From assembly GCA_030754035.1 (NCBI GenBank), contig JASMBC010000003.1, positions 1-64,000 of the forward strand: a stretch of 64,000 nucleotides of DNA, written 5' to 3'. The notes below the pieces were generated by a model that was given only the letters and a program-made list of their open reading frames with translations, was not told where the DNA came from and made no database searches. Shown in pieces: positions 1 to 64,000 of the stretch. This DNA is from Arenicellales bacterium. Lineage in GTDB: Bacteria; Pseudomonadota; Gammaproteobacteria; Arenicellales; UBA868. Numbering within the stretch: the stretch's first letter is position 1; each line of letters begins with the position of its first letter. Made by a program: the position numbers and the translations under genes.

Positions 1-1
1 C

Positions 2-919
2 AACGACGAAACCATAATTGAGCGCGACGATTCCGGCAGCAGCGATATCCTGTCTTTCGGCGAGAAAACGCTCTACAAAGCTTTACTCAGTCTCACGGGC
101 GCTGTTCGTCTGAATAATACTAACCACAAGGCCATCTCAAGTGCGCGAAAAAAACTTAAGTCCCGGCTCTCGGACGAGTACCACGCAACCTACTTTTTCC
201 AGAACCTGAAGTGGCTGATACCGGGCCTGACAATTTCTGTGATCATGCTGGTCGGCATCGCCGTTGCCGAACCCGAACAACTCCTGCTCTCTGGTATGCC
301 TATGATTTTTCTGTCGGTATTTCTTTTGCAGGCGGGCAGGCTCTGGAAGCAGGGCAGGCGGTTGATTGCAGGAGTCGTTTTCCTGGTTTCTGGATTCGTC
401 GTTACAGCGCAATTTGGATTTTCATTTTTTGGAGATATTAATCTGGTCTTTGCACTGGTTGTGATACTTCTTTTCGGTATCAACACTTTTTTTTACTTTC
501 TCCTCAAAGCGCCTACGCGCCTTGGCCGTAAGACCATGGATGAGATAGAAGGATTCAGAAAATATCTTGGCACTGCTGAGGCCGACCGACTGAACATGCT
601 CACGCCGCCGGAACAGACCCCTGAACTGTATGAAAAATACCTGCCTTATGCGCTGGCTCTGGATGTCGAACAAGAATGGTCCGAGAACTTCAGCGAAGTG
701 CTGGCTCGCGCCGCCCAAAGCGGAGACAGCGCGTACCAACCGCGCTGGTATCACGGCAACTCCTGGGATGCCCACGAGCCGGCCAACTTCGGCAACAGCC
801 TCGGCAGCTCCCTGTCGTCAACGGTCGCCTCCGCCGCCAGCCCACCCGGCTCCAGTTCCGGCTTCAGCGGCGGCTCTTCCGGCGGCGGTGGTGGCGGTGG
901 TGGCGGTGGTGGCTGGTAG
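2..919 (+). CDS. DUF2207 family membrane protein, C-terminal part
   Basis: The reading frame is open from base 2, so the gene begins before the window; the ORF-track start at 239 is only an internal ATG. The visible part has a soluble stretch, two or three hydrophobic segments (about bases 215-510), then a cytoplasmic-type region. It ends in a low-complexity Ser/Gly tail of about eleven glycines closed by Trp. A hydrophobic hairpin followed by a glycine-rich C-terminus is typical of DUF2207 (YciQ-like) predicted membrane proteins. The molecular function of that family is unknown. The next gene is convergent, with its stop only 15 bases away. Confidence 0.75.
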   Translation, partial: NDETIIERDDSGSSDILSFGEKTLYKALLSLTGAVRLNNTNHKAISSARKKLKSRLSDEYHATYFFQNLKWLIPGLTISVIMLVGIAVAEPEQLLLSGMPMIFLSVFLLQAGRLWKQGRRLIAGVVFLVSGFVVTAQFGFSFFGDINLVFALVVILLFGINTFFYFLLKAPTRLGRKTMDEIEGFRKYLGTAEADRLNMLTPPEQTPELYEKYLPYALALDVEQEWSENFSEVLARAAQSGDSAYQPRWYHGNSWDAHEPANFGNSLGSSLSSTVASAASPPGSSSGFSGGSSGGGGGGGGGGGW

Positions 920-934
920 GCTGGTCTGTAGAAT

Positions 935-2083
935 CTAACCTGCCGATACTGCCCAGCGCGGGGTCCGGTAACCTCCGGCAAGACCCCCCACCGAAAGCAC
1001 GAGTTGCCACAGGTGGTCCTCCCGCGAACGGAAGGTGCCGGCACTAGCCAGTAGATAGTAGTCGAACATGCGCTTGAAACGCTCGCTGTAACGATCGCAC
1101 AGCGCTGGCCAGGCCGCGTTAAAGTTGCGGTGCCAGGCCATCAGGGTGGGGTCGTAATCAGCACCGAAGTTGTGCCAGTCCTCAATCGTGAAAAACGCGC
1201 TGGCATGCCGCGCCAGAGCGGCAACTGGCGGCACTACTCCGTTCGGAAAAATATACTTTTCTATCCAGCGATCGGTGGCAAATCCACCCCGCCCGGCGCC
1301 GATTGTGTGTAACAGGAAAAGCCCGTCTGCTTTGAGTAGCGACTGGAGCTTGCGAAAAAAAGTACGGTAGTTCTTCTGCCCAACGTGCTCGAACATCCCC
1401 ACCGAGACGATTCGGTCGAACTGCCCCTGCAGGTCGCGGTAATCCTTTATCCTGATCGTGACAGGCAATCCGGCGCAGCGCTCACCTGCCAGTTGTGCCT
1501 GCTCCTTTGAGACCGTGATGCCTGTAACACTGACGCCATGATGCTCAGCCATCCAGCGGGCCAGCCCACCCCAACCGCAGCCGACATCCAACACCTGCAT
1601 GCCGGGTTCCAAACCCAATTTCTCACAGATCATCTGCATTTTATTCACCTGCGCCTGCGCAAGGCATTCGGCCTTGTCCCAGTAGCCGCAGCTGTAATTC
1701 ATGTACGGGTCCAGCATGTGCTCGAAGACGTCGTTACCGATATCGTAGTGCTGTTCCCCAACTTGGAAGGCCCGGTTCCGGCTTTGCCGGTTGAACAGGC
1801 GAGACCTAAGGAAAAAAACCAGAAATCGGAAATTATTGCGCACCCGATCTTCCAGGCCGGCACGAAACGCACGGTTGATCATCTCGTCCAACCGCTGGCA
1901 GTCCCACCAGCCGTCCATGTACGCCTCACCCAGGCCCAGGGTGCCATCACGCAGAACGCGACGGAAAAGGTCAGGGTTATTGACCTGCACGTCCCATTCA
2001 TTGGGACCATCCAGGCGAATACCGGCTGGCTCCAGCAACCCCTGGAAGTGCTTGATCTCTGGAGACTGCACGGCACTTTGCAT
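935..2083 (-). CDS. cfa: Cyclopropane-fatty-acyl-phospholipid synthase
   Basis: A 382-residue protein, the usual length of this family. It transfers a methylene group from S-adenosylmethionine to cis double bonds of membrane phospholipid acyl chains, acting at the cytoplasmic face of the membrane. An N-terminal lipid-binding part precedes a class I methyltransferase fold with the SAM motif VLDVGCGWGG at about residues 164-173. The family segment YDIGNDVFEHMLDPYMNYSC lies just before it. The ATG at 2083 has GAGGA about ten bases upstream. It follows the aldolase/dehydrogenase gene on the same strand by 110 bases and may be its own unit. Cyclopropanation usually rises in stationary phase or acid stress, but no promoter was identified here. 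Confidence 0.93.
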   Translation of the reverse strand: MQSAVQSPEIKHFQGLLEPAGIRLDGPNEWDVQVNNPDLFRRVLRDGTLGLGEAYMDGWWDCQRLDEMINRAFRAGLEDRVRNNFRFLVFFLRSRLFNRQSRNRAFQVGEQHYDIGNDVFEHMLDPYMNYSCGYWDKAECLAQAQVNKMQMICEKLGLEPGMQVLDVGCGWGGLARWMAEHHGVSVTGITVSKEQAQLAGERCAGLPVTIRIKDYRDLQGQFDRIVSVGMFEHVGQKNYRTFFRKLQSLLKADGLFLLHTIGAGRGGFATDRWIEKYIFPNGVVPPVAALARHASAFFTIEDWHNFGADYDPTLMAWHRNFNAAWPALCDRYSERFKRMFDYYLLASAGTFRSREDHLWQLVLSVGGLAGGYRTPRWAVSAG

Positions 2084-2193
2084 CAGTGGGATCCTCGCGG
2101 GCTGTTGCTCGTTGCCACCTTCGGGATTGGGCCAGTCTAGGCCGGGAAGCCGCGTGCAATCTTACCTGTCGATTATCTGAAAACCAATACGAT

Positions 2194-4299
2194 TTACCGG
2201 GGTGTTGCCTCTGGCAAGCCGCCATCAATCGGCAAGGTGGCGCCGGTGCTGGGCGTACGCCGCTCAAGGAAAAAGAGCACACCCTCTGCGACCTGGCTTG
2301 CCGTAATCTTGGCTTTCAGCAAATTGCGGTTACGGTAGTACTCTTCTAGTCCAGATTGGTCCAGGCCGCGTGCACGCATTCGCTCCGGCCCTACTTCAGC
2401 CCACAGCCCTGAACGGCGTTCACCCTGGGCAAAGACGGCATCCGGGGCAACCATGTTGACCCGAACATCGTTGGCGGCCATCTCCTGGCTGGCTACTCGC
2501 GCCAATTGGTGCGCGGCGGCCTTGGTTGCACTGTAGGCGCCAAAACCAGCACCAGGGGCAAACACATTCTTGGTCGATACTAAAACGATATCGCCGCCCG
2601 TAGCCTGACGCCGGAACAGGCCAGCCGCCGCCCGCAACAGCAGCACCGTGCCGTCGGTGTTGACCCGTTCCAGGCGGCGAAAATGTTCCATATCCATCTC
2701 TTCCAGCGTAGCAACATGGGCTAGGCCTGCGTTGATAACCAGCCCGTCCATACCGCCCCAGACCCGGCATACTTCGGCAAAACTTGCAGCCACTGATTCG
2801 GCCTCAGATACGTCCTGGTGCAGCCCGATGATGCGGTCGCCATAACGCTCAGACAGTTCCCCAACCAGACTCTGGAGACCAGCATCATCCAGGTCAGTTG
2901 CCACCACATGTGCGCCCGCCTGCAGCAGACGGCTGCAAATTCCGGAACCGATTGCGCCGGCTGCACCGGTCACCATGACCACGTCGCCCGTCAGCGGTTG
3001 CTCGCCGTCGCCAAGCTTGAGTTGCTGCTGGGGCAAGTACTCCATGTCGAACAGGTGTTCCTCCTCTGGCACCCGGTAAACACCACCCATAGCGGCGATA
3101 CGGTCTTTCACTTCAAGGGTGTGCGCTGTGACATCCCGGGCAATACGCGCAGCTGCCGCATCCGAGCCGGCACATAAGGCACCAAGGCCGGGAATCAGAA
3201 CCACTCGCGGCCGCAGATCAGTGGCTGTAGCAGTGGTCGGTAGCCTCGATAGGTGGCGTTCAAAATAGTCCTGGTAGTCTTGTGCATACTGAGCCAAAAC
3301 TTCTTCGAGTTGGGATCGCAGCCGTTGCTCGTCATCAAAATCAGGTGCCTCAACCCACGCCGGCAAGAGCCTCGTTCGGATCAGGTGATCACTGGTCAGT
3401 GGTGGCGAGACATGCTGAGAACGGCTCCCGCCCGCCAGGATACCGGCTGTCCAGGCGTCGACCAGAGGCTGCAACACACAACGCCGGTAAGGGCGGCCGT
3501 CGTCCCCGGTCGAGGCTGCGAGCAGGCCACGCAGAACAGGCGCGAGCCGAGCCAGACGGCGGTCCGAGATTTCGGCGGATTCGTCGGTACGTGAATAAGT
3601 CCGTGCCGGTGCAGCCTCAGCGAGATATTGCTCAGCTCGGGAAACCAACTCAATCATCCGGTCATAGCTTTGCCGGGCCGTATCTCCCCAGACAACGATG
3701 CCATGGTGCTCCCAGACCATGGCTCGGGCCTGCGGGACCTTGGGCAATGCCTCCGCCACCTGCCGCGCCAGTGGAAAACCCGGGCGCACATAAGGCAAAA
3801 CCACCACCTCTTCCCCGAGCGCTCGGCGCACGTGGTCGGCCCCGCCCTGCTGGTTGGTCAATGCAAGAATCGCATCGGCGTGGGTATGATCGATGAAACG
3901 GCCTGGCAGAAGCGCGTGCGCCAACGTTTCGATCGAGGGGGCCGGTGCACTCTGGTTAAAGCGGCTGGCGCAGAGTTCATTCAGCATTGCTTGGTCGGAG
4001 ATGGCCGCAAGCGTTTGCAGTGATTGCAGCCGCTGCAGATCGACGGCTACGTGGTCTTGAGGTTCAATCGCTGCCAGGTCAAAACCGGATGCCTTGATGA
4101 ACAGCGCCGGCGCCGGTTCACCAAATACATCTGGGAAGTGATCCTTAAGGGAGGTATTGCCACCACCGTGCAGTACCAGGGAAGGTTCTGCGCCCAGCAG
4201 CCGCCCTGAATAGCTACGCAGAATCAGCTCTCGCGGGTAATCCTCGCCGTAATACGACAACAACGCTTGGGCATCGCGATCGGACCAGCGGTTTTTCAT
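2194..4299 (-). CDS. Bifunctional aldolase / short-chain dehydrogenase
   Basis: A 701-residue two-domain fusion. Residues 1-420 are a class II aldolase/adducin domain with the metal- and phosphate-site segments HGGGNTS (44-50), HTHAD (138-142) and EHHG (197-200). Residues 438-701 are a short-chain dehydrogenase with the nucleotide motif TGAAGAIGSG (444-453) and the catalytic pair Tyr589/Lys593 in YSATK. This architecture is that of RhaD/RhaE-type rhamnulose-phosphate aldolase/lactaldehyde dehydrogenases and relatives. It couples aldol cleavage of a sugar phosphate to oxidation or reduction of the aldehyde released. The substrate cannot be read from the sequence, and no rhamnose genes lie nearby. 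It starts 61 bases after the LsrF-like gene on the same strand, suggesting joint sugar-phosphate catabolism. Confidence 0.88.
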   Translation of the reverse strand: MKNRWSDRDAQALLSYYGEDYPRELILRSYSGRLLGAEPSLVLHGGGNTSLKDHFPDVFGEPAPALFIKASGFDLAAIEPQDHVAVDLQRLQSLQTLAAISDQAMLNELCASRFNQSAPAPSIETLAHALLPGRFIDHTHADAILALTNQQGGADHVRRALGEEVVVLPYVRPGFPLARQVAEALPKVPQARAMVWEHHGIVVWGDTARQSYDRMIELVSRAEQYLAEAAPARTYSRTDESAEISDRRLARLAPVLRGLLAASTGDDGRPYRRCVLQPLVDAWTAGILAGGSRSQHVSPPLTSDHLIRTRLLPAWVEAPDFDDEQRLRSQLEEVLAQYAQDYQDYFERHLSRLPTTATATDLRPRVVLIPGLGALCAGSDAAAARIARDVTAHTLEVKDRIAAMGGVYRVPEEEHLFDMEYLPQQQLKLGDGEQPLTGDVVMVTGAAGAIGSGICSRLLQAGAHVVATDLDDAGLQSLVGELSERYGDRIIGLHQDVSEAESVAASFAEVCRVWGGMDGLVINAGLAHVATLEEMDMEHFRRLERVNTDGTVLLLRAAAGLFRRQATGGDIVLVSTKNVFAPGAGFGAYSATKAAAHQLARVASQEMAANDVRVNMVAPDAVFAQGERRSGLWAEVGPERMRARGLDQSGLEEYYRNRNLLKAKITASQVAEGVLFFLERRTPSTGATLPIDGGLPEATPR

Positions 4300-4360
4300 T
4301 AACCAAAAGCAGCCGCGGGCCGCCGACAGGACAGCAGATACTTCGAGTCACAAGTCATTC

Positions 4361-5269
4361 TCAAGGCTGAGAATCCTGCTGATCGCGTATTTCAAGATAA
4401 TAATCGTAGGCTTCCTGCACTCTGGCATTTTCGTGTACTACCTTGCGCACAGCCTGGATCATGGCCAACGGGCATTCGGACTGAAAGATGTTGCGGCCCA
4501 TATCAACCCCGCAGGCACCCTGGTCGACCGCGTTGAAAGCAAGCTCCAGTGCTTCCCGCTCAGGCAGCCTCTTGCCACCCGCGATGACTATGGGAACCGG
4601 GCAGGATGCAACTACCGTATCAAACCCTTGTTCAACGAAATAGGTCTTAACGTACGTTGCACCGAGCTCTGCGCAGATCCGGGTCGCAAGCCGCATGTAA
4701 TTCACATCACGTACCAGATCGCGGCCGACGGCAGTTACCCCCAAGGTAGCGATGCCGTGTTGATTGCCCAGGTCGATCAGGCGGGTCAAATTGTGGATCG
4801 ACTTGGTTTCGTATTCTCCACCGATGAACACTTGCACTGCCATGGCTGCAGCATTCAGCCGAACAGCTTCATCGATGCTGATAGCGATCTCCTCATTGGA
4901 CAATTCCTTCAAGATACTGGGACCGCCGCTCGATCTTAAAACGATACCACCGGTATAGGTGGGCGGGATACAGCTGCGCAGGATGCCCCGTGTCAGCATC
5001 AGGGTATCGGCGTACGGCGTGAGTGGCACAATATTGAGGTCAATGCGCTCGAGCCCACTGGTCGGGCCAAGGAAATAGCCGTGGTCAAACGCCAGCATCA
5101 CGGTGCGGCCTGACCCGGGATTAAAAATCTGCGACAGGCGATTTTGCAGTCCCCAGTCAAGGTGGTTTGAACCTTTAAGGAAAAAGGGTTCATTGCGCGC
5201 AGGAACTTCAGCCTGGTAACTTCTCGCGCTTTCTGTATCTTGGTCAGCCACGTCTTTGTTCTCCCCCAT
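4361..5269 (-). CDS. lsrF: LsrF-like class I aldolase/thiolase
   Basis: A 302-residue TIM-barrel aldolase of the DeoC/LacD/FbaB type. It is very close to E. coli LsrF, the thiolase that cleaves 3-hydroxy-5-phosphonooxypentane-2,4-dione in autoinducer-2 breakdown. Shared landmarks are [10 protein letters not shown] (57-66), MLTRGILRS (91-99), the Schiff-base lysine in YVKTYFVE (Lys208) and [12 protein letters not shown]. None of lsrACDBK/R is in the window. The partner here is an aldolase/dehydrogenase fusion, so the true substrate may be another phosphorylated diketone or ketose. The fold and catalytic class are certain; the AI-2 role is only inferred from similarity. Confidence 0.8.
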
Positions 5270-5440
5270 CTGTTGGTAGTGCCGGATAGTGGGACTCCCT
5301 CATGAGTTCAGTGTAGCCAGTGGGACAATTTCTGTAAACGCGAGCCCTAGCACCAAGTAGGTTTACTCAGATTTTCAACTTGGTAACGAGGCCACGGAAA
5401 CGGTTTGCAGCACGGGTTGGTCTTTAACGATATCGGCGGA

Positions 5441-6019
5441 TCAGGTCTTTCCCCCGGTGAGCCACTTGTGCCCGACCGGGGCCTGGTAGGAGAGACAGGC
5501 ATCGATCACCTCGGCTGGTGTCGAGGCGATAATAAGCATGTCGCGGGTCTGCTGCTTGAGAAATCGTGCCGCCGCCACCTCATCCAGAAACGCGATCAAG
5601 CGGTCAAAGTACCCATCGAGGTTCAAAAGTGCACAAGGCTTATGATGCTCGCCGAGTTGGCCCCAGGTCCAGACCTCGAACAACTCTTCAAGTGTGCCGA
5701 TACCACCTGGCAGGGCGATGAACCCATCCGATAACCCGGCCATCAATGCCTTGCGCTCATGCATCGAGGACACGATGCGCAGATCCTCCACCCCCGGGTG
5801 GGCGAACTCCCTGTCCATCAGTGCCTGTGGAATCACCCCGGTTACGGTACCACCGGCCTCCAGCGCAGCATCGGCAACCGCACCCATCAACCCTACTTGG
5901 GCGCCGCCGTAGACCAATCCAAAGCCACGCCCGGCAATAGCCTGACCAAGTTCCCTTGCACCAGCAAGGTAGCCTGGCCGATCACCGCTACTGGAGCCAC
6001 AAAAAATACAGAGTTTCAT
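5441..6019 (-). CDS. LOG family TIGR00730 nucleotide phosphoribohydrolase
   Basis: A 192-residue Rossmann-fold protein with GGAQVGLMG near residues 38-46 and the diagnostic PGGIGTLEELFEVW motif around 110. These mark the LOG family, which releases bases from nucleoside 5'-monophosphates (cytokinin riboside 5'-monophosphate phosphoribohydrolase activity). The ORF-track start at 6265 is too early: the family begins at MKLCIFCGSSSG, whose ATG is at 6019 behind a purine-rich GGGAAG/TGAGAA stretch. The extra upstream 82 codons overlap the divergent ridA gene. No nucleotide-metabolism neighbour suggests a more specific job. Confidence 0.88.
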   Translation of the reverse strand: MKLCIFCGSSSGDRPGYLAGARELGQAIAGRGFGLVYGGAQVGLMGAVADAALEAGGTVTGVIPQALMDREFAHPGVEDLRIVSSMHERKALMAGLSDGFIALPGGIGTLEELFEVWTWGQLGEHHKPCALLNLDGYFDRLIAFLDEVAAARFLKQQTRDMLIIASTPAEVIDACLSYQAPVGHKWLTGGKT

Positions 6020-6211
6020 ACCATTCTCACTTCCCGAAAAGCCCTGGTGCAATGCTAGCCGGAAAAGGGCTGTCGCTGAAACCGAAAAAAAAATGAGCCA
6101 AGCCGGGCTACAATGACCGATAGTATCCCAACCAGAGTACGGCTGATCCGGCTGCACCAATAAAGCGACGCCAGCTGCCAGACTCGATATTTCAGAAGAG
6201 GAAAATGAGCC

Positions 6212-6565
6212 ATGAGTATTCAAAGACTCCAGACCGGCGAGCGCATGAGCCAGGTCGTCATCCACGGCAATACGGTCTACACCGCGGGCCAGGTCGCACT
6301 GGACGCACCGGGTGAGCCCGTCACTGACCAGACCCGGGACATACTGAAGCGCATAGACAGCCTGCTGGCGCAGGCCGGCAGCGACAAGTCCAGGTTGCTC
6401 AGTGCTACCATCTGGATTTCTGACATGAGCACCTTTGGCGAGATGAACGCTGTCTGGGATGCCTGGGTCGCTCCGGGTGCGACGCCGGCCAGGGCCTGCG
6501 TGGAGGCAAAGCTGGCCACACCCCAGTTCACTGTCGAGATCGCGGTGATCGCGGCCCTTAACTAA
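6212..6565 (+). CDS. RidA family protein
   Basis: A 117-residue YjgF/YER057c/UK114 trimeric-type protein. The arginine used by active RidA proteins to bind the substrate carboxylate is present (Arg94, in TPARACVEAK). RidA enzymes hydrolyse reactive 2-iminopropionate-type enamines and imines released by PLP lyases or amino-acid oxidases. It is the first gene of a plus-strand operon that also encodes an amino-acid dehydrogenase and a PLP ammonia-lyase, exactly the kinds of enzymes that release imines. GAGG precedes the ATG at 6212. Sub-family (Rid1-Rid7) was not determined. Confidence 0.9.
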   Translation: MSIQRLQTGERMSQVVIHGNTVYTAGQVALDAPGEPVTDQTRDILKRIDSLLAQAGSDKSRLLSATIWISDMSTFGEMNAVWDAWVAPGATPARACVEAKLATPQFTVEIAVIAALN

Positions 6566-6585
6566 GGCAACACCCGGGACAGATC

Positions 6586-7845
6586 ATGCGCGTGGTTATC
6601 CTCGGCGCTGGCATCATCGGCGTCACCGCCGCCTGGGAGTGCCTGCGCGACGGCCACCAGGTCACGCTGGTCGACCGCGCCGCCGAACCGGCAAGTTTCG
6701 CCAGCCATGCCAACGCCGGCTTGATCGCGCCGGGGCACTCATACGCCTGGGCCTCACCCCACTCGCCTCGAATCATGCTGCAGTCGCTGTGGCGCAACGA
6801 CCAGGCCATCCGCTTTCACCCCGCTGTCAACCCCGCCCAGTGGGGCTGGATCATGCGCTTTCTTCGCCAGTGCACCGAGGCGCGTACTGCCATCAACACC
6901 CGGCGCAAAACCCGGCTGTGCATCTACTCCCAGGCGCGCTTTGCTGAGGTGATCGCAGAAACCGGTTTCGAATTCGCGCATAACAGCGGCGGGCTCATCT
7001 ACTTTTACCGCTCACAGAAAACCTTTGATGCTGCCGCCGAAAAAAGCGATATTTTGCGCAACGAGGGTCTTGATATTCAGTCGCTGGATCGCACTGCACT
7101 GGTTGCCCGGGATCCCGGGCTGGTTGACGCGCGCGACCATATTGCCGGGGGGCTCTTTGTTCCGACCGACGAAAGTGGTGACGCGCGGTTGTTCGCCCTC
7201 GCACTCACCCAGAAATGCCGGGAAGGTGGCGCCAGATTGTGCATGCAGACCAGCGTCACTGGCCTTGCAACCAACGGCGGCCAGATCTCTGCAGTGCAAA
7301 CATCCGGTGGGACCCTTGAGGGAGATGCGTTCGTGATTGCGCTCGGCGTTTTTAGTCCACACCTGGTCAAGCGGCTCGGCCTGAAACTGCCTATCTACCC
7401 GGTTAAGGGTTACTCGGTGACTTTGCCGGTAGACGCCCGTCACCGCCCGCCGCTCCTGGGTGGCCTGGACGAGGACAACTGGCTAGCCTATTGCCCGATG
7501 GATAAGCGGTTTCGGATCACTGCCACCGCAGAGATTGGCAATTACAACACCGACCACAGACCGAGCGACTTCAAGCGCATGCTGTCTACAACCAGAGAAA
7601 TACTGCCCCGGGCCGCCGACTATTCAGCGCCCGAATACTGGGCTGGGCTGAGGCCGATGACTCCCACCGGACTACCGGTTGTAGGGAAGACCCACTGGGG
7701 CAACCTGTGGCTCAATACCGGCCACGGCCACATGGGCTGGACCATGGCCTGCGGCTCGGCCCGCATTCTGGCCGACCTGCTGGGCAACAAAACACCAGAA
7801 ATTCCGCTGGACGGGATAAACCCGGCGATCATGGGGGGTCACTGA
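6586..7845 (+). CDS. FAD-dependent D-amino acid dehydrogenase (DadA-like)
   Basis: A 419-residue DAO-type flavoprotein. The N-terminal FAD-binding motif is VVILGAGIIGVTAAWE, and the C-terminal half has YWAGLRPMTPTGLPVVG and HGHMGW, which are typical of DadA. Such enzymes oxidise D-amino acids to 2-keto acids plus ammonia, passing electrons to the respiratory chain at the inner face of the cytoplasmic membrane. It begins 20 bases after ridA and its stop overlaps the start of the next gene (TGATG), so it is operonic. The D-substrate may be generated by the racemase-like protein encoded next. Substrate range is not readable. Confidence 0.87.
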   Translation: MRVVILGAGIIGVTAAWECLRDGHQVTLVDRAAEPASFASHANAGLIAPGHSYAWASPHSPRIMLQSLWRNDQAIRFHPAVNPAQWGWIMRFLRQCTEARTAINTRRKTRLCIYSQARFAEVIAETGFEFAHNSGGLIYFYRSQKTFDAAAEKSDILRNEGLDIQSLDRTALVARDPGLVDARDHIAGGLFVPTDESGDARLFALALTQKCREGGARLCMQTSVTGLATNGGQISAVQTSGGTLEGDAFVIALGVFSPHLVKRLGLKLPIYPVKGYSVTLPVDARHRPPLLGGLDEDNWLAYCPMDKRFRITATAEIGNYNTDHRPSDFKRMLSTTREILPRAADYSAPEYWAGLRPMTPTGLPVVGKTHWGNLWLNTGHGHMGWTMACGSARILADLLGNKTPEIPLDGINPAIMGGH

Positions 7846-8636
7846 TGCCGACGCAACAAGAAACGAGTGCAGGTTTACACACCATCAACCACATACCTTT
7901 CGAGGTGGATAAAGGCATCGCCGCGCGGGCCAGGATCGGCCTGGTGGTGCTGGCAACCGACCATACCATGGAGCACGAGTTTCGCCAGATCGTGACTCTG
8001 CCCGGGGTCGCGTTCTACCACTCGCGTATCCCCAACTCACCGACAGTCAACCCCGACACCTTGCAAGCGATGGCGGGCCACATCAGCGAACGCGCTGCCG
8101 AAATCCTGCCCGGCATGCCGCTCGACGTAGTGGCCTACGGCTGCACCTCAGCCTCGATGGTGATCGGCGAGGAGCGGGTGTTCGAACTGATCCACGCCAC
8201 ACGGCCCGAAGCAGCAGCCACCACTCCGATCACTGCCGCGTTCGCCGCCTTCAAAGCGCTGGGCTGCCGCCGCATCGGCGTACTGACTCCGTACCGGGAC
8301 GACGTCAACCGCATGGTGCGTGAATACATCATAGCCCGGGGTTTCGAAGTGCCGGTGTTTGGCTCTTTCAACGAGGAAAATGACAACACGGTAGCGCGGA
8401 TCTCGGCCCAGAGTCTGCGCGCGGCAATCCTCGAGATTGGCCGCCGGGATGAGGTCGATGCGGTCTTCCTGTCATGCACCAGCCTGCGCCTGGCCGGGGC
8501 GGTCACATCCATCGAGCAGGAACTGGATAAACCGGTGACCTCCTCGAACCACGCGCTGATCTGGCATACCCTGAGGCTCGCCGGCATCGACGAGCCTATC
8601 GGCGGATTCGGCCGGCTGTACCAACTACCCGATTGA
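7845..8636 (+). CDS. Asp/Glu racemase-superfamily protein (EutA / maleate isomerase-like)
   Basis: A 263-residue protein of the aspartate/glutamate racemase superfamily, in the branch holding maleate cis-trans isomerase, arylmalonate decarboxylase and the EutA proteins of ectoine-use operons. Both catalytic cysteines of the two-cysteine mechanism are present, Cys100 in AYGCTS and Cys211 in LSCTS. I start it at the ATG that overlaps the previous stop codon (7845). The ORF-track start at 7707 lies deep inside the upstream gene. It could isomerise or racemise an acidic intermediate for the neighbouring dehydrogenase and lyase. The exact reaction is unknown. Confidence 0.8.
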   Translation: MPTQQETSAGLHTINHIPFEVDKGIAARARIGLVVLATDHTMEHEFRQIVTLPGVAFYHSRIPNSPTVNPDTLQAMAGHISERAAEILPGMPLDVVAYGCTSASMVIGEERVFELIHATRPEAAATTPITAAFAAFKALGCRRIGVLTPYRDDVNRMVREYIIARGFEVPVFGSFNEENDNTVARISAQSLRAAILEIGRRDEVDAVFLSCTSLRLAGAVTSIEQELDKPVTSSNHALIWHTLRLAGIDEPIGGFGRLYQLPD

Positions 8637-8661
8637 ACATCGAGCGCTAGCCACCCCACCC

Positions 8662-9369
8662 TTGCCACAGAAAATTATCCTGGTAGAACACAACCCCGAG
8701 CCGCGGGATAACGGGGCATCGATCTGGCTGGCAGAACAGGGCTTCAAGCTCCACTGGTGCCAGCCGTTCGCGGGCGAGCGCCTGCCGAGTCCCACGGTCG
8801 AGGTCGCGGGGGTCGTTATTCTGGGTGGCAGCCAGAACATCGATGAGATGAGCCGATCTCCTTTTCTTGCCGACGAAGCCTGCTGGCTGGAGACGTGCCT
8901 AGCCCAGCAGATTCCCGTGCTGGGCCTGTGTCTCGGCGGGCAGTTGCTGGCACACGTGCTCGGCGCACACGTAGGGCCGCGAGAGGACGGCACCGTAGAG
9001 TTTGGCTTTTACCCGATACAGCCTGCTGCGCAATGCGCCGACTTTGTTCCCGACAATTTTTTCGTCATGCAATGGCATGGCCGAGGCTTCGAGGTGCCCG
9101 CTGGGGCCGAGGCGCTCGCCGCCGGTGAGGTTTTTCCCAACCAGGCCTTTCGCTACGGCGACACCGCTTACGGCCTGCAGTTCCATCCCGAATGCACGCT
9201 ATCAGTATTGAGACGATGGCAGGAGTACGAGGGAGCGCCCTGGGATAAACCCGGGGCCCAAAACCACGGTGAGCAGGATCGTCTTGCCCAAGTGCACATG
9301 GCGACCATGCACGAGTGGTTCACCAGCCTGCTGGGTCGCCTTTTCTGCGCCACCAACCCCACCATCTGA
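8662..9369 (+). CDS. Type 1 glutamine amidotransferase
   Basis: A 235-residue class I glutamine amidotransferase-fold protein. The nucleophile elbow GLCLGGQ places Cys at about residue 90, and the His-Glu pair is in GLQFHPEC near 175-177, so the triad is intact. The protein stands alone, without a fused synthase domain. It may hydrolyse a gamma-glutamyl bond (PuuD-like) or donate ammonia to an unknown partner. No ATG fits the family N-terminus, so a TTG at 8662 is the likely start; this is uncertain. It lies 25 bases after the EutA-like gene and 9 bases before the ammonia-lyase gene. Confidence 0.82.
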   Translation: MPQKIILVEHNPEPRDNGASIWLAEQGFKLHWCQPFAGERLPSPTVEVAGVVILGGSQNIDEMSRSPFLADEACWLETCLAQQIPVLGLCLGGQLLAHVLGAHVGPREDGTVEFGFYPIQPAAQCADFVPDNFFVMQWHGRGFEVPAGAEALAAGEVFPNQAFRYGDTAYGLQFHPECTLSVLRRWQEYEGAPWDKPGAQNHGEQDRLAQVHMATMHEWFTSLLGRLFCATNPTI

Positions 9370-9378
9370 GATTCCGCA

Positions 9379-10602
9379 ATGCATCCTGGCCAGACTCTCG
9401 CCCTTGAAACCAGTTCCATCGTCGCAAAGCACTGCCATAACCCACTGGCATTGACCGGGCAACTCTATCCCCCGGCAATAGAAAAAACACTGCCGCGAAG
9501 AACTTGTGAAAATGCTCGCCAGGCAATCACCAGTTGGGCCAACTATGCACCAACTCCGCTGTACAGCCTCAAGGCCCTGGCCTCCCACTGCAACGTTGCC
9601 TCGGTGCATTACAAGGATGAGGGGCCTCGCTTTGGCCTCGGCAGCTTCAAGGCACTGGGCGGTGCTTATGCGGTGCAAACCGTACTACAAAAAGTTCTGG
9701 GCGAGAAAATACCCGGAACAACAGTTACCCTGAAAGACGTCGCTGATTCACGCTACCCTGAGATATGCAGCGAGATTACCGTGGTTACCGCCACTGACGG
9801 CAATCACGGTCGCTCTGTCGCTTGGGGAGCGCAACGCTTTGGCTGCCAATGCGTGATCTATCTGCACGCCGAGGTTAGCGAAGGCCGGCAAAGGGCGATC
9901 GAGGCATTGGGCGCGAAAGTAGTGCGAATCACCGGCCACTACGATAATTCGGTGCACCAGGCCGAGCGTGACGCTAAAGACAATGACTGGTTCGTGGTCT
10001 CGGACACTTCCTGGCCCGGCTACACGGAGATTCCGCGCCAAGTCATGGCCGGTTACACAGTAATGACCGGTGAGGCCATGGATCAACTGCCAGACAATCT
10101 CACCCCCACACATGTGTTTATCCAGGGGGGCTGTGGCGGGCTTGCCGGCACGGTCTGCGCTGACTTATGGCGCCGATACGGCCTTGCCCGGCCACGACTG
10201 GTAGTGGTCGAGCCCGAATCGGCGGCTTGCCTTTATCTTAGCGCCCTGGCGGGTGAGCCCAGGGTGGCATCCATCACGGCAGAAAGCCTGATGGCCGGGC
10301 TATCCTGTGGCGAAGTGTCGCTGGTGGGCTGGCAAATTCTGGCACTCGGAGCACAGGACTTTGTTACCATCACCGATGAATCAGTTGCTCCGCTCATGCG
10401 CCTGCTGGCAGAAAACAACTGGGGTGATCAGGCAATAGTTGCCGGCGAATCGGCTATTGCTGGTCTCGCAGGCCTAATCGCCGCCAGAGCAGACCCACAG
10501 TTGTCGGATAAGCTCGGCCTGTCACAAAACAGTCATGTCCTGCTTTTTGGTACCGAGGGTGCAACTGACCTGGAGGTGTACCGACAACTGGTGAAGCAGT
10601 AG
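9379..10602 (+). CDS. dpaL: Diaminopropionate ammonia-lyase-like PLP enzyme
   Basis: A 407-residue fold-type II PLP enzyme. The PLP-binding lysine is Lys91 in FGLGSFKALGG, with ATDGNHGRSVAW as the substrate loop and GGCGGLAGT as the phosphate-binding glycine loop. This pattern and length match 2,3-diaminopropionate ammonia-lyase, which converts D- or L-diaminopropionate to pyruvate and two ammonia. Related EutB-like threonine-dehydratase homologues occur in ectoine operons, so a different beta-substituted amino acid is possible. RidA encoded upstream would clear the aminoacrylate released. ATG start at 9379, nine bases after the amidotransferase stop. Confidence 0.82.
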   Translation: MHPGQTLALETSSIVAKHCHNPLALTGQLYPPAIEKTLPRRTCENARQAITSWANYAPTPLYSLKALASHCNVASVHYKDEGPRFGLGSFKALGGAYAVQTVLQKVLGEKIPGTTVTLKDVADSRYPEICSEITVVTATDGNHGRSVAWGAQRFGCQCVIYLHAEVSEGRQRAIEALGAKVVRITGHYDNSVHQAERDAKDNDWFVVSDTSWPGYTEIPRQVMAGYTVMTGEAMDQLPDNLTPTHVFIQGGCGGLAGTVCADLWRRYGLARPRLVVVEPESAACLYLSALAGEPRVASITAESLMAGLSCGEVSLVGWQILALGAQDFVTITDESVAPLMRLLAENNWGDQAIVAGESAIAGLAGLIAARADPQLSDKLGLSQNSHVLLFGTEGATDLEVYRQLVKQ

Positions 10603-10621
10603 GGCTATCAACTTGTTAACC

Positions 10622-11800
10622 ATGGAAAAGCCAGTGAGCGTCTCATTGCAACGGGGGTTCCCCCAGGCTGAATTCGAACAGCGCACCAGCCGCGTCCAGG
10701 CGGCAATGCATCAAGCACGCCTGGATGCACTACTGGTCACTACCGAGCCTGAAGTACGCTACTTCAGTGGCTTCCACACCCAGTTCTTCGAGAGCCCCAC
10801 CCGCCCCTGGTTCGTGGTGGTGCCCCTGGAAGGTAAACCGATCGCCGTAATCCCGGAAATTGGCCTCGCCGGTATGCAGGCCACCTGGCTAGACAGCATT
10901 CACACTTGGCCCTCGCCACAACCCGGAGATGATGGCATCTCCCTGCTTACGAGTGTGCTCAATGCCCTGCCCACACGCTTTGGCCAGCTCGGCCTGCCAC
11001 TGGGGCCCGAAAGCGTACTGCGTATGCCAGTAGCCGATGTCAATACACTGACCGATGCGGTCTCACTCGAGGTTGCCGACTGTGCACAAATGCTGCTCAG
11101 TCTGCGGTTTATCAAGTCGACGGCAGAGATTGAGAAAGTCCGCCGTGCCTGTGAGATTACCTCCGAGGCATTCGCAGCCTTGGCTCAAAACATGGCTGTT
11201 GGCGACACCGAAATTGAGATCAGCCGGCGCCTGCGCATCGACCTGCTTCAGCGCGGCGCTGACAGTACGCCGTTTCTGGTCGCTGGTTCAGGACCGGGCG
11301 GCTACGACAGCATCATCATGGGGCCGACCGAAAAGCGCCTGGCGTCGGGTGATGTACTCATCATCGATACCGGCACGGTCTATGACGGGTACTTCTGCGA
11401 TTTCGACCGCAACTTTGCCTTTGGTCAACTCGCCGAGGATGCGCACCGAGCCAACGAAGCCTTGTACCGGGCAACTGATGCTGGCTTCGCCACGGCTCGA
11501 CCGGGCGTACCCATGTCTGAGGTTTGGTCGGCCATGTGGGCGGTGCTGGAAGCCGGCGGGGCTCTCGGTAACAGCGTTGGCCGCATGGGCCATGGCCTGG
11601 GTATGCAGTTGACCGAGTGGCCGTCGATACGGCCGGACGACTATACCGTGCTCGAAGCCGGTGCCGTGATCACGCTGGAGCCCGGCATGACCTTTGCCCC
11701 GGGGCGCCAGTTGGTACACGAGGAAAATATCGTCATCACCCAAGATGGTGCCGAGTACCTGACTCACCGAGCCAGCCCTGAAATGCCTGTGGTGTCCTGA
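10622..11800 (+). CDS. M24 family Xaa-Pro peptidase / DoeA-like hydrolase
   Basis: A pita-bread-fold metallohydrolase of about 392 residues. The five metal ligands are visible: Asp in LIIDTG, Asp in CDFDRNF, His in GHGLGMQLTEWP, Glu in LEPGMTF and Glu in HEENIVI. The family includes prolidase, creatinase and ectoine hydrolase (DoeA/EutD). Its position after an EutA-like protein and a PLP lyase recalls ectoine-use operons. No DoeB-type deacetylase of the AstE/AspA family is in the window, so ectoine hydrolase is a suggestion, not a call. The start is the ATG at 10622; an in-frame TTG at 10613 is the alternative. Confidence 0.85.
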   Translation: MEKPVSVSLQRGFPQAEFEQRTSRVQAAMHQARLDALLVTTEPEVRYFSGFHTQFFESPTRPWFVVVPLEGKPIAVIPEIGLAGMQATWLDSIHTWPSPQPGDDGISLLTSVLNALPTRFGQLGLPLGPESVLRMPVADVNTLTDAVSLEVADCAQMLLSLRFIKSTAEIEKVRRACEITSEAFAALAQNMAVGDTEIEISRRLRIDLLQRGADSTPFLVAGSGPGGYDSIIMGPTEKRLASGDVLIIDTGTVYDGYFCDFDRNFAFGQLAEDAHRANEALYRATDAGFATARPGVPMSEVWSAMWAVLEAGGALGNSVGRMGHGLGMQLTEWPSIRPDDYTVLEAGAVITLEPGMTFAPGRQLVHEENIVITQDGAEYLTHRASPEMPVVS

Positions 11801-11845
11801 GTGCAGCTACCGGTAGGCCCGGTTGCAAAACTCGGGTCAAGTTCC

Positions 11846-12754
11846 ATGCGTAACATCATCCTGGTCAATCCCCAGGCCGGCCGCGGTGCCGGACCCAACC
11901 TGTGTCGGGACCTGCTTAGGCGGCAGCCGCAGTTAACGGACGCCCGCATCATCGATGCGCCAGATGCACTACAGGCAAAGCGCGAACTGATACGTGCGCT
12001 ATCGCCGACAACGGATACGCTGGTCGTGATCGGCGGTGACGGCTCGCTGAACCTGGCAGTCGATGCTCTGCTCAAATGTTCACTGGGTAAACAGGTGCGG
12101 GTGTGTCCGATATCCGCTGGTACCGGTAGCGATTTTGCCCGCGCTTTACACCCGCGACTGGACATCGATCTCGCCTGCCGAATGCTTACTGATAGCCGGT
12201 CACGTCCGCTAGACGCACTGGAAGTTACCTGGCCCGATGGTAGTTCCCGTTACGGCATCAACACTTTCTCGGCCGGTGTCGCGGGGTTGGTCAGCGCAAC
12301 GATGGCATCCCGTGCCACCCGGAGTGGTGCGGCCTACCTGCGGGCGACTCTGTCGGCGTTTTTCCGCTACCACGCATGCAACTGTCGTGTCACAGTTGAC
12401 GGTAGGGATTGGCACGAGGGACCCCTGTACTTGCTGGCTGTGACCAATGGCAGTCACTTCGGACAGGGCATGCGGATAGCACCAAAAGCGCAATTGGACG
12501 ACGGCCTGGCCGAGGTGCTGGCGGTAACGCCGATGTCGCGCTTGCTGTTGCTGCTGCGACTTGTACGACTGTACCTGGGCAATCACCTCGGCGCACCATA
12601 CGTGCGTTACTGCCGTGGACAAACCGTGACAGTAATCCCAACAGAGAGTCTGCCGGCATTTGACCTCGATGGTGAGATGGTACCCGTCGGGCGGGTAACG
12701 ATCCGGTTACTGCCTGGGGTGATTCGGCTGGCCTGCCAAGATTCCTGTATTTGA
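11846..12754 (+). CDS. YegS/DagK-type diacylglycerol (lipid) kinase
   Basis: A protein of about 302 residues with a diacylglycerol-kinase catalytic domain. The N-terminus is IILVNPQAGRGAG, the ATP-site motif is VVIGGDGSLN, and the second glycine loop is ISAGTGSDFARAL. The C-terminal beta-sandwich ends in a conserved DLDGE-type motif (FDLDGEM). It phosphorylates diacylglycerol or a related lipid at the membrane. The family starts at MRNIILVNP (ATG 11846), not at the GTG 11801 that directly abuts the previous stop. It may be cotranscribed with the catabolic genes upstream but has no obvious functional tie to them. Confidence 0.87.
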   Translation: MRNIILVNPQAGRGAGPNLCRDLLRRQPQLTDARIIDAPDALQAKRELIRALSPTTDTLVVIGGDGSLNLAVDALLKCSLGKQVRVCPISAGTGSDFARALHPRLDIDLACRMLTDSRSRPLDALEVTWPDGSSRYGINTFSAGVAGLVSATMASRATRSGAAYLRATLSAFFRYHACNCRVTVDGRDWHEGPLYLLAVTNGSHFGQGMRIAPKAQLDDGLAEVLAVTPMSRLLLLLRLVRLYLGNHLGAPYVRYCRGQTVTVIPTESLPAFDLDGEMVPVGRVTIRLLPGVIRLACQDSCI

Positions 12755-12862
12755 TCAGGCCGAAGAATGTAGATGCTCTCAAAGCCCGCCAATACACTCG
12801 ATGCACTTGGTAGAAAACGCAGCCGCGGGGAGAAAGATCAGTTTGAAACTCAAGGTTGTCTT

Positions 12863-13267
12863 TTACACTTCTTTATCCATCATGTGCGGCTTGTATTTCA
12901 TGTCTTCTTTGAGGATGTGCTGGTCGAACCATTGCATGAGGAATTCATAGATTTTCTCCCGCAGGTCGTCCTGATCCGCTGACTGGAGCAGGGTTTCCAT
13001 CTTGCGGGCGTACTCTGCATGTAATTCGAGGTGGTCATTCACCAGTGGATAGCCCATCTCACGCAGAATCTTCTCTTCGCACCGGAAATGGAGTTGCGCG
13101 TAGTTATTCATCTTAATCAGGCACTTCATCATAGACACCGCCGAATGGTCCGGCAGGCGCGATAACTCGATGCAACTGTTGATTATCTCCACCAACTGCT
13201 GATGCTGGTTATCGAGCTCTACATGTCCGACGCTGAATTTCCCGGAATCCCAGACGATCTTTTTCAT
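12863..13267 (-). CDS. Bacteriohemerythrin
   Basis: A 134-residue four-helix hemerythrin. The di-iron ligand pattern is complete: VGHVELDNQHQQL, then HFRCEEKIL, HLELHAEY and the C-terminal QHILKEDMKY. It is a single-domain protein of normal length, thought to bind O2 in the cytoplasm for delivery, sensing or storage. ATG at 13267; the TTG at 13270 listed by the ORF track is unlikely. Upstream lies an FNR/ANR-like dyad at a spacing that fits an activated promoter, so induction under low oxygen is likely. It converges with the lipid kinase gene. Confidence 0.92.
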   Translation of the reverse strand: MKKIVWDSGKFSVGHVELDNQHQQLVEIINSCIELSRLPDHSAVSMMKCLIKMNNYAQLHFRCEEKILREMGYPLVNDHLELHAEYARKMETLLQSADQDDLREKIYEFLMQWFDQHILKEDMKYKPHMMDKEV

Positions 13268-13297
13268 CAAACCATGCTATTGACAGACATGGGCCTT

Positions 13298-13338
13298 ATC
13301 CTAGAGAGCGGCCTGGGGCTAGCCCTGATCTAGATCAA
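13298..13338 (-). promoter_or_regulatory. FNR/ANR-like box and promoter for bacteriohemerythrin
   Basis: CTGATCTAGATCAA at 13325-13338 matches the FNR/ANR consensus TTGAT-N4-ATCAA at 13 of 14 positions. On the minus strand a -10-like TAGGAT lies at 13303-13298. The distance between dyad centre and -10 centre is about 31 bases, as expected for a site centred near -41.5. The site lies about 60 bases before the hemerythrin start codon. Confidence 0.6.
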
Positions 13339-13470
13339 GAATCGAGTTGGTTAGCAATAGCCGATGGACCACTTGACCGCCCGCGACAGAGGGTCCGGCT
13401 GGGTGACAGCGTCAGCGAGAGTCGCGAGGCTTAACGGCTGGTGCGACCCTGATCCTGCCCCCGCTCAGAA

Positions 13471-14484
13471 TCAGTATCGCAACGCGCCCGAAAAGAACTG
13501 CTCGAGTTCCTGGTAGTAGCGATCCGGCTCGAGCAGCAAGCCCTCGGTGTGATCGGCGTCAGCAAAAGTGTGCAGGGTTACGCTCTTACCGATTGCCCTG
13601 GCGAAAGTCACAAGATCAGTTGCGTTGTGGTAGGGCACCCGGGAATCGGCGCTACCGTGCAACACCTGCAGCGGGCGCTCGCCCATACGCTTGATGCCAT
13701 CGGAAGGGGTCAATGCCATCAGGTCCGTGCCGCGCACCCGTGCAGCCCAGTAAGCCGCACGCCAGAGAAAACCTGGGAAACCCTGGTATTCCACTTCGTG
13801 TGTCGCCGCCTTGTTGAAATCAAAGATCGGCGCTTCCAGACTGAAGGCGGCGATTTCAGGATTCTTGGCTGCAGTAATCATGGCGGCCAGTGCCCCACCG
13901 GAAACCCCATGCACACCGATCTGCGACATCGGAATCGCCTTGGCACTTTTCAGCCAGTAGGCAGCGGTAACGATATCGTCTGACTCATCCTGGCCCGCAG
14001 AATGCCGGCTATCCTCACAGGTCGTATCACCCTGGTCACGAAGATCGATCAGTAGAACATTGAAACCTGCCTGCGCTAGCATGGTAGCCGGCATCAATGT
14101 GTCGAAGTTATGTCGCGAACTGTTGATGCCGTGCGCAACGATTACGGTTGCCTTGGAATTTCCAGAAGTCGGGGTGATCCACCAACCGGCTATGGTGACC
14201 GACCGCTCAGGATCACGAATCCGGACTTCTTCGACTGGGATATCGGGAATCCACCAGCGGGAAAGATCATGGCCGACCCAGCGATCCCAGCCGCTGCCTT
14301 TGAAGGGACCATTCCCCTGACTTGCGGTTTCAAAACGCGCCGGGGTGTTACCCAGATGGTACGGATGAATACCACAAAGAACCGCTGTGCCGGTTCGGTA
14401 TACGTAGTCGCCTACGACCAGCAGGATGCCGATGCCAAGCACCAGCACCACTGCCAGGGCAGTCAGGAATTTTCGCAGAACCAT
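13471..14484 (-). CDS. Membrane-anchored alpha/beta hydrolase
   Basis: About 337 residues. An N-terminal hydrophobic segment (residues 5-25) would anchor it in the membrane or serve as an uncleaved signal. The hydrolase domain has VAHGINSSRH near the oxyanion strand, the nucleophile elbow GVSGGA, the acid in GSADSRVPY and the histidine in DADHTEG, so the triad is intact. It looks like a serine esterase or peptidase of the BAAT/DLH/S9-like fold. The start is the ATG at 14484; a GTG at 14493 is equally possible and neither has a strong ribosome site. It is the last gene of the amine cluster, 83 bases after the aminotransferase. Confidence 0.78.
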   Translation of the reverse strand: MVLRKFLTALAVVLVLGIGILLVVGDYVYRTGTAVLCGIHPYHLGNTPARFETASQGNGPFKGSGWDRWVGHDLSRWWIPDIPVEEVRIRDPERSVTIAGWWITPTSGNSKATVIVAHGINSSRHNFDTLMPATMLAQAGFNVLLIDLRDQGDTTCEDSRHSAGQDESDDIVTAAYWLKSAKAIPMSQIGVHGVSGGALAAMITAAKNPEIAAFSLEAPIFDFNKAATHEVEYQGFPGFLWRAAYWAARVRGTDLMALTPSDGIKRMGERPLQVLHGSADSRVPYHNATDLVTFARAIGKSVTLHTFADADHTEGLLLEPDRYYQELEQFFSGALRY

Positions 14485-14576
14485 TTGTGCCACCGGTGGC
14501 GAATCAGCAGTGCATGCTACAGGATATCAACAGACCGGTCGCTTTGTTATGCCGCTGGCGTAGAAAACTGCCGCTG

Positions 14577-15977
14577 TCAACCCTGCCACAGCCCTTCGCG
14601 GACCAGGTCATTCATGGTCTCACGGATGCTCTCGTGCAACACTGTTACCATGGTGTCTATCTGTACGCGCTCGAGAATCAAAGGCGGTGAGAGCACGTTG
14701 AGGTGGGCGAGCGGTCGGACGATGACCCCCCGGCGCTGGCAGCCCTTTGCAATACGTTCACCGATGGCGGCTTCCGCAGGCAACAACTCCTTGGTCTCGC
14801 GGTCGGCCACATTCTCGATACACATCATAAAGTGACTGCCGCGCACATCGCCCACGATAGGATACTCGCGCAGGGTTTGTAGTTGCTCCTCGAAGTACGG
14901 TCCAACCTCGCGGACATGGCTGCAGAGATCCTCACGCTCCATGATCTCGATGTTCTTCAGCCCAGCTGCGCAGGCAACAGGATGCCCCGAGTAGGTAAAA
15001 CCATGGGTAAAAAGTGCGCCTTCAGCTTGTGGCACGCTGATGACATCGTAAATTTTCTCCGACAGCAACGTTGCCGATAAGGGCAGGTAGCCAGACGAGA
15101 TACCCTTGGCACAGGTAATGATATCCGGCACAAAATCAAACACCGCCTCAGATGCAAAAAAGTGTCCCAGCCTACCGAAACCTGTCACCACCTCGTCGGA
15201 GATATAAAGCACCTCGTATTTATTACATATCTCGCGGGTGCGTCGGTGGTAGCCCCGTGGCGGAACGATTACGCCGCCAGCTCCCATAATCGGCTCGGCG
15301 ATGAAACAAGCTACATTCTCAGGACCAAGTTCCAGTATCTTGTTCTCAAGATCCGCTACCGTCTGGTCGCAAAACTGCTCTTCACTCATGCCTTCCGGGC
15401 GACGGTACGGATTGGGCGCGGGAATGTGGTGCACCAGGTCGGGGGCAAGATCAAAGCCCTGGTGATCAAACTCTATACCCGTCATCGACATCGCGAGGTA
15501 AGTACTACCGTGGTACCCGTCCGTTCTCGAGATGATCTTTTTTTTATTTTTCTTACCCAGGCGATTGAAGTAAAAATGAATAATCCGGATCGCCGTATCG
15601 TTAGACATGGAGCCGCCAGTGCCATAGAAAACGTGATTCAGTTTGCCCGGGGTTAGCGTTGCAAGCTTTGCTGCAAGTTCTGCAGCTGGCGGGGTGGTCA
15701 TGTGGGTGAAGGTCGAATAGTAGGCGATTTTTCGCACCTGATCTGCGATTGCCTCGGCCATTTCCTCATTGGCATAGCCGATGTTTACGCACCACAAACC
15801 GCCGATCCCGTCGATGTAGCGATTGCCCTCTGAATCAAAAACATAGGCACCCTCAGACTCCGCCATTACCATGGAGCCTTCCTCTTTGAACGAGGAGAAA
15901 TCCGTCCACGGGTGGATATAGTGATCTAGGTCCTGACGCCAAAGCGCTTCGGTGTTATAGCGGTGCTTGATCGGCAT
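14577..15977 (-). CDS. Class III aminotransferase (omega-amine/polyamine:pyruvate type)
   Basis: A 466-residue fold-type I PLP enzyme of class III. It has the cofactor Asp in YISDEVVTGFGRLG, the PLP lysine in CAKGISSGYLPLSA, and YHGSTYLAMSMTG before it. It resembles the omega-amino acid:pyruvate and putrescine/spermidine:pyruvate (SpuC-like) aminotransferases, which move a terminal amino group to pyruvate and leave an aldehyde. It lies 38 bases after the acetylpolyamine amidohydrolase gene in an operon with a deacetylase and an amine oxidase. Oxidation of free polyamines is therefore a sensible role. A GGGGAG ribosome site precedes the ATG at 15977. Confidence 0.86.
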   Translation of the reverse strand: MPIKHRYNTEALWRQDLDHYIHPWTDFSSFKEEGSMVMAESEGAYVFDSEGNRYIDGIGGLWCVNIGYANEEMAEAIADQVRKIAYYSTFTHMTTPPAAELAAKLATLTPGKLNHVFYGTGGSMSNDTAIRIIHFYFNRLGKKNKKKIISRTDGYHGSTYLAMSMTGIEFDHQGFDLAPDLVHHIPAPNPYRRPEGMSEEQFCDQTVADLENKILELGPENVACFIAEPIMGAGGVIVPPRGYHRRTREICNKYEVLYISDEVVTGFGRLGHFFASEAVFDFVPDIITCAKGISSGYLPLSATLLSEKIYDVISVPQAEGALFTHGFTYSGHPVACAAGLKNIEIMEREDLCSHVREVGPYFEEQLQTLREYPIVGDVRGSHFMMCIENVADRETKELLPAEAAIGERIAKGCQRRGVIVRPLAHLNVLSPPLILERVQIDTMVTVLHESIRETMNDLVREGLWQG

Positions 15978-16015
15978 ATCGTGTCTCCCCTGGCGCTATT
16001 TGCCTGCGTAGAAAT

Positions 16016-17041
16016 TCAATTTTCGAAACCAGCCAGAACATTTACCGTATTCACTCCCACCTCGTCAATATCATAGCCTCCCTCCATCACGAATAAAGTC
16101 GGCAAGCCAACCCCAGCAATCAACTGACCGGTGGTGAAATAATCGTCTGTCTTGAGTTTGAAGAAACTGATCGGGTCGTTCTCGAATGTATCCACACCCA
16201 ACGACACGACCACTGCCTCAGGCGCGAACGAATGGATTCGGGCCAGGGCATCCGCAAGTGCTACCCGCCACTCGCCAAACAACGTGCCAGGCGCTAGCGG
16301 ATAGTTAACATTGAAGCCCGCGCCGACACCGCGGCCTTTTTCATCCGCATAACCCAGAAAATTTGGAAAAGCTTCCTCGGGATCTCCATGCAACGAACAA
16401 AAAAGGACATCGTCGCGTGCGTAAAAGATGTCCTGGGTGCCATTGCCATGATGAAAATCTATATCAAGCACGGCAACTCGATCAGAGCCCATGTCACGAA
16501 AGTACTGAGCCGAGATTGCAGCATTGTTGAGGAAACAATAACCGCCGAACATATCCCGCGCCGCGTGGTGGCCAGGTGGGCGGCAAAGGGCAAATGCAGC
16601 CGGCTCCCCACCGGCGACAAGCGATGCTGCAGTCAGCCCGACGTTCTTTGAGGCAAGTGCAGCTTCCCAGGTGCCTGCTGTGATCGACGTTTCGGCTGCC
16701 AGGGCGTAGTAACCGATTCGACCCTCGATGAAGCACGGCGGCTTCTGTTGCATCCGGCGGGCCGGCCAGTTGGTTGCCATTGCTTCGCCCGCGAACCCGG
16801 CAGCTTGCCAATCGTTCCAGGCACTTTGGAGAAAGTCGACAAAATCAGCATCGTGCACCTTGAGCACCGGTTCAAGGCCATGCTCCAGTGGCTTTTCTAT
16901 GGGTCCGAGATCAGCCAATTGCACCGCTTGCAGGATACTCTCAGCCCGCGAGGGCCGCTCGAAGGGTTCAACCAGTTCGCCGCCGTAAAGTTCCGTTTTG
17001 GCATTGCGCAGTTTGTGTTTTTCTGAATAGACTGTCTTCAT
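16016..17041 (-). CDS. aphA: Acetylpolyamine amidohydrolase (histone deacetylase family)
   Basis: A 341-residue zinc hydrolase of the arginase/deacetylase fold. Visible landmarks are RPPGHHA (the His-His charge relay), the zinc ligands in DIDFHHGNGTQD and the C-terminal MEGGYD. The length matches acetylpolyamine amidohydrolases, which remove acetyl groups from acetylputrescine, acetylcadaverine or acetylspermidine. An AAGGAAG ribosome site lies before the ATG at 17041. It is flanked by an ArgE-like deacetylase and a class III aminotransferase, which fits a path from acetylated polyamine to aldehyde. Confidence 0.9.
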   Translation of the reverse strand: MKTVYSEKHKLRNAKTELYGGELVEPFERPSRAESILQAVQLADLGPIEKPLEHGLEPVLKVHDADFVDFLQSAWNDWQAAGFAGEAMATNWPARRMQQKPPCFIEGRIGYYALAAETSITAGTWEAALASKNVGLTAASLVAGGEPAAFALCRPPGHHAARDMFGGYCFLNNAAISAQYFRDMGSDRVAVLDIDFHHGNGTQDIFYARDDVLFCSLHGDPEEAFPNFLGYADEKGRGVGAGFNVNYPLAPGTLFGEWRVALADALARIHSFAPEAVVVSLGVDTFENDPISFFKLKTDDYFTTGQLIAGVGLPTLFVMEGGYDIDEVGVNTVNVLAGFEN

Positions 17042-17091
17042 GATCTTCCTTTATCTCGCCGCGACCACAAGCACAACCAGCCAGAGTCACT

Positions 17092-18297
17092 TCAGATTGG
17101 CAACCGCTGTGACTGCAGGTATCGGACCAGGCGGCCGAGGAAATCCCAGCACTGTGTCAGCTGACCCACTTCGACATATTCATTCGGCCGGTGCGCCTGC
17201 AGAATGCTGCCCGGCCCACAGACCACGCAGGGTACGCCGACCTGTTCGTTAAACAATCCAGCTTCCGACCCGAAGCTGATTTTTCCTGTCGGCCCGTCCC
17301 CACCCAACAGTGACTGGACAAAACCAACGACTGGGGAATCCGCAGCCGTGTGCAAACCTGGGTAGCCGGCAAGCAGTTCGAAGCTGATCCCGGTATCTGC
17401 ATCCACCGAATGCATCGCCGGCTCGAGCACATCCCGCGCATACTCGGCCACCTGCTGGAAATACGCCGTCGATGTTTCCTCGGGCAAGTGGCGTACCTCG
17501 AAACTGAATTCGCAATGGTCGGGCACGATGTTGAGTACCCGACCCCCCTGTATCGGCCCCACCTGTAAGGTGGTATGCGGCACGCGATAGGCGCCGTCGA
17601 CTGTGCCGGTTTCGGCTACGGTTGAATAGATACGCCGAATGTGGCAGATGAGTTCCGCCGCGATCTCCACGGCGTTGACCCCCTCGACCGGGTAGGCAGA
17701 ATGGGCGGCCCGACCCCGCACCGTCACCCGCCATCCCTGCTTGCCCTTATGCGCATTAACCACTTTCATGCTGGTGGGTTCGCCGATGATGCCTATCGCC
17801 GGAAGCACCGGCAGGTTCCCCAGCACATCAAGCAGCCGACGCACTCCAATGCAACCAACCTCTTCGTCGTAAGACAAAGCAATATGCACAGGCGTCTGCA
17901 GGGGCGCCTTGAGCATATCCGGCACCCGTGCCAACACACAGGCGATAAAGCCCTTCATGTCAGCCGTACCGCGGCCGATGTAACGTCCATCCTGTAGTTC
18001 GACCGAGAAAGGATCTGTGGCCCAGGCCTGCCCGTCTACCGGTACGACATCCGTATGGCCCGACAACATGACGCCAGGACGGTCTTGGGAGCCAACCGTT
18101 GCATACAGGTTGGCCTTGCTGCTGGAGTCGTCGTGTACGAGCCGGCAACTGACCCCGAGCCCTTCGAGGTATTGTTCTACGTAACGAATCAGATCGAGGT
18201 TCGAGTTGCAGCTGGTGGTGTCAAAAGACACCAGTTCCGACAGCAGCCGGCCGATCCGTTCATCCAGGGCCGACGCGGTCTGGGTAATATCTTTCAT
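17092..18297 (-). CDS. argE: Acetylornithine deacetylase-type M20 peptidase (ArgE)
   Basis: A 401-residue dinuclear zinc M20 hydrolase with the metal ligands in SGHTDVVPVDG, GRGTADMKG and DEEVGCIG, and a normal dimerisation lid domain. It is closest in pattern to acetylornithine deacetylase, which frees ornithine from N-acetylornithine. Its placement inside a polyamine/acetyl-amine cluster 50 bases before the acetylpolyamine amidohydrolase gene, rather than in an arginine operon, makes a catabolic substrate equally plausible. The name reflects family, not proven substrate. Confidence 0.84.
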   Translation of the reverse strand: MKDITQTASALDERIGRLLSELVSFDTTSCNSNLDLIRYVEQYLEGLGVSCRLVHDDSSSKANLYATVGSQDRPGVMLSGHTDVVPVDGQAWATDPFSVELQDGRYIGRGTADMKGFIACVLARVPDMLKAPLQTPVHIALSYDEEVGCIGVRRLLDVLGNLPVLPAIGIIGEPTSMKVVNAHKGKQGWRVTVRGRAAHSAYPVEGVNAVEIAAELICHIRRIYSTVAETGTVDGAYRVPHTTLQVGPIQGGRVLNIVPDHCEFSFEVRHLPEETSTAYFQQVAEYARDVLEPAMHSVDADTGISFELLAGYPGLHTAADSPVVGFVQSLLGGDGPTGKISFGSEAGLFNEQVGVPCVVCGPGSILQAHRPNEYVEVGQLTQCWDFLGRLVRYLQSQRLPI

Positions 18298-18469
18298 CGC
18301 GCACCAGAGTCAGTAGCCGTTGCCGATATCGGTCCGTAACGCCCTGGAAGGATAATTGCACTAGCCCCAGCCCCAACCCACGGGCAGCGGCTGTCGACAC
18401 TGCTGCTGGAGGTAGTGATAGCCGCATCCGCCGTGCTCCTGCGCTCACACCGGCCGACTATCGAATAAC

Positions 18470-19351
18470 TCATATCCTGTTGCCCTGGCCGGCCGCTTTT
18501 TGCCCCTGCAGGCCGAAAAACGAATCATCCTGGTAAGGCGCGAGAACTTCTATAGTGCCTTCGCGCAGCCGTGCCACATGGGTCGGTTCGCCAGCGACAA
18601 TTCTCTGGTAGAACCTCGAGGGCACGGTCGGTGAAGTCAGGGCAAAAGCATCGGCAGCACGGTAATCGGCAATCAGCAGGCGCCGAGGCCGGTCCCGCGA
18701 GGTATTGGGGCCACCGCCGTGCAGAGTCCAGATATGCATCAGGCAAACATCCCCTGCCCGCCCGCAGATACTGTCGGCACGTTGGTCAAATTCTTCGAAC
18801 AATACTGGATCAGTCGAGCCGGTGAATGCTCCTTCCCGGAAGTGGCTATAACGCTCGGCTTGGGAGCCCGGAACAATGCGGGGACAACCGTTACCCTCGT
18901 CCATGTCATCAAGCATGAGCAACATGGTGATGCCGTCGTCATTGGTGTGTGGATCGTAGGGGTGATCGGCGTGGTACTCAACCCGGGTCCCCGTTCCCGG
19001 AAACTTGTTATTGAGTTTACAGTGATGAAACTTAACGTCGGGGCCGATCAGATCGGCCACCACTGCAGGAATCGCGCCTTCGAATAGGACCTCCTGGTAG
19101 GCCGTTGCGACATCACACGGATTGGCGATCCGCCGTAGCCGCGGGTGTGCGGCACTATGGCCTTGCTCAAGATCAAAACGGGCCTTGCCATCTGGTGTGT
19201 CAAAGTCGTAATTAGCGTCGAATGCGCAGGACGCCTCTACCCATTGCTCAAGTTCGGCCAGCATATGCTTGCGGGCGGCGGCAGGTACCAGGTCGCGCAC
19301 GACCAGATAACCCTGCTTGCGAAACTGATCTATCTGTGTTGGGTTCAGCAT
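18470..19351 (-). CDS. Phytanoyl-CoA dioxygenase (PhyH) family protein
   Basis: A 293-residue 2-oxoglutarate/Fe(II) dioxygenase. The iron triad is readable as the H-x-D of YHADHPYD plus the His of WTLHGGGPN, with the 2-oxoglutarate arginine in RPRRLL. The ectoine hydroxylase (EctD) signature is absent. The ATG at 19351 has a strong GGAGGAG site upstream. It lies between the amine oxidase and the ArgE-like gene, with gaps of about 170 bases on each side. Hydroxylation of an amine or amino-acid substrate is a guess from the neighbours. Confidence 0.85.
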   Translation of the reverse strand: MLNPTQIDQFRKQGYLVVRDLVPAAARKHMLAELEQWVEASCAFDANYDFDTPDGKARFDLEQGHSAAHPRLRRIANPCDVATAYQEVLFEGAIPAVVADLIGPDVKFHHCKLNNKFPGTGTRVEYHADHPYDPHTNDDGITMLLMLDDMDEGNGCPRIVPGSQAERYSHFREGAFTGSTDPVLFEEFDQRADSICGRAGDVCLMHIWTLHGGGPNTSRDRPRRLLIADYRAADAFALTSPTVPSRFYQRIVAGEPTHVARLREGTIEVLAPYQDDSFFGLQGQKAAGQGNRI

Positions 19352-19518
19352 GTCTCAGTTCTCCTCCGGGTTGTAGGCCCAACCATTCCATATCATGTTC
19401 TTGTTCCTCTGTTCGTCTGTGTGCTACCGCTGCCGGCAATGACATCGCTGGCGAAGGCGGCGCAACGCAACTAACCGAATAACTATGAGCCGCGACTGCC
19501 GCTGGCGCCGAGCCACCG

Positions 19519-20775
19519 TCAGTGTAACCTCGAGGTGATGCCTAGCGAAGCGGCGACCTCTATTGCGGCCCGCTCGCCGGTTATCTTGGCCCCGTGGCAG
19601 GTACAGAATTGGTTGGTTGATGTCGCCTCCCCGCAGAAGAACAACCGCTCGTTCAGCGGTCCGGCCAAGGCTGCTCGCTGGTGAAACTGCCCCGGGGCAC
19701 TGGCAGAATAGGCCCCGAGCACGTAGGGGTTACCCCGCCATGCCGACTGGCGGTCGCCCCTGACGTGCTTTGCCATATCATTGCCAAGGGCCTGGCACAG
19801 GCTGTCGATGACCGCTTGGCGGGAGGCCTCGGGCCCGGCCCGTTCGAGCCAATCGGCGTAGCGTCCAGCGACCATGCCGACCACGCAATCCTGCTGGTAG
19901 GGGCGCAGGGCCAAAGACATCGGCGGCAGTTCCCCGTGCTCAACCACAATGCGCTCGGGCAGATCATCGGCAAACAGGTGTCGGTCGATTTCCAGGCGAA
20001 TACGGTTGTAGTTACCCAGGGGCAATGCCGCGATGGCGGCCAGTTTCGATCCGGGCAGTTCCGGCATGAAGCGTATCTGCCCGGCTGCGAGCACGCCGGT
20101 GGATACCGCAACGATAATGCGGCTGGCCGTTAATGTTCCACGGACAGTCTCCACGGCAACACCCGCACCATCCCAGTGGATTTGCTGTACGGCAGTGTTC
20201 AATTGCACGGGAATACCGGCGGCCCAGCGTGTCACCAGTTCCCCATAACCATCGCTGACCGGCCAGTCTTCTTCAGTATCCTGATAGTTCAGGATATCGC
20301 CGATCGAGACCTGGTCGACCTCCGCGGACGTGTTGAGGGCAGTGAAATAATCGAGCACCGGCGTCCACGGACTGTCCCGGTCGATCGCCTCGAACACGGA
20401 TATGTCCTCGCCGCGCGACCAGGCAGCCGCCATGGCCACTTTATAATCTATTAACGCCTGCTCCAGAGTTGCAGCCTCTGCCACCGGCAACCAGCGCCCG
20501 CCCCGAACATAGCGGCCAGAAACGGCACGTTTTTGGTACCGGCAACCGAGTTGATCGGCAATAACCACGAATGGGTTGATGCTGGCCGAATGCAACCAGT
20601 GGCAGCCAAGATCAAACGGTGAGCCATCCCTCATCGTCTCGGTGTGGGCCCGGCCGCCGCTGCGACTGTCGGCCTCGAGCAGGGTGACACTGAGCCCCGC
20701 CTGCAGCAGTGAGCGGGTGGCAGCAAGTCCTGCCGCGCCGGCACCGACTACCGCCACGTCTACTTCAGCCACCAT
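19519..20775 (-). CDS. Flavin monoamine/polyamine oxidase
   Basis: A 418-residue amine oxidase of the MAO/polyamine-oxidase family. The FAD dinucleotide motif is VAVVGAGAAGLAATRSL, followed by the GGRA signature (RSGGRAHTET). The C-terminal FAD contact is in LFFCGEATS. It probably oxidises a primary or secondary amine to an imine with release of H2O2. No signal peptide is seen, so it should be cytoplasmic. It is the first gene of the minus-strand amine cluster, and GGGGGG lies just before its ATG at 20775. Confidence 0.86.
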   Translation of the reverse strand: MVAEVDVAVVGAGAAGLAATRSLLQAGLSVTLLEADSRSGGRAHTETMRDGSPFDLGCHWLHSASINPFVVIADQLGCRYQKRAVSGRYVRGGRWLPVAEAATLEQALIDYKVAMAAAWSRGEDISVFEAIDRDSPWTPVLDYFTALNTSAEVDQVSIGDILNYQDTEEDWPVSDGYGELVTRWAAGIPVQLNTAVQQIHWDGAGVAVETVRGTLTASRIIVAVSTGVLAAGQIRFMPELPGSKLAAIAALPLGNYNRIRLEIDRHLFADDLPERIVVEHGELPPMSLALRPYQQDCVVGMVAGRYADWLERAGPEASRQAVIDSLCQALGNDMAKHVRGDRQSAWRGNPYVLGAYSASAPGQFHQRAALAGPLNERLFFCGEATSTNQFCTCHGAKITGERAAIEVAASLGITSRLH

Positions 20776-20995
20776 AGCCCCCCGTGAATCCAGAGCAAAG
20801 GCGACAGTTTACATCGCGTTAACTACTACGGTCCTGCGCCGCAGCGCACACGGCTTCCCTTGCGCCGGCCTGACTCTGGCGAGGCGACGGGTCGCAGCGC
20901 TGGACAAAGGCCTCGGCCAGATCTAACCTGACACCGGGCAAGGTAAATCAATCAGCGACAAATCCTGGAGCCTGAATTTTCCGGCTCTATTTCAA

Positions 20996-23008
20996 GTGAA
21001 AAAAATACTCTACTTAATATTCAGCCTCAGCGTAACTGCTGGCGTCTTCTATTATCTGCTTTCCGAGATCTCGATTAGCGACGTCCTCAAACTTATCTCC
21101 AACGTAGACCGACATGGATTATTGTTGTTTGTTACCTGTTCCCTGGCAATGAGCTTTTTTATTACCTGGCGCTACAAATTACTGATTTCAGTTTCCGGTT
21201 TTAGCCCCAGTCCTGTTCTGCTTTTTCTCGTAGTTTTAGTCCGCAACTTGTTTGCCGACTTATTACCGGCCCGGATCGGCACCTTCGTCTATATTTATAT
21301 CGTTAATTCCAGGCTGGGCGTAGCCCTAAGCGCCGCAACCTCAAGTTTTGTACTAGCGACCCTGTTGGACATACTGGCGTTGATGATATTGCTGATTGTG
21401 CTGGTCGGCGTAGGGTTTGATGCGTTGCCTCCCGCTTATCTTCTTGCATTTGCCATTTTGATCGGCGGGATCATCTGGGTTGTGATCTACAACCTGCCCA
21501 GGTTACTTAACTGGCTGGTTCAGATATTGCCGAAGTCTCCCACGATGGAGAAATTAACAGTTCTGTTCAGTTCTATTGAGCGTGAGGTGACGGCTTCGAG
21601 ACAGGCTGGAGTTTTTACCCGTCTGATAGCGCTATCACTGCTCGTCCGAATAACCAAGTATGCCGCTCTTTACTTCTTTTTATACGCCCTGCTTCGACCA
21701 CTGGCATATACTTTCTCAGACCTGAATGTAAGCAAGGTGCTGGTCGGCCTGGTTGCGGCGGAATCTTCGGCAAGTCTCCCGGTATCCGGTATCGCCGGGT
21801 TTGGCGCCTACGAGGGAGTTTGGGCGTTCACTTTTGAATTTTTGGGATTTCCAGAAAAAATTGCCCAGTTGACTGCAATATCACACCACCTGTTCACCCA
21901 GTTGTATGGTTACAGCATTGGGGCACTGGCTCTTATGCTACTGCTGCTGCCTATTGCCAGCCGCGCCCGCGTAACCAGTGTGGCCAACTACAATGAAAGG
22001 GCGAGTTCTTTTTACTTGAAGGTCTCACTCAGCGTCGTGCTTCTGGCGCTCGTCTTAGCCGCTTTCCTGGGTAGCCTGCCAGCACAATCCGGCGCAAAGT
22101 CGCTCGATAATCATAACCCGGTTCTGCTATCCAAAAAAGAAAAGGCGGCGCTCGAAAATCTAGGCAGCAAACTACCCAGGCGGATACTTTTTGACTCCAA
22201 CCGCTCCGGGACTTTTGGCATTTACAGCATCAGAGTTGATGGCACTGAATTAATGACACTGGCAGACGGAAAACAGCACGAAATGTATCCAAGCGTATCG
22301 CCAGATGGCCGGTGGATCGTTTATGCCTCGGCCCGCTCTACCGCCCGCCATGCGCCAGCGGAAATCTGGATTATGGATATCAACGGTAACGGCAACAGAC
22401 TGGTCGCGGCGGATGGAACCTTCCCCAGTTTCAGCAGTACTGGCAATTCTATTTATTTTGAGCGCGATAGAAGCAAGGTAATGAGCGTCAAACTAGATGG
22501 CTCACAGATGAAAGAGATTTATCCCGCAAATACCAAACCGTTCAGAAACCATGCCGTGGTCAAGCCGCGCATCTCCCCGGACGGCACCATGGTTGCGTTT
22601 ACCTCCGATAGACGCGGACGCTGGAACGCCTGGTACGATCGTCTTGACGGCAGTTCCCCGGTGCACATAAGCAAAGGCTGCGAACCCAACTGGCACCCCA
22701 ATGGGAAAGAACTGGTTCTGGTGTTATCTCGTGCCAAAAATGCCAAAGCGAAGTCCGGCCTCTTTGACTACCATTTGGCCAGTAAAGCTATTTCGGTATC
22801 ACAGGATGACGGCCCGCCTTTTGGTCATGAATATTTTCCTGCACTAAGTAGTAACGGAAAGTTTCTGTTGTATAGTGCAGCGCCGGCTGATCAACATGAT
22901 CATTTCAGCGCTAACTATCAGATATACCTTAAGGATCTCGAATCAGGCACTACGACCCGGGTAACTTTCGACAACCATACTAATCGTTGGCCGACCCTGC
23001 TGCCTTAA
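20996..23008 (+). CDS. Flippase-like (YbhN/LPG-synthase TM) domain fused to TolB-type propeller
   Basis: A 670-residue fusion. Residues 1 to about 330 hold multiple membrane segments with the pattern of the UPF0104/YbhN lysylphosphatidylglycerol-synthase transmembrane family, including the conserved PVSGIAGFGAYEG stretch near 260. After one more hydrophobic segment (about 340-362), residues about 390-670 are PD40/TolB-like blades: repeated DSNRSG, SPDGRWIVYAS, SPDGTMVAFTSDRRG and SSNGKFLLYSA. The propeller would sit in the periplasm if the last segment is a membrane crossing. No catalytic aminoacyl-transferase domain is present. GTG start at 20996. GC content is lower than in the flanking genes. 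Confidence 0.8.
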   Translation: MKKILYLIFSLSVTAGVFYYLLSEISISDVLKLISNVDRHGLLLFVTCSLAMSFFITWRYKLLISVSGFSPSPVLLFLVVLVRNLFADLLPARIGTFVYIYIVNSRLGVALSAATSSFVLATLLDILALMILLIVLVGVGFDALPPAYLLAFAILIGGIIWVVIYNLPRLLNWLVQILPKSPTMEKLTVLFSSIEREVTASRQAGVFTRLIALSLLVRITKYAALYFFLYALLRPLAYTFSDLNVSKVLVGLVAAESSASLPVSGIAGFGAYEGVWAFTFEFLGFPEKIAQLTAISHHLFTQLYGYSIGALALMLLLLPIASRARVTSVANYNERASSFYLKVSLSVVLLALVLAAFLGSLPAQSGAKSLDNHNPVLLSKKEKAALENLGSKLPRRILFDSNRSGTFGIYSIRVDGTELMTLADGKQHEMYPSVSPDGRWIVYASARSTARHAPAEIWIMDINGNGNRLVAADGTFPSFSSTGNSIYFERDRSKVMSVKLDGSQMKEIYPANTKPFRNHAVVKPRISPDGTMVAFTSDRRGRWNAWYDRLDGSSPVHISKGCEPNWHPNGKELVLVLSRAKNAKAKSGLFDYHLASKAISVSQDDGPPFGHEYFPALSSNGKFLLYSAAPADQHDHFSANYQIYLKDLESGTTTRVTFDNHTNRWPTLLP

Positions 23009-23037
23009 CCTGCCCAAAGACAACAATTTAACCGGCG

Positions 23038-23622
23038 TCAGCCGGCAAGATCCTGCACCAGTGCCGCGCACACGGCATCGCTTAGAGCGGCCTCGTATCG
23101 ATAAGCCGCGTGATCGACACCAAAACGCAGATTCGTACCTGCCTTAAGTGCGGTAATCGCCTCCAGGGTGAGTTCGAAGCGCAGAAAGTGCACCGACGAG
23201 GTCTTCTCGAGCGTTTCCCGCTCAAGGTCTTCATTAGCGATCGGCGCCACCCGGCCCAGTTCGCCAATCTGCAGCCACAGCGCTCTTTCGATACCGATCA
23301 AGCGCGTCAGCGCCACTTTTCGTTCTTCAGCATCCGGGTACTCGATCATGCAGGTGGCTTTTAGGTTACTGCCATCGGGGATCAAGGGGTTGTAGGCGTC
23401 GAGCTCCTGCTGGATTTGCTCCGGCGCAAAAATCCGTTCGATTCTGAGCATCTCCTGCACCTGATATTGCATGGTCAGTGCATCTTCAAAGTACAGTGTG
23501 ATATTAGGCCCGATCGGTACCCGCCGACTGACCTTGTGCGCCGTCACCCGCGAACGGAATGACTCGCGCTCGGCCGCGTACTGCTCGAGCGTTAAAAGAT
23601 CATCACGAGTCAGTTTTTTCAT
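23038..23622 (-). CDS. DUF3501 family protein
   Basis: A 194-residue protein matching DUF3501, a family of unknown function. It has few recognisable motifs: an N-terminal KKLTRDDLLTLEQY segment and a mid-region NITLYFEDALTMQYQVQEML. It is predicted cytoplasmic, with no membrane segments. A GAGG ribosome site precedes the ATG at 23622, 14 bases after the stop of the Fe-S protein gene. The order rubrerythrin - Fe-S protein - DUF3501 recurs in proteobacteria, which suggests a shared oxidative-stress or redox role. Confidence 0.85.
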   Translation of the reverse strand: MKKLTRDDLLTLEQYAAERESFRSRVTAHKVSRRVPIGPNITLYFEDALTMQYQVQEMLRIERIFAPEQIQQELDAYNPLIPDGSNLKATCMIEYPDAEERKVALTRLIGIERALWLQIGELGRVAPIANEDLERETLEKTSSVHFLRFELTLEAITALKAGTNLRFGVDHAAYRYEAALSDAVCAALVQDLAG

Positions 23623-23636
23623 TTTTCCTCGATGAA

Positions 23637-24974
23637 TCAGATACCGTAAGCGGCGCGCAGCAGACTGACCGGGTGGGCCGGGGTACTGCCATCACCCAGA
23701 CCGTTAGCCAGGTGATGGCCCGCGATCGGGCAGTCACTGCCGTAATGATCTGGGCGGGCTTGTTCGATACGCTCGACCACCGGCCGGCCAATTTTCATTG
23801 CCTTGTCGAAAGTCTCAAGCTTAACCCCGTAAGTGCCATCGTGGCCCGAACAGCGCTCGATAACGGTGACTTCTGTTTGTGGCACCAGCGACAACAGGTC
23901 ACGGGTCTTGCGGCCGATGTTCTGCGCCCGCTGATGACAGGCTACATGGTAGGCCACCTTGCCAAGACTTTGCACAAATTCGATCTTGAGTTTTCCTTCT
24001 TTGTGACGGGCCAGCAGGTATTCGAAGGGGTCAAAAAATGCCGCCGCCACTTTCTTGACCTGCTCGTCGCCGGCAAAGAGCAGCGGCAGTTGTTGCTTGA
24101 ACAGCAGCACGCACGAAGGCACCAGCGCCAGGATATCCCAGCCGTCATCGACCAGGCGCGCCAGTTGCGGGATGTTCTGCTCTTTGGCCCGGGCAACTGA
24201 CTCGAGGTCCCCCAGTTCGAGCCGGGGCATACCGCAGCAGCGCTCCTGCTGGGGCACGGTGACTGGAATACCGTTGTGCTCGAGCACTGCAACCAGGTCT
24301 TCCCCGAGACCTGGTTCGTTGCGGTTGGCGTAACAGGTGGCGAACAGGGCGACCTTGCCGCGACTGCGCACGCCGGCCACGGCAACAGCTGGATCAAGGC
24401 CCCTCGGGCCAGCCAGGCGCCGGCGCAAAGGCCGGGATTGGTAACAGGGCAAGCGGGCGCCGGCATGGATACCCGCGACTTTTTCCAGCGCCTTGCGCAG
24501 CGGCCCGGAGCGGCTGGCCGCGTTGACCAGCACGGAGATGCCCGGGATACCAGCCACTGTGCCGACCAGGTCGGTGCTGGCCAGCAATTTGTCCCGCGTC
24601 CGGGCGCCGTGTTCCTTAAAACGCGCCGCCTTGGCCCGCAGCATCAATTGGGGAAAGTCGATATTCCACTCGTGCGGCGGCACGTACGGGCACTTGCTCA
24701 TGTAGCACAGGTCGCACAGATAACACTGGTCGACTACTTTCCAGTAATCTTTTTTGGCAACTCCGTCTACCTCCAGGGTCTCGGAGTTATCGGCCAGGTC
24801 AAACAGCGTGGGAAAACTGTCGCACAGCGACAGGCAACGCCGGCAACCGTGACAGTGGCCGAAAACGCGCTCGAGCTCGGCGTAAAGCTTGGCCCCGTCA
24901 TAGAAGTCCGGGTTGCGCCAGTCAAGCGGCTGCCGGGTGGGCGCCTCCAGGCTGCCTTCGCGCTGCACGCTCAT
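23637..24974 (-). CDS. Fe-S binding oxidoreductase with CCG domains (GlpC/HdrD-like)
   Basis: About 445 residues. Two [4Fe-4S] ferredoxin-type motifs come first ([11 protein letters not shown] and [13 protein letters not shown]). Two cysteine-rich CCG-type domains follow (ATCYAN...RCCGMPRLE and VACHQRAQ...RCSGHDG). This is the layout of the iron-sulfur subunits of glycolate oxidase, GlpC and heterodisulfide reductase, which shuttle electrons. The start is the ATG at 24974; the TTG at 25034 would overlap the rubrerythrin stop. Together with rubrerythrin upstream it may supply electrons for peroxide reduction, an inference from gene order. Confidence 0.87.
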
Positions 24975-25030
24975 CGATCGGTTCCCGACAACAGCATAGG
25001 GAGGCGGCCAGGCCGCCTCCCGCTCAACGA

Positions 25031-25450
25031 TCAATCATCCAGCGTATCCAGGGCCTTCTGGAAACGGTTGGCGTGGGAGCGCTCGGCCTTGGCCAGAGTT
25101 TCGAACCAATCGGCGATCTCATCAAAACCCTCTTCCCGGGCAGTTTTGGTCATGCCCGGGTACATGTCGGTGTACTCGTGGGTCTCACCGGCAACGGCGG
25201 CTTTTAAGTTATCGGCGGTGGCGCCAATCGGCAGGCCGGTGGCCGGGTCGCCAGTTTGCTCGAGGTACTCGAGGTGGCCGTGGGCATGGCCGGTCTCGCC
25301 CTCGGCAGTAGAGCGGAAAACGGCAGCAACGTCGTTATAGCCCTCGACATCGGCTTTGGCGGCAAAGTACAGGTAACGGCGGTTGGCCTGGGACTCACCG
25401 GCAAACGCATCTTTTAAGTTCTGTTCGGTCTGGGTGTTTTTAAGTGACAT
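25031..25450 (-). CDS. Rubrerythrin-type diiron protein
   Basis: A 139-residue four-helix protein with the diiron ligand pattern of rubrerythrin ([39 protein letters not shown]). The C-terminal rubredoxin CxxC domain is missing, so it is the short form and needs an external electron donor. Rubrerythrins reduce H2O2. An excellent GGAGGA lies before the ATG at 25450; the ORF-track start at 25501 is too early. It is divergent from oxyR, and an OxyR-type operator lies in the shared gap. The two downstream genes follow closely. Confidence 0.92.
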
Positions 25451-25548
25451 GGTCTCCTCCATGGGGTAATTGGTGATTTGAGGGCACGGCGCCGGCTGCA
25501 CGACCGGCGCACAAGGGTTACTGTAGGTGGAAACAAATAATATGTATA

Positions 25549-25585
25549 ATCGTTTATTAATATTATTTTAATAGTTTTTTCCTAT
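25549..25585. promoter_or_regulatory. OxyR-type operator between rubrerythrin and oxyR
   Basis: Two 15-base dyads spaced by seven bases match the tetrameric OxyR layout (ATAG-N7-CTAT, 7-base spacer, repeat). ATAG-N7-CTAT at 25571-25585 is perfect at the ends; ATCG-N7-ATAT at 25549-25563 has one change at each end. A TATAAT-like -10 for oxyR overlaps its edge at 25545-25550, and a minus-strand TATTAT (25542-25537) is placed for activation of the rubrerythrin gene. OxyR autoregulation plus activation of the peroxide operon is inferred. Confidence 0.65.
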
Positions 25586-25593
25586 TATTGATT

Positions 25594-26520
25594 ATGAACG
25601 TGCGTGACCTCAAATACCTGGTGGCAGTGAGCGAAACCCTGCACTTCGGCCGTGCCGCCAGCCGCTGTTTCGTCAGCCAGCCGACCCTGTCCGGCCAGAT
25701 CCATAAACTGGAACAGGAGCTGGGGGTTACGCTGTTCGAGCGCACCAACCGCAGCGTCAACATCACGCCGGTGGGAGAGCACATCACCGCCTACGCCCGC
25801 CAGGTGCTCGAGCAAGTGGCAGCCATTCACACCCTGGCACAGGGGCACAAGGACCCCCTCGCCGGACCCTTGCGCGTGGGTGCCATCCACACTCTTAGCC
25901 CTTATCTGCTGCCGCTGTTCCTGACCGAGTTGCGCGAACGCCACCCGGAACTGTCGCTGGAACTGACCGAGGCGACCACCGACCAGCTGCTGGGGGGCCT
26001 GCGCGATCACAGCCTGGATGCCGCCTTGCTGGCCACACCGCCGGACCGCGACGACCTCGAGGCCATGGCGCTGTTCGCGGAGCCGTTCTGGCTGGCGCAC
26101 CCGCGTGACCATGCACTTTATACCCAGGACGACATTACCCTCAAGGACCTCAAGGGACTGGACGTGCTGCTGCTGTCGCAGGAGCACTGCCTGTCGGAGC
26201 AGGTGATGGCGGCCTGCCGCTTGACCGAGCGCCCCGACACCGGTCCGATCGCGGGCCTCAAGGCCTCGAGCCTGGAAACGCTGGTGCAACTGGTCGGCAT
26301 GGGCCTGGGTGTCACCCTGGTACCGGCACTGTCGGTCCACGCCGGGCGCCTTGCCACCGATCGGGTCATCCTGCGCCAGATACACATCCCGGGCGCAACC
26401 CGCCAGGTACGCCTGGTCTATCGGGCCAGCTTTCCACGCCAGCCGGCGCTCACGCTGTTTGCCGACATCATCCAGAAGGTGTTGCCAAATACCGTCAAAC
26501 TGGTTGCACTAAACGGCTAA
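25594..26520 (+). CDS. oxyR: OxyR, LysR-family hydrogen peroxide sensor
   Basis: A 308-residue LysR-type regulator with an N-terminal winged helix (LHFGRAASRCFVSQPTLSGQ) and a periplasmic-binding-like effector domain. The redox cysteines fall at Cys199 and Cys208 in HCLSEQVMAAC, the same residue numbers and eight-residue spacing as E. coli OxyR, so peroxide sensing by disulfide formation is well supported. The ATG at 25594 begins MNVRDLKYLV; the TTG at 25588 is less likely. It is transcribed divergently from the rubrerythrin operon, its probable target. Confidence 0.93.
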   Translation: MNVRDLKYLVAVSETLHFGRAASRCFVSQPTLSGQIHKLEQELGVTLFERTNRSVNITPVGEHITAYARQVLEQVAAIHTLAQGHKDPLAGPLRVGAIHTLSPYLLPLFLTELRERHPELSLELTEATTDQLLGGLRDHSLDAALLATPPDRDDLEAMALFAEPFWLAHPRDHALYTQDDITLKDLKGLDVLLLSQEHCLSEQVMAACRLTERPDTGPIAGLKASSLETLVQLVGMGLGVTLVPALSVHAGRLATDRVILRQIHIPGATRQVRLVYRASFPRQPALTLFADIIQKVLPNTVKLVALNG

Positions 26521-26683
26521 CTCTTACCTAACACTGATTGAAACCGTTTGCTCATGGCTGCGGCTGGGCGGCTTCCCCTTCGGGATTCCTACAAAAAATC
26601 TATCCCCCTTGTATGGGTTTTTCTATAAGCCGAAGACTTACGGATTTGGGTCAGCGGGGTGTTGGCAGCAACTGACCTGACGC

Positions 26684-26744
26684 CCCCACCAAATCCTCTG
26701 CTCTGGTTGCTTCTCGGTAACAGCAATTAAGATAGCGGTATGAA
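26684..26744 (+). repeat. Dispersed cassette-region repeat, copy 1
   Basis: Shares an identical 41-base core with copy 2 (from CCCCCACCAAATCC to CTCGGTAACAG), then continues with a TAAGATAGCGGTATGAA end. It lies upstream of the GNAT gene. The ATG in its end opens a 20-codon reading frame (MKLFKTN...) that overlaps the GNAT start. The gap 26521-26683 before it shows no other gene. Confidence 0.8.
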
Positions 26745-26786
26745 ACTATTCAAAACTAACCGAAAAAATACCAACAAATATATCCC

Positions 26787-27353
26787 GTGGAACTTCAACT
26801 AATTACAAAGAGGTTAACCTTACGACCTCTTTCAATTAACGATGTGGGTCTGGCCATAGAGATGTTCACGGACGAGCAGGTAATGAAATATGCTGGAGGC
26901 ACAGTTGCAAAGGAGAAGATCATAGAAGAAATGGAGATGTGGACGCACCGTGGTGGTAATGGTTGCATTGGCGTATGGTGTATCTGTGATCGAACTACGG
27001 GAGAAAGTTTTGGCTCCACTGCCTTAACGCCGCTTCCAATAGATAAAGACGATACCGACTGGGAACAGGTGGTCGAAGACCAGTTACCAGATGGTGAGAT
27101 GGAGATTGGATATTTTCTGAAACGGACCGCTTGGGGAAACGGTTATGCGACAGAGGCTGTTGAACGCATATTGCGATTTGCATTTGAGGATTCTCCGCTT
27201 GAGGAGGTCGTGGCCGTTATCGACCCGAAAAACGAAAGTTCAAGGCGGGTGCTCGAAAAGACTGGGTTTTTAAGCACGGGGATTCGACGTGCTTATGGAG
27301 AAGACTTGCCGGGATTCCAGATTATTCGAGAGAATTGGTTGGGTAGGCAGTAA
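26787..27353 (+). CDS. GNAT family N-acetyltransferase
   Basis: A 188-residue acetyltransferase of the RimJ/RimL-like GNAT_3 type. It starts TKRLTLRPLS, has the acetyl-CoA loop region KRTAWGNGYATEAVE near residues 112-126 and the conserved NESSRRVLEKTGF near 150-162. It acetylates an unknown amine on a protein or small molecule. The start is a GTG at 26787 without a strong ribosome site. Base composition is AT-richer than the core genes around it. It lies between repeat copies 1 and 2, as expected for an acquired cassette. Confidence 0.87.
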   Translation: MELQLITKRLTLRPLSINDVGLAIEMFTDEQVMKYAGGTVAKEKIIEEMEMWTHRGGNGCIGVWCICDRTTGESFGSTALTPLPIDKDDTDWEQVVEDQLPDGEMEIGYFLKRTAWGNGYATEAVERILRFAFEDSPLEEVVAVIDPKNESSRRVLEKTGFLSTGIRRAYGEDLPGFQIIRENWLGRQ

Positions 27354-27362
27354 CTAACCTAA

Positions 27363-27434
27363 CCTCCCCCACCAAATCCTCTGCTCTGGTTGCTTCTCGG
27401 TAACAGGAATAAAATAGCGGTATGAAGCATCTGG
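27363..27434 (+). repeat. Dispersed cassette-region repeat, copy 2
   Basis: Begins ten bases after the GNAT stop codon. It shares 41 identical bases with copy 1 and ends in AATAAAATAGCGGTATGAAGCATCTGG. Its terminal ATG opens a seven-codon frame (MKHLGLS). It precedes the nitroreductase-like gene. Confidence 0.8.
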
Positions 27435-27474
27435 GATTAAGCTAAGCCAATAAATTAGCTGTAACTATTTTCAA

Positions 27475-27909
27475 ATGTTTTGGAGATTAATAAATCCGCT
27501 TACCATAGCGATTGCAAAATCGCCTCTGCATTTCTTGATCAGTCAGAATCTTGTTGTATTGAATTTTGTAGGAATCAGAACTGGTAAAAACTATGCACTT
27601 CCAGTAAGTTATTTTGAGGAGCCAGAGGGAAAACTAAGTTGTGTAACAGATAGACGAAATATCTGGTGGAGGAATCTTCTTCAAACATCTAGCATCAAAA
27701 TTTTGTACAAAGGTAGACTAACTGATGCTCTAGTTACCGTTGAGCATGAGAATAATAGGATAATTGCCGATCAACTAGAAGCCCTTTGTTCACACAGCAG
27801 AATTGATGGATATTTTGCTAAAGTCGGTTATGAAAATGGCAAGCCAATACGAAAAGATATAGAGGAAGCCGCCTCAATAATGACTTTGATACAACTTTCT
27901 ATATATTGA
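27475..27909 (+). CDS. Nitroreductase/quinone reductase family (deazaflavin-type split barrel)
   Basis: A 144-residue protein resembling the PF04075 split-barrel family (nitroreductase family deazaflavin-dependent oxidoreductase). Evidence is the SPLHFLIS opening, GIRTGKNYALPVSY and RRNIWWRNL. Members bind F420 or a flavin and reduce quinones or nitro compounds, but F420 use cannot be judged here. The gene is strongly AT-rich compared with the backbone and lies between repeat copies 2 and 3. The ATG at 27475 has no clear ribosome site. Confidence 0.7.
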   Translation: MFWRLINPLTIAIAKSPLHFLISQNLVVLNFVGIRTGKNYALPVSYFEEPEGKLSCVTDRRNIWWRNLLQTSSIKILYKGRLTDALVTVEHENNRIIADQLEALCSHSRIDGYFAKVGYENGKPIRKDIEEAASIMTLIQLSIY

Positions 27910-27944
27910 ACGTTTTGATCAAGGTTGCAGTTTTAGCGGGCTGT

Positions 27945-27974
27945 TGGGAATAAGATAGCGGTATGAAGTATCTG
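27945..27974 (+). repeat. Dispersed cassette-region repeat, copy 3 (right half only)
   Basis: Only the distal half is present: GGGAATAAGATAGCGGTATG followed by AAGTATCTG. The ATG opens an eight-codon frame (MKYLFAIS) whose stop is followed at once by the GAGGAG ribosome site of the GFA gene. Confidence 0.75.
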
Positions 27975-28001
27975 TTTGCCATATCTTGAGGAGACATGGA
28001 A

Positions 28002-28415
28002 ATGAAAATCGATGGAGGTTGTTTGTGCACGAACGTCACCTATGAGGCAGAGGTGAACCCAGAGAGAGTTGTTATTTGTCATTGCACGGATTGCCAGACC
28101 CACTCTGGAACCGCATACGGGGTCGTTGTGGGCATCATTGACGAGTGCTTTCATCTATTGAGCGGCACCTTGAAGACCTACGAGAAAATTGCCGAAAGTG
28201 GAACGGTCAGAGCGCTCGCATTCTGCCCAGAGTGTGGCACCCGTATTTACGCAAAGACGGTTGGAGAGGGTTCATCCCTCTTCGGATTGCGCGTCGGAAC
28301 TGTACGCCAACGCGCTCAACTAATACCTAAAGCCCAAGTTTGGTGCCGATCAGCGCAAGAGTGGGTGGGCGACTTAACATCGATTCCAAAATACGAAAAA
28401 CAGCCAACATTGTAA
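28002..28415 (+). CDS. GFA family (CENP-V/GFA zinc-binding) protein
   Basis: A 137-residue protein with the zinc cysteines of the glutathione-dependent formaldehyde-activating (GFA) fold: GGCLCTNVTY, CHCTDCQ and CPECGTRIY. Most members have unproven chemistry, often glutathione-adduct binding. The GAGGAG at 27988-27993 is well spaced for the ATG at 28002 and too close for the ATG at 27996 in the ORF track. It lies between repeat copies 3 and 4. A second, unrelated-context GFA protein is encoded at 56281-56691. Confidence 0.88.
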   Translation: MKIDGGCLCTNVTYEAEVNPERVVICHCTDCQTHSGTAYGVVVGIIDECFHLLSGTLKTYEKIAESGTVRALAFCPECGTRIYAKTVGEGSSLFGLRVGTVRQRAQLIPKAQVWCRSAQEWVGDLTSIPKYEKQPTL

Positions 28416-28461
28416 TAAGGCCAGCTCCTCACTAGCACAAGTGGTAACCGCTAACTAATCC

Positions 28462-28510
28462 AACCTCTCCACCAAATCCTCCGCTCTTAAGTGATAGGGT
28501 AGCGGTATGG
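28462..28510 (+). repeat. Dispersed cassette-region repeat, copy 4 (variant)
   Basis: AACCTCTCCACCAAATCCTC matches the left half of copies 1 and 2; the middle differs (CTCTTAAGTGATAGGG); the end TAGCGGTATGG matches again. It lies between the GFA and SnoaL-like genes, so the repeat is diverging but holds its position. Confidence 0.7.
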
Positions 28511-28562
28511 CTTACGGAGCGGTGAGTTTGAAACGCACATTGGTAACAGTCAGGAGAAAATC

Positions 28563-28943
28563 ATGTCTCATCCTATAACTATAGAATATCTCGATGAAAT
28601 TTGTCAGGAATTTAACCGGCAAGACGTGGATGCGATTCTTTCCCACTTTGCCACAGACTGTGTCTGGCTGATGGCACGGGGTCCCAATTCACCGGAGGGC
28701 CGGCGCTGTGTCGGGAAAGAGGAGATTGGCACTGTTCTTAGAAAGCGCTACGTCGAGATTCCCGATATGCGCTGGGAAGAGATGCGCCATTGGGTATGTG
28801 ACGAAACCAAGGCCATTTCGGAATGGGTCGTACGCGGTACACCAGGAAGCGGAGAGGCATTTGAGTATCTTGGTTGTGATCTTTGGGAGTTTAAAGATGG
28901 CTTGGTGACTAAAAAGGACACCTACTGGAAATCTATTTCATAA
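28563..28943 (+). CDS. SnoaL-like / NTF2-fold protein
   Basis: A 126-residue cone-shaped NTF2-like protein of the SnoaL polyketide-cyclase type: an N-terminal helix EICQEFNRQDVDAILSHFA and a C-terminal DLWEFKDGLVTKKDTYWK are typical. Such proteins act as isomerases, cyclases or binding proteins; no substrate can be named. A CAGGAG ribosome site precedes the ATG at 28563. It lies between repeat copies 4 and 5 in the accessory region. Confidence 0.82.
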   Translation: MSHPITIEYLDEICQEFNRQDVDAILSHFATDCVWLMARGPNSPEGRRCVGKEEIGTVLRKRYVEIPDMRWEEMRHWVCDETKAISEWVVRGTPGSGEAFEYLGCDLWEFKDGLVTKKDTYWKSIS

Positions 28944-28966
28944 GGCCCGTGACAATGGAGTAGGCG

Positions 28967-29010
28967 TTAGTCTCCCCGCCAGATCCTGTGCTCTTAAATG
29001 CGCATAGCGC
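28967..29010 (+). repeat. Dispersed cassette-region repeat, copy 5 (degenerate)
   Basis: GTCTCCCCGCCAGATCCTGT resembles the left half of the repeat, and GCTCTTAAATGCG matches the middle of copies 4 and 6. The conserved distal end is lost. It lies between the SnoaL-like gene and the EamA transporter gene. Confidence 0.6.
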
Positions 29011-29144
29011 ATCTGCCGTTACGCGTCTGATGGCTGCCATTTTGAAATCTCACTGTGCCAAAAGTATGCCAAGCGAGAGTTCTCGAGAAAGTTAGGCTGG
29101 CGCTTTGCACGTAGCCGGCTGTGGAAAACGACGGACAAACGTCG

Positions 29145-30050
29145 ATGCGTGATACGGAATCAACCCGCCGGCGGTTCTGGTTAGGTAGCGCCGCTGCCCT
29201 GATGTCGGCCGTTGCGTTTTCGTCCAATGTCGCACTGTCGAAGCTGGCTTATGACTTTGGCACGAATCTGCATGCGCTCAATCTAATCCGGGCTGCTGTT
29301 TTTTTAGGTTGTCTGCTGGTGGCGGTATGGTTGTCCGGCTCTCAAGTTTCTATAAATCGGAATGAACTGTATCGTTGTCTAGCTCTCGGGGTATTGCTGT
29401 GTGCCGAGATGTATCTGTTGTTGGCGTCAATTCTTTTTATTCCAGTCGCTCTGGCAATACTCGTTTTCTATACTTATCCGATAATGATCGCCCTTTGGAC
29501 CTGGCGCACAGGGCAATGCCATTTTTCTTACTTTGGTCTGGGTGTTATGGCACTGGCCTTTATCGGCTTGATTATCACCTTGACTGGATCGGGTAGGCTG
29601 TTGGTAGGCTGGGATGGCAGAAACGGTATTGCCCTTGCCTTCATTGCCGCGATTTGCCTGGCGGCTATACTGCTGCTTAGCGAACGGGTTCTGGCAAGGC
29701 AGCCGGCAAAGATCATGATGCTCTACATGCTGTTCGGTGCAACAGCTGTGGTAGGTTTTGTGTCCTTATTTATCGCCGAGTTAACTTGGCCGGCGTCCCT
29801 CCAGGGGTGGCTGGCTTTGTGCGGCAGTGCCGCCTTGTACGTTGTAGCCACAATGCTGTTATTCAAGGCGGTTGACCTAGTCGGCTCCCTGCAGACAGCC
29901 ATTATCGATAACACCTCGCCCGTATGGGCCATGATTCTTGGGGTCATTGTGCTGGGGCAGTGGCTGACTGCACAGCAGGTGATGGGGGCGAGTGTCACGG
30001 TTGCCGCGGTGATGTTACTGCAGTGGATAGCGCGACCAAAGACTCGGTAG
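29145..30050 (+). CDS. EamA family (DMT) transporter
   Basis: About 301 residues with roughly ten hydrophobic segments and two EamA repeats, the layout of drug/metabolite exporters in the inner membrane. The cargo is unknown. A short basic N-terminus (STRRRF) precedes the first membrane segment. I prefer the ATG at 29145; the GTG at 29121 is the ORF-track choice. It is the last of the small genes on this side of the repeat-bearing region and is richer in GC than the nitroreductase-like gene. Confidence 0.86.
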   Translation: MRDTESTRRRFWLGSAAALMSAVAFSSNVALSKLAYDFGTNLHALNLIRAAVFLGCLLVAVWLSGSQVSINRNELYRCLALGVLLCAEMYLLLASILFIPVALAILVFYTYPIMIALWTWRTGQCHFSYFGLGVMALAFIGLIITLTGSGRLLVGWDGRNGIALAFIAAICLAAILLLSERVLARQPAKIMMLYMLFGATAVVGFVSLFIAELTWPASLQGWLALCGSAALYVVATMLLFKAVDLVGSLQTAIIDNTSPVWAMILGVIVLGQWLTAQQVMGASVTVAAVMLLQWIARPKTR

Positions 30051-30144
30051 ACGTTATGAACTGATACACGAGGTGGACCCGCTCATCTGCCCCCTTGCTC
30101 AGGTATTACCATAAGCGATTAAAGCCGGCGTTCGTCCAATTTCT

Positions 30145-30219
30145 GGGGGGCGTATACGGGGCAACTTCTAACCTCTCCCTTTACCATTGCTAGGCTCTAA
30201 AGTTACGTATACGCCCCCC
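30145..30219. repeat. Perfect 14-bp inverted repeat in a gene-free gap
   Basis: The 349-base gap 30051-30399 has no gene. It holds GGGGGGCGTATACG at 30145-30158 and its exact reverse complement at 30206-30219, separated by 47 bases. A second, shorter inverted pair (ATTGCCCC near 30224 and GGGGCAAT near 30278) follows. The structure could be a small non-autonomous element end pair, a recombination site or a transcribed hairpin. There is no T-run after it. Confidence 0.7.
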
Positions 30220-30399
30220 ATATATTGCCCCTACGGCCTTTCTAAAGTAGTAGCAGATAGGCTCGTCCCTCTCTTCGCAGGGGCAATGCAAATCTCGGGT
30301 TCGTGTAAAACCCCTTAAATAGGCTGATTCTGGTACCCCCTTGAAAGCACCCTTCGTTTGCCCATTCACCTACAAGAAGTGGGGGAGTAGGATAAGGCA

Positions 30400-31455
30400 A
30401 TGAAACGCCTTCTTTTCTTATTGCTGGCGACTACTTTGCTGGTGATTGCTCCGCTCACCACTTTTGCCTGTCCAGAAGGTCAAAAAGCAAATAGCCGGAC
30501 GGGTGATTGTGAGCCGATACCGGGTCGGAAAAAAGCAGACCCTAACAAGATCAAACTAGATTCCTATGATATTGAATCTACTTTGCCGTCAACTGCGTCT
30601 GATTGGAGCAAAAACTCCCTCAAAGTTGACGCGACGTGGTCGTTCCCGGCTGAGGGAAAGCAGCCGTACCCGCTAGTCATCTATCTCCTCTCAAGCGGGG
30701 GGTACTGGAGTAGCTATGATGGGAAATGGATTAAATGGTTCAACAATCAAGGCTTTGCCACCTTATGGGTTGATCAGTACACCGCGCGAGGTATGAGCCT
30801 TAAAAAGGGTCTTGGTACCAAACAAAGTGGAATGTCGGATGCCTCCTATGTGAGCGATGCGTATGCCGCGATTAGAACAGCGAAAGCCGATCCGCGTATC
30901 GATCCCGAACGCATTGTAACTTTTGGGATGTCTTGGGGCGGTGGTGTGCAAATGTATTTAATGAGCCAATGGTTTCAGAAACAACTAGGTAATGGCAACG
31001 TCAATATTGCCGGCCATATCGCCTTGGGGCCAGCGTGTTATTTAACGGTTGAAAAACCTAAACCCACTACTGGCAAGATGCTTATGCTGTTGGGTGAGAA
31101 GGATAATTGGAATCAGCCAAAACCGTGCAGGAATTACGCAAAACGCCTACAGCAAGCTGGAGCGTCAATTACAGTGGAGACTGTGAAAGATGCAAACCAC
31201 GCTTGGGATTTGGATAAGACTACGAAGAGCTATCGTGCTGTTGTCTACCATTGCGATATTCGTTTCGACCCTGAAACGATGAACGCAAGAAATGTAGAGG
31301 AAGGGATAAAGGTCAATTTTTCGAGAGATGGTTGGGGGAGTCTTTGGGATAAATGTGAAAAGGAGGCAAAAGTAACCACTGGGGGAACAAAGAAGCAACT
31401 TAACTGGACACGTGAGCGTGTGAGAAAACATCTTGCAGACACGCTTGGTATGTAG
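30400..31455 (+). CDS. Secreted dienelactone-hydrolase-like esterase
   Basis: A 351-residue protein with a clear signal peptide (MKRLLFLLLATTLLVIAP..., cleavage likely near TTFA-CPEG) and an alpha/beta-hydrolase domain of the dienelactone-hydrolase type. The triad candidates are Ser in GMSWGGG, Asp in LLGEKDNW and His in DANHAWD. It is probably a periplasmic or secreted esterase. A purine-rich site (GGGGGAGTAGGATAAGG) precedes the ATG at 30400. Lower GC and the long gaps on both sides place it in the accessory region. Confidence 0.82.
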   Translation: MKRLLFLLLATTLLVIAPLTTFACPEGQKANSRTGDCEPIPGRKKADPNKIKLDSYDIESTLPSTASDWSKNSLKVDATWSFPAEGKQPYPLVIYLLSSGGYWSSYDGKWIKWFNNQGFATLWVDQYTARGMSLKKGLGTKQSGMSDASYVSDAYAAIRTAKADPRIDPERIVTFGMSWGGGVQMYLMSQWFQKQLGNGNVNIAGHIALGPACYLTVEKPKPTTGKMLMLLGEKDNWNQPKPCRNYAKRLQQAGASITVETVKDANHAWDLDKTTKSYRAVVYHCDIRFDPETMNARNVEEGIKVNFSRDGWGSLWDKCEKEAKVTTGGTKKQLNWTRERVRKHLADTLGM

Positions 31456-31622
31456 TCTGAAAGGTATACGGTGTTAGTGACTGTTGGGAATGAAGCAAAC
31501 AGGGCATACAACGTAGACCCTGCACAGGGGGATTTGTCCCCATTCATGACTACACCAGACTTAGTACAGTGCGGTAAAAAAATAGGCAACCACTCAGCAA
31601 CATAACCGGTTAAGTCATCACA

Positions 31623-31659
31623 CCTGAATCCTGCCGGTCATCGACCGGCGGGATTCAGG
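31623..31659. repeat. 37-bp near-perfect hairpin
   Basis: A 17-base arm CCTGAATCCTGCCGGTC pairs with GACCGGCGGGATTCAGG across a three-base loop; only one position is a G-T pair. No T-run follows, so it is a weak case for a simple terminator. A REP-like palindrome, or a terminator for the convergent direction, is possible. It is part of the 538-base gap 31456-31993, which otherwise holds repeat copy 6 and a tiny open frame. Confidence 0.7.
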
Positions 31660-31735
31660 GTATACCCAGATGCCTTAAGATGGTGATGTAGTAGCGTCGT
31701 ATTCCTCCTTTGCGTCTACCTTCCCCACGCTGATA

Positions 31736-31840
31736 CCTAACCCAACCTTCACCCAATCCTCAGCCCATAAATGCGTATATCGAATTAGTATTACCCTCTG
31801 GTCGCCTCTCTGTAACAGGAATAAGATAGCGGCATGAGAC
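31736..31840 (+). repeat. Dispersed cassette-region repeat, copy 6 (long form)
   Basis: It contains the left half (CCTAACCCAACCTTCACCCA), the TAAATGCG middle of copy 5, and the full distal part (CTCTCTGTAACAGGAATAAG then ATAGCGGCATGAG). This copy joins the two half-forms seen elsewhere and may be closest to the ancestral unit. Confidence 0.7.
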
Positions 31841-31917
31841 AGGCGATAGTCATTCTCCTTGTGGGCTTCTTTACTTGGAGCGCGCACAGTTCAGCCCAGA
31901 GCAGGGTCAGGAATTGA
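31834..31917 (+). pseudogene. 27-codon remnant: signal-peptide-like start
   Basis: The ATG inside repeat copy 6 opens a 27-residue frame that reads as a good signal peptide (MRQAIVILLVGFFTW followed by SAHSSAQ) and then stops. It is probably the 5' end of a secreted protein gene whose body has been lost or replaced by the esterase gene at 31994. Expression as a free short peptide is the alternative. Confidence 0.45.
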
Positions 31918-31993
31918 TGGGCAGCGACGGCTTTGGATTCCGCCGCACCGCAATAGGATCATCCAGGGAGTGAGGGGGCTGGAGTCTTGAGTA

Positions 31994-32956
31994 ATGCCGG
32001 GCACTGATCTCGATCCCCAGATGATGGCGGTGCTGGAAAAACAGCGAACGCTGGCAGCCCCTGCCGGCGACCTCGCACAAATGCCGCTGGAGGAAATACG
32101 CCGCTGTTATGAACTTGAACGCAGTTACTGGAACGCCGGCGCACCGGATGTGGCTTCGGTCCGGGAATCTACTATAAAGGGCCCGGTCGGCGATATCGCC
32201 CTGCGTTGTTACTTGCCGACAACCGACTCGCCTTTGCCAGGGCTGGTCTACCTGCACGGTGGTGGCTGGGTCGTGGGCAGCCTCGACAGCCACGACCGGA
32301 TCATGCGCCGCCTCGCCGCCGACTCTGGCACCGCGGTGGTGGGCGTGAACTACAGCCTCTCGCCGGAATACAAGTTTCCTGTCGCCCTCGAAGAAACCAC
32401 GGCCGTGATCGAATACCTCCAGGCCAGTGGTGGGGAACTGGGGGTAGACGGTCGCAGGCTTGCGCTCGGTGGTGACTCGGCCGGGGCCAACATGGCCGTC
32501 AGCGTTGCCCAGGCACAACATGCAGCCAACCCTGGCACCGTCCACTACCTGCTGCTGTATTACGGCGGCTACGGCCTGGCCGACTCGGCTTCCCGGCGCC
32601 TTTTTGGCGGCGCGGACGACGGCATGAGCGCCACAGACCTTGCCTTTTACCGTGACTGCTACCTGCGCAGCCCCGGCGAGGCCAAGGATTCGCGAGTCAA
32701 TGTCCTGGACGGCAATATCGCCGTGCTGCCGCCGGCCTTCATCGGCGTAGCGCAGTGCGACCCTCTGCGTGATGATTCCCTGGCCCTTAAGGCGCTGATG
32801 GCGCGCGCCGGAATCGCCAGTGAACTGCACATGTACCAGGGCGTGCTGCACGGGTTCCTGCACTACGGCCGCATGCTGGATAAGGCAAATACTGCCCTCA
32901 AAGAAGGCGCAGCTGCACTCGGGCAAGCGGTTCATCAGCTTAAAGAAGGTCTTTAG
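31994..32956 (+). CDS. HSL-type alpha/beta hydrolase (esterase/lipase)
   Basis: A 320-residue carboxylesterase of the hormone-sensitive-lipase family. The oxyanion motif YLHGGGWV, the nucleophile elbow GGDSAGAN, and the acid/base region near QCDPLRDD and YQGVLHGF are all present. The protein is cytoplasmic by its N-terminus. It hydrolyses short to medium acyl esters and lies just before the fatty-acid degradation operon, whose regulatory palindromes begin 22 bases after its stop. The long minus-strand ORF over the same stretch is a shadow. Confidence 0.9.
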   Translation: MPGTDLDPQMMAVLEKQRTLAAPAGDLAQMPLEEIRRCYELERSYWNAGAPDVASVRESTIKGPVGDIALRCYLPTTDSPLPGLVYLHGGGWVVGSLDSHDRIMRRLAADSGTAVVGVNYSLSPEYKFPVALEETTAVIEYLQASGGELGVDGRRLALGGDSAGANMAVSVAQAQHAANPGTVHYLLLYYGGYGLADSASRRLFGGADDGMSATDLAFYRDCYLRSPGEAKDSRVNVLDGNIAVLPPAFIGVAQCDPLRDDSLALKALMARAGIASELHMYQGVLHGFLHYGRMLDKANTALKEGAAALGQAVHQLKEGL

Positions 32957-32977
32957 TGGAACCCTTGACGCCATCTA

Positions 32978-33011
32978 TTACGTTAACGTAAACTAACTGA
33001 CGTTAGCGTAA
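32978..33011. promoter_or_regulatory. Two LiuR-like palindromic operators before fadD
   Basis: TTACGTTAACGTAA (32978-32991) is a perfect palindrome, and TGACGTTAGCGTAA (32998-33011) is a close second copy, spaced 20 bases centre to centre (two helical turns). They resemble operators described for LiuR-type MerR regulators. A LiuR-like gene is the second gene of the operon they precede, so autoregulation and control of the whole beta-oxidation operon are likely. Confidence 0.65.
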
Positions 33012-33060
33012 TAGCCAGCCCAACCCCGCCAGAGGTGGGCTAAACGACAGGGAGGATCGC

Positions 33061-34755
33061 ATGGAGCAATCAACACCGGCCTGGGTAGCCCATTATCCAC
33101 AAAGCATCGACTGGCAAGCGCCACTAGAGCGCCAACCGCTTTACCAGACCCTCGAGCAAACGGCCAGTAACTATCGTGACCATCCGGCCATCGACTTCCT
33201 CGGCCGCAAGTTGAACTACGGCGAGTTGTTCGAGCAGGTCAACCATGCGGCCAAAGGCTTGCAGTTGCTGGGAGTAAAGCCCGGCACCCGCATCGGCCTG
33301 TGCCTGCCCAATACACCTTATTCGGTCATCTGTTATTACGCCGCATTGTGCGTCGGAGCCACGGTAGTCAATTACAACCCACTGTACGTCGAGCGTGAAC
33401 TGGCCTTCCAGGTGGATGACAGCGGTACCGAAATCATGGTGACCATGGACCTCGAGGCCCTGTACCCCAAGGTTGCCGCGATGCTCTCGCGCACCGAGAG
33501 CCTCAAGAAGATTGTGGTATGCAAAATGGCCGCGGTGCTGCCGTCGGTCAAAGGCGTGCTCTTCAGCGTGTTAAAGCGTAAAGATATCGCCAGCATAGAA
33601 AAAAGCGACGCGGTGGTGCGCTTCGAGGATCTGATGAACAACGACGGCGATCCGACACCGGCCGAAGTGGATCTCGACGAAGGTATCGCAGTACTGCAGT
33701 ATACCGGCGGTACCACCGGCCAGCCCAAAGGTGCGATGCTGACCCAGGGCAACCTCTCGGCCAACGTCGCCCAAATGACGCTGTGGTTCATCGGCCTGCG
33801 GCCTGGCGAGGAGAAAGTGCTCGGCGTACTGCCACTTTTTCACGTTTTCGCCATGACCTGCGTGATGAATTTCGCAGTTGCCAGCGGTGCCGAGATGATC
33901 CTGCTGCCACGCTACGAATTAGAGCAAACGCTGAAAACCCTCCACAAGACGCACCCCACCCTGTTTCCGGCGGTGCCGACCATCTATACCAGTATCAACC
34001 AGGCGCCGACCTTGTCGAAGTATGACCTATCGTCCATTCGCTACTGTGTTTCGGGCGGGGCCCCGCTGCCACTGGAGGTCAAAAATACCTTTGAGAAACT
34101 GACTAAGTGCCGACTGGTCGAAGGCTATGGACTTAGCGAGACAGCGCCGGTTGCCACCTGCAACGCCATGGTGGGTGTCAACAAGGAAGGCTCTATCGGC
34201 CTGCCGGTGCCCCGCACTGAACTATCTATCCACGCTCTGGAAGAACCCCAGAATGCATTGCCCTCGGGCGAGCGCGGTGAGGTCTGGATCAAGGGTCCAC
34301 AGGTGATGAAGGGCTACTGGAATCGTGAGCAGGAAACCGCCGATAGCCTGCAGAACGGCTGGTTCCGCACCGGTGACGTGGGCTACATGGACGAGGAAGG
34401 GCACTTTTTCCTGGTCGACCGGATCAAGGACCTTATTCTCTGCGGTGGCTACAACGTGTACCCGCGGATGATCGAGGAGGCCGTCTACCTGCACCCGGCT
34501 GTGGCGGAAGTTACCGTTATCGGCATTGATGACGCCTACCGTGGGCAGAGCCCCAAGGCATTTATCAAGTTGAAGGAAGGCGCCAGTGTCACCGAGGACG
34601 AGATGCAAGCCTTTCTTGCCGACAAAATCTCGAAGATCGAGATGCCTTCCACTATCGAGTTTCGTGATGAGCTGCCCAAAACCATCATTGGCAAATTATC
34701 CAAAAAAGAACTGGTAGCCGAGGAGACTATGCGAACAAGTGAGCCTTCTGCCTGA
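33061..34755 (+). CDS. fadD: Long-chain-fatty-acid--CoA ligase
   Basis: A 564-residue AMP-forming acyl-CoA synthetase. The P-loop-like motif YTGGTTGQPKGA is near residue 222, YGLSETAP near 357, and the C-terminal hinge GWFRTGDVGY and KTIIGKLSKKEL carry the catalytic lysine. It activates fatty acids to acyl-CoA at the membrane, the entry step of beta-oxidation. A GGGAGG site precedes the ATG at 33061. Its stop overlaps the start of the regulator gene (TGATG). Confidence 0.93.
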   Translation: MEQSTPAWVAHYPQSIDWQAPLERQPLYQTLEQTASNYRDHPAIDFLGRKLNYGELFEQVNHAAKGLQLLGVKPGTRIGLCLPNTPYSVICYYAALCVGATVVNYNPLYVERELAFQVDDSGTEIMVTMDLEALYPKVAAMLSRTESLKKIVVCKMAAVLPSVKGVLFSVLKRKDIASIEKSDAVVRFEDLMNNDGDPTPAEVDLDEGIAVLQYTGGTTGQPKGAMLTQGNLSANVAQMTLWFIGLRPGEEKVLGVLPLFHVFAMTCVMNFAVASGAEMILLPRYELEQTLKTLHKTHPTLFPAVPTIYTSINQAPTLSKYDLSSIRYCVSGGAPLPLEVKNTFEKLTKCRLVEGYGLSETAPVATCNAMVGVNKEGSIGLPVPRTELSIHALEEPQNALPSGERGEVWIKGPQVMKGYWNREQETADSLQNGWFRTGDVGYMDEEGHFFLVDRIKDLILCGGYNVYPRMIEEAVYLHPAVAEVTVIGIDDAYRGQSPKAFIKLKEGASVTEDEMQAFLADKISKIEMPSTIEFRDELPKTIIGKLSKKELVAEETMRTSEPSA

Positions 34756-35171
34756 TGGGTGCTGCGCAGATGGAAGACATGCTTACCGTGACTGGCCTGG
34801 CGCGCGAACTCGATCTAACGCCGCGGGCGATCCGCTTCTACGAGAGCAAGGGCTTGCTCCACCCCCAGCGGGCTGGCACTACCCGGGTTTATACCCACCG
34901 TGAGCGTGGCCGCTTACAGATCATCCTGCGCGGTAAGCGGCTGGGCTTCAGCCTGGCCGAGATCCGAGAATACCTGGATTTGTACGACGCCGACCCAGCC
35001 CAGCATGATCAGCTGGTGCTGCTGCTGAACAAGGTAAGTGAGCGCCTGGCAGATCTCAGGCGCCAGCAACAAGACCTCGAGGCCATTCTCGGGGAATTGA
35101 CTGACATCCGTACCCAGACATTGGCGGCCCTCGAACAACAGCCAATGCGCGCCGTCGGGGCCGATAACTGA
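34755..35171 (+). CDS. liuR: MerR-family regulator, LiuR-like
   Basis: A 138-residue MerR-type protein. The winged helix TVTGLARELDLTPRAIRFYE is followed by RVYTHRERGRLQIILRGKRL and a dimerising coiled coil. The segment LRGKRLGFSLAEIREYL is characteristic of LiuR-type regulators of branched-chain amino acid and fatty-acid catabolism. No metal-binding cysteines are present at the C-terminus, so an acyl-CoA-type effector is more likely than a metal. It is embedded in the operon it probably controls. Starts at residues 5 or 9 are alternatives. Confidence 0.82.
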   Translation: MGAAQMEDMLTVTGLARELDLTPRAIRFYESKGLLHPQRAGTTRVYTHRERGRLQIILRGKRLGFSLAEIREYLDLYDADPAQHDQLVLLLNKVSERLADLRRQQQDLEAILGELTDIRTQTLAALEQQPMRAVGADN

Positions 35172-35236
35172 CCCGCGGCATTTGGCCAAGCCAGCCCCGG
35201 GTAACGCGAACAACTCGCCAACATGGAGTAGCAAAA

Positions 35237-36373
35237 ATGAAAGACGTAGTTCTGGCCGGTTATGCCCGGTCGCCGTTTCACTTCGCCAGCAAGGGGGCCC
35301 TCGTCAAAGTACGGCCTGATGATCTCGCCAGCGCCGTGGTCAAAGGTCTGGTCGAGCGCACTGGGGTCAACCCTGACGACATCGAGGACCTGGCCCTGGG
35401 CTGCGCCTTCCCCGAGGGCGAGCAAGGCTTCAACATGGCCCGCCTGGTCGTGCTGATGGCGGGTCTGCCAATTTCCGTGGCCGGGGTCACGATAAACCGC
35501 TTTTGCGGCTCGTCCATGCAGGCCATCCACATGGCTGCAGGTGCCATCCAGATGGGTGCAGGTGAGGCCTACATCTGCGCCGGAGTCGAGTCCATGAGCC
35601 GGGTACCCATGTCGGGTTTTAATCCCATGCCCAACGCCGCGCTGTACCAGACCATGCCTGAGGCCTACATGTCTATGGGCGAAACTGCCGAGAACGTCGG
35701 CCGCGAGTACAACATCTCGCGTGAAGAGCAGGAAATGTTTGCGCTCGACAGCCAGCAAAAAGCGGTGGCTGCCCAGTCCGACGGGCGCCTGGCCGGGGAG
35801 ATCGTTCCGATCCAGGCCAATGGCAGCAACATCGACGCCGATGGCTGCATGCGACCCGATACCAGCCTTGAGGGCCTGGCTGGCCTTAAACCCGCTTTCG
35901 ACGAAAAGGGCACCGTCACCGCCGGCACCGCTTCACCACTCACCGACGGTGCAGCGGCCACGTTAGTCTGTACTGCAGAGTATGCGGCAGCAAATAACCT
36001 GGCACCGCTGGCGCGTATCGCGAGCTTTGCGGTCTCCGGTTGCCAACCGGAGACCATGGGCCTGGGACCTATTTTCTCCTCGCGCAAAGCCCTTGAGCGC
36101 GCCGGTATCAGCGCCGGCGATCTCAATGTAGTCGAGATCAACGAGGCATTCGCGACCCAGTCCATCGCCTCGATCCGCGATCTCGAACTCGACCCCAGCA
36201 CGGTCAACATTGACGGTGGCGCCATCGCCATCGGCCATCCACTGGGTGCAACCGGTGCTCGCATCACCGGCAAGGCCGCCCAGGTCCTGCAGCGCGAGGG
36301 CGGTCGCTGGGCGCTCTCGACCCAGTGCATCGGCGGTGGCCAGGGCATCGCCACGGTGCTGGAGGCAGTCTGA
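35237..36373 (+). CDS. fadA: Acetyl-CoA acyltransferase (3-ketoacyl-CoA thiolase)
   Basis: A 378-residue thiolase with all catalytic residues: nucleophile Cys90 in NRFCGSSMQA, His in GHPLGATGARI near 334, and the second Cys in QCIGGGQG near 364. It performs the final beta-oxidation step, releasing acetyl-CoA from 3-ketoacyl-CoA. It lies three bases before the hydratase/dehydrogenase gene, as in classical FadAB pairs, although the gene order is reversed relative to E. coli fadBA. Confidence 0.92.
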   Translation: MKDVVLAGYARSPFHFASKGALVKVRPDDLASAVVKGLVERTGVNPDDIEDLALGCAFPEGEQGFNMARLVVLMAGLPISVAGVTINRFCGSSMQAIHMAAGAIQMGAGEAYICAGVESMSRVPMSGFNPMPNAALYQTMPEAYMSMGETAENVGREYNISREEQEMFALDSQQKAVAAQSDGRLAGEIVPIQANGSNIDADGCMRPDTSLEGLAGLKPAFDEKGTVTAGTASPLTDGAAATLVCTAEYAAANNLAPLARIASFAVSGCQPETMGLGPIFSSRKALERAGISAGDLNVVEINEAFATQSIASIRDLELDPSTVNIDGGAIAIGHPLGATGARITGKAAQVLQREGGRWALSTQCIGGGQGIATVLEAV

Positions 36374-36375
36374 CC

Positions 36376-38703
36376 ATGCAGGCAATCGACAAAGTCGCCG
36401 TAATCGGTGCCGGCGTCATGGGCGCCGGTATCGCGGCTCAGGTCGCCAACACGGGCCTGCCCGTGGTTTTGCTCGACATCGTCCCGGATGGAGCCAAGGA
36501 CCGCAACGTGGTAGCCAGCAGCGCGCTGCAAAAGATGCTTAAAACCAGTCCCGCGCCGCTCATGCACCCCCGCAATGCCAAGCACATTCAGGTGGGCAAC
36601 GTGGAGGATCACCTGCAGTGGCTCTCAGACTGTGACCTTGTTATCGAAGTGGTCATTGAGCAACTCGAAATCAAGCAAGGCCTTTATAGAAAAATTGAAC
36701 AACACCGCAAACCCGGTTCCATTGTCACCTCCAATACCTCGACCATTCCGCTTGCGCACCTGGTCGAGGGCCTGCCGAAAAGTTTCCAGCGCGACTTTGC
36801 CATCACCCACTTTTTCAATCCGCCACGCTACATGCGGCTGCTGGAACTGGTTGCCGGGGCGGACACCCGGCCGGAAGCCATAGCGGCACTACGCACTTTT
36901 GGCGATCGCTTGCTGGGCAAATCGGTGGTGGACTGCAAGGATACGCCCGGCTTTATCGCCAACCGCATTGGCATCCTGTGGCTGGGGGCTGCGGTGCGTT
37001 TTGCCTTTGAGATTGGGCTCACCGTCGAGGAGGCCGATGCGGTCATCGGTAAACCCATGGGCATCCCCAAAACCGGTGTCTTTGGCCTGCTGGACCTGGT
37101 TGGCATCGACCTGCAGCCGCACGTAGAACAATCCATGCTCGCGACTCTGCCCGAGGGTGACCTGTACCGTGAGATACACCGGCCTAGCACCTATATCGAA
37201 CGCATGATCGAAGAGGGTTACATTGGGCGCAAGGGCAAGGGTGGGTTCTATCGTCTCAATCGCAGCAAGGGTGGCAAGGTCAAGGAAGCCCGCGACCTGG
37301 AGACCGGCGAGTACCGCCCGGCCGTCGCCCCCTCGCTTGCCAGCGTCAGGGCCGGCCGCCAGGGTATGCGCGCACTGGTCGAACACCCCGACCGCGGCGG
37401 CCGCTACGCCTGGCGGGTGCTGTCGCACACTTTGAGCTATGCCGCCGCGCTAGTGCCGCAGATCGCCGATGACGTCCACGCCGTGGACCAGGCCATGAAA
37501 AACGGCTACGCCTGGAAGAGGGGCCCATTCGAGATGATCGACCAGCTGGGGCCGAAGTGGTTTGCCCAGCAACTTGCAAAAGACGGCCTGGCAGTGCCGC
37601 CGCTGCTTGAACAGGTGGGTGATGGTAGTTTCTACCGGCTAGAGGACGACAGGCTGCAGTATTTTGGCACCGACAGCGCCTACCACGACGTACAACGGGC
37701 CGACGGCGTGCTGCTGCTCAGTGACATCAAACGGGGAGCCGAGCGGGTAGCCGGCAACCGTTCGGCCAGCCTGTGGGACATTGGCGATGAGGTCCTGTGC
37801 CTTGAGTTTCACTCCAAGATGAACAGCATCGACGAGGGCATCGTGGCTATGATTTCCAAGGCCATCAAAATCGTGCCAAGCAAGGGTTACAAAGCGCTGG
37901 TCATTCACAACGAGGGCGACAACTTCTCCGTTGGCGCCAACATTGGGCTGGGGCTTTTTGCGGCGAATATCGCGGCCTGGCTGCAAATCACCGAGTCGGT
38001 CAAACAAGGCCAGTACGCCTACAAAGCGCTCAAGTTCGCGCCCTTTCCGGTGGTCGGTGCCCCTGCCGGTATGGCATTGGGCGGCGGCTGCGAAGTCCTG
38101 CTGCACTGCGACGCCCTACAGGCCCACGCCGAAACCTACATGGGCCTGGTAGAGGTCGGAGTCGGGCTGGTACCGGCCTGGGGTGGGTGCAAGGAGATGC
38201 TGCTGCGCTGGAGCAACAACCCACGCCATCCCAAGGGGCCTATGCCGGCTGTCAGTAAAGTATTCGAGACTGTGGCGACCGCCACAGTGGCGAAATCGGC
38301 AGAGGAGGCAAAATCACTGCTGTACCTGCGCCCTGGCGATGGCATCACCATGAACCGCGACCGGCTGCTGGCTGAGGCTAAGGCCATGGCCCTGGCCATG
38401 GCTAAGGATTACGCACCACCCGAGCCCCGCGAACTACAACTGCCGGGCTCGGCCGGCGAGACCGCCATGACTCTGGTGCTGAACGACTTCCGCCGTGCCG
38501 GCAAGGCCACCGACCACGATGTGACCGTAGGCAAAATCCTCGCCCACGTACTTGCGGGCGGCAATACCGACCCCACGGCAGCGGTGAGTGAAGACAAGTT
38601 GCTGACTCTGGAGCGTAACGCCATCGTCAGCCTGCTCAAGACACCCCAGACGCTGGACCGGATCGAACACATGCTCGAGACCGGTAAGCCTTTGCGTAAC
38701 TAA
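36376..38703 (+). CDS. 3-hydroxyacyl-CoA dehydrogenase / enoyl-CoA hydratase fusion
   Basis: A 775-residue two-activity protein. The dehydrogenase is N-terminal (AVIGAGVMGAGIAAQ from residue 8, the conserved ITHFFNPP and CKDTPGFIANR). The crotonase-type hydratase is C-terminal (VHNEGDNFSVGANIG-like oxyanion loop, ALGGGCEVLL). This order is opposite to FadB/FadJ, where the hydratase comes first, and defines a known separate sub-group. The family start is the ATG at 36376, three bases after the thiolase stop; the ORF-track start overlaps the thiolase gene. It catalyses steps two and three of beta-oxidation. Confidence 0.92.
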   Translation: MQAIDKVAVIGAGVMGAGIAAQVANTGLPVVLLDIVPDGAKDRNVVASSALQKMLKTSPAPLMHPRNAKHIQVGNVEDHLQWLSDCDLVIEVVIEQLEIKQGLYRKIEQHRKPGSIVTSNTSTIPLAHLVEGLPKSFQRDFAITHFFNPPRYMRLLELVAGADTRPEAIAALRTFGDRLLGKSVVDCKDTPGFIANRIGILWLGAAVRFAFEIGLTVEEADAVIGKPMGIPKTGVFGLLDLVGIDLQPHVEQSMLATLPEGDLYREIHRPSTYIERMIEEGYIGRKGKGGFYRLNRSKGGKVKEARDLETGEYRPAVAPSLASVRAGRQGMRALVEHPDRGGRYAWRVLSHTLSYAAALVPQIADDVHAVDQAMKNGYAWKRGPFEMIDQLGPKWFAQQLAKDGLAVPPLLEQVGDGSFYRLEDDRLQYFGTDSAYHDVQRADGVLLLSDIKRGAERVAGNRSASLWDIGDEVLCLEFHSKMNSIDEGIVAMISKAIKIVPSKGYKALVIHNEGDNFSVGANIGLGLFAANIAAWLQITESVKQGQYAYKALKFAPFPVVGAPAGMALGGGCEVLLHCDALQAHAETYMGLVEVGVGLVPAWGGCKEMLLRWSNNPRHPKGPMPAVSKVFETVATATVAKSAEEAKSLLYLRPGDGITMNRDRLLAEAKAMALAMAKDYAPPEPRELQLPGSAGETAMTLVLNDFRRAGKATDHDVTVGKILAHVLAGGNTDPTAAVSEDKLLTLERNAIVSLLKTPQTLDRIEHMLETGKPLRN

Positions 38704-38715
38704 AGAGAGAAGATC

Positions 38716-40500
38716 ATGCCCAGTTACACTGCGCCGCTGCGCGATATGCGCTTCGTCTACCACGAACTGTTTGATGCCGGCGACATTACCGCCCTGCCCG
38801 GTTGCGAAGATGCCACTGCCGACCTGGTTGATCCCGTGCTGGATGAGGCGGCACGCCTGGCCGAGAACGAGTTGTTCCCGCTCAACCACAGCGGTGACCG
38901 CGAGGGCTGCCGCTACCAGGATGGTGCCGTCACCACACCCGCTGGCTTTAAAGCTGCTTACGAGCAGTACGCCCAGGGCGGCTGGATCGGGCTCGCCTGT
39001 GATCCGCAGTACGGCGGCCAGGGTATGCCAGCCACACTTAACGTGCTGCTGGAGGAGATGGCCTGCTCGGCCAACGTCTCTTTTGCCACTTACATCGGCC
39101 TCACTCGCGGGGCTTATCGTGCCATCCGAGCCTTCGCCAGTGAGGCGCTCAAGGACCGCTACCTGCCGAAGATGGTAAGCGGCGAATGGTCCGGCACCAT
39201 GTGCCTGACCGAGCCGCAGTGCGGCACTGACCTGGGGCTCATTCGTGCCCGGGCCGAACCCGCCGAGAACGATGGTTACCGCATCAGCGGCACCAAAATC
39301 TTCATCACTGCCGGCGAACACGACCTGACCACCAACATCATCCACCTGGTGCTGGCCCGCTTGCCCGGCGCGCCCGCCGGTATCAAAGGCATCAGCCTGT
39401 TCCTGGTGCCCAAGTTCCTGCCCACCGAAGATGGCGAGGCGGGGGAGCGAAATGCTGTTACCTGTGCCGGCATAGAGGACAAGATGGGCATCAAGGCATC
39501 TGCCACCTGTGTGATTAACTTAGACGGTGCTATGGGCTGGCTGGTGGGTGAGCCGCACAAAGGCATGCGCGCCATGTTCACCATGATGAACGAAGCCCGC
39601 CTGGGTGTGGGCATCCAGGGCCTGGGACTTGGGGTCAGCGCCTACCAGGCGGCGGTCGACTACGCCCGCGAGCGGCAGCAGGGGCGCGCCCTCGGTGGCA
39701 CCCAGTACCCCGAGCAGCCGGCAGACCCGATCATGGTGCACCCCGACATCCGCCGTATGCTTCTCACCATGCGGGCATTTACCGAAGGAGCGCGGGCGCT
39801 CACCACGTGGGTTGCGCGCCAGATCGATGTGCGCGATCACAGCGAAGATCCACAAGCACGTAAAGAAGCGGACGACCTTGTTCAGTTGCTGACACCACTC
39901 GTTAAATCCTATCTTTCCGAAGTAGGCCACGATGCGGCGCAAATGGCCGTGCAGGTGTATGGCGGCCATGGTTACATTCGTGACAACGGAGTGGAGCAAT
40001 ACGCTCGCGACGCGCGCATCGCCATGATCTACGAGGGCGCCAACGGCATCCAGGCCTTGGACCTGGTGGGCCGTAAGTTGCCGGCCCACACTGGCCGTTA
40101 CCTGCGTCGATTCTTTCACCCGGTGCAGGCCTGGATCGACGCCAATACTGCAGACCAGGCACTGCAACCGTTCGTGCTGCCGCTGGCCAAGGCTTTCGGC
40201 CGCCTGCAACTGGCCACCGGCCAGGTCGCCCAGGCTGGACTCAAAGATCCTAACGAGGCTGGAGCGGCGTCGAGCGAGTACCTGAAACTCTTCGCCCTGG
40301 TAGCGTTGGCTTTCCTGTGGGCGCGCATGGCCAAGATCGCACTGGCAAAGCGGGAGGGCGATGACAGCGGCTTCTACGACGCCAAACTTATGACGGCGCG
40401 CTTTTTTGTCGAGCGAGTACTGCCGCAAAGTGGTTCACTGTTTGCCACCATCATGGCAGGCGGCAACACCATGATGAGCTTCCCCGACGAGGCCTTCTGA
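38716..40500 (+). CDS. Acyl-CoA dehydrogenase (long form with C-terminal domain)
   Basis: A 594-residue flavoprotein of the larger acyl-CoA dehydrogenase type, with an extra N-terminal segment (DMRFVYHELFD) and C-terminal extension. Signatures are CLTEPQCGTDLG, GTKIFITAGEHD, and QVYGGHGYIRDNGVEQYARD followed by IYEGANGIQALDL. It introduces the 2,3 double bond in acyl-CoA and passes electrons to ETF. An AGAGAGAAG site precedes the ATG at 38716. With the ligase, thiolase and fusion protein it completes the cycle in one operon. Confidence 0.92.
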   Translation: MPSYTAPLRDMRFVYHELFDAGDITALPGCEDATADLVDPVLDEAARLAENELFPLNHSGDREGCRYQDGAVTTPAGFKAAYEQYAQGGWIGLACDPQYGGQGMPATLNVLLEEMACSANVSFATYIGLTRGAYRAIRAFASEALKDRYLPKMVSGEWSGTMCLTEPQCGTDLGLIRARAEPAENDGYRISGTKIFITAGEHDLTTNIIHLVLARLPGAPAGIKGISLFLVPKFLPTEDGEAGERNAVTCAGIEDKMGIKASATCVINLDGAMGWLVGEPHKGMRAMFTMMNEARLGVGIQGLGLGVSAYQAAVDYARERQQGRALGGTQYPEQPADPIMVHPDIRRMLLTMRAFTEGARALTTWVARQIDVRDHSEDPQARKEADDLVQLLTPLVKSYLSEVGHDAAQMAVQVYGGHGYIRDNGVEQYARDARIAMIYEGANGIQALDLVGRKLPAHTGRYLRRFFHPVQAWIDANTADQALQPFVLPLAKAFGRLQLATGQVAQAGLKDPNEAGAASSEYLKLFALVALAFLWARMAKIALAKREGDDSGFYDAKLMTARFFVERVLPQSGSLFATIMAGGNTMMSFPDEAF

Positions 40501-40535
40501 CACCGGGCTGTTGCTGGCACTGAGTTCTATACGCG

Positions 40536-41063
40536 ATGTATCCCTTCTTTCGGGCCGGTCGGGTGCTGGCAGGCGGCTTACGGCGCCACCCCATGGGGAC
40601 CTTGACGGCATCGGCACTGAAAATGCGGGTGTGGCCGAACGACCTCGACACCAACCTCCACATGAACAACGGCCGCTACCTGACGCTGATGGACCTGGGC
40701 CGGTTCGACCTCATGATCAAGTGCGGTCTGCTGCCGGCCATCGTGCGCCAGCGCTGGTATCCGGTCGCGGGCGGCGCCATGATCCGCTTCAACCGGCCGC
40801 TGCACGCGTTTGAGAAGTTCACGCTGGCAAGCGATATCTGCGGCTGGGACGCCAGGTGGCTGTACTTCCGCCACGACCTAGTAAGCGGTGACAAACTGGC
40901 AGCAACGGCGCTGGTCAGAGGCCTGTTCCGCTGCCAGGGCCGATCAATACCGGTTGCTGAACTGCTGGCCAGCATCGGCTACGATGGGCCAGCAATAGAC
41001 CCGCCAGCGAGCGCTGTCAACTGGAGTGATGCCGACAAGCTGATGCTGCAGACTGCGCCTTAG
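40536..41063 (+). CDS. Acyl-CoA thioesterase family protein (hot-dog fold)
   Basis: A 175-residue hot-dog protein of the 4HBT_2 type. The pattern RVWPNDLDTNLHMNNGRYLTLMDLGR is the core of this thioesterase family. A hydrophobic N-terminal stretch precedes it, and an in-frame ATG at 40593 could be a second start. It probably hydrolyses acyl-CoA to relieve CoA sequestration or to rescue blocked intermediates. It ends the beta-oxidation operon and converges on the next gene; no clear terminator was found between them. Confidence 0.83.
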   Translation: MYPFFRAGRVLAGGLRRHPMGTLTASALKMRVWPNDLDTNLHMNNGRYLTLMDLGRFDLMIKCGLLPAIVRQRWYPVAGGAMIRFNRPLHAFEKFTLASDICGWDARWLYFRHDLVSGDKLAATALVRGLFRCQGRSIPVAELLASIGYDGPAIDPPASAVNWSDADKLMLQTAP

Positions 41064-41116
41064 CGCAGTTCAGAGTTCGTCCCGGCCCAACACCAATCAC
41101 GCCACTGCCTGGCCCA

Positions 41117-42040
41117 TTACTCAAACCCGGCTTCACGAACTCTGACAACGGCGCTGATGACTTCGTTGTAAGGGGCCTCAGTACCGACTTCCCTTGCGAC
41201 CACCGGCACCATACCGTTGATGGCGTCTATCTCGGAGCGCTGACTGGCCAGGTGGTCGAGCAGCATCGAGGGCCGGGCGTCAGGCATCCGCCGGCCGAAG
41301 TCGCTGATGTAACGAACCGGATCGGTGAAGGAGAAATTGATTGCCTTTGCGCATCCGGCTCGGTATGCCTCCAGGCCGCAGTTTTTCGCAATCTGCCAGG
41401 TCATGGGATCGTCCATGACCTCACCTATGGTGCGGCCAAAGACGGTGCACGGGCCGCTGAAGGTCACGTTACAGACGAACTTCTCCCAGATCAGCTGGTT
41501 GATGTCGGCGAAGGCCTTGACCTTGAAACCAGCCTCCCGCCACAGCGCGGCCAGATCCTCGAGCCGCTCACTCAAGCCGCCGTGCATCTCACCCAGCCGG
41601 ATCAACTCCATGCCATTGTGGTGCACGTGGCCTAATCCGCGAATCGATGCGCCGAAACCGCCGGCAACCCCGAGCAGGACATTGGCGGTATTCAGGTGCT
41701 GACCGATCCGTTCGCCGGCACCCAAGCCATTCTGGATGGTCAGTACCAGTGTACTCGGCGTGACGATGGGCGCGATGCTTTGTGCAGCCGCCGCGACCCC
41801 GGCTGCCTTGGTGGCGATGATCACGAGATCACACGGTCCAGCATCCGCGGCACTTGTTGCCACGTTAATGGAACTTACCAGCCGATCGCCGCTCGCCCCT
41901 TCGACCCGCAGGCCTTTCTCGCGGATCGCAGTCAGGTGCTCCTGCCACAAATCAATAGCCCAAACCTCGTGCCCGGCATCGGCCAGCAGTCCTGCGTAGA
42001 CCGAACCCATTGCCCCCACCCCGATTACCGCGATCCTCAT
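41117..42040 (-). CDS. Ketopantoate reductase-like protein (ApbA/PanE family)
   Basis: A 307-residue NADPH-dependent reductase. It has the Rossmann motif IAVIGVGAMGSVYA, TIQNGLGAGE in the middle and the catalytic-lysine region INQLIWEKFVCN. Family members reduce 2-dehydropantoate to pantoate, but many paralogues act on other 2-keto acids. No pantothenate genes are nearby, so vitamin synthesis is not assured. It stands alone on the minus strand, 54 bases before the nuclease-like gene, which is on the same strand. Confidence 0.83.
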   Translation of the reverse strand: MRIAVIGVGAMGSVYAGLLADAGHEVWAIDLWQEHLTAIREKGLRVEGASGDRLVSSINVATSAADAGPCDLVIIATKAAGVAAAAQSIAPIVTPSTLVLTIQNGLGAGERIGQHLNTANVLLGVAGGFGASIRGLGHVHHNGMELIRLGEMHGGLSERLEDLAALWREAGFKVKAFADINQLIWEKFVCNVTFSGPCTVFGRTIGEVMDDPMTWQIAKNCGLEAYRAGCAKAINFSFTDPVRYISDFGRRMPDARPSMLLDHLASQRSEIDAINGMVPVVAREVGTEAPYNEVISAVVRVREAGFE

Positions 42041-42094
42041 CGGCTCATCCAGTCAAGACGGTCACGCCTTCTGCCAGCGATTGCTGCTTCGCCA

Positions 42095-42562
42095 TCAGTC
42101 ACACCAACTGGCGCGCTCACCCGTCTCGACTGCAAGGTACTTGTAGAGCAGTTCCTGGCCGAGGCTTAATTTATCGACATAGACCACAGCACTCAGCTCA
42201 CCCGCTTCGTTGGTCTGCTGCTCAGCAAGCGTAATCTCTGATGCCTTGGACAAGAGCTTGCCGGCATATTCCTTTGCCTGCAGCGCTTTGGCACCTTCTG
42301 CTTCGCACCAGTTGTCTTTTGATGCCGGCTCCGGTGCAAGCCTGGGGGTTATGATCCCCGCAAGGTGTACTATTTTTTGTTCGCCCTTAATCTCCAGCGC
42401 CATAGTGTTGCCATCAAGTACGTCGACCAATGTGGCCGGGGTGTGACTGCACAAACACGCAGCCATAACTGCCTGACACAGCAACAACCCAGTGGCCCCA
42501 ACAAAAAAGCGGCAGTATCTGGATAAGTGTTGCACGCTAGATCGCCCTCGGTTCTTCATCAT
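42095..42562 (-). CDS. Secreted SNase-fold protein, catalytically degenerate
   Basis: A 155-residue protein with a hydrophobic signal-like segment (residues 20-36, ending VMAAC, a possible lipobox). A staphylococcal-nuclease-like OB fold follows: TLVDVLDGNTMALEIKG, then VHLAGIITPRL. The residues that act in catalysis in nuclease are replaced (Arg35 position is His, Asp40 is Ile, Glu43 is Arg). It is therefore probably not a nuclease and may bind a ligand in the periplasm. Family assignment rests on pattern alone. Confidence 0.6.
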   Translation of the reverse strand: MMKNRGRSSVQHLSRYCRFFVGATGLLLCQAVMAACLCSHTPATLVDVLDGNTMALEIKGEQKIVHLAGIITPRLAPEPASKDNWCEAEGAKALQAKEYAGKLLSKASEITLAEQQTNEAGELSAVVYVDKLSLGQELLYKYLAVETGERASWCD

Positions 42563-43018
42563 TGAGGCAATAATTATTGTCGATCAGTAATCACGGGAAG
42601 ATCAAAACTGAGTTCGGCGCGAGGCAAGGTTAAATGGCCATCTTGGTACATTTGCAACATTGAACGATATGAAATTGCCTGTAAGCGAAAAATAACATTC
42701 ACCCATACAAACAGCGCAACCCTGTTATCACCTTTTTATATTGAAAATAAGGAAACTACGCCTTCAATCAGGGTTTTACGGGCCTTTTCCGAGATAAAGG
42801 TATTAACTGTTGACTGAGTTTAGCCTGTATGTTTCACTGCAGTAACAACTCTATAAACCGAGCCTGTAGCTGTCAATTGAAACTCGCGTTGGATGAATAG
42901 ATTTCAATTGCCCGTTTGGCGTTTTGGAGATTAGATAACACGGCCGATCTGGCCTATTACCGGTGGCTTAGTCAAACAGACAGGAGGCCGCCATCTTTGC
43001 ACCGGAGGAAATAGGAAA
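42563..43018 (+). promoter_or_regulatory. Regulatory gap before the peptide ABC operon
   Basis: A 456-base AT-rich gap without a gene. It contains an inverted repeat CAATTGAAA (42874-42882) / TTTCAATTG (42902-42910) with a 19-base spacer, a candidate operator. A TTGAAA ... TAGATT promoter-like pair overlaps it with 15-base spacing. Strong purine-rich sites (CAGGAGG and CCGGAGGAAA) precede the ATG at 43019. Confidence 0.45.
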
Positions 43019-44596
43019 ATGAAAGAAGTTAAGACTTTTCAACAGATGTATCGCGACGGCCATGTGAGTCGCCGCGAGTTTCTGGCAGCCATGGGCGCCT
43101 TGGGCGTGACGGCTGCGACGGCGGGTAGTTTGCTGACATCCGCTAGCGCACTGGCAGGAACGCCAACTCGGGGCGGCTCGGTTATTTTCGCATCCAACCT
43201 GCATGGGCCGGATGACACCCTGGATCCGCTCCTCGGAACATCCACCATCGACTATACCCGGTCGAATGCCTCGCGCAACGGCCTCATTCAGATCTGGGAT
43301 GACATGAGCCTAAATGCGGAGCTCGCTGAAGAATGGTCAGTCAACAGCAACGCAACCGAATATACCTTCAAGATCAGAAAGGGCGTAACGTTCCACGATG
43401 GCTCAGAGTTGACGGCAGAGGATGTGGTTTGGAGCATGGAGCGCCACCTGGGTGAAGATTCACCATCTTCGATCAAGTCCTTCTTTACGAACGTCACAGA
43501 GTGGAAGGCCGTTGATAAATACACGGTGAAACTCAGTCTGTCATCGCCAGACGCTGATATGCCTTACAAGCTGACTCAACCACAAGCAAAGATCGTTAAG
43601 GCCAATGCGACCGACTGGCTGACGGCGGGTTCTGGCCCGTACCTGGTTGACTCCTTCCAGGCTGGCGTGAAATCAACCCACTCACGCAATCCCAACTACT
43701 GGCGCGATACTGGTCAGTGGCTCGACGGTATCGAGATCACGGCTATTACCGATATGAACGCCCGTTTGAACGCGTTGCTAGCTGGCAGTGTCGACATGAT
43801 TACTTCGATCAGCCCCAAGCAGATCCAGAAGATCGAAGAGTCAGGCAACAACGTGCTGTCGGTGCCTGCTGGCCTGTACGGCGGTATCTGCTGCCTGAAG
43901 AACACCGCGCCGGGTGAAAACGATGACCTCGTCCAGGGCCTTCGGTATATCCAGGATCGCGAGCGAATCGTGCGCAAGTTCCTCAAAGGTCACGGCACCC
44001 TCGGCAACGATCACCCGATCAACGTGTCTTACGGGGCCGATCACTGCCACGAGCTGCCGCAGATTCCATACGATCCGGAAAAAGCCAAGTACCACCTCAA
44101 TAAATCCGGTTATTCCGAGGCTGAGCTCTTCGTCGCACCGGTAACCGGCATCATCGAGGACGTATGCCTCCTGATGCAGGCCAACCTCAAAAAGATCGGC
44201 TTCAACCTTAAGCTCAAAAAAGTGCCGTCCGACGGCTACTGGGGTGCGGTATGGATGAAAGAGCCGCTTAATGTCGTGAGCTGGAACATGCGTCCGACTG
44301 CTAACTCCATGATGGGTATTCAGTTTGGCCCGAACGGCAACTGGAACGATACCTTCTGGAACAGTGATCGCATGGGTGAGCTGCTGAAGGATTCTCTTGC
44401 CGAGACCGATGCTGCCAAACGGCACGAGATGCACTGCGAGATGCAGAAGCTGGTGTCGACCCAAAGCGGCATCATCATTCCTTATCACACTAACGTTCTG
44501 GACGCCCATAACCCCAAGGTACAGGGTTTCTCCAACGTGCCGCTGGGCCAGTTTGGCGGAAACCAGTGGATGGAGCATATCTGGAAAAACGCCTAA
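43019..44596 (+). CDS. Peptide/nickel-type ABC transporter substrate-binding protein, Tat signal
   Basis: A 525-residue family 5 extracellular solute-binding protein. The N-terminus has a twin-arginine signal (SRREFLAAMG, then ATAGSLLTSASALA), so it is exported folded to the periplasm. The mature protein starts GTPTRGGSVIFASN and has the family motifs WSMERHLGE, VTFHDGSELTAEDV and DWLTAGSGPYLV. It captures oligopeptides or similar solutes for the two permeases encoded next. A hairpin terminator after it probably raises its level over that of the membrane parts. Confidence 0.91.
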   Translation: MKEVKTFQQMYRDGHVSRREFLAAMGALGVTAATAGSLLTSASALAGTPTRGGSVIFASNLHGPDDTLDPLLGTSTIDYTRSNASRNGLIQIWDDMSLNAELAEEWSVNSNATEYTFKIRKGVTFHDGSELTAEDVVWSMERHLGEDSPSSIKSFFTNVTEWKAVDKYTVKLSLSSPDADMPYKLTQPQAKIVKANATDWLTAGSGPYLVDSFQAGVKSTHSRNPNYWRDTGQWLDGIEITAITDMNARLNALLAGSVDMITSISPKQIQKIEESGNNVLSVPAGLYGGICCLKNTAPGENDDLVQGLRYIQDRERIVRKFLKGHGTLGNDHPINVSYGADHCHELPQIPYDPEKAKYHLNKSGYSEAELFVAPVTGIIEDVCLLMQANLKKIGFNLKLKKVPSDGYWGAVWMKEPLNVVSWNMRPTANSMMGIQFGPNGNWNDTFWNSDRMGELLKDSLAETDAAKRHEMHCEMQKLVSTQSGIIIPYHTNVLDAHNPKVQGFSNVPLGQFGGNQWMEHIWKNA

Positions 44597-44622
44597 GTCT
44601 GGCGTTTCAGAGGTCTTTGAGA

Positions 44623-44657
44623 GGGGTTCGTACGGTAGCGTGCGAACCCCTTTATTT
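44623..44657 (+). terminator. Intra-operon terminator/attenuator after the binding-protein gene
   Basis: Arms GGGGTTCGTACG (44623-44634) and CGTGCGAACCCC (44639-44650) pair with one G-T pair around a four-base loop, followed by TTTATTT. It lies between the binding-protein and permease genes, where partial termination would favour the periplasmic component. Confidence 0.8.
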
Positions 44658-44693
44658 AAGCCTGTAGGCAATCTGATTAGCAACTAGTCAGCC

Positions 44694-45659
44694 ATGCTCT
44701 GGCGCGCATTACTCAGCAGGCTTGGAATCAGTCTGGTCACCCTGTGGGTGGTCTCAGTGCTGATCTTTATCGGCACCAACCTGCTCCCCGGAGATGTGGC
44801 CCAGATCATTCTGGGGCAGATGGCAACGCCTGAGAGTACGGCAGCGCTGCGGGCAAAACTCGGTCTTGATAAGCCGCCTTACCTTCAGTACGTGGTGTGG
44901 CTTCAGAATGTGGCCATGGGCGATCTGGGGATTTCCAAGGCGGGCCTTGGCGCGGGCCTGGGCACCCCGATCGTGGAGATTCTTGAACCGCGAATATTCA
45001 ATACCCTGCGCCTGACCGGGCTAGTCACAGTAATCGTGATTCCAATCTCCCTGTTTTTGGGATTAATTGCGGCGATGCACCCGGGCACGCGCCTTGATCG
45101 TGCGGTTACTTTTTCGACGCTCAGCCTTATCTCAGTGCCTGATTTTCTTGTGGCAACTATGCTCGTTCTGATTTTTGCAGTTTTCCTGGGGTGGTTTCCG
45201 GCGATTGTTTACCTGAGGGGTGACGAGACGGGTTGGGTATTAATAAAGACCCTGGCGATGCCAATATTGACTCTGGTTATTGTCGCCTCCTCGCAGATCA
45301 TACGGATGACACGAGCGACTGTGCTTAATGTAATGAGTTCGCCTTACATTGAGATGGCGATCCTCAAAGGGGTGCCGCGAAAAAGAATTATCTTAAGGCA
45401 CGCCCTGTTTAACGCGGTGGGTCCGATCGTGAACGTGATTGCCTTGAACCTTGCCTGGCTCGTGGGCGGTGTCGTTGTGGTAGAGCAGATATTTTCGTAC
45501 CCCGGCCTGGCAAAACTTATGGTCGAAGGGGTCTTGATGCGGGACCTTCCTCTGGTACAAGCATGTGCCATGATATTCTGCGTTACCTATATCGTCCTGA
45601 TTTTTATTGCCGATATGGCCACGATTCTTTCTAATCCGCGGTTGCGCCATCCCAAGTGA
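44694..45659 (+). CDS. ABC transporter permease (DppB type)
   Basis: A 321-residue inner-membrane permease with about six hydrophobic segments. The coupling-helix motif (EAA loop) is in MAILKGVPRKRIILRHALFN, and the opening FIGTNLLPGDVAQIILGQMA is typical of DppB/OppB. It forms the channel with the DppC-type protein encoded 12 bases downstream. The substrate follows from the binding protein, probably small peptides. Confidence 0.92.
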   Translation: MLWRALLSRLGISLVTLWVVSVLIFIGTNLLPGDVAQIILGQMATPESTAALRAKLGLDKPPYLQYVVWLQNVAMGDLGISKAGLGAGLGTPIVEILEPRIFNTLRLTGLVTVIVIPISLFLGLIAAMHPGTRLDRAVTFSTLSLISVPDFLVATMLVLIFAVFLGWFPAIVYLRGDETGWVLIKTLAMPILTLVIVASSQIIRMTRATVLNVMSSPYIEMAILKGVPRKRIILRHALFNAVGPIVNVIALNLAWLVGGVVVVEQIFSYPGLAKLMVEGVLMRDLPLVQACAMIFCVTYIVLIFIADMATILSNPRLRHPK

Positions 45660-45671
45660 GAAGTTCAGGAA

Positions 45672-46616
45672 ATGTCTGATACACCTACACCGCAAAACAC
45701 GAATTCGGCTATACAGTTTGACGAACTACCCGACGCGCCGCCAAAGCGCAAGATAAAACTCAGCCTGCTGGGCAAGATCGGTGTGGTCGTGCTGATATTC
45801 TGGGCAATCGTTGTCGCCATCGGGCCGATGATTGCCCCCTACCACGAGGCCGATATCCTCGACGAGGAGCTCTTTATCGTTCCGGGCAGCGACGAGATGT
45901 ATCCCGATACGGACTTTCAACCGCCCAGCAAGATCGTATTGCTGGGAAGTGATTATCTCGGCCGCGATACGCTGTCACGGATTCTTTTTGGCGCCAGAAC
46001 CACCATTGGTATTTCGTTTATCGCGACAACCCTAGCGTACCTACTCGGTGTCCTACTGGGTATTGCGGCTGCAGTCGGCAGTAAGCGGCTCGATATGATC
46101 TTGAGCCGGCTGAACGACGCATTGCTGTCTATTCCTTCCATCATGTTTGCGCTTGTCATGATTGCAGCTCTGGGCAGTACCATACCGCTGCTGATACTGC
46201 TCACCGGCATCATCTATGCCACCAGCGTTTTCCGCATCGCGCGATCACTGGGCCAGGAAGTCATGGTCAGTGATTTTGTGGAGGCAGCCCGGGTGCGTGG
46301 TGAGGGGCTGTGGTGGATCATCACCCGGGAGATTTTGCCCAACATCGCCATGCCGCTGGCAACAGATTTCGGACTGCGTTTTGTCTGGGTGATCCTGTTT
46401 ATCTCTGCCTTGAGTTTTCTCGGCCTCGGCGTGCAGCCGCCGATGTCAGATTGGGGCAGCATGGTGAAAGAGAATCTACCCGGGCTCATCTATGGTTCGG
46501 TGGCACCGATAATGCCTGCCCTGGCGATAGCGACGCTGACCATATCGGTGAATATGATCGTGGATGATATCTCGGCACACACTGGTGGTAAATTGGCCAA
46601 GAGAATGATTGCATGA
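45672..46616 (+). CDS. ABC transporter permease (DppC type)
   Basis: A 314-residue permease. A cytoplasmic N-terminal tail of about 37 residues precedes the first membrane segment. The typical LLGSDYLGRDTLSRILFGAR motif and the EAA loop FVEAARVRGEGLWWIITREI follow. It pairs with the DppB-type protein. An AGGA site precedes the ATG at 45672, and its stop overlaps the ATPase start (ATGA). Confidence 0.92.
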   Translation: MSDTPTPQNTNSAIQFDELPDAPPKRKIKLSLLGKIGVVVLIFWAIVVAIGPMIAPYHEADILDEELFIVPGSDEMYPDTDFQPPSKIVLLGSDYLGRDTLSRILFGARTTIGISFIATTLAYLLGVLLGIAAAVGSKRLDMILSRLNDALLSIPSIMFALVMIAALGSTIPLLILLTGIIYATSVFRIARSLGQEVMVSDFVEAARVRGEGLWWIITREILPNIAMPLATDFGLRFVWVILFISALSFLGLGVQPPMSDWGSMVKENLPGLIYGSVAPIMPALAIATLTISVNMIVDDISAHTGGKLAKRMIA

Positions 46617-48427
46617 GCATCCTGCTCGAGGTCGATCACCTCAAGATAAGCGCGCGCAAGGACGACGACAACCTGACGCCGATCGTCAAAGGAGTCAGTT
46701 TCAACGTCGCCCGGGGCGAAGTCATAGCGCTGATCGGTGAATCAGGCTCGGGCAAGACCACCATCGCTTTAGCGGCGCTCGGATACACCAAGCCGGGGCT
46801 TGAATTCACGGGCGGCCAGGTGCGCCTAGAGGGCGAAGACGTTATTACCATGGCATCGGATCAACTGCGGGCACTGCGCGGCCAGCGGGTGGCATACCTA
46901 GCTCAAAGTGCAGCGGCAACATTTAACCCGGCGCTTACGATCGGCGAACAAGTAACTGAATCCTGTGTTCTGCACGGCATCTTGAATCAGGAGCAGGCGA
47001 ATGAACGCGCTGAATTTCTTTACCGGGCCCTGGAACTGCCGGACCCTGACCGGTTGGGTAAACGTTACCCGCACCAGGTATCGGGTGGACAACTGCAACG
47101 CCTGATGGCGGCAACGGCGCTGTGCGGCAAACCCGACCTGCTGGTGCTGGATGAACCCACCACCGCGCTGGATGTCACCACTCAGATAGAAGTACTCAAA
47201 GCTTTCAAGTCCGTGATCAAGCAGGAAGGCTCGGCGGCAATTTATGTGACCCATGACCTTTCGGTGGTGGCCCAGATCGCCGACCACATCGTGGTGCTGT
47301 ACGCGGGCGAGGTCCAGGAACACGGTAGCGCTGAACAGGTCGTCAGCCATCCGGGACACGATTACACCCGCCGCCTGATGCACGCGGTACGGCCGCCACC
47401 TGGCGCCGGACAGGGCGAGGAAACCAGCAGCGAGCATCACCGCGAGGCGCCTGCGCTCGAAGTAAAAGATATCGTTGCCGGTTATGGCAAAACACAAAAT
47501 GGCATTCCCTCAATAACTGTACTGCGCGATGTCAATGTCTCGATAGAACGCGGCCATACAGTCGGCGTGATTGGAGAGTCCGGTTGTGGCAAATCGACCC
47601 TGGCCCGGGTCATGGCGGGCCTGCTGCCGGCGGCACAGGGAAAAGTTCTGCTTGATGGCGAGACACTTAAGCCGGCACTCCAGCGGCGAAGCCGCGGCGA
47701 GTTGCAGAAGGTCCAGTTTGTTTTTCAGATGGCCGACACAGCGCTCAATCCGCGACAGCGGATTGATCATATCCTCGGTCGCCCGCTTGAGTTCTACCTT
47801 GGTCTTAAGGGCAAAGAAAAGCGCCGGCGTATCGGCGAGCTGCTGCAGATGGTGGAACTGCCCCAGGAGTTTGCTGGCCGGTATCCGGAAGAACTCTCAG
47901 GCGGTCAAAAGCAGCGCGTCAATCTGGCCCGGGCGCTGGCGGCATCACCCGAAGTGCTGCTTTGCGATGAAGTGATCTCGGCACTGGATTCCATCGTTGG
48001 CGCGAATGTGATCGAGTTGCTCAAGCGGTTGCGTAAACAGACTGGTGTCTCGTTTGTCTTCATCAGTCACGACTTGTCGACAGTGGCATCCTTTGCCGAC
48101 GAAATCGTGGTGTTGTATGCAGGTCGGGTGGTGGAAAAAGGCGCCACCGACGCGGTGCTCTCCCCACCGTATCATCCTTATACCCGTCTTCTCATCAGCT
48201 CGGTTCCCGAGCTGCGGGTGGGCTGGCTTGAAGAAACCATGCAGACGCAGGAGGCACAGGCCGGGATCGACCGAGTGGTTACCTTGACTGACACTGGTTG
48301 CCCGTTTTTTGACCGTTGCCCGCTGGCGATTAAAGACACCTGTGATCGCGAGACAGCACCGGCCCGCCAACTCGGTGCCGGCCACACCATCGAGTGCCAT
48401 CGCAGCGAGGCTGAGTTCGTCCATTGA
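46613..48427 (+). CDS. Peptide ABC transporter ATPase with two fused ABC domains
   Basis: A 604-residue protein made of two complete nucleotide-binding domains, replacing separate DppD and DppF. Domain one has Walker [10 protein letters not shown], signature VSGGQLQRL and Walker [13 protein letters not shown]. Domain two has [18 protein letters not shown] and [12 protein letters not shown]; the Walker B change from EP to EV is typical of many such fusions. A C-terminal oligopeptide-type zinc/cysteine region follows ([15 protein letters not shown]). It powers the importer at the cytoplasmic face. It overlaps dppC-like by four bases. Confidence 0.92.
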
Positions 48428-48469
48428 CCGGCAGTGGGGTGAACTTTTTTTGACAAAGTTTTTTTTTGG

Positions 48470-49147
48470 ATGACTGAAGATCTGACTCCGTTCTTGCAAC
48501 CCGGTCCTGCCGTGCAGAGCGAGGATGACGCCGTGGTGGGTTTTACCCGTCGCGCCATCGGTACCGAGACCCGGATCATCGAGCAGGTCGTGCTGCTGTA
48601 TTACGCGGTGCGCGACCAGATCCGTTACGACCCCTACGGGGCGGTGGTGTCGGTCACGGGCCTGAGCGCCCGGCGCAACCTCGAAGTTGGCCACGGTTGG
48701 TGCGTCTCCAAGTCGATACTGCTGGCGGCCTGCTGCCGGGCTATTGGCGTGCCAGCGCGGCTGGGCTACGCGGATGTGCGCAACCATCTGGCGACCGAGA
48801 AGATGCGATCGATAATGCAGACCGACATCTTCTACTGGCACGGCTACACCTCCATTTACCTGGACGGTAGCTGGATCAAGGCCACCTCCGCCTTTAACCT
48901 CGAACTGTGCCATAAGTTCCGTTTGAAGCCGCTGGATTTCAATGGCCGCGAGGACTCCATCTACCACCCGTTCGATCTCGACGGCCGGCGTCACATGGAC
49001 TACCTGCACGATCGTGGCGAATACGCCGAACCACCCATAGCTGCGATGCGGGAGACCTTCCGCACGGAATACCCTGGCTGGAATATGGAGGGTGAAGCTA
49101 TCGCCGGCGATTTCGAAACCGACGTGGCACTGGAAACCGCAAGTTAA
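48470..49147 (+). CDS. Transglutaminase-like cysteine protease/peptidase domain protein
   Basis: A 225-residue protein with a transglutaminase-like core: Cys78 in GHGWCVSKSILL and His124 in FYWHGYTSIYL; the third residue falls in the WIKATSAFN segment, the pattern of a bacterial sub-family. No signal peptide, so cytoplasmic. In bacteria such domains often act as peptidases or amidases rather than cross-linkers. It begins 42 bases after the peptide importer ATPase gene, so processing of an imported peptide or amide is plausible. The ATG has no strong ribosome site; a T-rich AACTTT...AAAGTT hairpin lies just before it. Confidence 0.78.
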   Translation: MTEDLTPFLQPGPAVQSEDDAVVGFTRRAIGTETRIIEQVVLLYYAVRDQIRYDPYGAVVSVTGLSARRNLEVGHGWCVSKSILLAACCRAIGVPARLGYADVRNHLATEKMRSIMQTDIFYWHGYTSIYLDGSWIKATSAFNLELCHKFRLKPLDFNGREDSIYHPFDLDGRRHMDYLHDRGEYAEPPIAAMRETFRTEYPGWNMEGEAIAGDFETDVALETAS

Positions 49148-49174
49148 GTCCCGGGCGCGGGCACCCTGACGGTC

Positions 49175-49366
49175 TCAGGCGGCCTCTGGCGCATACAGCC
49201 GCTCGATCTCCTGGGCATAGGATTTACTGATTTTCTGACGGCGGACTTTCATCGTGGCTGTCACCTCGCCGTCGTCGTGGTCCAACTCCTTGGTCAGCAG
49301 ATGGAAGCGGCGCACTTGTTCGGCCGGGGCCAGTTCCGCGTTGGCGCGCCAACAGAGCGCCGGTCG
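49175..49366 (-). pseudogene. 3' remnant of a long-chain acyl-CoA synthetase gene
   Basis: This stretch, missed by the ORF track because it has no start, translates on the minus strand to the tail of an AMP-forming long-chain acyl-CoA synthetase: ELAPAEQVRRFHLLTKEL, then DDGEVTATMKVRRQKI and a normal end near RLYAPEAA. About 64 codons remain of a gene that is normally some 600 codons long. It runs in frame directly after the stop codon of the upstream metallo-hydrolase gene, which marks a deletion or insertion junction near 49345. Confidence 0.75.
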
Positions 49367-50299
49367 TCAAAACGAAATCTCCATTTTCCCGAAGGCGCGC
49401 AACTTGCATTCTGCGGAGTCGTGTTCAGGTGTCACGACGATATGTTCCCTGAAGAAATCGACCCGGACATGCCCGTCAATTCCGTTGACCCAGACCGGGA
49501 GTTTTTTTTGCTTGACCCATTCCCTTGGCCGGGCCCCGCGGTCACCGCACCATATCCATTGCGGACCTGGCACCAGCACGTAGCCTGGGTCGACCCGCTC
49601 GAAAAAAGCATTCGGTGCAAGGCTGGTTGCACCGTGATGCGGCATCTTCATGAAGTCAGAATTCATCCGCGGGTCATCGCTCAGCACAGTGCCAACTTTC
49701 ATGTTCAGGTCGCCAGTAAACAACACGGTGGCATCGTTGATGGACCACTGCATGATGAGCGACAAATCATTGACGTCGATGGTGTCAGCAGCCAGATCAT
49801 CTTCCTGGGCGTGGAGAATCTCGATGGTGGAGCCCAAGCCGAAATCATAGCGAAGGCCAGCTTCCGGCTGGCGAATGATGACACCGTGGGCTTTTGCTTT
49901 ATTCACTAAAGCGGCGATATCGGCCATGTCACAGCCCCACGGTATCTCCCGGTCACAGATATGCTGCGGCGGAATGCGCAGGTGCAAGTTGGAAATTGTC
50001 ACGCCCGCTTCCAATAGTGCAACCAGCCCCTCGTAATGATCCCGGTGCGGGTGGGACACAAAAAAGTGATCGATCTTGTCGATACCAAGCTCGGCAAGGT
50101 AGGGCAGCAGCGACTTTTTCGCTTCGCTGTAGTAACCGCCGTCGATCATGATGACCGAATCGCCGGTTTGGATCAGGTTGGCATCTCCCTGCAGTTCGCC
50201 CGTGTTGACGTTGACCATATGCCAGCTTGCATCCGGTTTGCTGCTACACCCGGCAAACAGGAATACAGACAGAAAAAAGATGAGCCAGCTTTTTCTCAC
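49367..50299 (-). CDS. ComEC/Rec2-like MBL-fold hydrolase, lipoprotein
   Basis: A 310-residue protein. The N-terminus is a lipoprotein signal (FFLSVFLFAGCSS, lipidation at Cys18). A metallo-beta-lactamase fold follows with the metal motif VSHPHRDHYEG, further ligands in LFTGDLN and MPHHGATSL, as in the ComEC C-terminal domain. It stands free, without the DNA-channel part. It would act at the outer face of a membrane on an unknown phosphodiester or ester. GTG start at 50299. The gene ends against the acyl-CoA synthetase remnant, in the same frame. Confidence 0.82.
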   Translation of the reverse strand: MRKSWLIFFLSVFLFAGCSSKPDASWHMVNVNTGELQGDANLIQTGDSVIMIDGGYYSEAKKSLLPYLAELGIDKIDHFFVSHPHRDHYEGLVALLEAGVTISNLHLRIPPQHICDREIPWGCDMADIAALVNKAKAHGVIIRQPEAGLRYDFGLGSTIEILHAQEDDLAADTIDVNDLSLIMQWSINDATVLFTGDLNMKVGTVLSDDPRMNSDFMKMPHHGATSLAPNAFFERVDPGYVLVPGPQWIWCGDRGARPREWVKQKKLPVWVNGIDGHVRVDFFREHIVVTPEHDSAECKLRAFGKMEISF

Positions 50300-50366
50300 A
50301 CCGGATTTCCACCCAGTTTGTCGGCCAGATCAGTCAGCGAAGAACAACACGGCAAATGTGATTTCC

Positions 50367-51242
50367 TCACCCACCCGGATTCATGGCCATGACCAATGGC
50401 TCTACCTCGGGGATGTCATCGGGCACGAAAAAGTCGCTCCACAGGGATTTCTCTGGGTCCATGCGGTAACCGCTGAAATCGGTGACGCCCTCACTAGAGA
50501 GGAGTACGTCGTCGATACAGAAGTTGCCGGTGAATTCCCCGGCATCCTTGCCCAGGATCACGGCGGCTGCGTCGGCCATGATCTCCGGCTTGCGACAGTG
50601 CGGGAAGGCGATACTGCCTGCGACCACGTTGCTGATGGCGGCGGTTGCTATCACCGAGTGCGGCCACAGCGCATTCACCCCGATGCCCTTGGTCTTCAGT
50701 TCTTTAGCCATGCCCAAAACGCACTGGCTCATGCCAAACTTGGAGATGGTGTAGGCCACCGACGGCGCGAACCACTTGGGCTGCATGTCGAGTGGCGGTG
50801 AGATGCTGAGGATGTGCGGATTACCTCCCTTGACGAGGTGCGCCAGGCATTCCTTAGAGAGCATGAAGGTGCCGCGCACGTTGACCGCAAACATGAGGTC
50901 AAAGCGCTTCATCTCGGTTTTCGCCGTAGGGGTGAGCGATATTGCACTGGCGTTGTTGATCAGAATATCGAGCCCGCCGAATTCATCAGCAGCCTGCGCC
51001 ACCGCCGCCTTGACCTGCGCCTCTTCCCGGATATCGGTGACGATCGGCAGTGCCCGGCCGCCGGCGGCTTCGATCTCTTCAGCCGCTGTAAAGATGGTGC
51101 CGGGTAGCTTGGGATGTGGCTCTGTGGTCTTGGCCAGGATGGCGATACAGGCACCGTCGGCCGCGAGCCTCTTGCCGATGGCCAGGCCAATGCCGCGGCT
51201 GCCGCCCGAGATGATCACGCGCTTACCGGAAAACGTCCCCAT
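50367..51242 (-). CDS. SDR family oxidoreductase (HSDL2-like)
   Basis: A 291-residue short-chain dehydrogenase. The cofactor motif is SGGSRGIGLAIG, NNASAI is present, and the catalytic pair is in YTISKFGMS. The long loop with AILAKTTEPHPKLPGTIFT is typical of the HSDL2 sub-family, which in other organisms is peroxisomal and lacks a proven substrate; here the SCP2 domain is absent. A strong AAGGAG site precedes the ATG at 51242. Confidence 0.87.
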   Translation of the reverse strand: MGTFSGKRVIISGGSRGIGLAIGKRLAADGACIAILAKTTEPHPKLPGTIFTAAEEIEAAGGRALPIVTDIREEAQVKAAVAQAADEFGGLDILINNASAISLTPTAKTEMKRFDLMFAVNVRGTFMLSKECLAHLVKGGNPHILSISPPLDMQPKWFAPSVAYTISKFGMSQCVLGMAKELKTKGIGVNALWPHSVIATAAISNVVAGSIAFPHCRKPEIMADAAAVILGKDAGEFTGNFCIDDVLLSSEGVTDFSGYRMDPEKSLWSDFFVPDDIPEVEPLVMAMNPGG

Positions 51243-51561
51243 GAACCTGCTCCTTTGATTGATGCTGTGCTGGTGCCGTGACTGTCACCAGCCCGCGCCC
51301 ACACGGCCCGGCTGGGTACGGCTTACCGTAGCGCCTGATTGTAACGGCTGTCTACTGGCCTGACTTTAGCCGGCACGGCAATAACCTGGTACCAGGCCCA
51401 GTTACCCGCTGACGGACAAACGCGGCCCTCGCCTCGGACTGCGTCAATGGTCGCGGGCCAGCAAGCCGCTCCGACCCGTTTCGATTAGACTGCGCCGGCC
51501 CTCCAGCCGCCGGCAGACGATGAGCGCCACCCAACTGGCCACATACCGACTCCTCGACCCC
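51243..51561. other. Divergent intergenic region
   Basis: A 319-base GC-rich gap between the SDR gene and the EamA transporter gene. It holds a 12-base palindrome CCTGGTACCAGG at 51387-51398. No gene, RNA or convincing promoter was recognised. Confidence 0.4.
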
Positions 51562-52524
51562 ATGACGGATACTGCGAAGCAAACTGCAGCGCAAAACATT
51601 GCCACAAACTCCAGCCAGCCGGGCGGTGTTGCCGACAAGCGCCCGTGGGCCTGGCTGGTACTGCTTTTCCTGGGTGTTGCCTGGGGCCTGTCTTTTTCCC
51701 TTGCCAGGATGTCCACCGAGGGCGGCGCGCATCCGCTCGGAATCAACTACTGGGTGTCGCTGATCGGCGCGTTGCTACTGCTCGTTGTCAATAGTTTTAA
51801 AGGGCGGCGCCTGCCGTTAAAGAAAAACTACCTTTTTCTTTATGTCATCTGTGGCCTGCTGGGCTCGATAATCCCGGGCATCTTGTATTTCTATGCCGCC
51901 TCGCGCGTCACTGCCGGGGTGCTGGCTATCACTGTTGCCACCGTGCCGCTGATGACATTCATCGGTGCCGCAATCCTGCGGGTGGAAAAAATCTCGATTA
52001 TGCGTATGCTGGGTGTGTTGTTCGGCATCTTCTCGGTGGTACTGCTGGTAGCACCCAACGAGAGCTTGCCAGACTCTGCCGCCACACCGTGGGTACTGAT
52101 CGTCATCCTGGCCGCGCTCTGTTACACAGCGGAGAACCTCATCATTGCACTGCGCATGCCGACAGGCGCCAACCCTTTTGTAATCGTGACCGGCATGCTC
52201 CTTGCAGCAACACTCATGATGACGCCCGCAGTGTGGCTTACCGGCACGTTCGAGCCACTCACCTGGCCATTGGGCCGCCCAGGCTGGGCAATACTCGGCA
52301 TGGCCGCAATCAGCGTGATCGCTTACGGGCTGTTTTTGTACCTCGTGATGTACGCCGGCCCGGTGTTCGCCAGCCAGACAGCATACGTGGTAACGCTATC
52401 GGGGGTGCTCTGGGGCATACTGATCTTCGGCGAATCCCATTCGCTCTGGATCTGGTTGTCGCTGGTAACGATGATGGTTGCGTTGTCGCTGGTTAAGCCG
52501 CGCACTGGTGCCAGGCCCGGCTAG
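51562..52524 (+). CDS. EamA family (DMT) transporter
   Basis: About 320 residues with some ten membrane segments in two EamA halves (LGVAWGLSFSLARMS opens the first). It is probably an exporter of amino acids or other metabolites in the inner membrane. I place the start at the ATG at 51562 (MTDTAKQ); the ORF track uses an ATG 14 codons earlier. It overlaps the convergent gene at its 3' end: both stops share the CTAG at 52521-52524. Confidence 0.86.
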   Translation: MTDTAKQTAAQNIATNSSQPGGVADKRPWAWLVLLFLGVAWGLSFSLARMSTEGGAHPLGINYWVSLIGALLLLVVNSFKGRRLPLKKNYLFLYVICGLLGSIIPGILYFYAASRVTAGVLAITVATVPLMTFIGAAILRVEKISIMRMLGVLFGIFSVVLLVAPNESLPDSAATPWVLIVILAALCYTAENLIIALRMPTGANPFVIVTGMLLAATLMMTPAVWLTGTFEPLTWPLGRPGWAILGMAAISVIAYGLFLYLVMYAGPVFASQTAYVVTLSGVLWGILIFGESHSLWIWLSLVTMMVALSLVKPRTGARPG

Positions 52525-53054
52525 GTCACCGGCCCCTTTGCTATTACCAACAGGGTGATTGCGATTACAACGAAGACAGCATAAGCCACCAGGCCAGCGA
52601 TGATGCGCCGGATTCTGCGCCAGCGACGGCGGGCCTGTACCCGGCGCAGCCGGAACTGTTCCGCCGGTGCGACCAGTGGCATGAAGCCGGGGTCGAGGCT
52701 TATCGATTCGTCGGCCGCCGAACCTACCCGAATATATGTACCGTCGTCGAACTGGTAGCAAGCGTCGAATTCCCCGAGTGCGAGGCGATAGACCGTATCG
52801 GGAAAGCCCGGGCAGGTAGACTTGAGACGATGCTCGACCTGCTTGCGGTATACCGACCAGTTGGGATGAACAGCCCCATAGAGGCGGTCCGGTGCCTGTT
52901 CCAGCGCCCCTTCCAACCAGGCCAGTGCGGCATTAACCTGGCCCTCGGTCTGGTCGCTCCACCGCTGCAGAAAAAACGTTACCATGACCACCCCGGCACT
53001 AATGAGGATGGCATGGTCCAGCACGGTGGTGCCAATGGCACGGAGGATTTCCAT
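52521..53054 (-). CDS. Hypothetical two-helix membrane protein
   Basis: A 177-residue protein of unknown family. One hydrophobic segment lies at residues 9-28 and one at about 152-171, the second preceded by a very basic stretch (RRVQARRRWRRIRR). The middle is a soluble domain with a conserved-looking YQFDDGTYIRVG strand pair. An AAGGA site precedes the ATG at 53054. It overlaps the transporter gene tail to tail. No function can be offered. Confidence 0.65.
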   Translation of the reverse strand: MEILRAIGTTVLDHAILISAGVVMVTFFLQRWSDQTEGQVNAALAWLEGALEQAPDRLYGAVHPNWSVYRKQVEHRLKSTCPGFPDTVYRLALGEFDACYQFDDGTYIRVGSAADESISLDPGFMPLVAPAEQFRLRRVQARRRWRRIRRIIAGLVAYAVFVVIAITLLVIAKGPVT

Positions 53055-53112
53055 CAGAATCCTTGGCAGTAGAAAATAATCACAACGTACCCAGACGCAG
53101 GAGAGCTAGCCC

Positions 53113-53736
53113 ATGACCTACAGACTCTACTACTCGGAACCCTCAGCCGCCATGGGAGTGCGCGCCATACTGGAGGAAATAGGTACGCCTTATGAGTTGG
53201 TGTGGACGGACATCTCCTCACCTACCTGGCGCGACCCCGCATTGCTCGCAGCCAATCCCAACGGCTGGATTCCGGTACTCGCCTGGGAGAATAGTTCCAT
53301 CTACGAGTGTGGCGCTATAACCGTCTTGCTTTGTGACCGGCACCCGGAGGCCGCCTTGGCACCGGCTGCCAGCGATCCGGACCGGGGCCTGTTTCTGCAA
53401 TGGCTGTTTTACTTCTCGAGTTCGATCCAGGTTGCCTATCAGATGAGCTACCATACGGAGCGTTTCTGTGCAGCAACAAAAGACGAGGACAGCGTCCGGC
53501 AGCGCTCGGCCCGGCGCCTGGAAGAAGTCTGGCAGGTAGTGGACGATGCCATTGGTGAAAATTCCTGGCTGTTGGGCGAGCGCTTCAGCGCGATCGACAT
53601 CTACCTGTACATGCTCACCACCTGGTTGTCGCCGAAGTACGGCCACCCGGTAATCGACCGTTTTGCCAATGTGCAACGGGTGGCTACCAGTGCTGCCACT
53701 CGACCTGCAGTGCGCAGCGTGTTTCAACCAGATTGA
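53113..53736 (+). CDS. Glutathione S-transferase family protein
   Basis: A 207-residue GST. It has a thioredoxin-like N-terminal domain (YRLYYSEPSAAMGVRAILEE), then the cis-proline NPNGWIPVL and the glutathione-contact segment SIYECGAITVLL, and an all-helical C-terminal domain with LLGERFSAIDIYLYML. It probably conjugates glutathione to electrophiles. A CAGGAG site precedes the ATG at 53113. It stands alone between two minus-strand genes. Confidence 0.88.
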   Translation: MTYRLYYSEPSAAMGVRAILEEIGTPYELVWTDISSPTWRDPALLAANPNGWIPVLAWENSSIYECGAITVLLCDRHPEAALAPAASDPDRGLFLQWLFYFSSSIQVAYQMSYHTERFCAATKDEDSVRQRSARRLEEVWQVVDDAIGENSWLLGERFSAIDIYLYMLTTWLSPKYGHPVIDRFANVQRVATSAATRPAVRSVFQPD

Positions 53737-53829
53737 TCGAACGCGAACGGTGCTCCCCCGGGGGGTATCTACGCATCTACCGGGATTGCGGCATCAAGAT
53801 CGCAGCACTGAGGTCGCGGCCTTGCTCAC

Positions 53830-54048
53830 CTAGGCTGACCGCTCCCAGCCCTTGCCAGCGCCGCAGCGCAGGCAGCGCTGGCTCATGAAGATCTTCTCCC
53901 AGTCGGCATCGACGGCGACATAGTCGAGAATAACCCGCAACGCCTTGGAGGTACTGCGAAATCCATAAAGTTCCCTGGCGTGCTCCAGCATCCCGACCAT
54001 ATCCGGATGCAGTTCCACCTCCAGGGTAGTTTTCTTGCCCATTGCCAT
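53830..54048 (-). CDS. Small ribbon-helix-helix-like protein with C-terminal CxxC
   Basis: A 72-residue protein. The first 50 residues (KTTLEVELHPDMVGMLEHAR, then STSKALRVILDYV) fit a ribbon-helix-helix DNA-binding fold. A short tail with CLRCGAGKGW could bind a metal together with a partner chain. The true start is the ATG at 54048 behind AGGAG; the ORF-track start at 54234 adds 62 codons that overlap the opposite gene. Possibly a small regulator or an antitoxin without a toxin nearby. Confidence 0.65.
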   Translation of the reverse strand: MAMGKKTTLEVELHPDMVGMLEHARELYGFRSTSKALRVILDYVAVDADWEKIFMSQRCLRCGAGKGWERSA

Positions 54049-54219
54049 GCTGCGGTTTCTCCTGGTGCTTGATCGAAGCGTATGGTAGCAGCGGCCGGGT
54101 ATACCGGGCAGCCCCGCATCGCCATGTCCCGGTATATTGTCCGGGAATTGATTCAGCAAGGTGACATGCTCCATTATTGGCCCGTGTCCAGCCCACCCAC
54201 GAAACAGGAGGAGCAGCCC

Positions 54220-55008
54220 GTGGACCTTACTCATGTCGATTACCAGCGCGACGACTCGCTCGCGATCATCTGCTTAAACCGTCCCGAGGCTGGCAATACG
54301 CTATCCCGCCAGATGGCGCTCGATATCCTCGCTGCAGCCACCGCGGCACGGGACGATGAAGCCGTGCGCGCCGTGGTCTTTAGCGCGCGCGGGCCCATGT
54401 TCAGTTTTGGCGGTGACCTGAAGGAATTCCAGCTCTTTGGTACCGATACCGAAAAACTGGCTACGATCGCAGACCGCTGGCACGAGGCTCAACACATCCT
54501 TCTGACCATGCCTAAGCCCGTGGTCGTGGGGGTCAACGGCATTGCGGCCGGGGGCGGCGTACCCATGACGCTGGTGGGCGACATCGTGCTGGTCGACGAA
54601 ACCGCCCGCTACCGCCTTGCCTACACCGCAGCGGGCCTGAGCCCAGATGGTGGCTCCACCTGGCTGTTGCCACGACTGATCGGCCTGCGCCGCACCCAGG
54701 AGCTCATTTTCGAGAACCGCGAACTCTCAGCGGCAGAAGCCGTTGACTGGGGGCTGGCAACCAGAACCGTCCCCGAAGGCGCTGCCCTGGAGGCAGCCGT
54801 CAAGGCTGCCCATACGCTGGCCCGGGGTGCGACCCAGGCCTACGCCTCGGCGCGCAGGATGCTGCAGGCCAGTTTTGAAAACGGTTTTATTACCCAGACC
54901 AATATTGAAACCGTCGAGATCGCCGCCAATCTGGCTGGGCAGGACGGCCAGGAAGGCATCGATGCTTTCATCAACAAGCGTGTTCCACAATTCAGAGGGA
55001 TGCACTGA
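54220..55008 (+). CDS. Enoyl-CoA hydratase/isomerase family protein
   Basis: A 262-residue crotonase-fold protein. The oxyanion segments MFSFGGDLKEF and GIAAGGGVPMTLVGD are present, as is the trimer C-terminus. The typical catalytic glutamates are not at the hydratase positions (the second loop reads AAGLSPDGGSTWLLPRLIG), so an isomerase or another crotonase reaction is likelier than hydration. The start is the GTG at 54220 behind a strong AGGAGGAG; the ORF-track ATG at 54082 is too early. Confidence 0.84.
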   Translation: MDLTHVDYQRDDSLAIICLNRPEAGNTLSRQMALDILAAATAARDDEAVRAVVFSARGPMFSFGGDLKEFQLFGTDTEKLATIADRWHEAQHILLTMPKPVVVGVNGIAAGGGVPMTLVGDIVLVDETARYRLAYTAAGLSPDGGSTWLLPRLIGLRRTQELIFENRELSAAEAVDWGLATRTVPEGAALEAAVKAAHTLARGATQAYASARRMLQASFENGFITQTNIETVEIAANLAGQDGQEGIDAFINKRVPQFRGMH

Positions 55009-55082
55009 TCCAACGGGAACGAAACACCAATGCAGCTCGAATTCGAGCGGCCAGGCCGGTCAGTTTGAGAAACCGTCCGCGA

Positions 55083-56081
55083 TCAGGCCCCCAGGAACGA
55101 GGTGTAACCAAAAAGCCCGGCCGCACCACCGGTGTGTAAAAAGACGATGTTCTGGTCTTGTTCGAATTCGCCTTTTCGTACCAGGTCGATCAGGCCGGCC
55201 ATACCTTTGCCTGAATAGACCGGATCGAGCAGGATGCCCTCCAGCCTTGCCAGCAAATCGATCGCCTCCAGTGTGCTGGGCGCTGGAATACCGTAGCCCT
55301 CGCCCACATAGTCGCTGTTAGCGGTTACGTCGTCACGGCTGACCGCGCCGGCAGCGCCGAGTTTTTCAGCAGTCGTACAGGCCAGGCGAAAAACGTTTTC
55401 TTCCTGCTGCGCCTTTTCGGCGCGCACGCTGATGCCTAATACTGGAATGTCGCTGCGAATACCGGACAGCCCCGTCACCAGGCCCGCCTGAGTGCCGGTA
55501 CTGCCGGTCGCGTGGATCACCTGGTCGATGCGCAAGTCGCGGTCATTGGCCTGGCCCACGAGTTCAAAGGCCGCGTTGACGTAACCCAGTGCACCGGTGG
55601 CATTCGAACCTCCGCCGGGGATGAGGTAAGCATTCTTTCCCTCGGCCTGGAAACGCTCGGCAGCCGCCGTCAGTGCCGCCTCCATGTCGGTACCGCCAGG
55701 ATAGCGCTCTATGGCTGCACCATGCAGGCGATCGAGCAGCACGTTGCCATTGTGTTGGTAGTTGCGCTCGCCGATACCGGTGCGATCCTCGAGCAGGATG
55801 TGGCAGGCGATACCGAGGCGGGCAGCAAACGCCGCCGTCTGTCGGGCATGATTCGACTGGGTGGCACCCTGGGTGAGGACAACGTCGGCACCTTGCACAT
55901 GCGCCTGAGCCAACAGGAACTCGAGCTTGCGGGTCTTGTTGCCGCCGGTGGACATACCAGTGCAGTCGTCGCGCTTGATCCAGATACTCGGACCACCGAG
56001 TTCACGACTGAGATTCTGCAGAAGTTCCAACGGTGTTGGCAGGTGGCCCCAGTGCAAGCGGGGAAAACGGGCAAGGTTCAT
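55083..56081 (-). CDS. D-cysteine desulfhydrase / ACC deaminase family PLP enzyme
   Basis: A 332-residue fold-type II PLP enzyme. The lysine is in [15 protein letters not shown], with [17 protein letters not shown] as the substrate loop and [11 protein letters not shown] as the phosphate loop. This fits D-cysteine desulfhydrase (DcyD), which breaks D-cysteine into pyruvate, H2S and ammonia; ACC deaminase is a close relative. The family begins [12 protein letters not shown] (ATG 56081), not at 56213. It is a single gene with no cysteine transporter beside it. Confidence 0.86.
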
Positions 56082-56280
56082 AACTACTGGTCTGGGGGCG
56101 AGTGCTGCTCTGAAAATCTTACGGCCTATTCTATCCTGCCGCCGGTACTGGTGGCCGCCATTGGACCGTAGCACTTGCCCCTGCACCCAAAGTGGCTTAA
56201 CCATTCCCACCACAGGTTGGGCGTGTTTCAGATTAGCCTAGCCTTCCTCTTGCCCGAATGGCCAGCAGATTGCTGGGAGT

Positions 56281-56691
56281 TCAAGCCGGCATCTTGTCAA
56301 AGGCCTTGACCGCCGGGTCCAGCGGCGTAGACGGCAAACTGCGACAACTGTAAACGTAGGCAGTCGCCTGGAACCAGCTGGCATCGTCAATCACGCCCAC
56401 CCGCACACCGCGCCGATCCGGCGTTCGGGTATTGCTGGTGAACATCTGTGACCCACAGGTCGGACAGAAATACTTGGTCATGGTGTTACCGGTATCGCTC
56501 AAATGCTGATAACTTCCGGTTGTCCCACGAATGCTGAGCGCCTCGACCGGCACGAACACCAGCGACCCATAGACCGCACCGGTGTTCCGGCGACAGTCAT
56601 CGCAATGGCAGTTGGCCTGGAACACGGGTTCGGCGCTGCACTCGAACCGCACCGCCCCGCAAAGACAACGGCCGGCAAATTTCTCCACCAT
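56281..56691 (-). CDS. GFA family (CENP-V/GFA zinc-binding) protein
   Basis: A 136-residue protein with the GFA zinc cysteines GRCLCGAVRFEC, CHCDDCRRNTG and CPTCGSQMF. The start is the ATG at 56691 behind GGGGAAAAT; the ORF-track start at 56781 is too early. Only a distant relative of the other GFA protein in this window. Enzymatic activity of the family is mostly unproven. Just upstream lies the duplicated ABC-gene fragment. Confidence 0.88.
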   Translation of the reverse strand: MVEKFAGRCLCGAVRFECSAEPVFQANCHCDDCRRNTGAVYGSLVFVPVEALSIRGTTGSYQHLSDTGNTMTKYFCPTCGSQMFTSNTRTPDRRGVRVGVIDDASWFQATAYVYSCRSLPSTPLDPAVKAFDKMPA

Positions 56692-56849
56692 ATTTTCCCC
56701 TCTATTGACAGGCCAGGCGTCACCTCCAGGACACACTGACCTTTTTGCTGGAAACACGAGTGTACCCACAGACCGAGCCACGGTGTAGTAGGGTCTGCTG
56801 GCAGGCTTGCCTCGCTGAAATACCGGGTTACACTGACCCCGGATTCAAA

Positions 56850-56950
56850 GGGCTCCGCACTCTTCGAAAGCCAAGACCTGATCCAGATCGATATCGATGC
56901 GCTTCAAAAGATAAGAGGCGGGAGCATCGGTTTCATCTTTCAAGACCCGA
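56850..56950 (+). repeat. Duplicated internal fragment of the oppD-type gene
   Basis: 101 bases that match 61724-61824 in the same orientation with four mismatches (about 96% identity). It keeps the ABC-ATPase reading frame (GSALFESQDLIQ, then IGFIFQDP) and then stops shortly after in unrelated sequence. The source is the Q-loop region of the ATPase gene at 61506. Its last 11 bases form the 3' end of the oppositely oriented MFS gene. Confidence 0.9.
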
Positions 56951-58136
56951 GAAAATTCCATTTTAAATAATTTTTCTGCAACAAGAGAAAGGTCAATACC
57001 ACCAACAGGGCAACTGTACCGCCCAAATGAAAAACCTGACTGTAGTCCATACGGGTTAGGAGTACACCCGCAGTAAGCGGCCCTGCCACTTTGCCAAAAT
57101 TGCGTACCGCACCGAAGAATCCCATACCCGCACCCAAATGACGGGTGTCCACACACTGACCAACAAACGCGACTGTGGAGGGAAAAATCAGCCCTTGGCC
57201 GGTACCGATGACAACAGCAATGGCCAATAACTCCATGTGTGCAGTTGTATATGGTAACAACGAGAGCCCAATCACGAGAACAAGATACCCGGCGTTGATT
57301 GCCGTCAGATAACCCACTCGATCACCAAATCGGCCGCCAACAGGTCGCATCACAAGATGCACTGCCTCTTGTATAGTAAAGAACAGCCCTACTGCGAGCA
57401 AATTGAAATCCGCCGCGTACAGCGCGTAGAGCGGCAGGAATGCCTTGATCGAATACGTGACCAAATAGACCAGCATCTCGAGGACGCCGGCCACCCACAG
57501 CCTGGAATTGGACATCACGGCGCTGAAAGCGCTTTTCCACGCCCGCCCGAATTCCCTTTCCTGTTTCATATTCCATCTATGTGGTGGGCCTGAAAAATCC
57601 ATCATGCATACGGGCAGAAAGGCAAGACAGCTCATGAAACCAATTAAGGTGAATACGGTAGCCGGGTCCATCCAGGTGAGAAGCCATGCGCCCAAAAGTG
57701 GCGCCAGCAAATAACTGCCGCTTCGCGCCATACCAAACCAGCCGAGGCGTTCCGCCTTCCCAGAGACCGCCATCTCAGCCACAAAAGCCAGCGTAACAGG
57801 TCCGAAAACTGCAGTAGCGAGTCCATGCAGAAGGCGCAGTGCAAAAAGTTCTTCCGGGGTATTGACCCATGAATAGAGAAACGGCATACCCGAAAACAGC
57901 ACAAGGCCCGTCAAAAGCCAAAGCCTTCTTCCCCACCGATCCGAAAACCAGCCGAAAATCGGCTTGAGTACCATGCCCGTCATCGTCGAGACCGATACGA
58001 TAGCCCCAACCAAAAGTTCTCCGGCCCCAAGAGATGCCGCAAACAGCGGCATCAGCGGTGTTTTACCCACCTGATAGGCGGTACGTACAATTAGATCAGC
58101 ACAAGTAATGCGCCATAAATCCAGCGAAACTCGCAT
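56940..58136 (-). CDS. MFS transporter with 3' end supplied by an ABC-gene fragment
   Basis: A 398-residue major facilitator with twelve hydrophobic segments. The loop motif GWFSDRWGRRLW (between segments two and three) is the MFS signature, repeated in weak form as GGRFGDRVGYL in the second half. Cargo unknown. The last codons and stop come from the duplicated ABC-ATPase fragment (minus-strand reading ...NFLGS), so the native C-terminus was cut, though all twelve segments appear kept. It starts 11 bases after the propeller-protein stop and is probably cotranscribed with it. Confidence 0.83.
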   Translation of the reverse strand: MRVSLDLWRITCADLIVRTAYQVGKTPLMPLFAASLGAGELLVGAIVSVSTMTGMVLKPIFGWFSDRWGRRLWLLTGLVLFSGMPFLYSWVNTPEELFALRLLHGLATAVFGPVTLAFVAEMAVSGKAERLGWFGMARSGSYLLAPLLGAWLLTWMDPATVFTLIGFMSCLAFLPVCMMDFSGPPHRWNMKQEREFGRAWKSAFSAVMSNSRLWVAGVLEMLVYLVTYSIKAFLPLYALYAADFNLLAVGLFFTIQEAVHLVMRPVGGRFGDRVGYLTAINAGYLVLVIGLSLLPYTTAHMELLAIAVVIGTGQGLIFPSTVAFVGQCVDTRHLGAGMGFFGAVRNFGKVAGPLTAGVLLTRMDYSQVFHLGGTVALLVVLTFLLLQKNYLKWNFLGS

Positions 58137-58147
58137 GATGTAAAGAC

Positions 58148-61100
58148 TCAGGCGATGATCGCGGGGACGCCAGCTTTTCCTACTTTTGCATTCAGTGTCG
58201 CAATCGGCCCATCGACAAGTTTGTTGAGCTTTCGGATTTCACCATCGATTTTTCGAACGACCTCCACTGACACCTCCCGGGTCTGAGCCGGAGGCGCCGT
58301 ATCAGACATCGTGACACACCACATCATGCCACCCAATGTGTCATCGAGACCCGCTGGATGACGCAACTCATCACGTGGACTCTCGCGCCGCGTATCTACG
58401 AACGTGTTTTCGATTACCTCCAGTTTTTTTCGAATCGAAATAGCACTCGACACGGCTCGTCGCAGTCCTTTGGGCAATTTTTGGATGAGGTCATCGAGTT
58501 GTCGCTTCATCCGACGAATACGGTCAACATGCGTGTGCAATTCCGAACGTTTGGCGGTCAGTTCCTGTAGCAACTCGAACTGCTCATCGAGATCAGCCTG
58601 GGTGGCATCCACCCGGGGATCCTTAAGTAGCAACAATGACGCAGTGGCACTTCTTCCACCAACTGATATCCGAATATCGTACCGCCCCGGAGGCGCGGCA
58701 GGCCCCCTACCCTTGGGTTCTTGTGCTAACGGTTCATAATCCCTTGTGGCCAAGGACGGATCAAGCGGTTTCGCAGCCTGATAACTTAGATTCCAGACAA
58801 ACCGATTCAATCCCGAATTTGCCGGCAATCGTCGTTCTGGTTTCTCGGTTTCCGCACTAGAAAAACTTTCAATCATGACGCCCGTTTTATCGCAGATCGA
58901 GAGTTCGACGGCAGATTCCTGTTTACTCTTCAACCAGTAATAGATAATCGCGCCCCCTGGCGGATTCTCACCGACATCAAGGTGTCGCCGAACAGTCGTA
59001 CCATCGGGCTGTTTTTGGCGATAGGTCGTGCCAGTAAGACCAAAGGCTGGGCTGTAATCTTTGCCATCACCATCAAATACACCCGCCGCCCACTGGAGTT
59101 TGAGACGGTAGGTCGGGCGCGGAGTGAACAGCAGTGGGATTACCTTCCTGTCCGTGCTAATCGGCATTTCTCGAAGCGGCGTAATGTCGTCTAGTATCCA
59201 GAAGGAGCGACCGTGGGTTGCGGCCACCAGATCAGCGTCTTTGATCTTGAGATCGTAAACTGGGGCAACCGGTAAGCCACCGCGCATACGGCTCCACTGC
59301 TGTCCGTCATCGAGCGAATAAAAAATTCCAGTCTCGGTACCGACAAACAGCAAACCTGGTCGTATAGCATCGGATCGGATGACTCGAGTGATTTCCCCTG
59401 TCGGAAAATTACCGTTGATAGATTGCCAACTCTTTCCCCCATCTTGCGAACGGTAAAGGTATGGATTGTAATCATCTAACTTGTAACGGGTCGCCGAAAG
59501 ATAAATGGTATCAGCCTTATGCGCGGAGATCTCAACAGCGCCGATGTAGGACCATTCTGGCAAATCCTTCGGTGTCACTTTCTGCCACTTATCACCGTCG
59601 TCTCGACTCACATGTAAAAGGCCGTCATCAGTGCCCACCCACAGCTCCCCCGGACGGTGAGGGGATTCGACGAAAGTGGACAGGGTCGCATACTGCTCAG
59701 CACCGGCACCGTCGAGCGTCAGTGCACCTCCCGACAGACCGAGTGTTTCAGATTCGTTTCGGCTGAGATCTGGACTGATGGCCTCCCAGCTCTGCCCCTC
59801 GTTACGGCTGCGAAAGAGGTGATTGCCACCGGCATAAATCGTATTGGTATCGTGGGGTGAGAAGGCAACAGGAAATGTCCAAGCAAAGCGGTACTTCAAA
59901 TCCTTGGGAGCAAAGCCCGTTGACTCTTCCGGCCAGACATTGATCATCTGGATCTGCCGGGTCCGGTGGTCGTAGCGCTGTAAAGCACCGTTGCCGCCGG
60001 GGGCAGAACCGACGGCTCCGCTGTAAACGATATTGGGATTTTCTGGGTGCACTGCGATAAAACCACTTTCACCGGTACCCGGCAACGTGCAATCACTCAT
60101 GGTGATCACGCCCCATTCGGCAGCACTCGGCACACTGATTGAGGTGTTGTCTTGCTGTGTTCCGTAAACCCGGTAGGGAAACTGATTATCGATATCCAGT
60201 CGGTACAGTTGCGCTGTCATCTGGTTATAAATAGTCGACCACGTATCGCCTCCATTGAAACTGACATTGGCACCACCATCGTTTCCCTGGACCATTCGCT
60301 GGTTGTTTTTTGGGTCAATCCACAGGTCGTGGTTGTCCCCATGCGGCGTTGTAACTTCCTGAAAACTGGTGCCACCATCCGTTGACTTCCACATTTGAAG
60401 GTTGGTGATGTAGACCGTATTCCTATCGCACGGGTCTGCAAACACATGGGTGTAGTACCAAGGTCGATGCAACAGATCGCGGTTGGGGGATACCAGCGAC
60501 CAACTGTCGCCACCATCCTCGGAACGGTACAGGCCTGCTTGCTCCGCTTCAACCAACGCCCAGACTCGACCGGGTTTTGCGGGTGACACAGCGACGCCGA
60601 TCTTGCCTTTCATGCCCTGCGGGAATCCTGGGTGCGTACTGACTTCTTGCCAGGAATCTCCACTGTCGGTGGAGCGAAATAACGCACTGTCGGGTCCGCC
60701 ACTCGAGAGATTCCAGAAATTTCGCTTCGTTTCCCATATTGAAGCAAAAAGAATCCGGGGGTTTGTTGGATCCAGCGAGAGATCCACAGCACCGGCTCGC
60801 GCGCTTTGATGCAAGATCAAGTCCCAGTGCTTACCCCCGTCGGTGGTCCGGTAGACCCCCCGCTCGGGATTCTCGCCAAACGCATGACCAAGTGCGGCAA
60901 CATATGCAATATCCGAATTTTCGGGATGAATACGGATCTCCCCTATATGGCGGGTCTCCTCAAGACCGAGGTGAATCCAACTTTTCCCGCCATTGCTCGA
61001 CTTGTAGACACCATCGCCAAAAGAGACATCGGTGCGAATCGTGGTCTCACCGGTGCCCGCGTAAATCACATTTGGATCACTGTCTGAAACCGCGAGCGCC

Positions 61101-61336
61101 CCGATGGTGGCGCTGGTTAGATACCCATCCGAGACGCATTCCCAGTAGGTTCCGCCGTCCGTGGTTTTCCAGATACCTCCAGCACAAGCGCCAAAGTAAA
61201 ACGTCATCGGGTCTGTGGGATCGCCGGCCACTGCTACGACGCGACCGCCCCGCGGTGGACCGATACAACGCCATTTGAATCCTTTAGTGATGGAATCTTT
61301 TCCCTGCTTTGTCTCGTTTTTCATTACATACCCCAT
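58148..61336 (-). CDS. Large BNR/sortilin-type beta-propeller protein
   Basis: A 1062-residue protein. Residues about 20-730 contain many BNR/Asp-box repeats (KTTDGGTYW, KSSNGGKSW, RTTDGGKHW, RSTDSGDSW, RSEDGGDSW, KSTDGGTSF, RSQDGGKSW), building one or two seven-bladed propellers as in Vps10/sortilin-like and exo-sialidase folds. A mixed region and a C-terminal helical part (about 930-1050, coiled-coil-like) follow. Such proteins are often called glycosyl hydrolases without proof. No signal peptide is seen at either ATG (61336 or 61324). The MFS gene follows by 11 bases. Confidence 0.82.
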   Translation of the reverse strand: MGYVMKNETKQGKDSITKGFKWRCIGPPRGGRVVAVAGDPTDPMTFYFGACAGGIWKTTDGGTYWECVSDGYLTSATIGALAVSDSDPNVIYAGTGETTIRTDVSFGDGVYKSSNGGKSWIHLGLEETRHIGEIRIHPENSDIAYVAALGHAFGENPERGVYRTTDGGKHWDLILHQSARAGAVDLSLDPTNPRILFASIWETKRNFWNLSSGGPDSALFRSTDSGDSWQEVSTHPGFPQGMKGKIGVAVSPAKPGRVWALVEAEQAGLYRSEDGGDSWSLVSPNRDLLHRPWYYTHVFADPCDRNTVYITNLQMWKSTDGGTSFQEVTTPHGDNHDLWIDPKNNQRMVQGNDGGANVSFNGGDTWSTIYNQMTAQLYRLDIDNQFPYRVYGTQQDNTSISVPSAAEWGVITMSDCTLPGTGESGFIAVHPENPNIVYSGAVGSAPGGNGALQRYDHRTRQIQMINVWPEESTGFAPKDLKYRFAWTFPVAFSPHDTNTIYAGGNHLFRSRNEGQSWEAISPDLSRNESETLGLSGGALTLDGAGAEQYATLSTFVESPHRPGELWVGTDDGLLHVSRDDGDKWQKVTPKDLPEWSYIGAVEISAHKADTIYLSATRYKLDDYNPYLYRSQDGGKSWQSINGNFPTGEITRVIRSDAIRPGLLFVGTETGIFYSLDDGQQWSRMRGGLPVAPVYDLKIKDADLVAATHGRSFWILDDITPLREMPISTDRKVIPLLFTPRPTYRLKLQWAAGVFDGDGKDYSPAFGLTGTTYRQKQPDGTTVRRHLDVGENPPGGAIIYYWLKSKQESAVELSICDKTGVMIESFSSAETEKPERRLPANSGLNRFVWNLSYQAAKPLDPSLATRDYEPLAQEPKGRGPAAPPGRYDIRISVGGRSATASLLLLKDPRVDATQADLDEQFELLQELTAKRSELHTHVDRIRRMKRQLDDLIQKLPKGLRRAVSSAISIRKKLEVIENTFVDTRRESPRDELRHPAGLDDTLGGMMWCVTMSDTAPPAQTREVSVEVVRKIDGEIRKLNKLVDGPIATLNAKVGKAGVPAIIA

Positions 61337-61505
61337 GAAGTGGCTTCAAACCAATCTCAATCCCGGCCAACCAGGCAAACCCCCATCTCGCTGCAAAGAT
61401 ATCACGACGCCCCCTCATTCAAGAAGAAGAAAAAACCAACGGAATCCGTTGACAGAATCGAGGCCTGACGGTTCCAATAGGGTAATTATCTGAACCGTTG
61501 CTGCC

Positions 61506-62519
61506 ATGCTATCAAATCCTGACTCAGATGTTGTGCTGTCCGTAACCGACGTCGTCACCCAGTTTGACACGGCCGACGGCAGGGTGCATGCCGTGAATGG
61601 GGTCAGTTTCGATGTTCGGGAGGGGGAATTGTTGGGTGTCGTCGGCGAAAGCGGCTGTGGCAAAACCGTCACCATGATGTCACTCGTCAAGTTGCTGCCC
61701 ATGCCGCCCGGGGAAATTGTTGGGGGATCCGCACTCTTCGAAGGCCAAGACCTGATCCAGACCGATATCGATGCGCTTCAAAAGATAAGAGGCGGGAGAA
61801 TCGGTTTCATCTTTCAAGACCCGATGACGTCACTCAACCCCGTTCTAACGGTTGGCTACCAGCTGACGGAAGCATTGCGCTTGCACAAAAATTCATCGAA
61901 GTCCGCTGCCCGGCAACGCGCCGTTGAACTTCTTGAACTGGTTGGAATTCCGATGGCGAAAGACCGACTCGATGATTATCCCCATCAATTCTCCGGTGGT
62001 ATGCGGCAACGTGTCATGATCGCCATCGCGTTGTCTTGCGATCCGAAACTGTTGATCGCTGATGAGCCAACGACCGCGCTCGACGTAACGATCCAGGCTC
62101 AAATTCTCGATCTGGTCAAAACTCTCAGACAGGAACTTGGCATGGCCATTATCTGGGTCACCCATGACCTTGGCGTGGTTGCCAATCTCGCGGACCGCGT
62201 GATGGTGATGTACAGCGGTTTTGTTGTCGAGCGGGCCGATGTTGAAAAACTTTATCGCACACCGAAACACCCCTACACCTATGCACTGCTTCGAACCCTG
62301 CCAGAAATGGAAGGAGAGCGGGCCCAGCGTCTGGAATCCATCGAGGGCCAGCCGCCCGACCAATTACAACGACCGGATTCCTGTCCGTTTGCACCGCGCT
62401 GCGCCTATGCGTTCGAGCGCTGCACTCAAGAGAACCCCCTTTTAGAGTTCGTTTCAGAAGGTCATGAGGTCGCCTGCTGGTGGAACATGGAAAAAAATGC
62501 ACCACGCGAGGCGAGCTGA
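61506..62519 (+). CDS. Peptide ABC transporter ATP-binding protein (OppD/DppD type)
   Basis: A 337-residue ATPase with Walker [15 protein letters not shown]-loop IGFIFQDPM, signature FSGGMRQRV and Walker [13 protein letters not shown]. The C-terminal oligopeptide-type cysteine region is [15 protein letters not shown]. It drives peptide import with the OppF-type partner encoded 18 bases downstream. A 101-base piece of this gene is duplicated at 56850-56950. It is divergent from the propeller gene, with a 169-base gap between. Confidence 0.92.
61724..61824 (+). repeat. Source copy of the 101-bp direct repeat
   Basis: The segment inside the OppD-type gene that is repeated at 56850-56950. The two copies stand 4874 bases apart in direct orientation and bracket the MFS and propeller genes plus the first 218 bases of the ATPase gene. 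Confidence 0.9.
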
Positions 62520-62537
62520 CAACAAAATAATGCGCCC

Positions 62538-63527
62538 ATGAGTGATACCCACCTTTCCGAACCTTTACTTCAAGTAAAAAACGTGAAGCAACATTTTCCG
62601 GTCACGGCAGGTTTGCTGCGTCGACAGGTTGGTATGGTCAAAGCGGTGGACGGCGTCGATTTTGATTTGTTTCCGCGGGAAAATCTTGGACTCGTGGGCG
62701 AAAGCGGATGCGGAAAAACGACGTTAGGCCGCACCATATTACATCTCTATCGTCCAACCGAAGGCCAGATCCTGTTTAAGAATGCGGATCTAACACTCCT
62801 TAAACCATCGGCCTTGCGCGCATTGCGCCCGAAAATGCAGATGATCTTCCAGGATCCACAGGACAGTCTTAATCCCCGCATGACGGTCGGCAGCATCATT
62901 GCCGAACCACTGGATGAACACAGCATCATTAAAGATAAAGAGCGTAGTAATCGGATCGAAGAATTGCTGGACGCCGTCGGCTTAAACCCGAGATACACCA
63001 ACCGCTACCCACACGAGTTCTCCGGCGGTCAGCGCCAGCGAATTGGGATCGCACGCGCTCTGGGACTCAATCCTGAATTCATCATTTGCGATGAACCAAT
63101 TGCAGCTCTCGATGTATCAATCCAGGCCCAAGTCGTTAATCTGCTGGAAGATCTGCAGGAAAAACTGGGGCTCACATACCTTTTTATCAGTCACGATCTG
63201 GGAATGATTCGCCACATCTCCAAACGGGTCGCGGTAATGTATTTGGGTAAGATTGTCGAACTCGGACCCGCGCACGAACTTTACAGCCGCTCGCAACATC
63301 CCTACACCAAGGCCTTGCTTTCTGCGGTGCCGCTACACGACCCAGGGCGCGAAGCAAAACGAGAGCGTATCATCCTCTCAGGTGATGTCCCGAGCCCTGC
63401 CAACCCGCCCACGGGGTGCCCGTTCCGAACGCGTTGCCCCGTGGCAGAAACGCGCTGCGCTACCTCAATGCCCGAACCCAAGAATCTGGGTCTGGGCCAC
63501 TGGGTGGCCTGCCATCTTATGGAATAA
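62538..63527 (+). CDS. Peptide ABC transporter ATP-binding protein (OppF/DppF type)
   Basis: A 329-residue ATPase with Walker [14 protein letters not shown], signature [12 protein letters not shown], Walker [13 protein letters not shown] and the C-terminal cysteine region [15 protein letters not shown]. It forms the second nucleotide-binding subunit of the same importer. The operon continues 152 bases downstream into a binding-protein gene; the permeases must lie beyond the window. Confidence 0.92.
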
Positions 63528-63679
63528 CTAATTGCGGTAGACTCTCACCCAGAACTGGCTTGCGGTGAAGCTTTGGCGATCTAATAAACATCGGTGACCG
63601 AGGCTGTTGCTTCTTTTTGGTTCTCAGTAAACCGGCTGACCTTCGGGTTCGCTATTAACTACAACATGAGGGAAGGAAA

Positions 63680-64000
63680 ATGAGGAATACACTTCTTTTT
63701 AGTATCGCGCTTTCTTCCGCGGTCGCACTGGCGGGCACTGCCTGGGCTGCGGATCGAGGGCGAGACGGTGAGTTGAGATTGCTCTACTGGCAAGCGCCGT
63801 CGACCATGATGCCGTTCCTCTCGGGCGGCACCAAGGAGTTGGAAGCCTCGTCGGTCGTGATTGAGCCACTGGCTCGTTATGACAACGACGGGAAGATGCA
63901 CGCCTGGCTTGCCGAAGAGATTCCAACGGTTGCAAACGGTGGCGTTGCAGAAGACCTGAAGTCAATCACCTGGAAAATCAAACGTGGAATCAAATGGTCG
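63680..64000 (+). CDS. Peptide ABC transporter substrate-binding protein, N-terminal part
   Basis: The frame runs off the window after 107 codons. A Sec signal peptide is clear (MRNTLLFSIALSSAVALAG, cleavage near AWA-AD), followed by the start of a family 5 solute-binding protein (LLYWQAPSTMMPFLS, VVIEPLARYDNDGK, SITWKIKRGIKWS). A GAGGGAAGGAAA ribosome site precedes the ATG at 63680. Unlike the binding protein at 43019 it uses the Sec, not the Tat, route. It belongs with the two ATPases just upstream. The ORF track missed it; the minus-strand ORFs there are shadows. Confidence 0.88.
   Translation, partial: MRNTLLFSIALSSAVALAGTAWAADRGRDGELRLLYWQAPSTMMPFLSGGTKELEASSVVIEPLARYDNDGKMHAWLAEEIPTVANGGVAEDLKSITWKIKRGIKWS

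Follow-up and report, generated by a model that had tools for sequence, protein, structure and literature searches.

A flippase-like membrane domain of the YbhN/UPF0104 type and a TolB-like β-propeller, joined in one protein or encoded by neighboring genes, constitute a real and undescribed part of envelope building that recurs across phyla. The role in envelope building is assigned because the pair recurs, from phylum to phylum, beside genes resembling those of a surface-glycan or glycolipid pathway. A search of the literature, with most subscription journals outside its reach, returned no description of a flippase-propeller architecture. Both domains are known; what appears to be new, as far as that search reaches, is a flippase-like protein that has a periplasmic propeller built in, together with its conserved operon.

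To our knowledge, the YbhN/UPF0104 family is widespread, with a substrate known for few of its members. With a periplasmic domain of its own and a conserved operon, the version described here provides a defined place in which to seek the substrate, the direction of its movement, and its acceptor. Moreover, an operon that includes a hexapeptide transferase, an amidotransferase, an epimerase, and glycosyltransferases points to an uncharacterized surface glycan or glycolipid common to several phyla.

Domain content and fold of the fusion protein

The features below are located in the window, that is, the whole 64,000-nucleotide stretch of DNA that was analyzed; the evidence for each is given in parentheses.

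20996..23008, + strand: flippase-propeller fusion gene, a single unbroken frame with GTG start and TAA stop, 670 aa (ORF, translation, Pfam, full-length fused homologues)
21017..21901, + strand: LPG_synthase_TM (YbhN/UPF0104-type) domain, residues ~8-302 (PF03706, invariant columns, AlphaFold2 helices)
22001..22072, + strand: extra transmembrane helix, residues 336-359 (AlphaFold2 helix, hydropathy peak)
22181..22999, + strand: six-bladed PD40/TolB-like β-propeller, residues 396-668 (Pfam PD40, AlphaFold2 strands, Foldseek)
22679..22693, + strand: C562-x3-W566 motif, with C562 invariant in 70 homologues (alignments)
22826..22903, + strand: HEYFP (611-615) and HxH (H634, H636), at least 90% conserved, a candidate ligand or metal site (alignments)

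The sequence-only reading of this gene had described its product as a YbhN-type membrane half followed by a TolB-like propeller, and the domain search and structure prediction that it recommended recovered a membrane bundle, a linker helix, and a propeller, bearing out both assignments. The Pfam model LPG_synthase_TM (PF03706) matches residues 8-302 with an E-value of 9.1e-23 and 81.6 bits against a gathering threshold of 33.4, and the match spans model positions 2-295 of 302, which places the protein in the family by score. The final AlphaFold2 model, computed from an alignment of 70 homologues (mean pLDDT 87.1, pTM 0.72) and superseding an earlier one from 12 sequences (pLDDT 73.8), forms a helical membrane bundle over residues 1-322. 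Across the 70 aligned sequences, the membrane half retains without exception R83, D88, P91, R93, G95, D125, R218, K221, Y222, E256, P262, G270, E273, G284, H298, Q302, Y306, and G309. The protein falls outside the TIGR00374 flippase-like subfamily, scoring 17.4 bits, under the curated cut-off of 43.2, and a search of the membrane domain against PDB sequences gave no match up to E 10.

Beyond the bundle, the model contains the additional helix at residues 336-359, followed by a poorly ordered stretch at 361-374. A hydropathy peak covers residues 343-361, and the short loop ahead of it (330-342) carries two K/R residues and one E. In the model, this helix should bring the chain to the periplasmic side.

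For the C-terminal half, Pfam reports PD40 in four stretches (E 1.3e-22, 79.6 bits against a cut-off of 20.9), and the modeled strands at 396-668 can be counted as six blades, with a C-terminal strand closing the propeller. Repeats over threshold and a closed fold, found by Pfam, AlphaFold2, and Foldseek together, make this half a PD40 β-propeller. Among PDB folds, Foldseek ranks TolB first (1c5k, E 1.6e-14) and then the Agrobacterium PD40 protein Atu1656 (2ojh, TMt 0.71); a sequence-profile search matched the same two proteins in the order 2ojh, then TolB. Within the propeller, C562 and G438 are invariant across the 70 sequences, and H611, E612, Y613, P615, H634, and H636 are conserved in at least 90% of them. 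On the pattern of conservation, the HEYFP and HxH residues are candidates for a ligand or metal site.

The base composition of the gene, which the same reading had described as deviating from that of its neighbors, does lie below theirs in GC (neighbors 0.56-0.62) but is unexceptional in the window. GC is 0.498 and GC3 is 0.553 against means of 0.572 and 0.656 for the genes of the window (z -1.4 and -1.1), and 4 of 54 window genes have a lower GC. Forty-six other fused genes differ little in GC from their own loci (mean +0.016). Horizontal transfer argued from base composition was rejected, as the signal is weak (z -1.4). Elsewhere in the window, positions 26787-31455 hold low-GC genes (GC 0.36-0.53) flanked by high-GC genes; a 144-aa ORF within this segment, with no Pfam match, is a stronger composition outlier than the fusion gene.

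Fused and separate forms across phyla

The fused architecture recurs well beyond the window. Full-length fused homologues with ~25-31% identity occur in the window's own family and order, and others are found in Desulfobulbaceae, Desulfobacteraceae, Arenicella, Acidiferrobacterales, Verrucomicrobia, Kiritimatiellota, Lentisphaerae, Auribacterota, and one planctomycete; identity overall is about 25-43%. The nearest, L051 from a Deltaproteobacteria MAG, is 43% identical over its whole length, junction included. Some genomes do have the halves as separate genes, as would be expected had a sequencing error merged two genes here, yet one open frame runs across both domains in dozens of independently assembled genomes, and the identity to L051 continues through the junction; a frameshift or assembly chimera is thereby ruled out, and the probability of an artefact is close to nil. 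Neither of the outcomes that could have overturned the original description was found: a propeller does make up the C-terminal half, and no error has joined two genes into this frame.

The separate forms take several arrangements. Tandem genes, flippase then propeller, lie on the same strand with a gap of ~30 nt or less in G117 (L174) and G253 (L180, which shares a contig with L066), and the halves are encoded on different contigs in G286 and G170. The stand-alone flippases nearest to the membrane half of the window protein are those of G057 (53% identity) and G052 (46%), and in both genomes the flippase gene adjoins a divergently transcribed gene for a lipoprotein propeller (lipobox LLAAC or LSAC, read by eye). 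These lipoprotein propellers are distant relatives of the window propeller (pairwise BLASTP E 1e-6 and 5e-6); the family HMM matches that of G057 at E 6e-11, and that of G052 has no family-HMM or Pfam match. A flippase with a divergent lipoprotein propeller is located at L032:9412-11511 and at L031:2091-4310, and the L032 pair sits inside a pathway cluster, with a hexapeptide gene at 12423-13187 and a second YbhN-type flippase (FLIP2) at 13200-14213. Large spermidine-synthase-like proteins also recur close to split propeller or flippase genes (L039:6932-9766, L045:6546-9413, L032:15596-17746).

An N-terminal membrane segment, in most cases with a K/R-rich start, is carried by separate propellers of the main subfamily (G286, G170, G117, G253, G035, G033, and G056). 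Because separate propellers bear N-terminal anchors or lipoboxes and the fused form has the extra helix, a location in the periplasm is probable for the propeller. The occurrence of the halves as separate genes and as neighbors suggests a functional tie between them. In a tree of the membrane domain, the window protein clusters with L051 and with the stand-alone proteins of G057 and G052, outside the main fused group, and FLIP2-type flippases form a distinct third group.

Conserved gene cluster

In the window, the fusion gene is solitary, with a flavin amine oxidase gene on one side and, on the other, a group encoding DUF3501, an Fe-S protein, rubrerythrin, and a LysR protein. Many of its relatives occupy a recurring cluster that includes a left-handed-β-helix (hexapeptide) transferase, FLIP2, an AsnB-like amidotransferase whose nearest model is the XrtA/PEP-CTERM amidotransferase (score under cut-off), an HpnA-like epimerase that scores far under the HpnA model cut-off, a GlpO-like FAD enzyme, a GT4 glycosyltransferase, an ArnC-like GT2, and PMT-type and S8-like proteins. 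In 11 Desulfobulbaceae and Desulfobacteraceae loci, the hexapeptide, FLIP2, and fusion genes are adjacent on the same strand and mostly overlap, some of the overlaps stemming from the mechanical choice of starts. The operon-like trio is also carried by a cultivable relative, Desulfobulbus alkaliphilus DSM 24258 (L074). In L107, the GlpO-like oxidoreductase, GT4, AsnB, epimerase, and GT2 genes lie on that strand as well.

Of 35 loci flanked on both sides by 4 kb or more, 25 have one or more pathway families and 20 have two or more. FLIP2 adjoins the fusion-family gene, or lies close to it, in 28 analyzed loci. Across 109 genomes of the order, a hexapeptide gene occurs in 44 of the 49 that have a fusion-family match and in 21 of the 60 that do not (Fisher p 4e-9, a value that takes no account of shared ancestry). 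Fusion-family and hexapeptide genes share a contig in 22 pairs, most of them no more than 11 kb apart. A separate short contig of the window's genome, C91 (L172:1302-5493), encodes an S8-like protein together with FLIP2 and the hexapeptide transferase, and no match to the GT4 or the epimerase was found in this genome, which is 69% complete. A second, partial hexapeptide gene lies on its contig C22.

The operon-like cluster of Desulfobulbaceae is seen at L107:2069-13042, L057, L068, and L128. It is fullest in L107, where the set comprises the GlpO-like, GT4, AsnB, epimerase, hexapeptide transferase, and GT2 genes and two YbhN-type proteins; the cable bacterium Electronema (L128) holds part of it. 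The cluster looks like an undescribed pathway for a glycolipid or surface glycan. In the window's family, a protein of 532-545 aa without a Pfam match adjoins lysA, and usually AsnB, near the fusion gene at nine loci (for example, L036:2653-4290).

Proposed role, alternatives, and known systems

How a single protein might couple these two domains can be framed as follows. The membrane half would be a lipid translocase or scramblase of the inner membrane with the MprF-flippase/YbhN fold, and the single extra transmembrane helix would tether the six-bladed propeller at the periplasmic face. The protein most likely acts late in a pathway whose product, a glycolipid or lipid-linked surface glycan, is made in the cytoplasm; the lipid-linked product would cross the inner membrane through the membrane domain, and the propeller would take it over or recruit a periplasmic partner that does so. 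The computations establish the domains, the fold, the preservation of the fusion from phylum to phylum, the existence of separate and sometimes adjacent halves, and the linkage to the cluster; we infer that lipid is moved, that the cluster product is the substrate, and that the propeller binds this product or a partner. The reading as a whole, of a translocase in the inner membrane that carries a glycolipid or lipid-linked glycan and has a propeller tethered in the periplasm to receive or present the product, is given an even chance of being right. A broader version, an undescribed envelope pathway in which an MprF-type translocase in multiple phyla would flip a lipid-linked glycan and pass it straight to a tethered propeller that captures it, with a lipoprotein propeller acting in trans in some lineages, is tentative and rather doubtful.

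The movement of the cluster product, with its capture, presentation, or docking by the propeller, is proposed by analogy with lipid scrambling by MprF and with the context of gpgF. In vitro, the MprF transport domain is a promiscuous scramblase that accepts many lipids, and bulk lipid transport has been proposed for YbhN and other stand-alone members (PMC11980842); the literature search returned no paper demonstrating lipid movement by a stand-alone YbhN-type protein. In the Pseudomonas aeruginosa GlcN-PG operon, the YbhN-type gene gpgF comes after GT4 and deacetylase genes, its flippase role being predicted only, and gpgF mutants retain GlcN-PG, which counts against the translocase reading (PMC12713373). 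Also against a translocase within the pathway are the solitary position of the gene in the window, the lack of a GT4 or epimerase match in its 69% complete genome, and the surroundings of L051, where RNase III, Der, and ABC-transporter-like genes are found and pathway genes are not. Moreover, as a second YbhN-type flippase is frequent in the cluster, the main transporter may be a protein other than the fusion.

That last point leads to a different division of labor, in which the membrane half would be an anchor that senses lipid or acts as a scaffold, holding the propeller and the enzymes of the pathway in position, and FLIP2 would do the moving. A separate FLIP2 accompanies the fusion-family gene at the 28 loci and occurs in the genome of the window too, its tree group is distinct from the fusion-type membrane domains, and several genomes keep the propeller with just one helix. 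Against this, the invariant residues R83, D88, R93, D125, R218, K221, E256, E273, and H298 suit a working pathway and not a plain anchor; this explanation is judged unlikely, though a serious alternative. Also a serious alternative, but a little less probable again, is a propeller that acts as an enzyme on the flipped lipid-linked glycan through its HEYFP, HxH, and cysteine residues, perhaps metal-dependent like oligogalacturonate lyase: the conservation of H611, E612, Y613, H634, H636, and C562 is more than a pure scaffold requires, and the Mn-bound lyase 3pe7 is a weak match (sequence E 6e-7; fold E 5e-8). The sequence match is, however, confined to lyase residues 59-120, TolB, a binding protein, matches far better, and the lipoprotein propellers of G057 and G052 are without the HxH motif.

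The sequence-only reading had envisaged lipid movement coupled to an envelope partner. Its general sense fits the conserved neighbors, which accord with the movement of an envelope lipid or glycan, whereas the specific connection to Tol-Pal found no support. A propeller that binds Pal or another envelope partner, and so couples lipid movement to outer-membrane maintenance, would accord with TolB being the closest solved fold and the best NCBIfam match. Tol-Pal membership was nevertheless rejected, as Pfam finds no TolB_N domain (PF04052) in the fusion protein and the score is 88.1 bits, far under the cut-off of 343 for the TolB equivalog TIGR02800. A search for PF04052 in the window's genome gave none, a result that carries little information at 69% completeness. 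No Tol or Pal family was matched among the annotated neighbors of fusion-family genes, where the linkage is instead to glycan and lipid biosynthesis; the Tol-Pal explanation is thus highly improbable. Two points had lain out of sight of that reading: the domains also exist as separate and often adjacent genes, and the fusion occurs within a conserved biosynthetic cluster.

The known systems closest to the protein compare with it as follows. Like TolB, it has a six-bladed PD40 propeller, with TolB as the best fold match, but TolB is soluble, whereas this propeller is membrane-tethered, lacks the TolB N-terminal domain, and has no Tol-Pal genes seen nearby. Oligogalacturonate lyase (3pe7, 3c5m) shares a PD40-type propeller, and a metal site via the conserved histidines is possible, although the sequence match falls short of the lyase metal site. 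With the MprF transport domain, the fusion protein shares PF03706 over the whole length of that domain, but it is not an MprF: in place of the aminoacyl-tRNA-dependent synthase domain it has the extra helix and the PD40 propeller, predicted to be periplasmic, unlike the MprF synthase, which acts on a lipid of the inner leaflet. YbhN, GpgF, and AglD2 (COG0392, TIGR00374) belong to the same membrane family and likewise occur beside GT4-type glycosyltransferase genes, but are without a propeller; the window protein branches divergently from them, and FLIP2, found in the same clusters, is more typical of the YbhN type.
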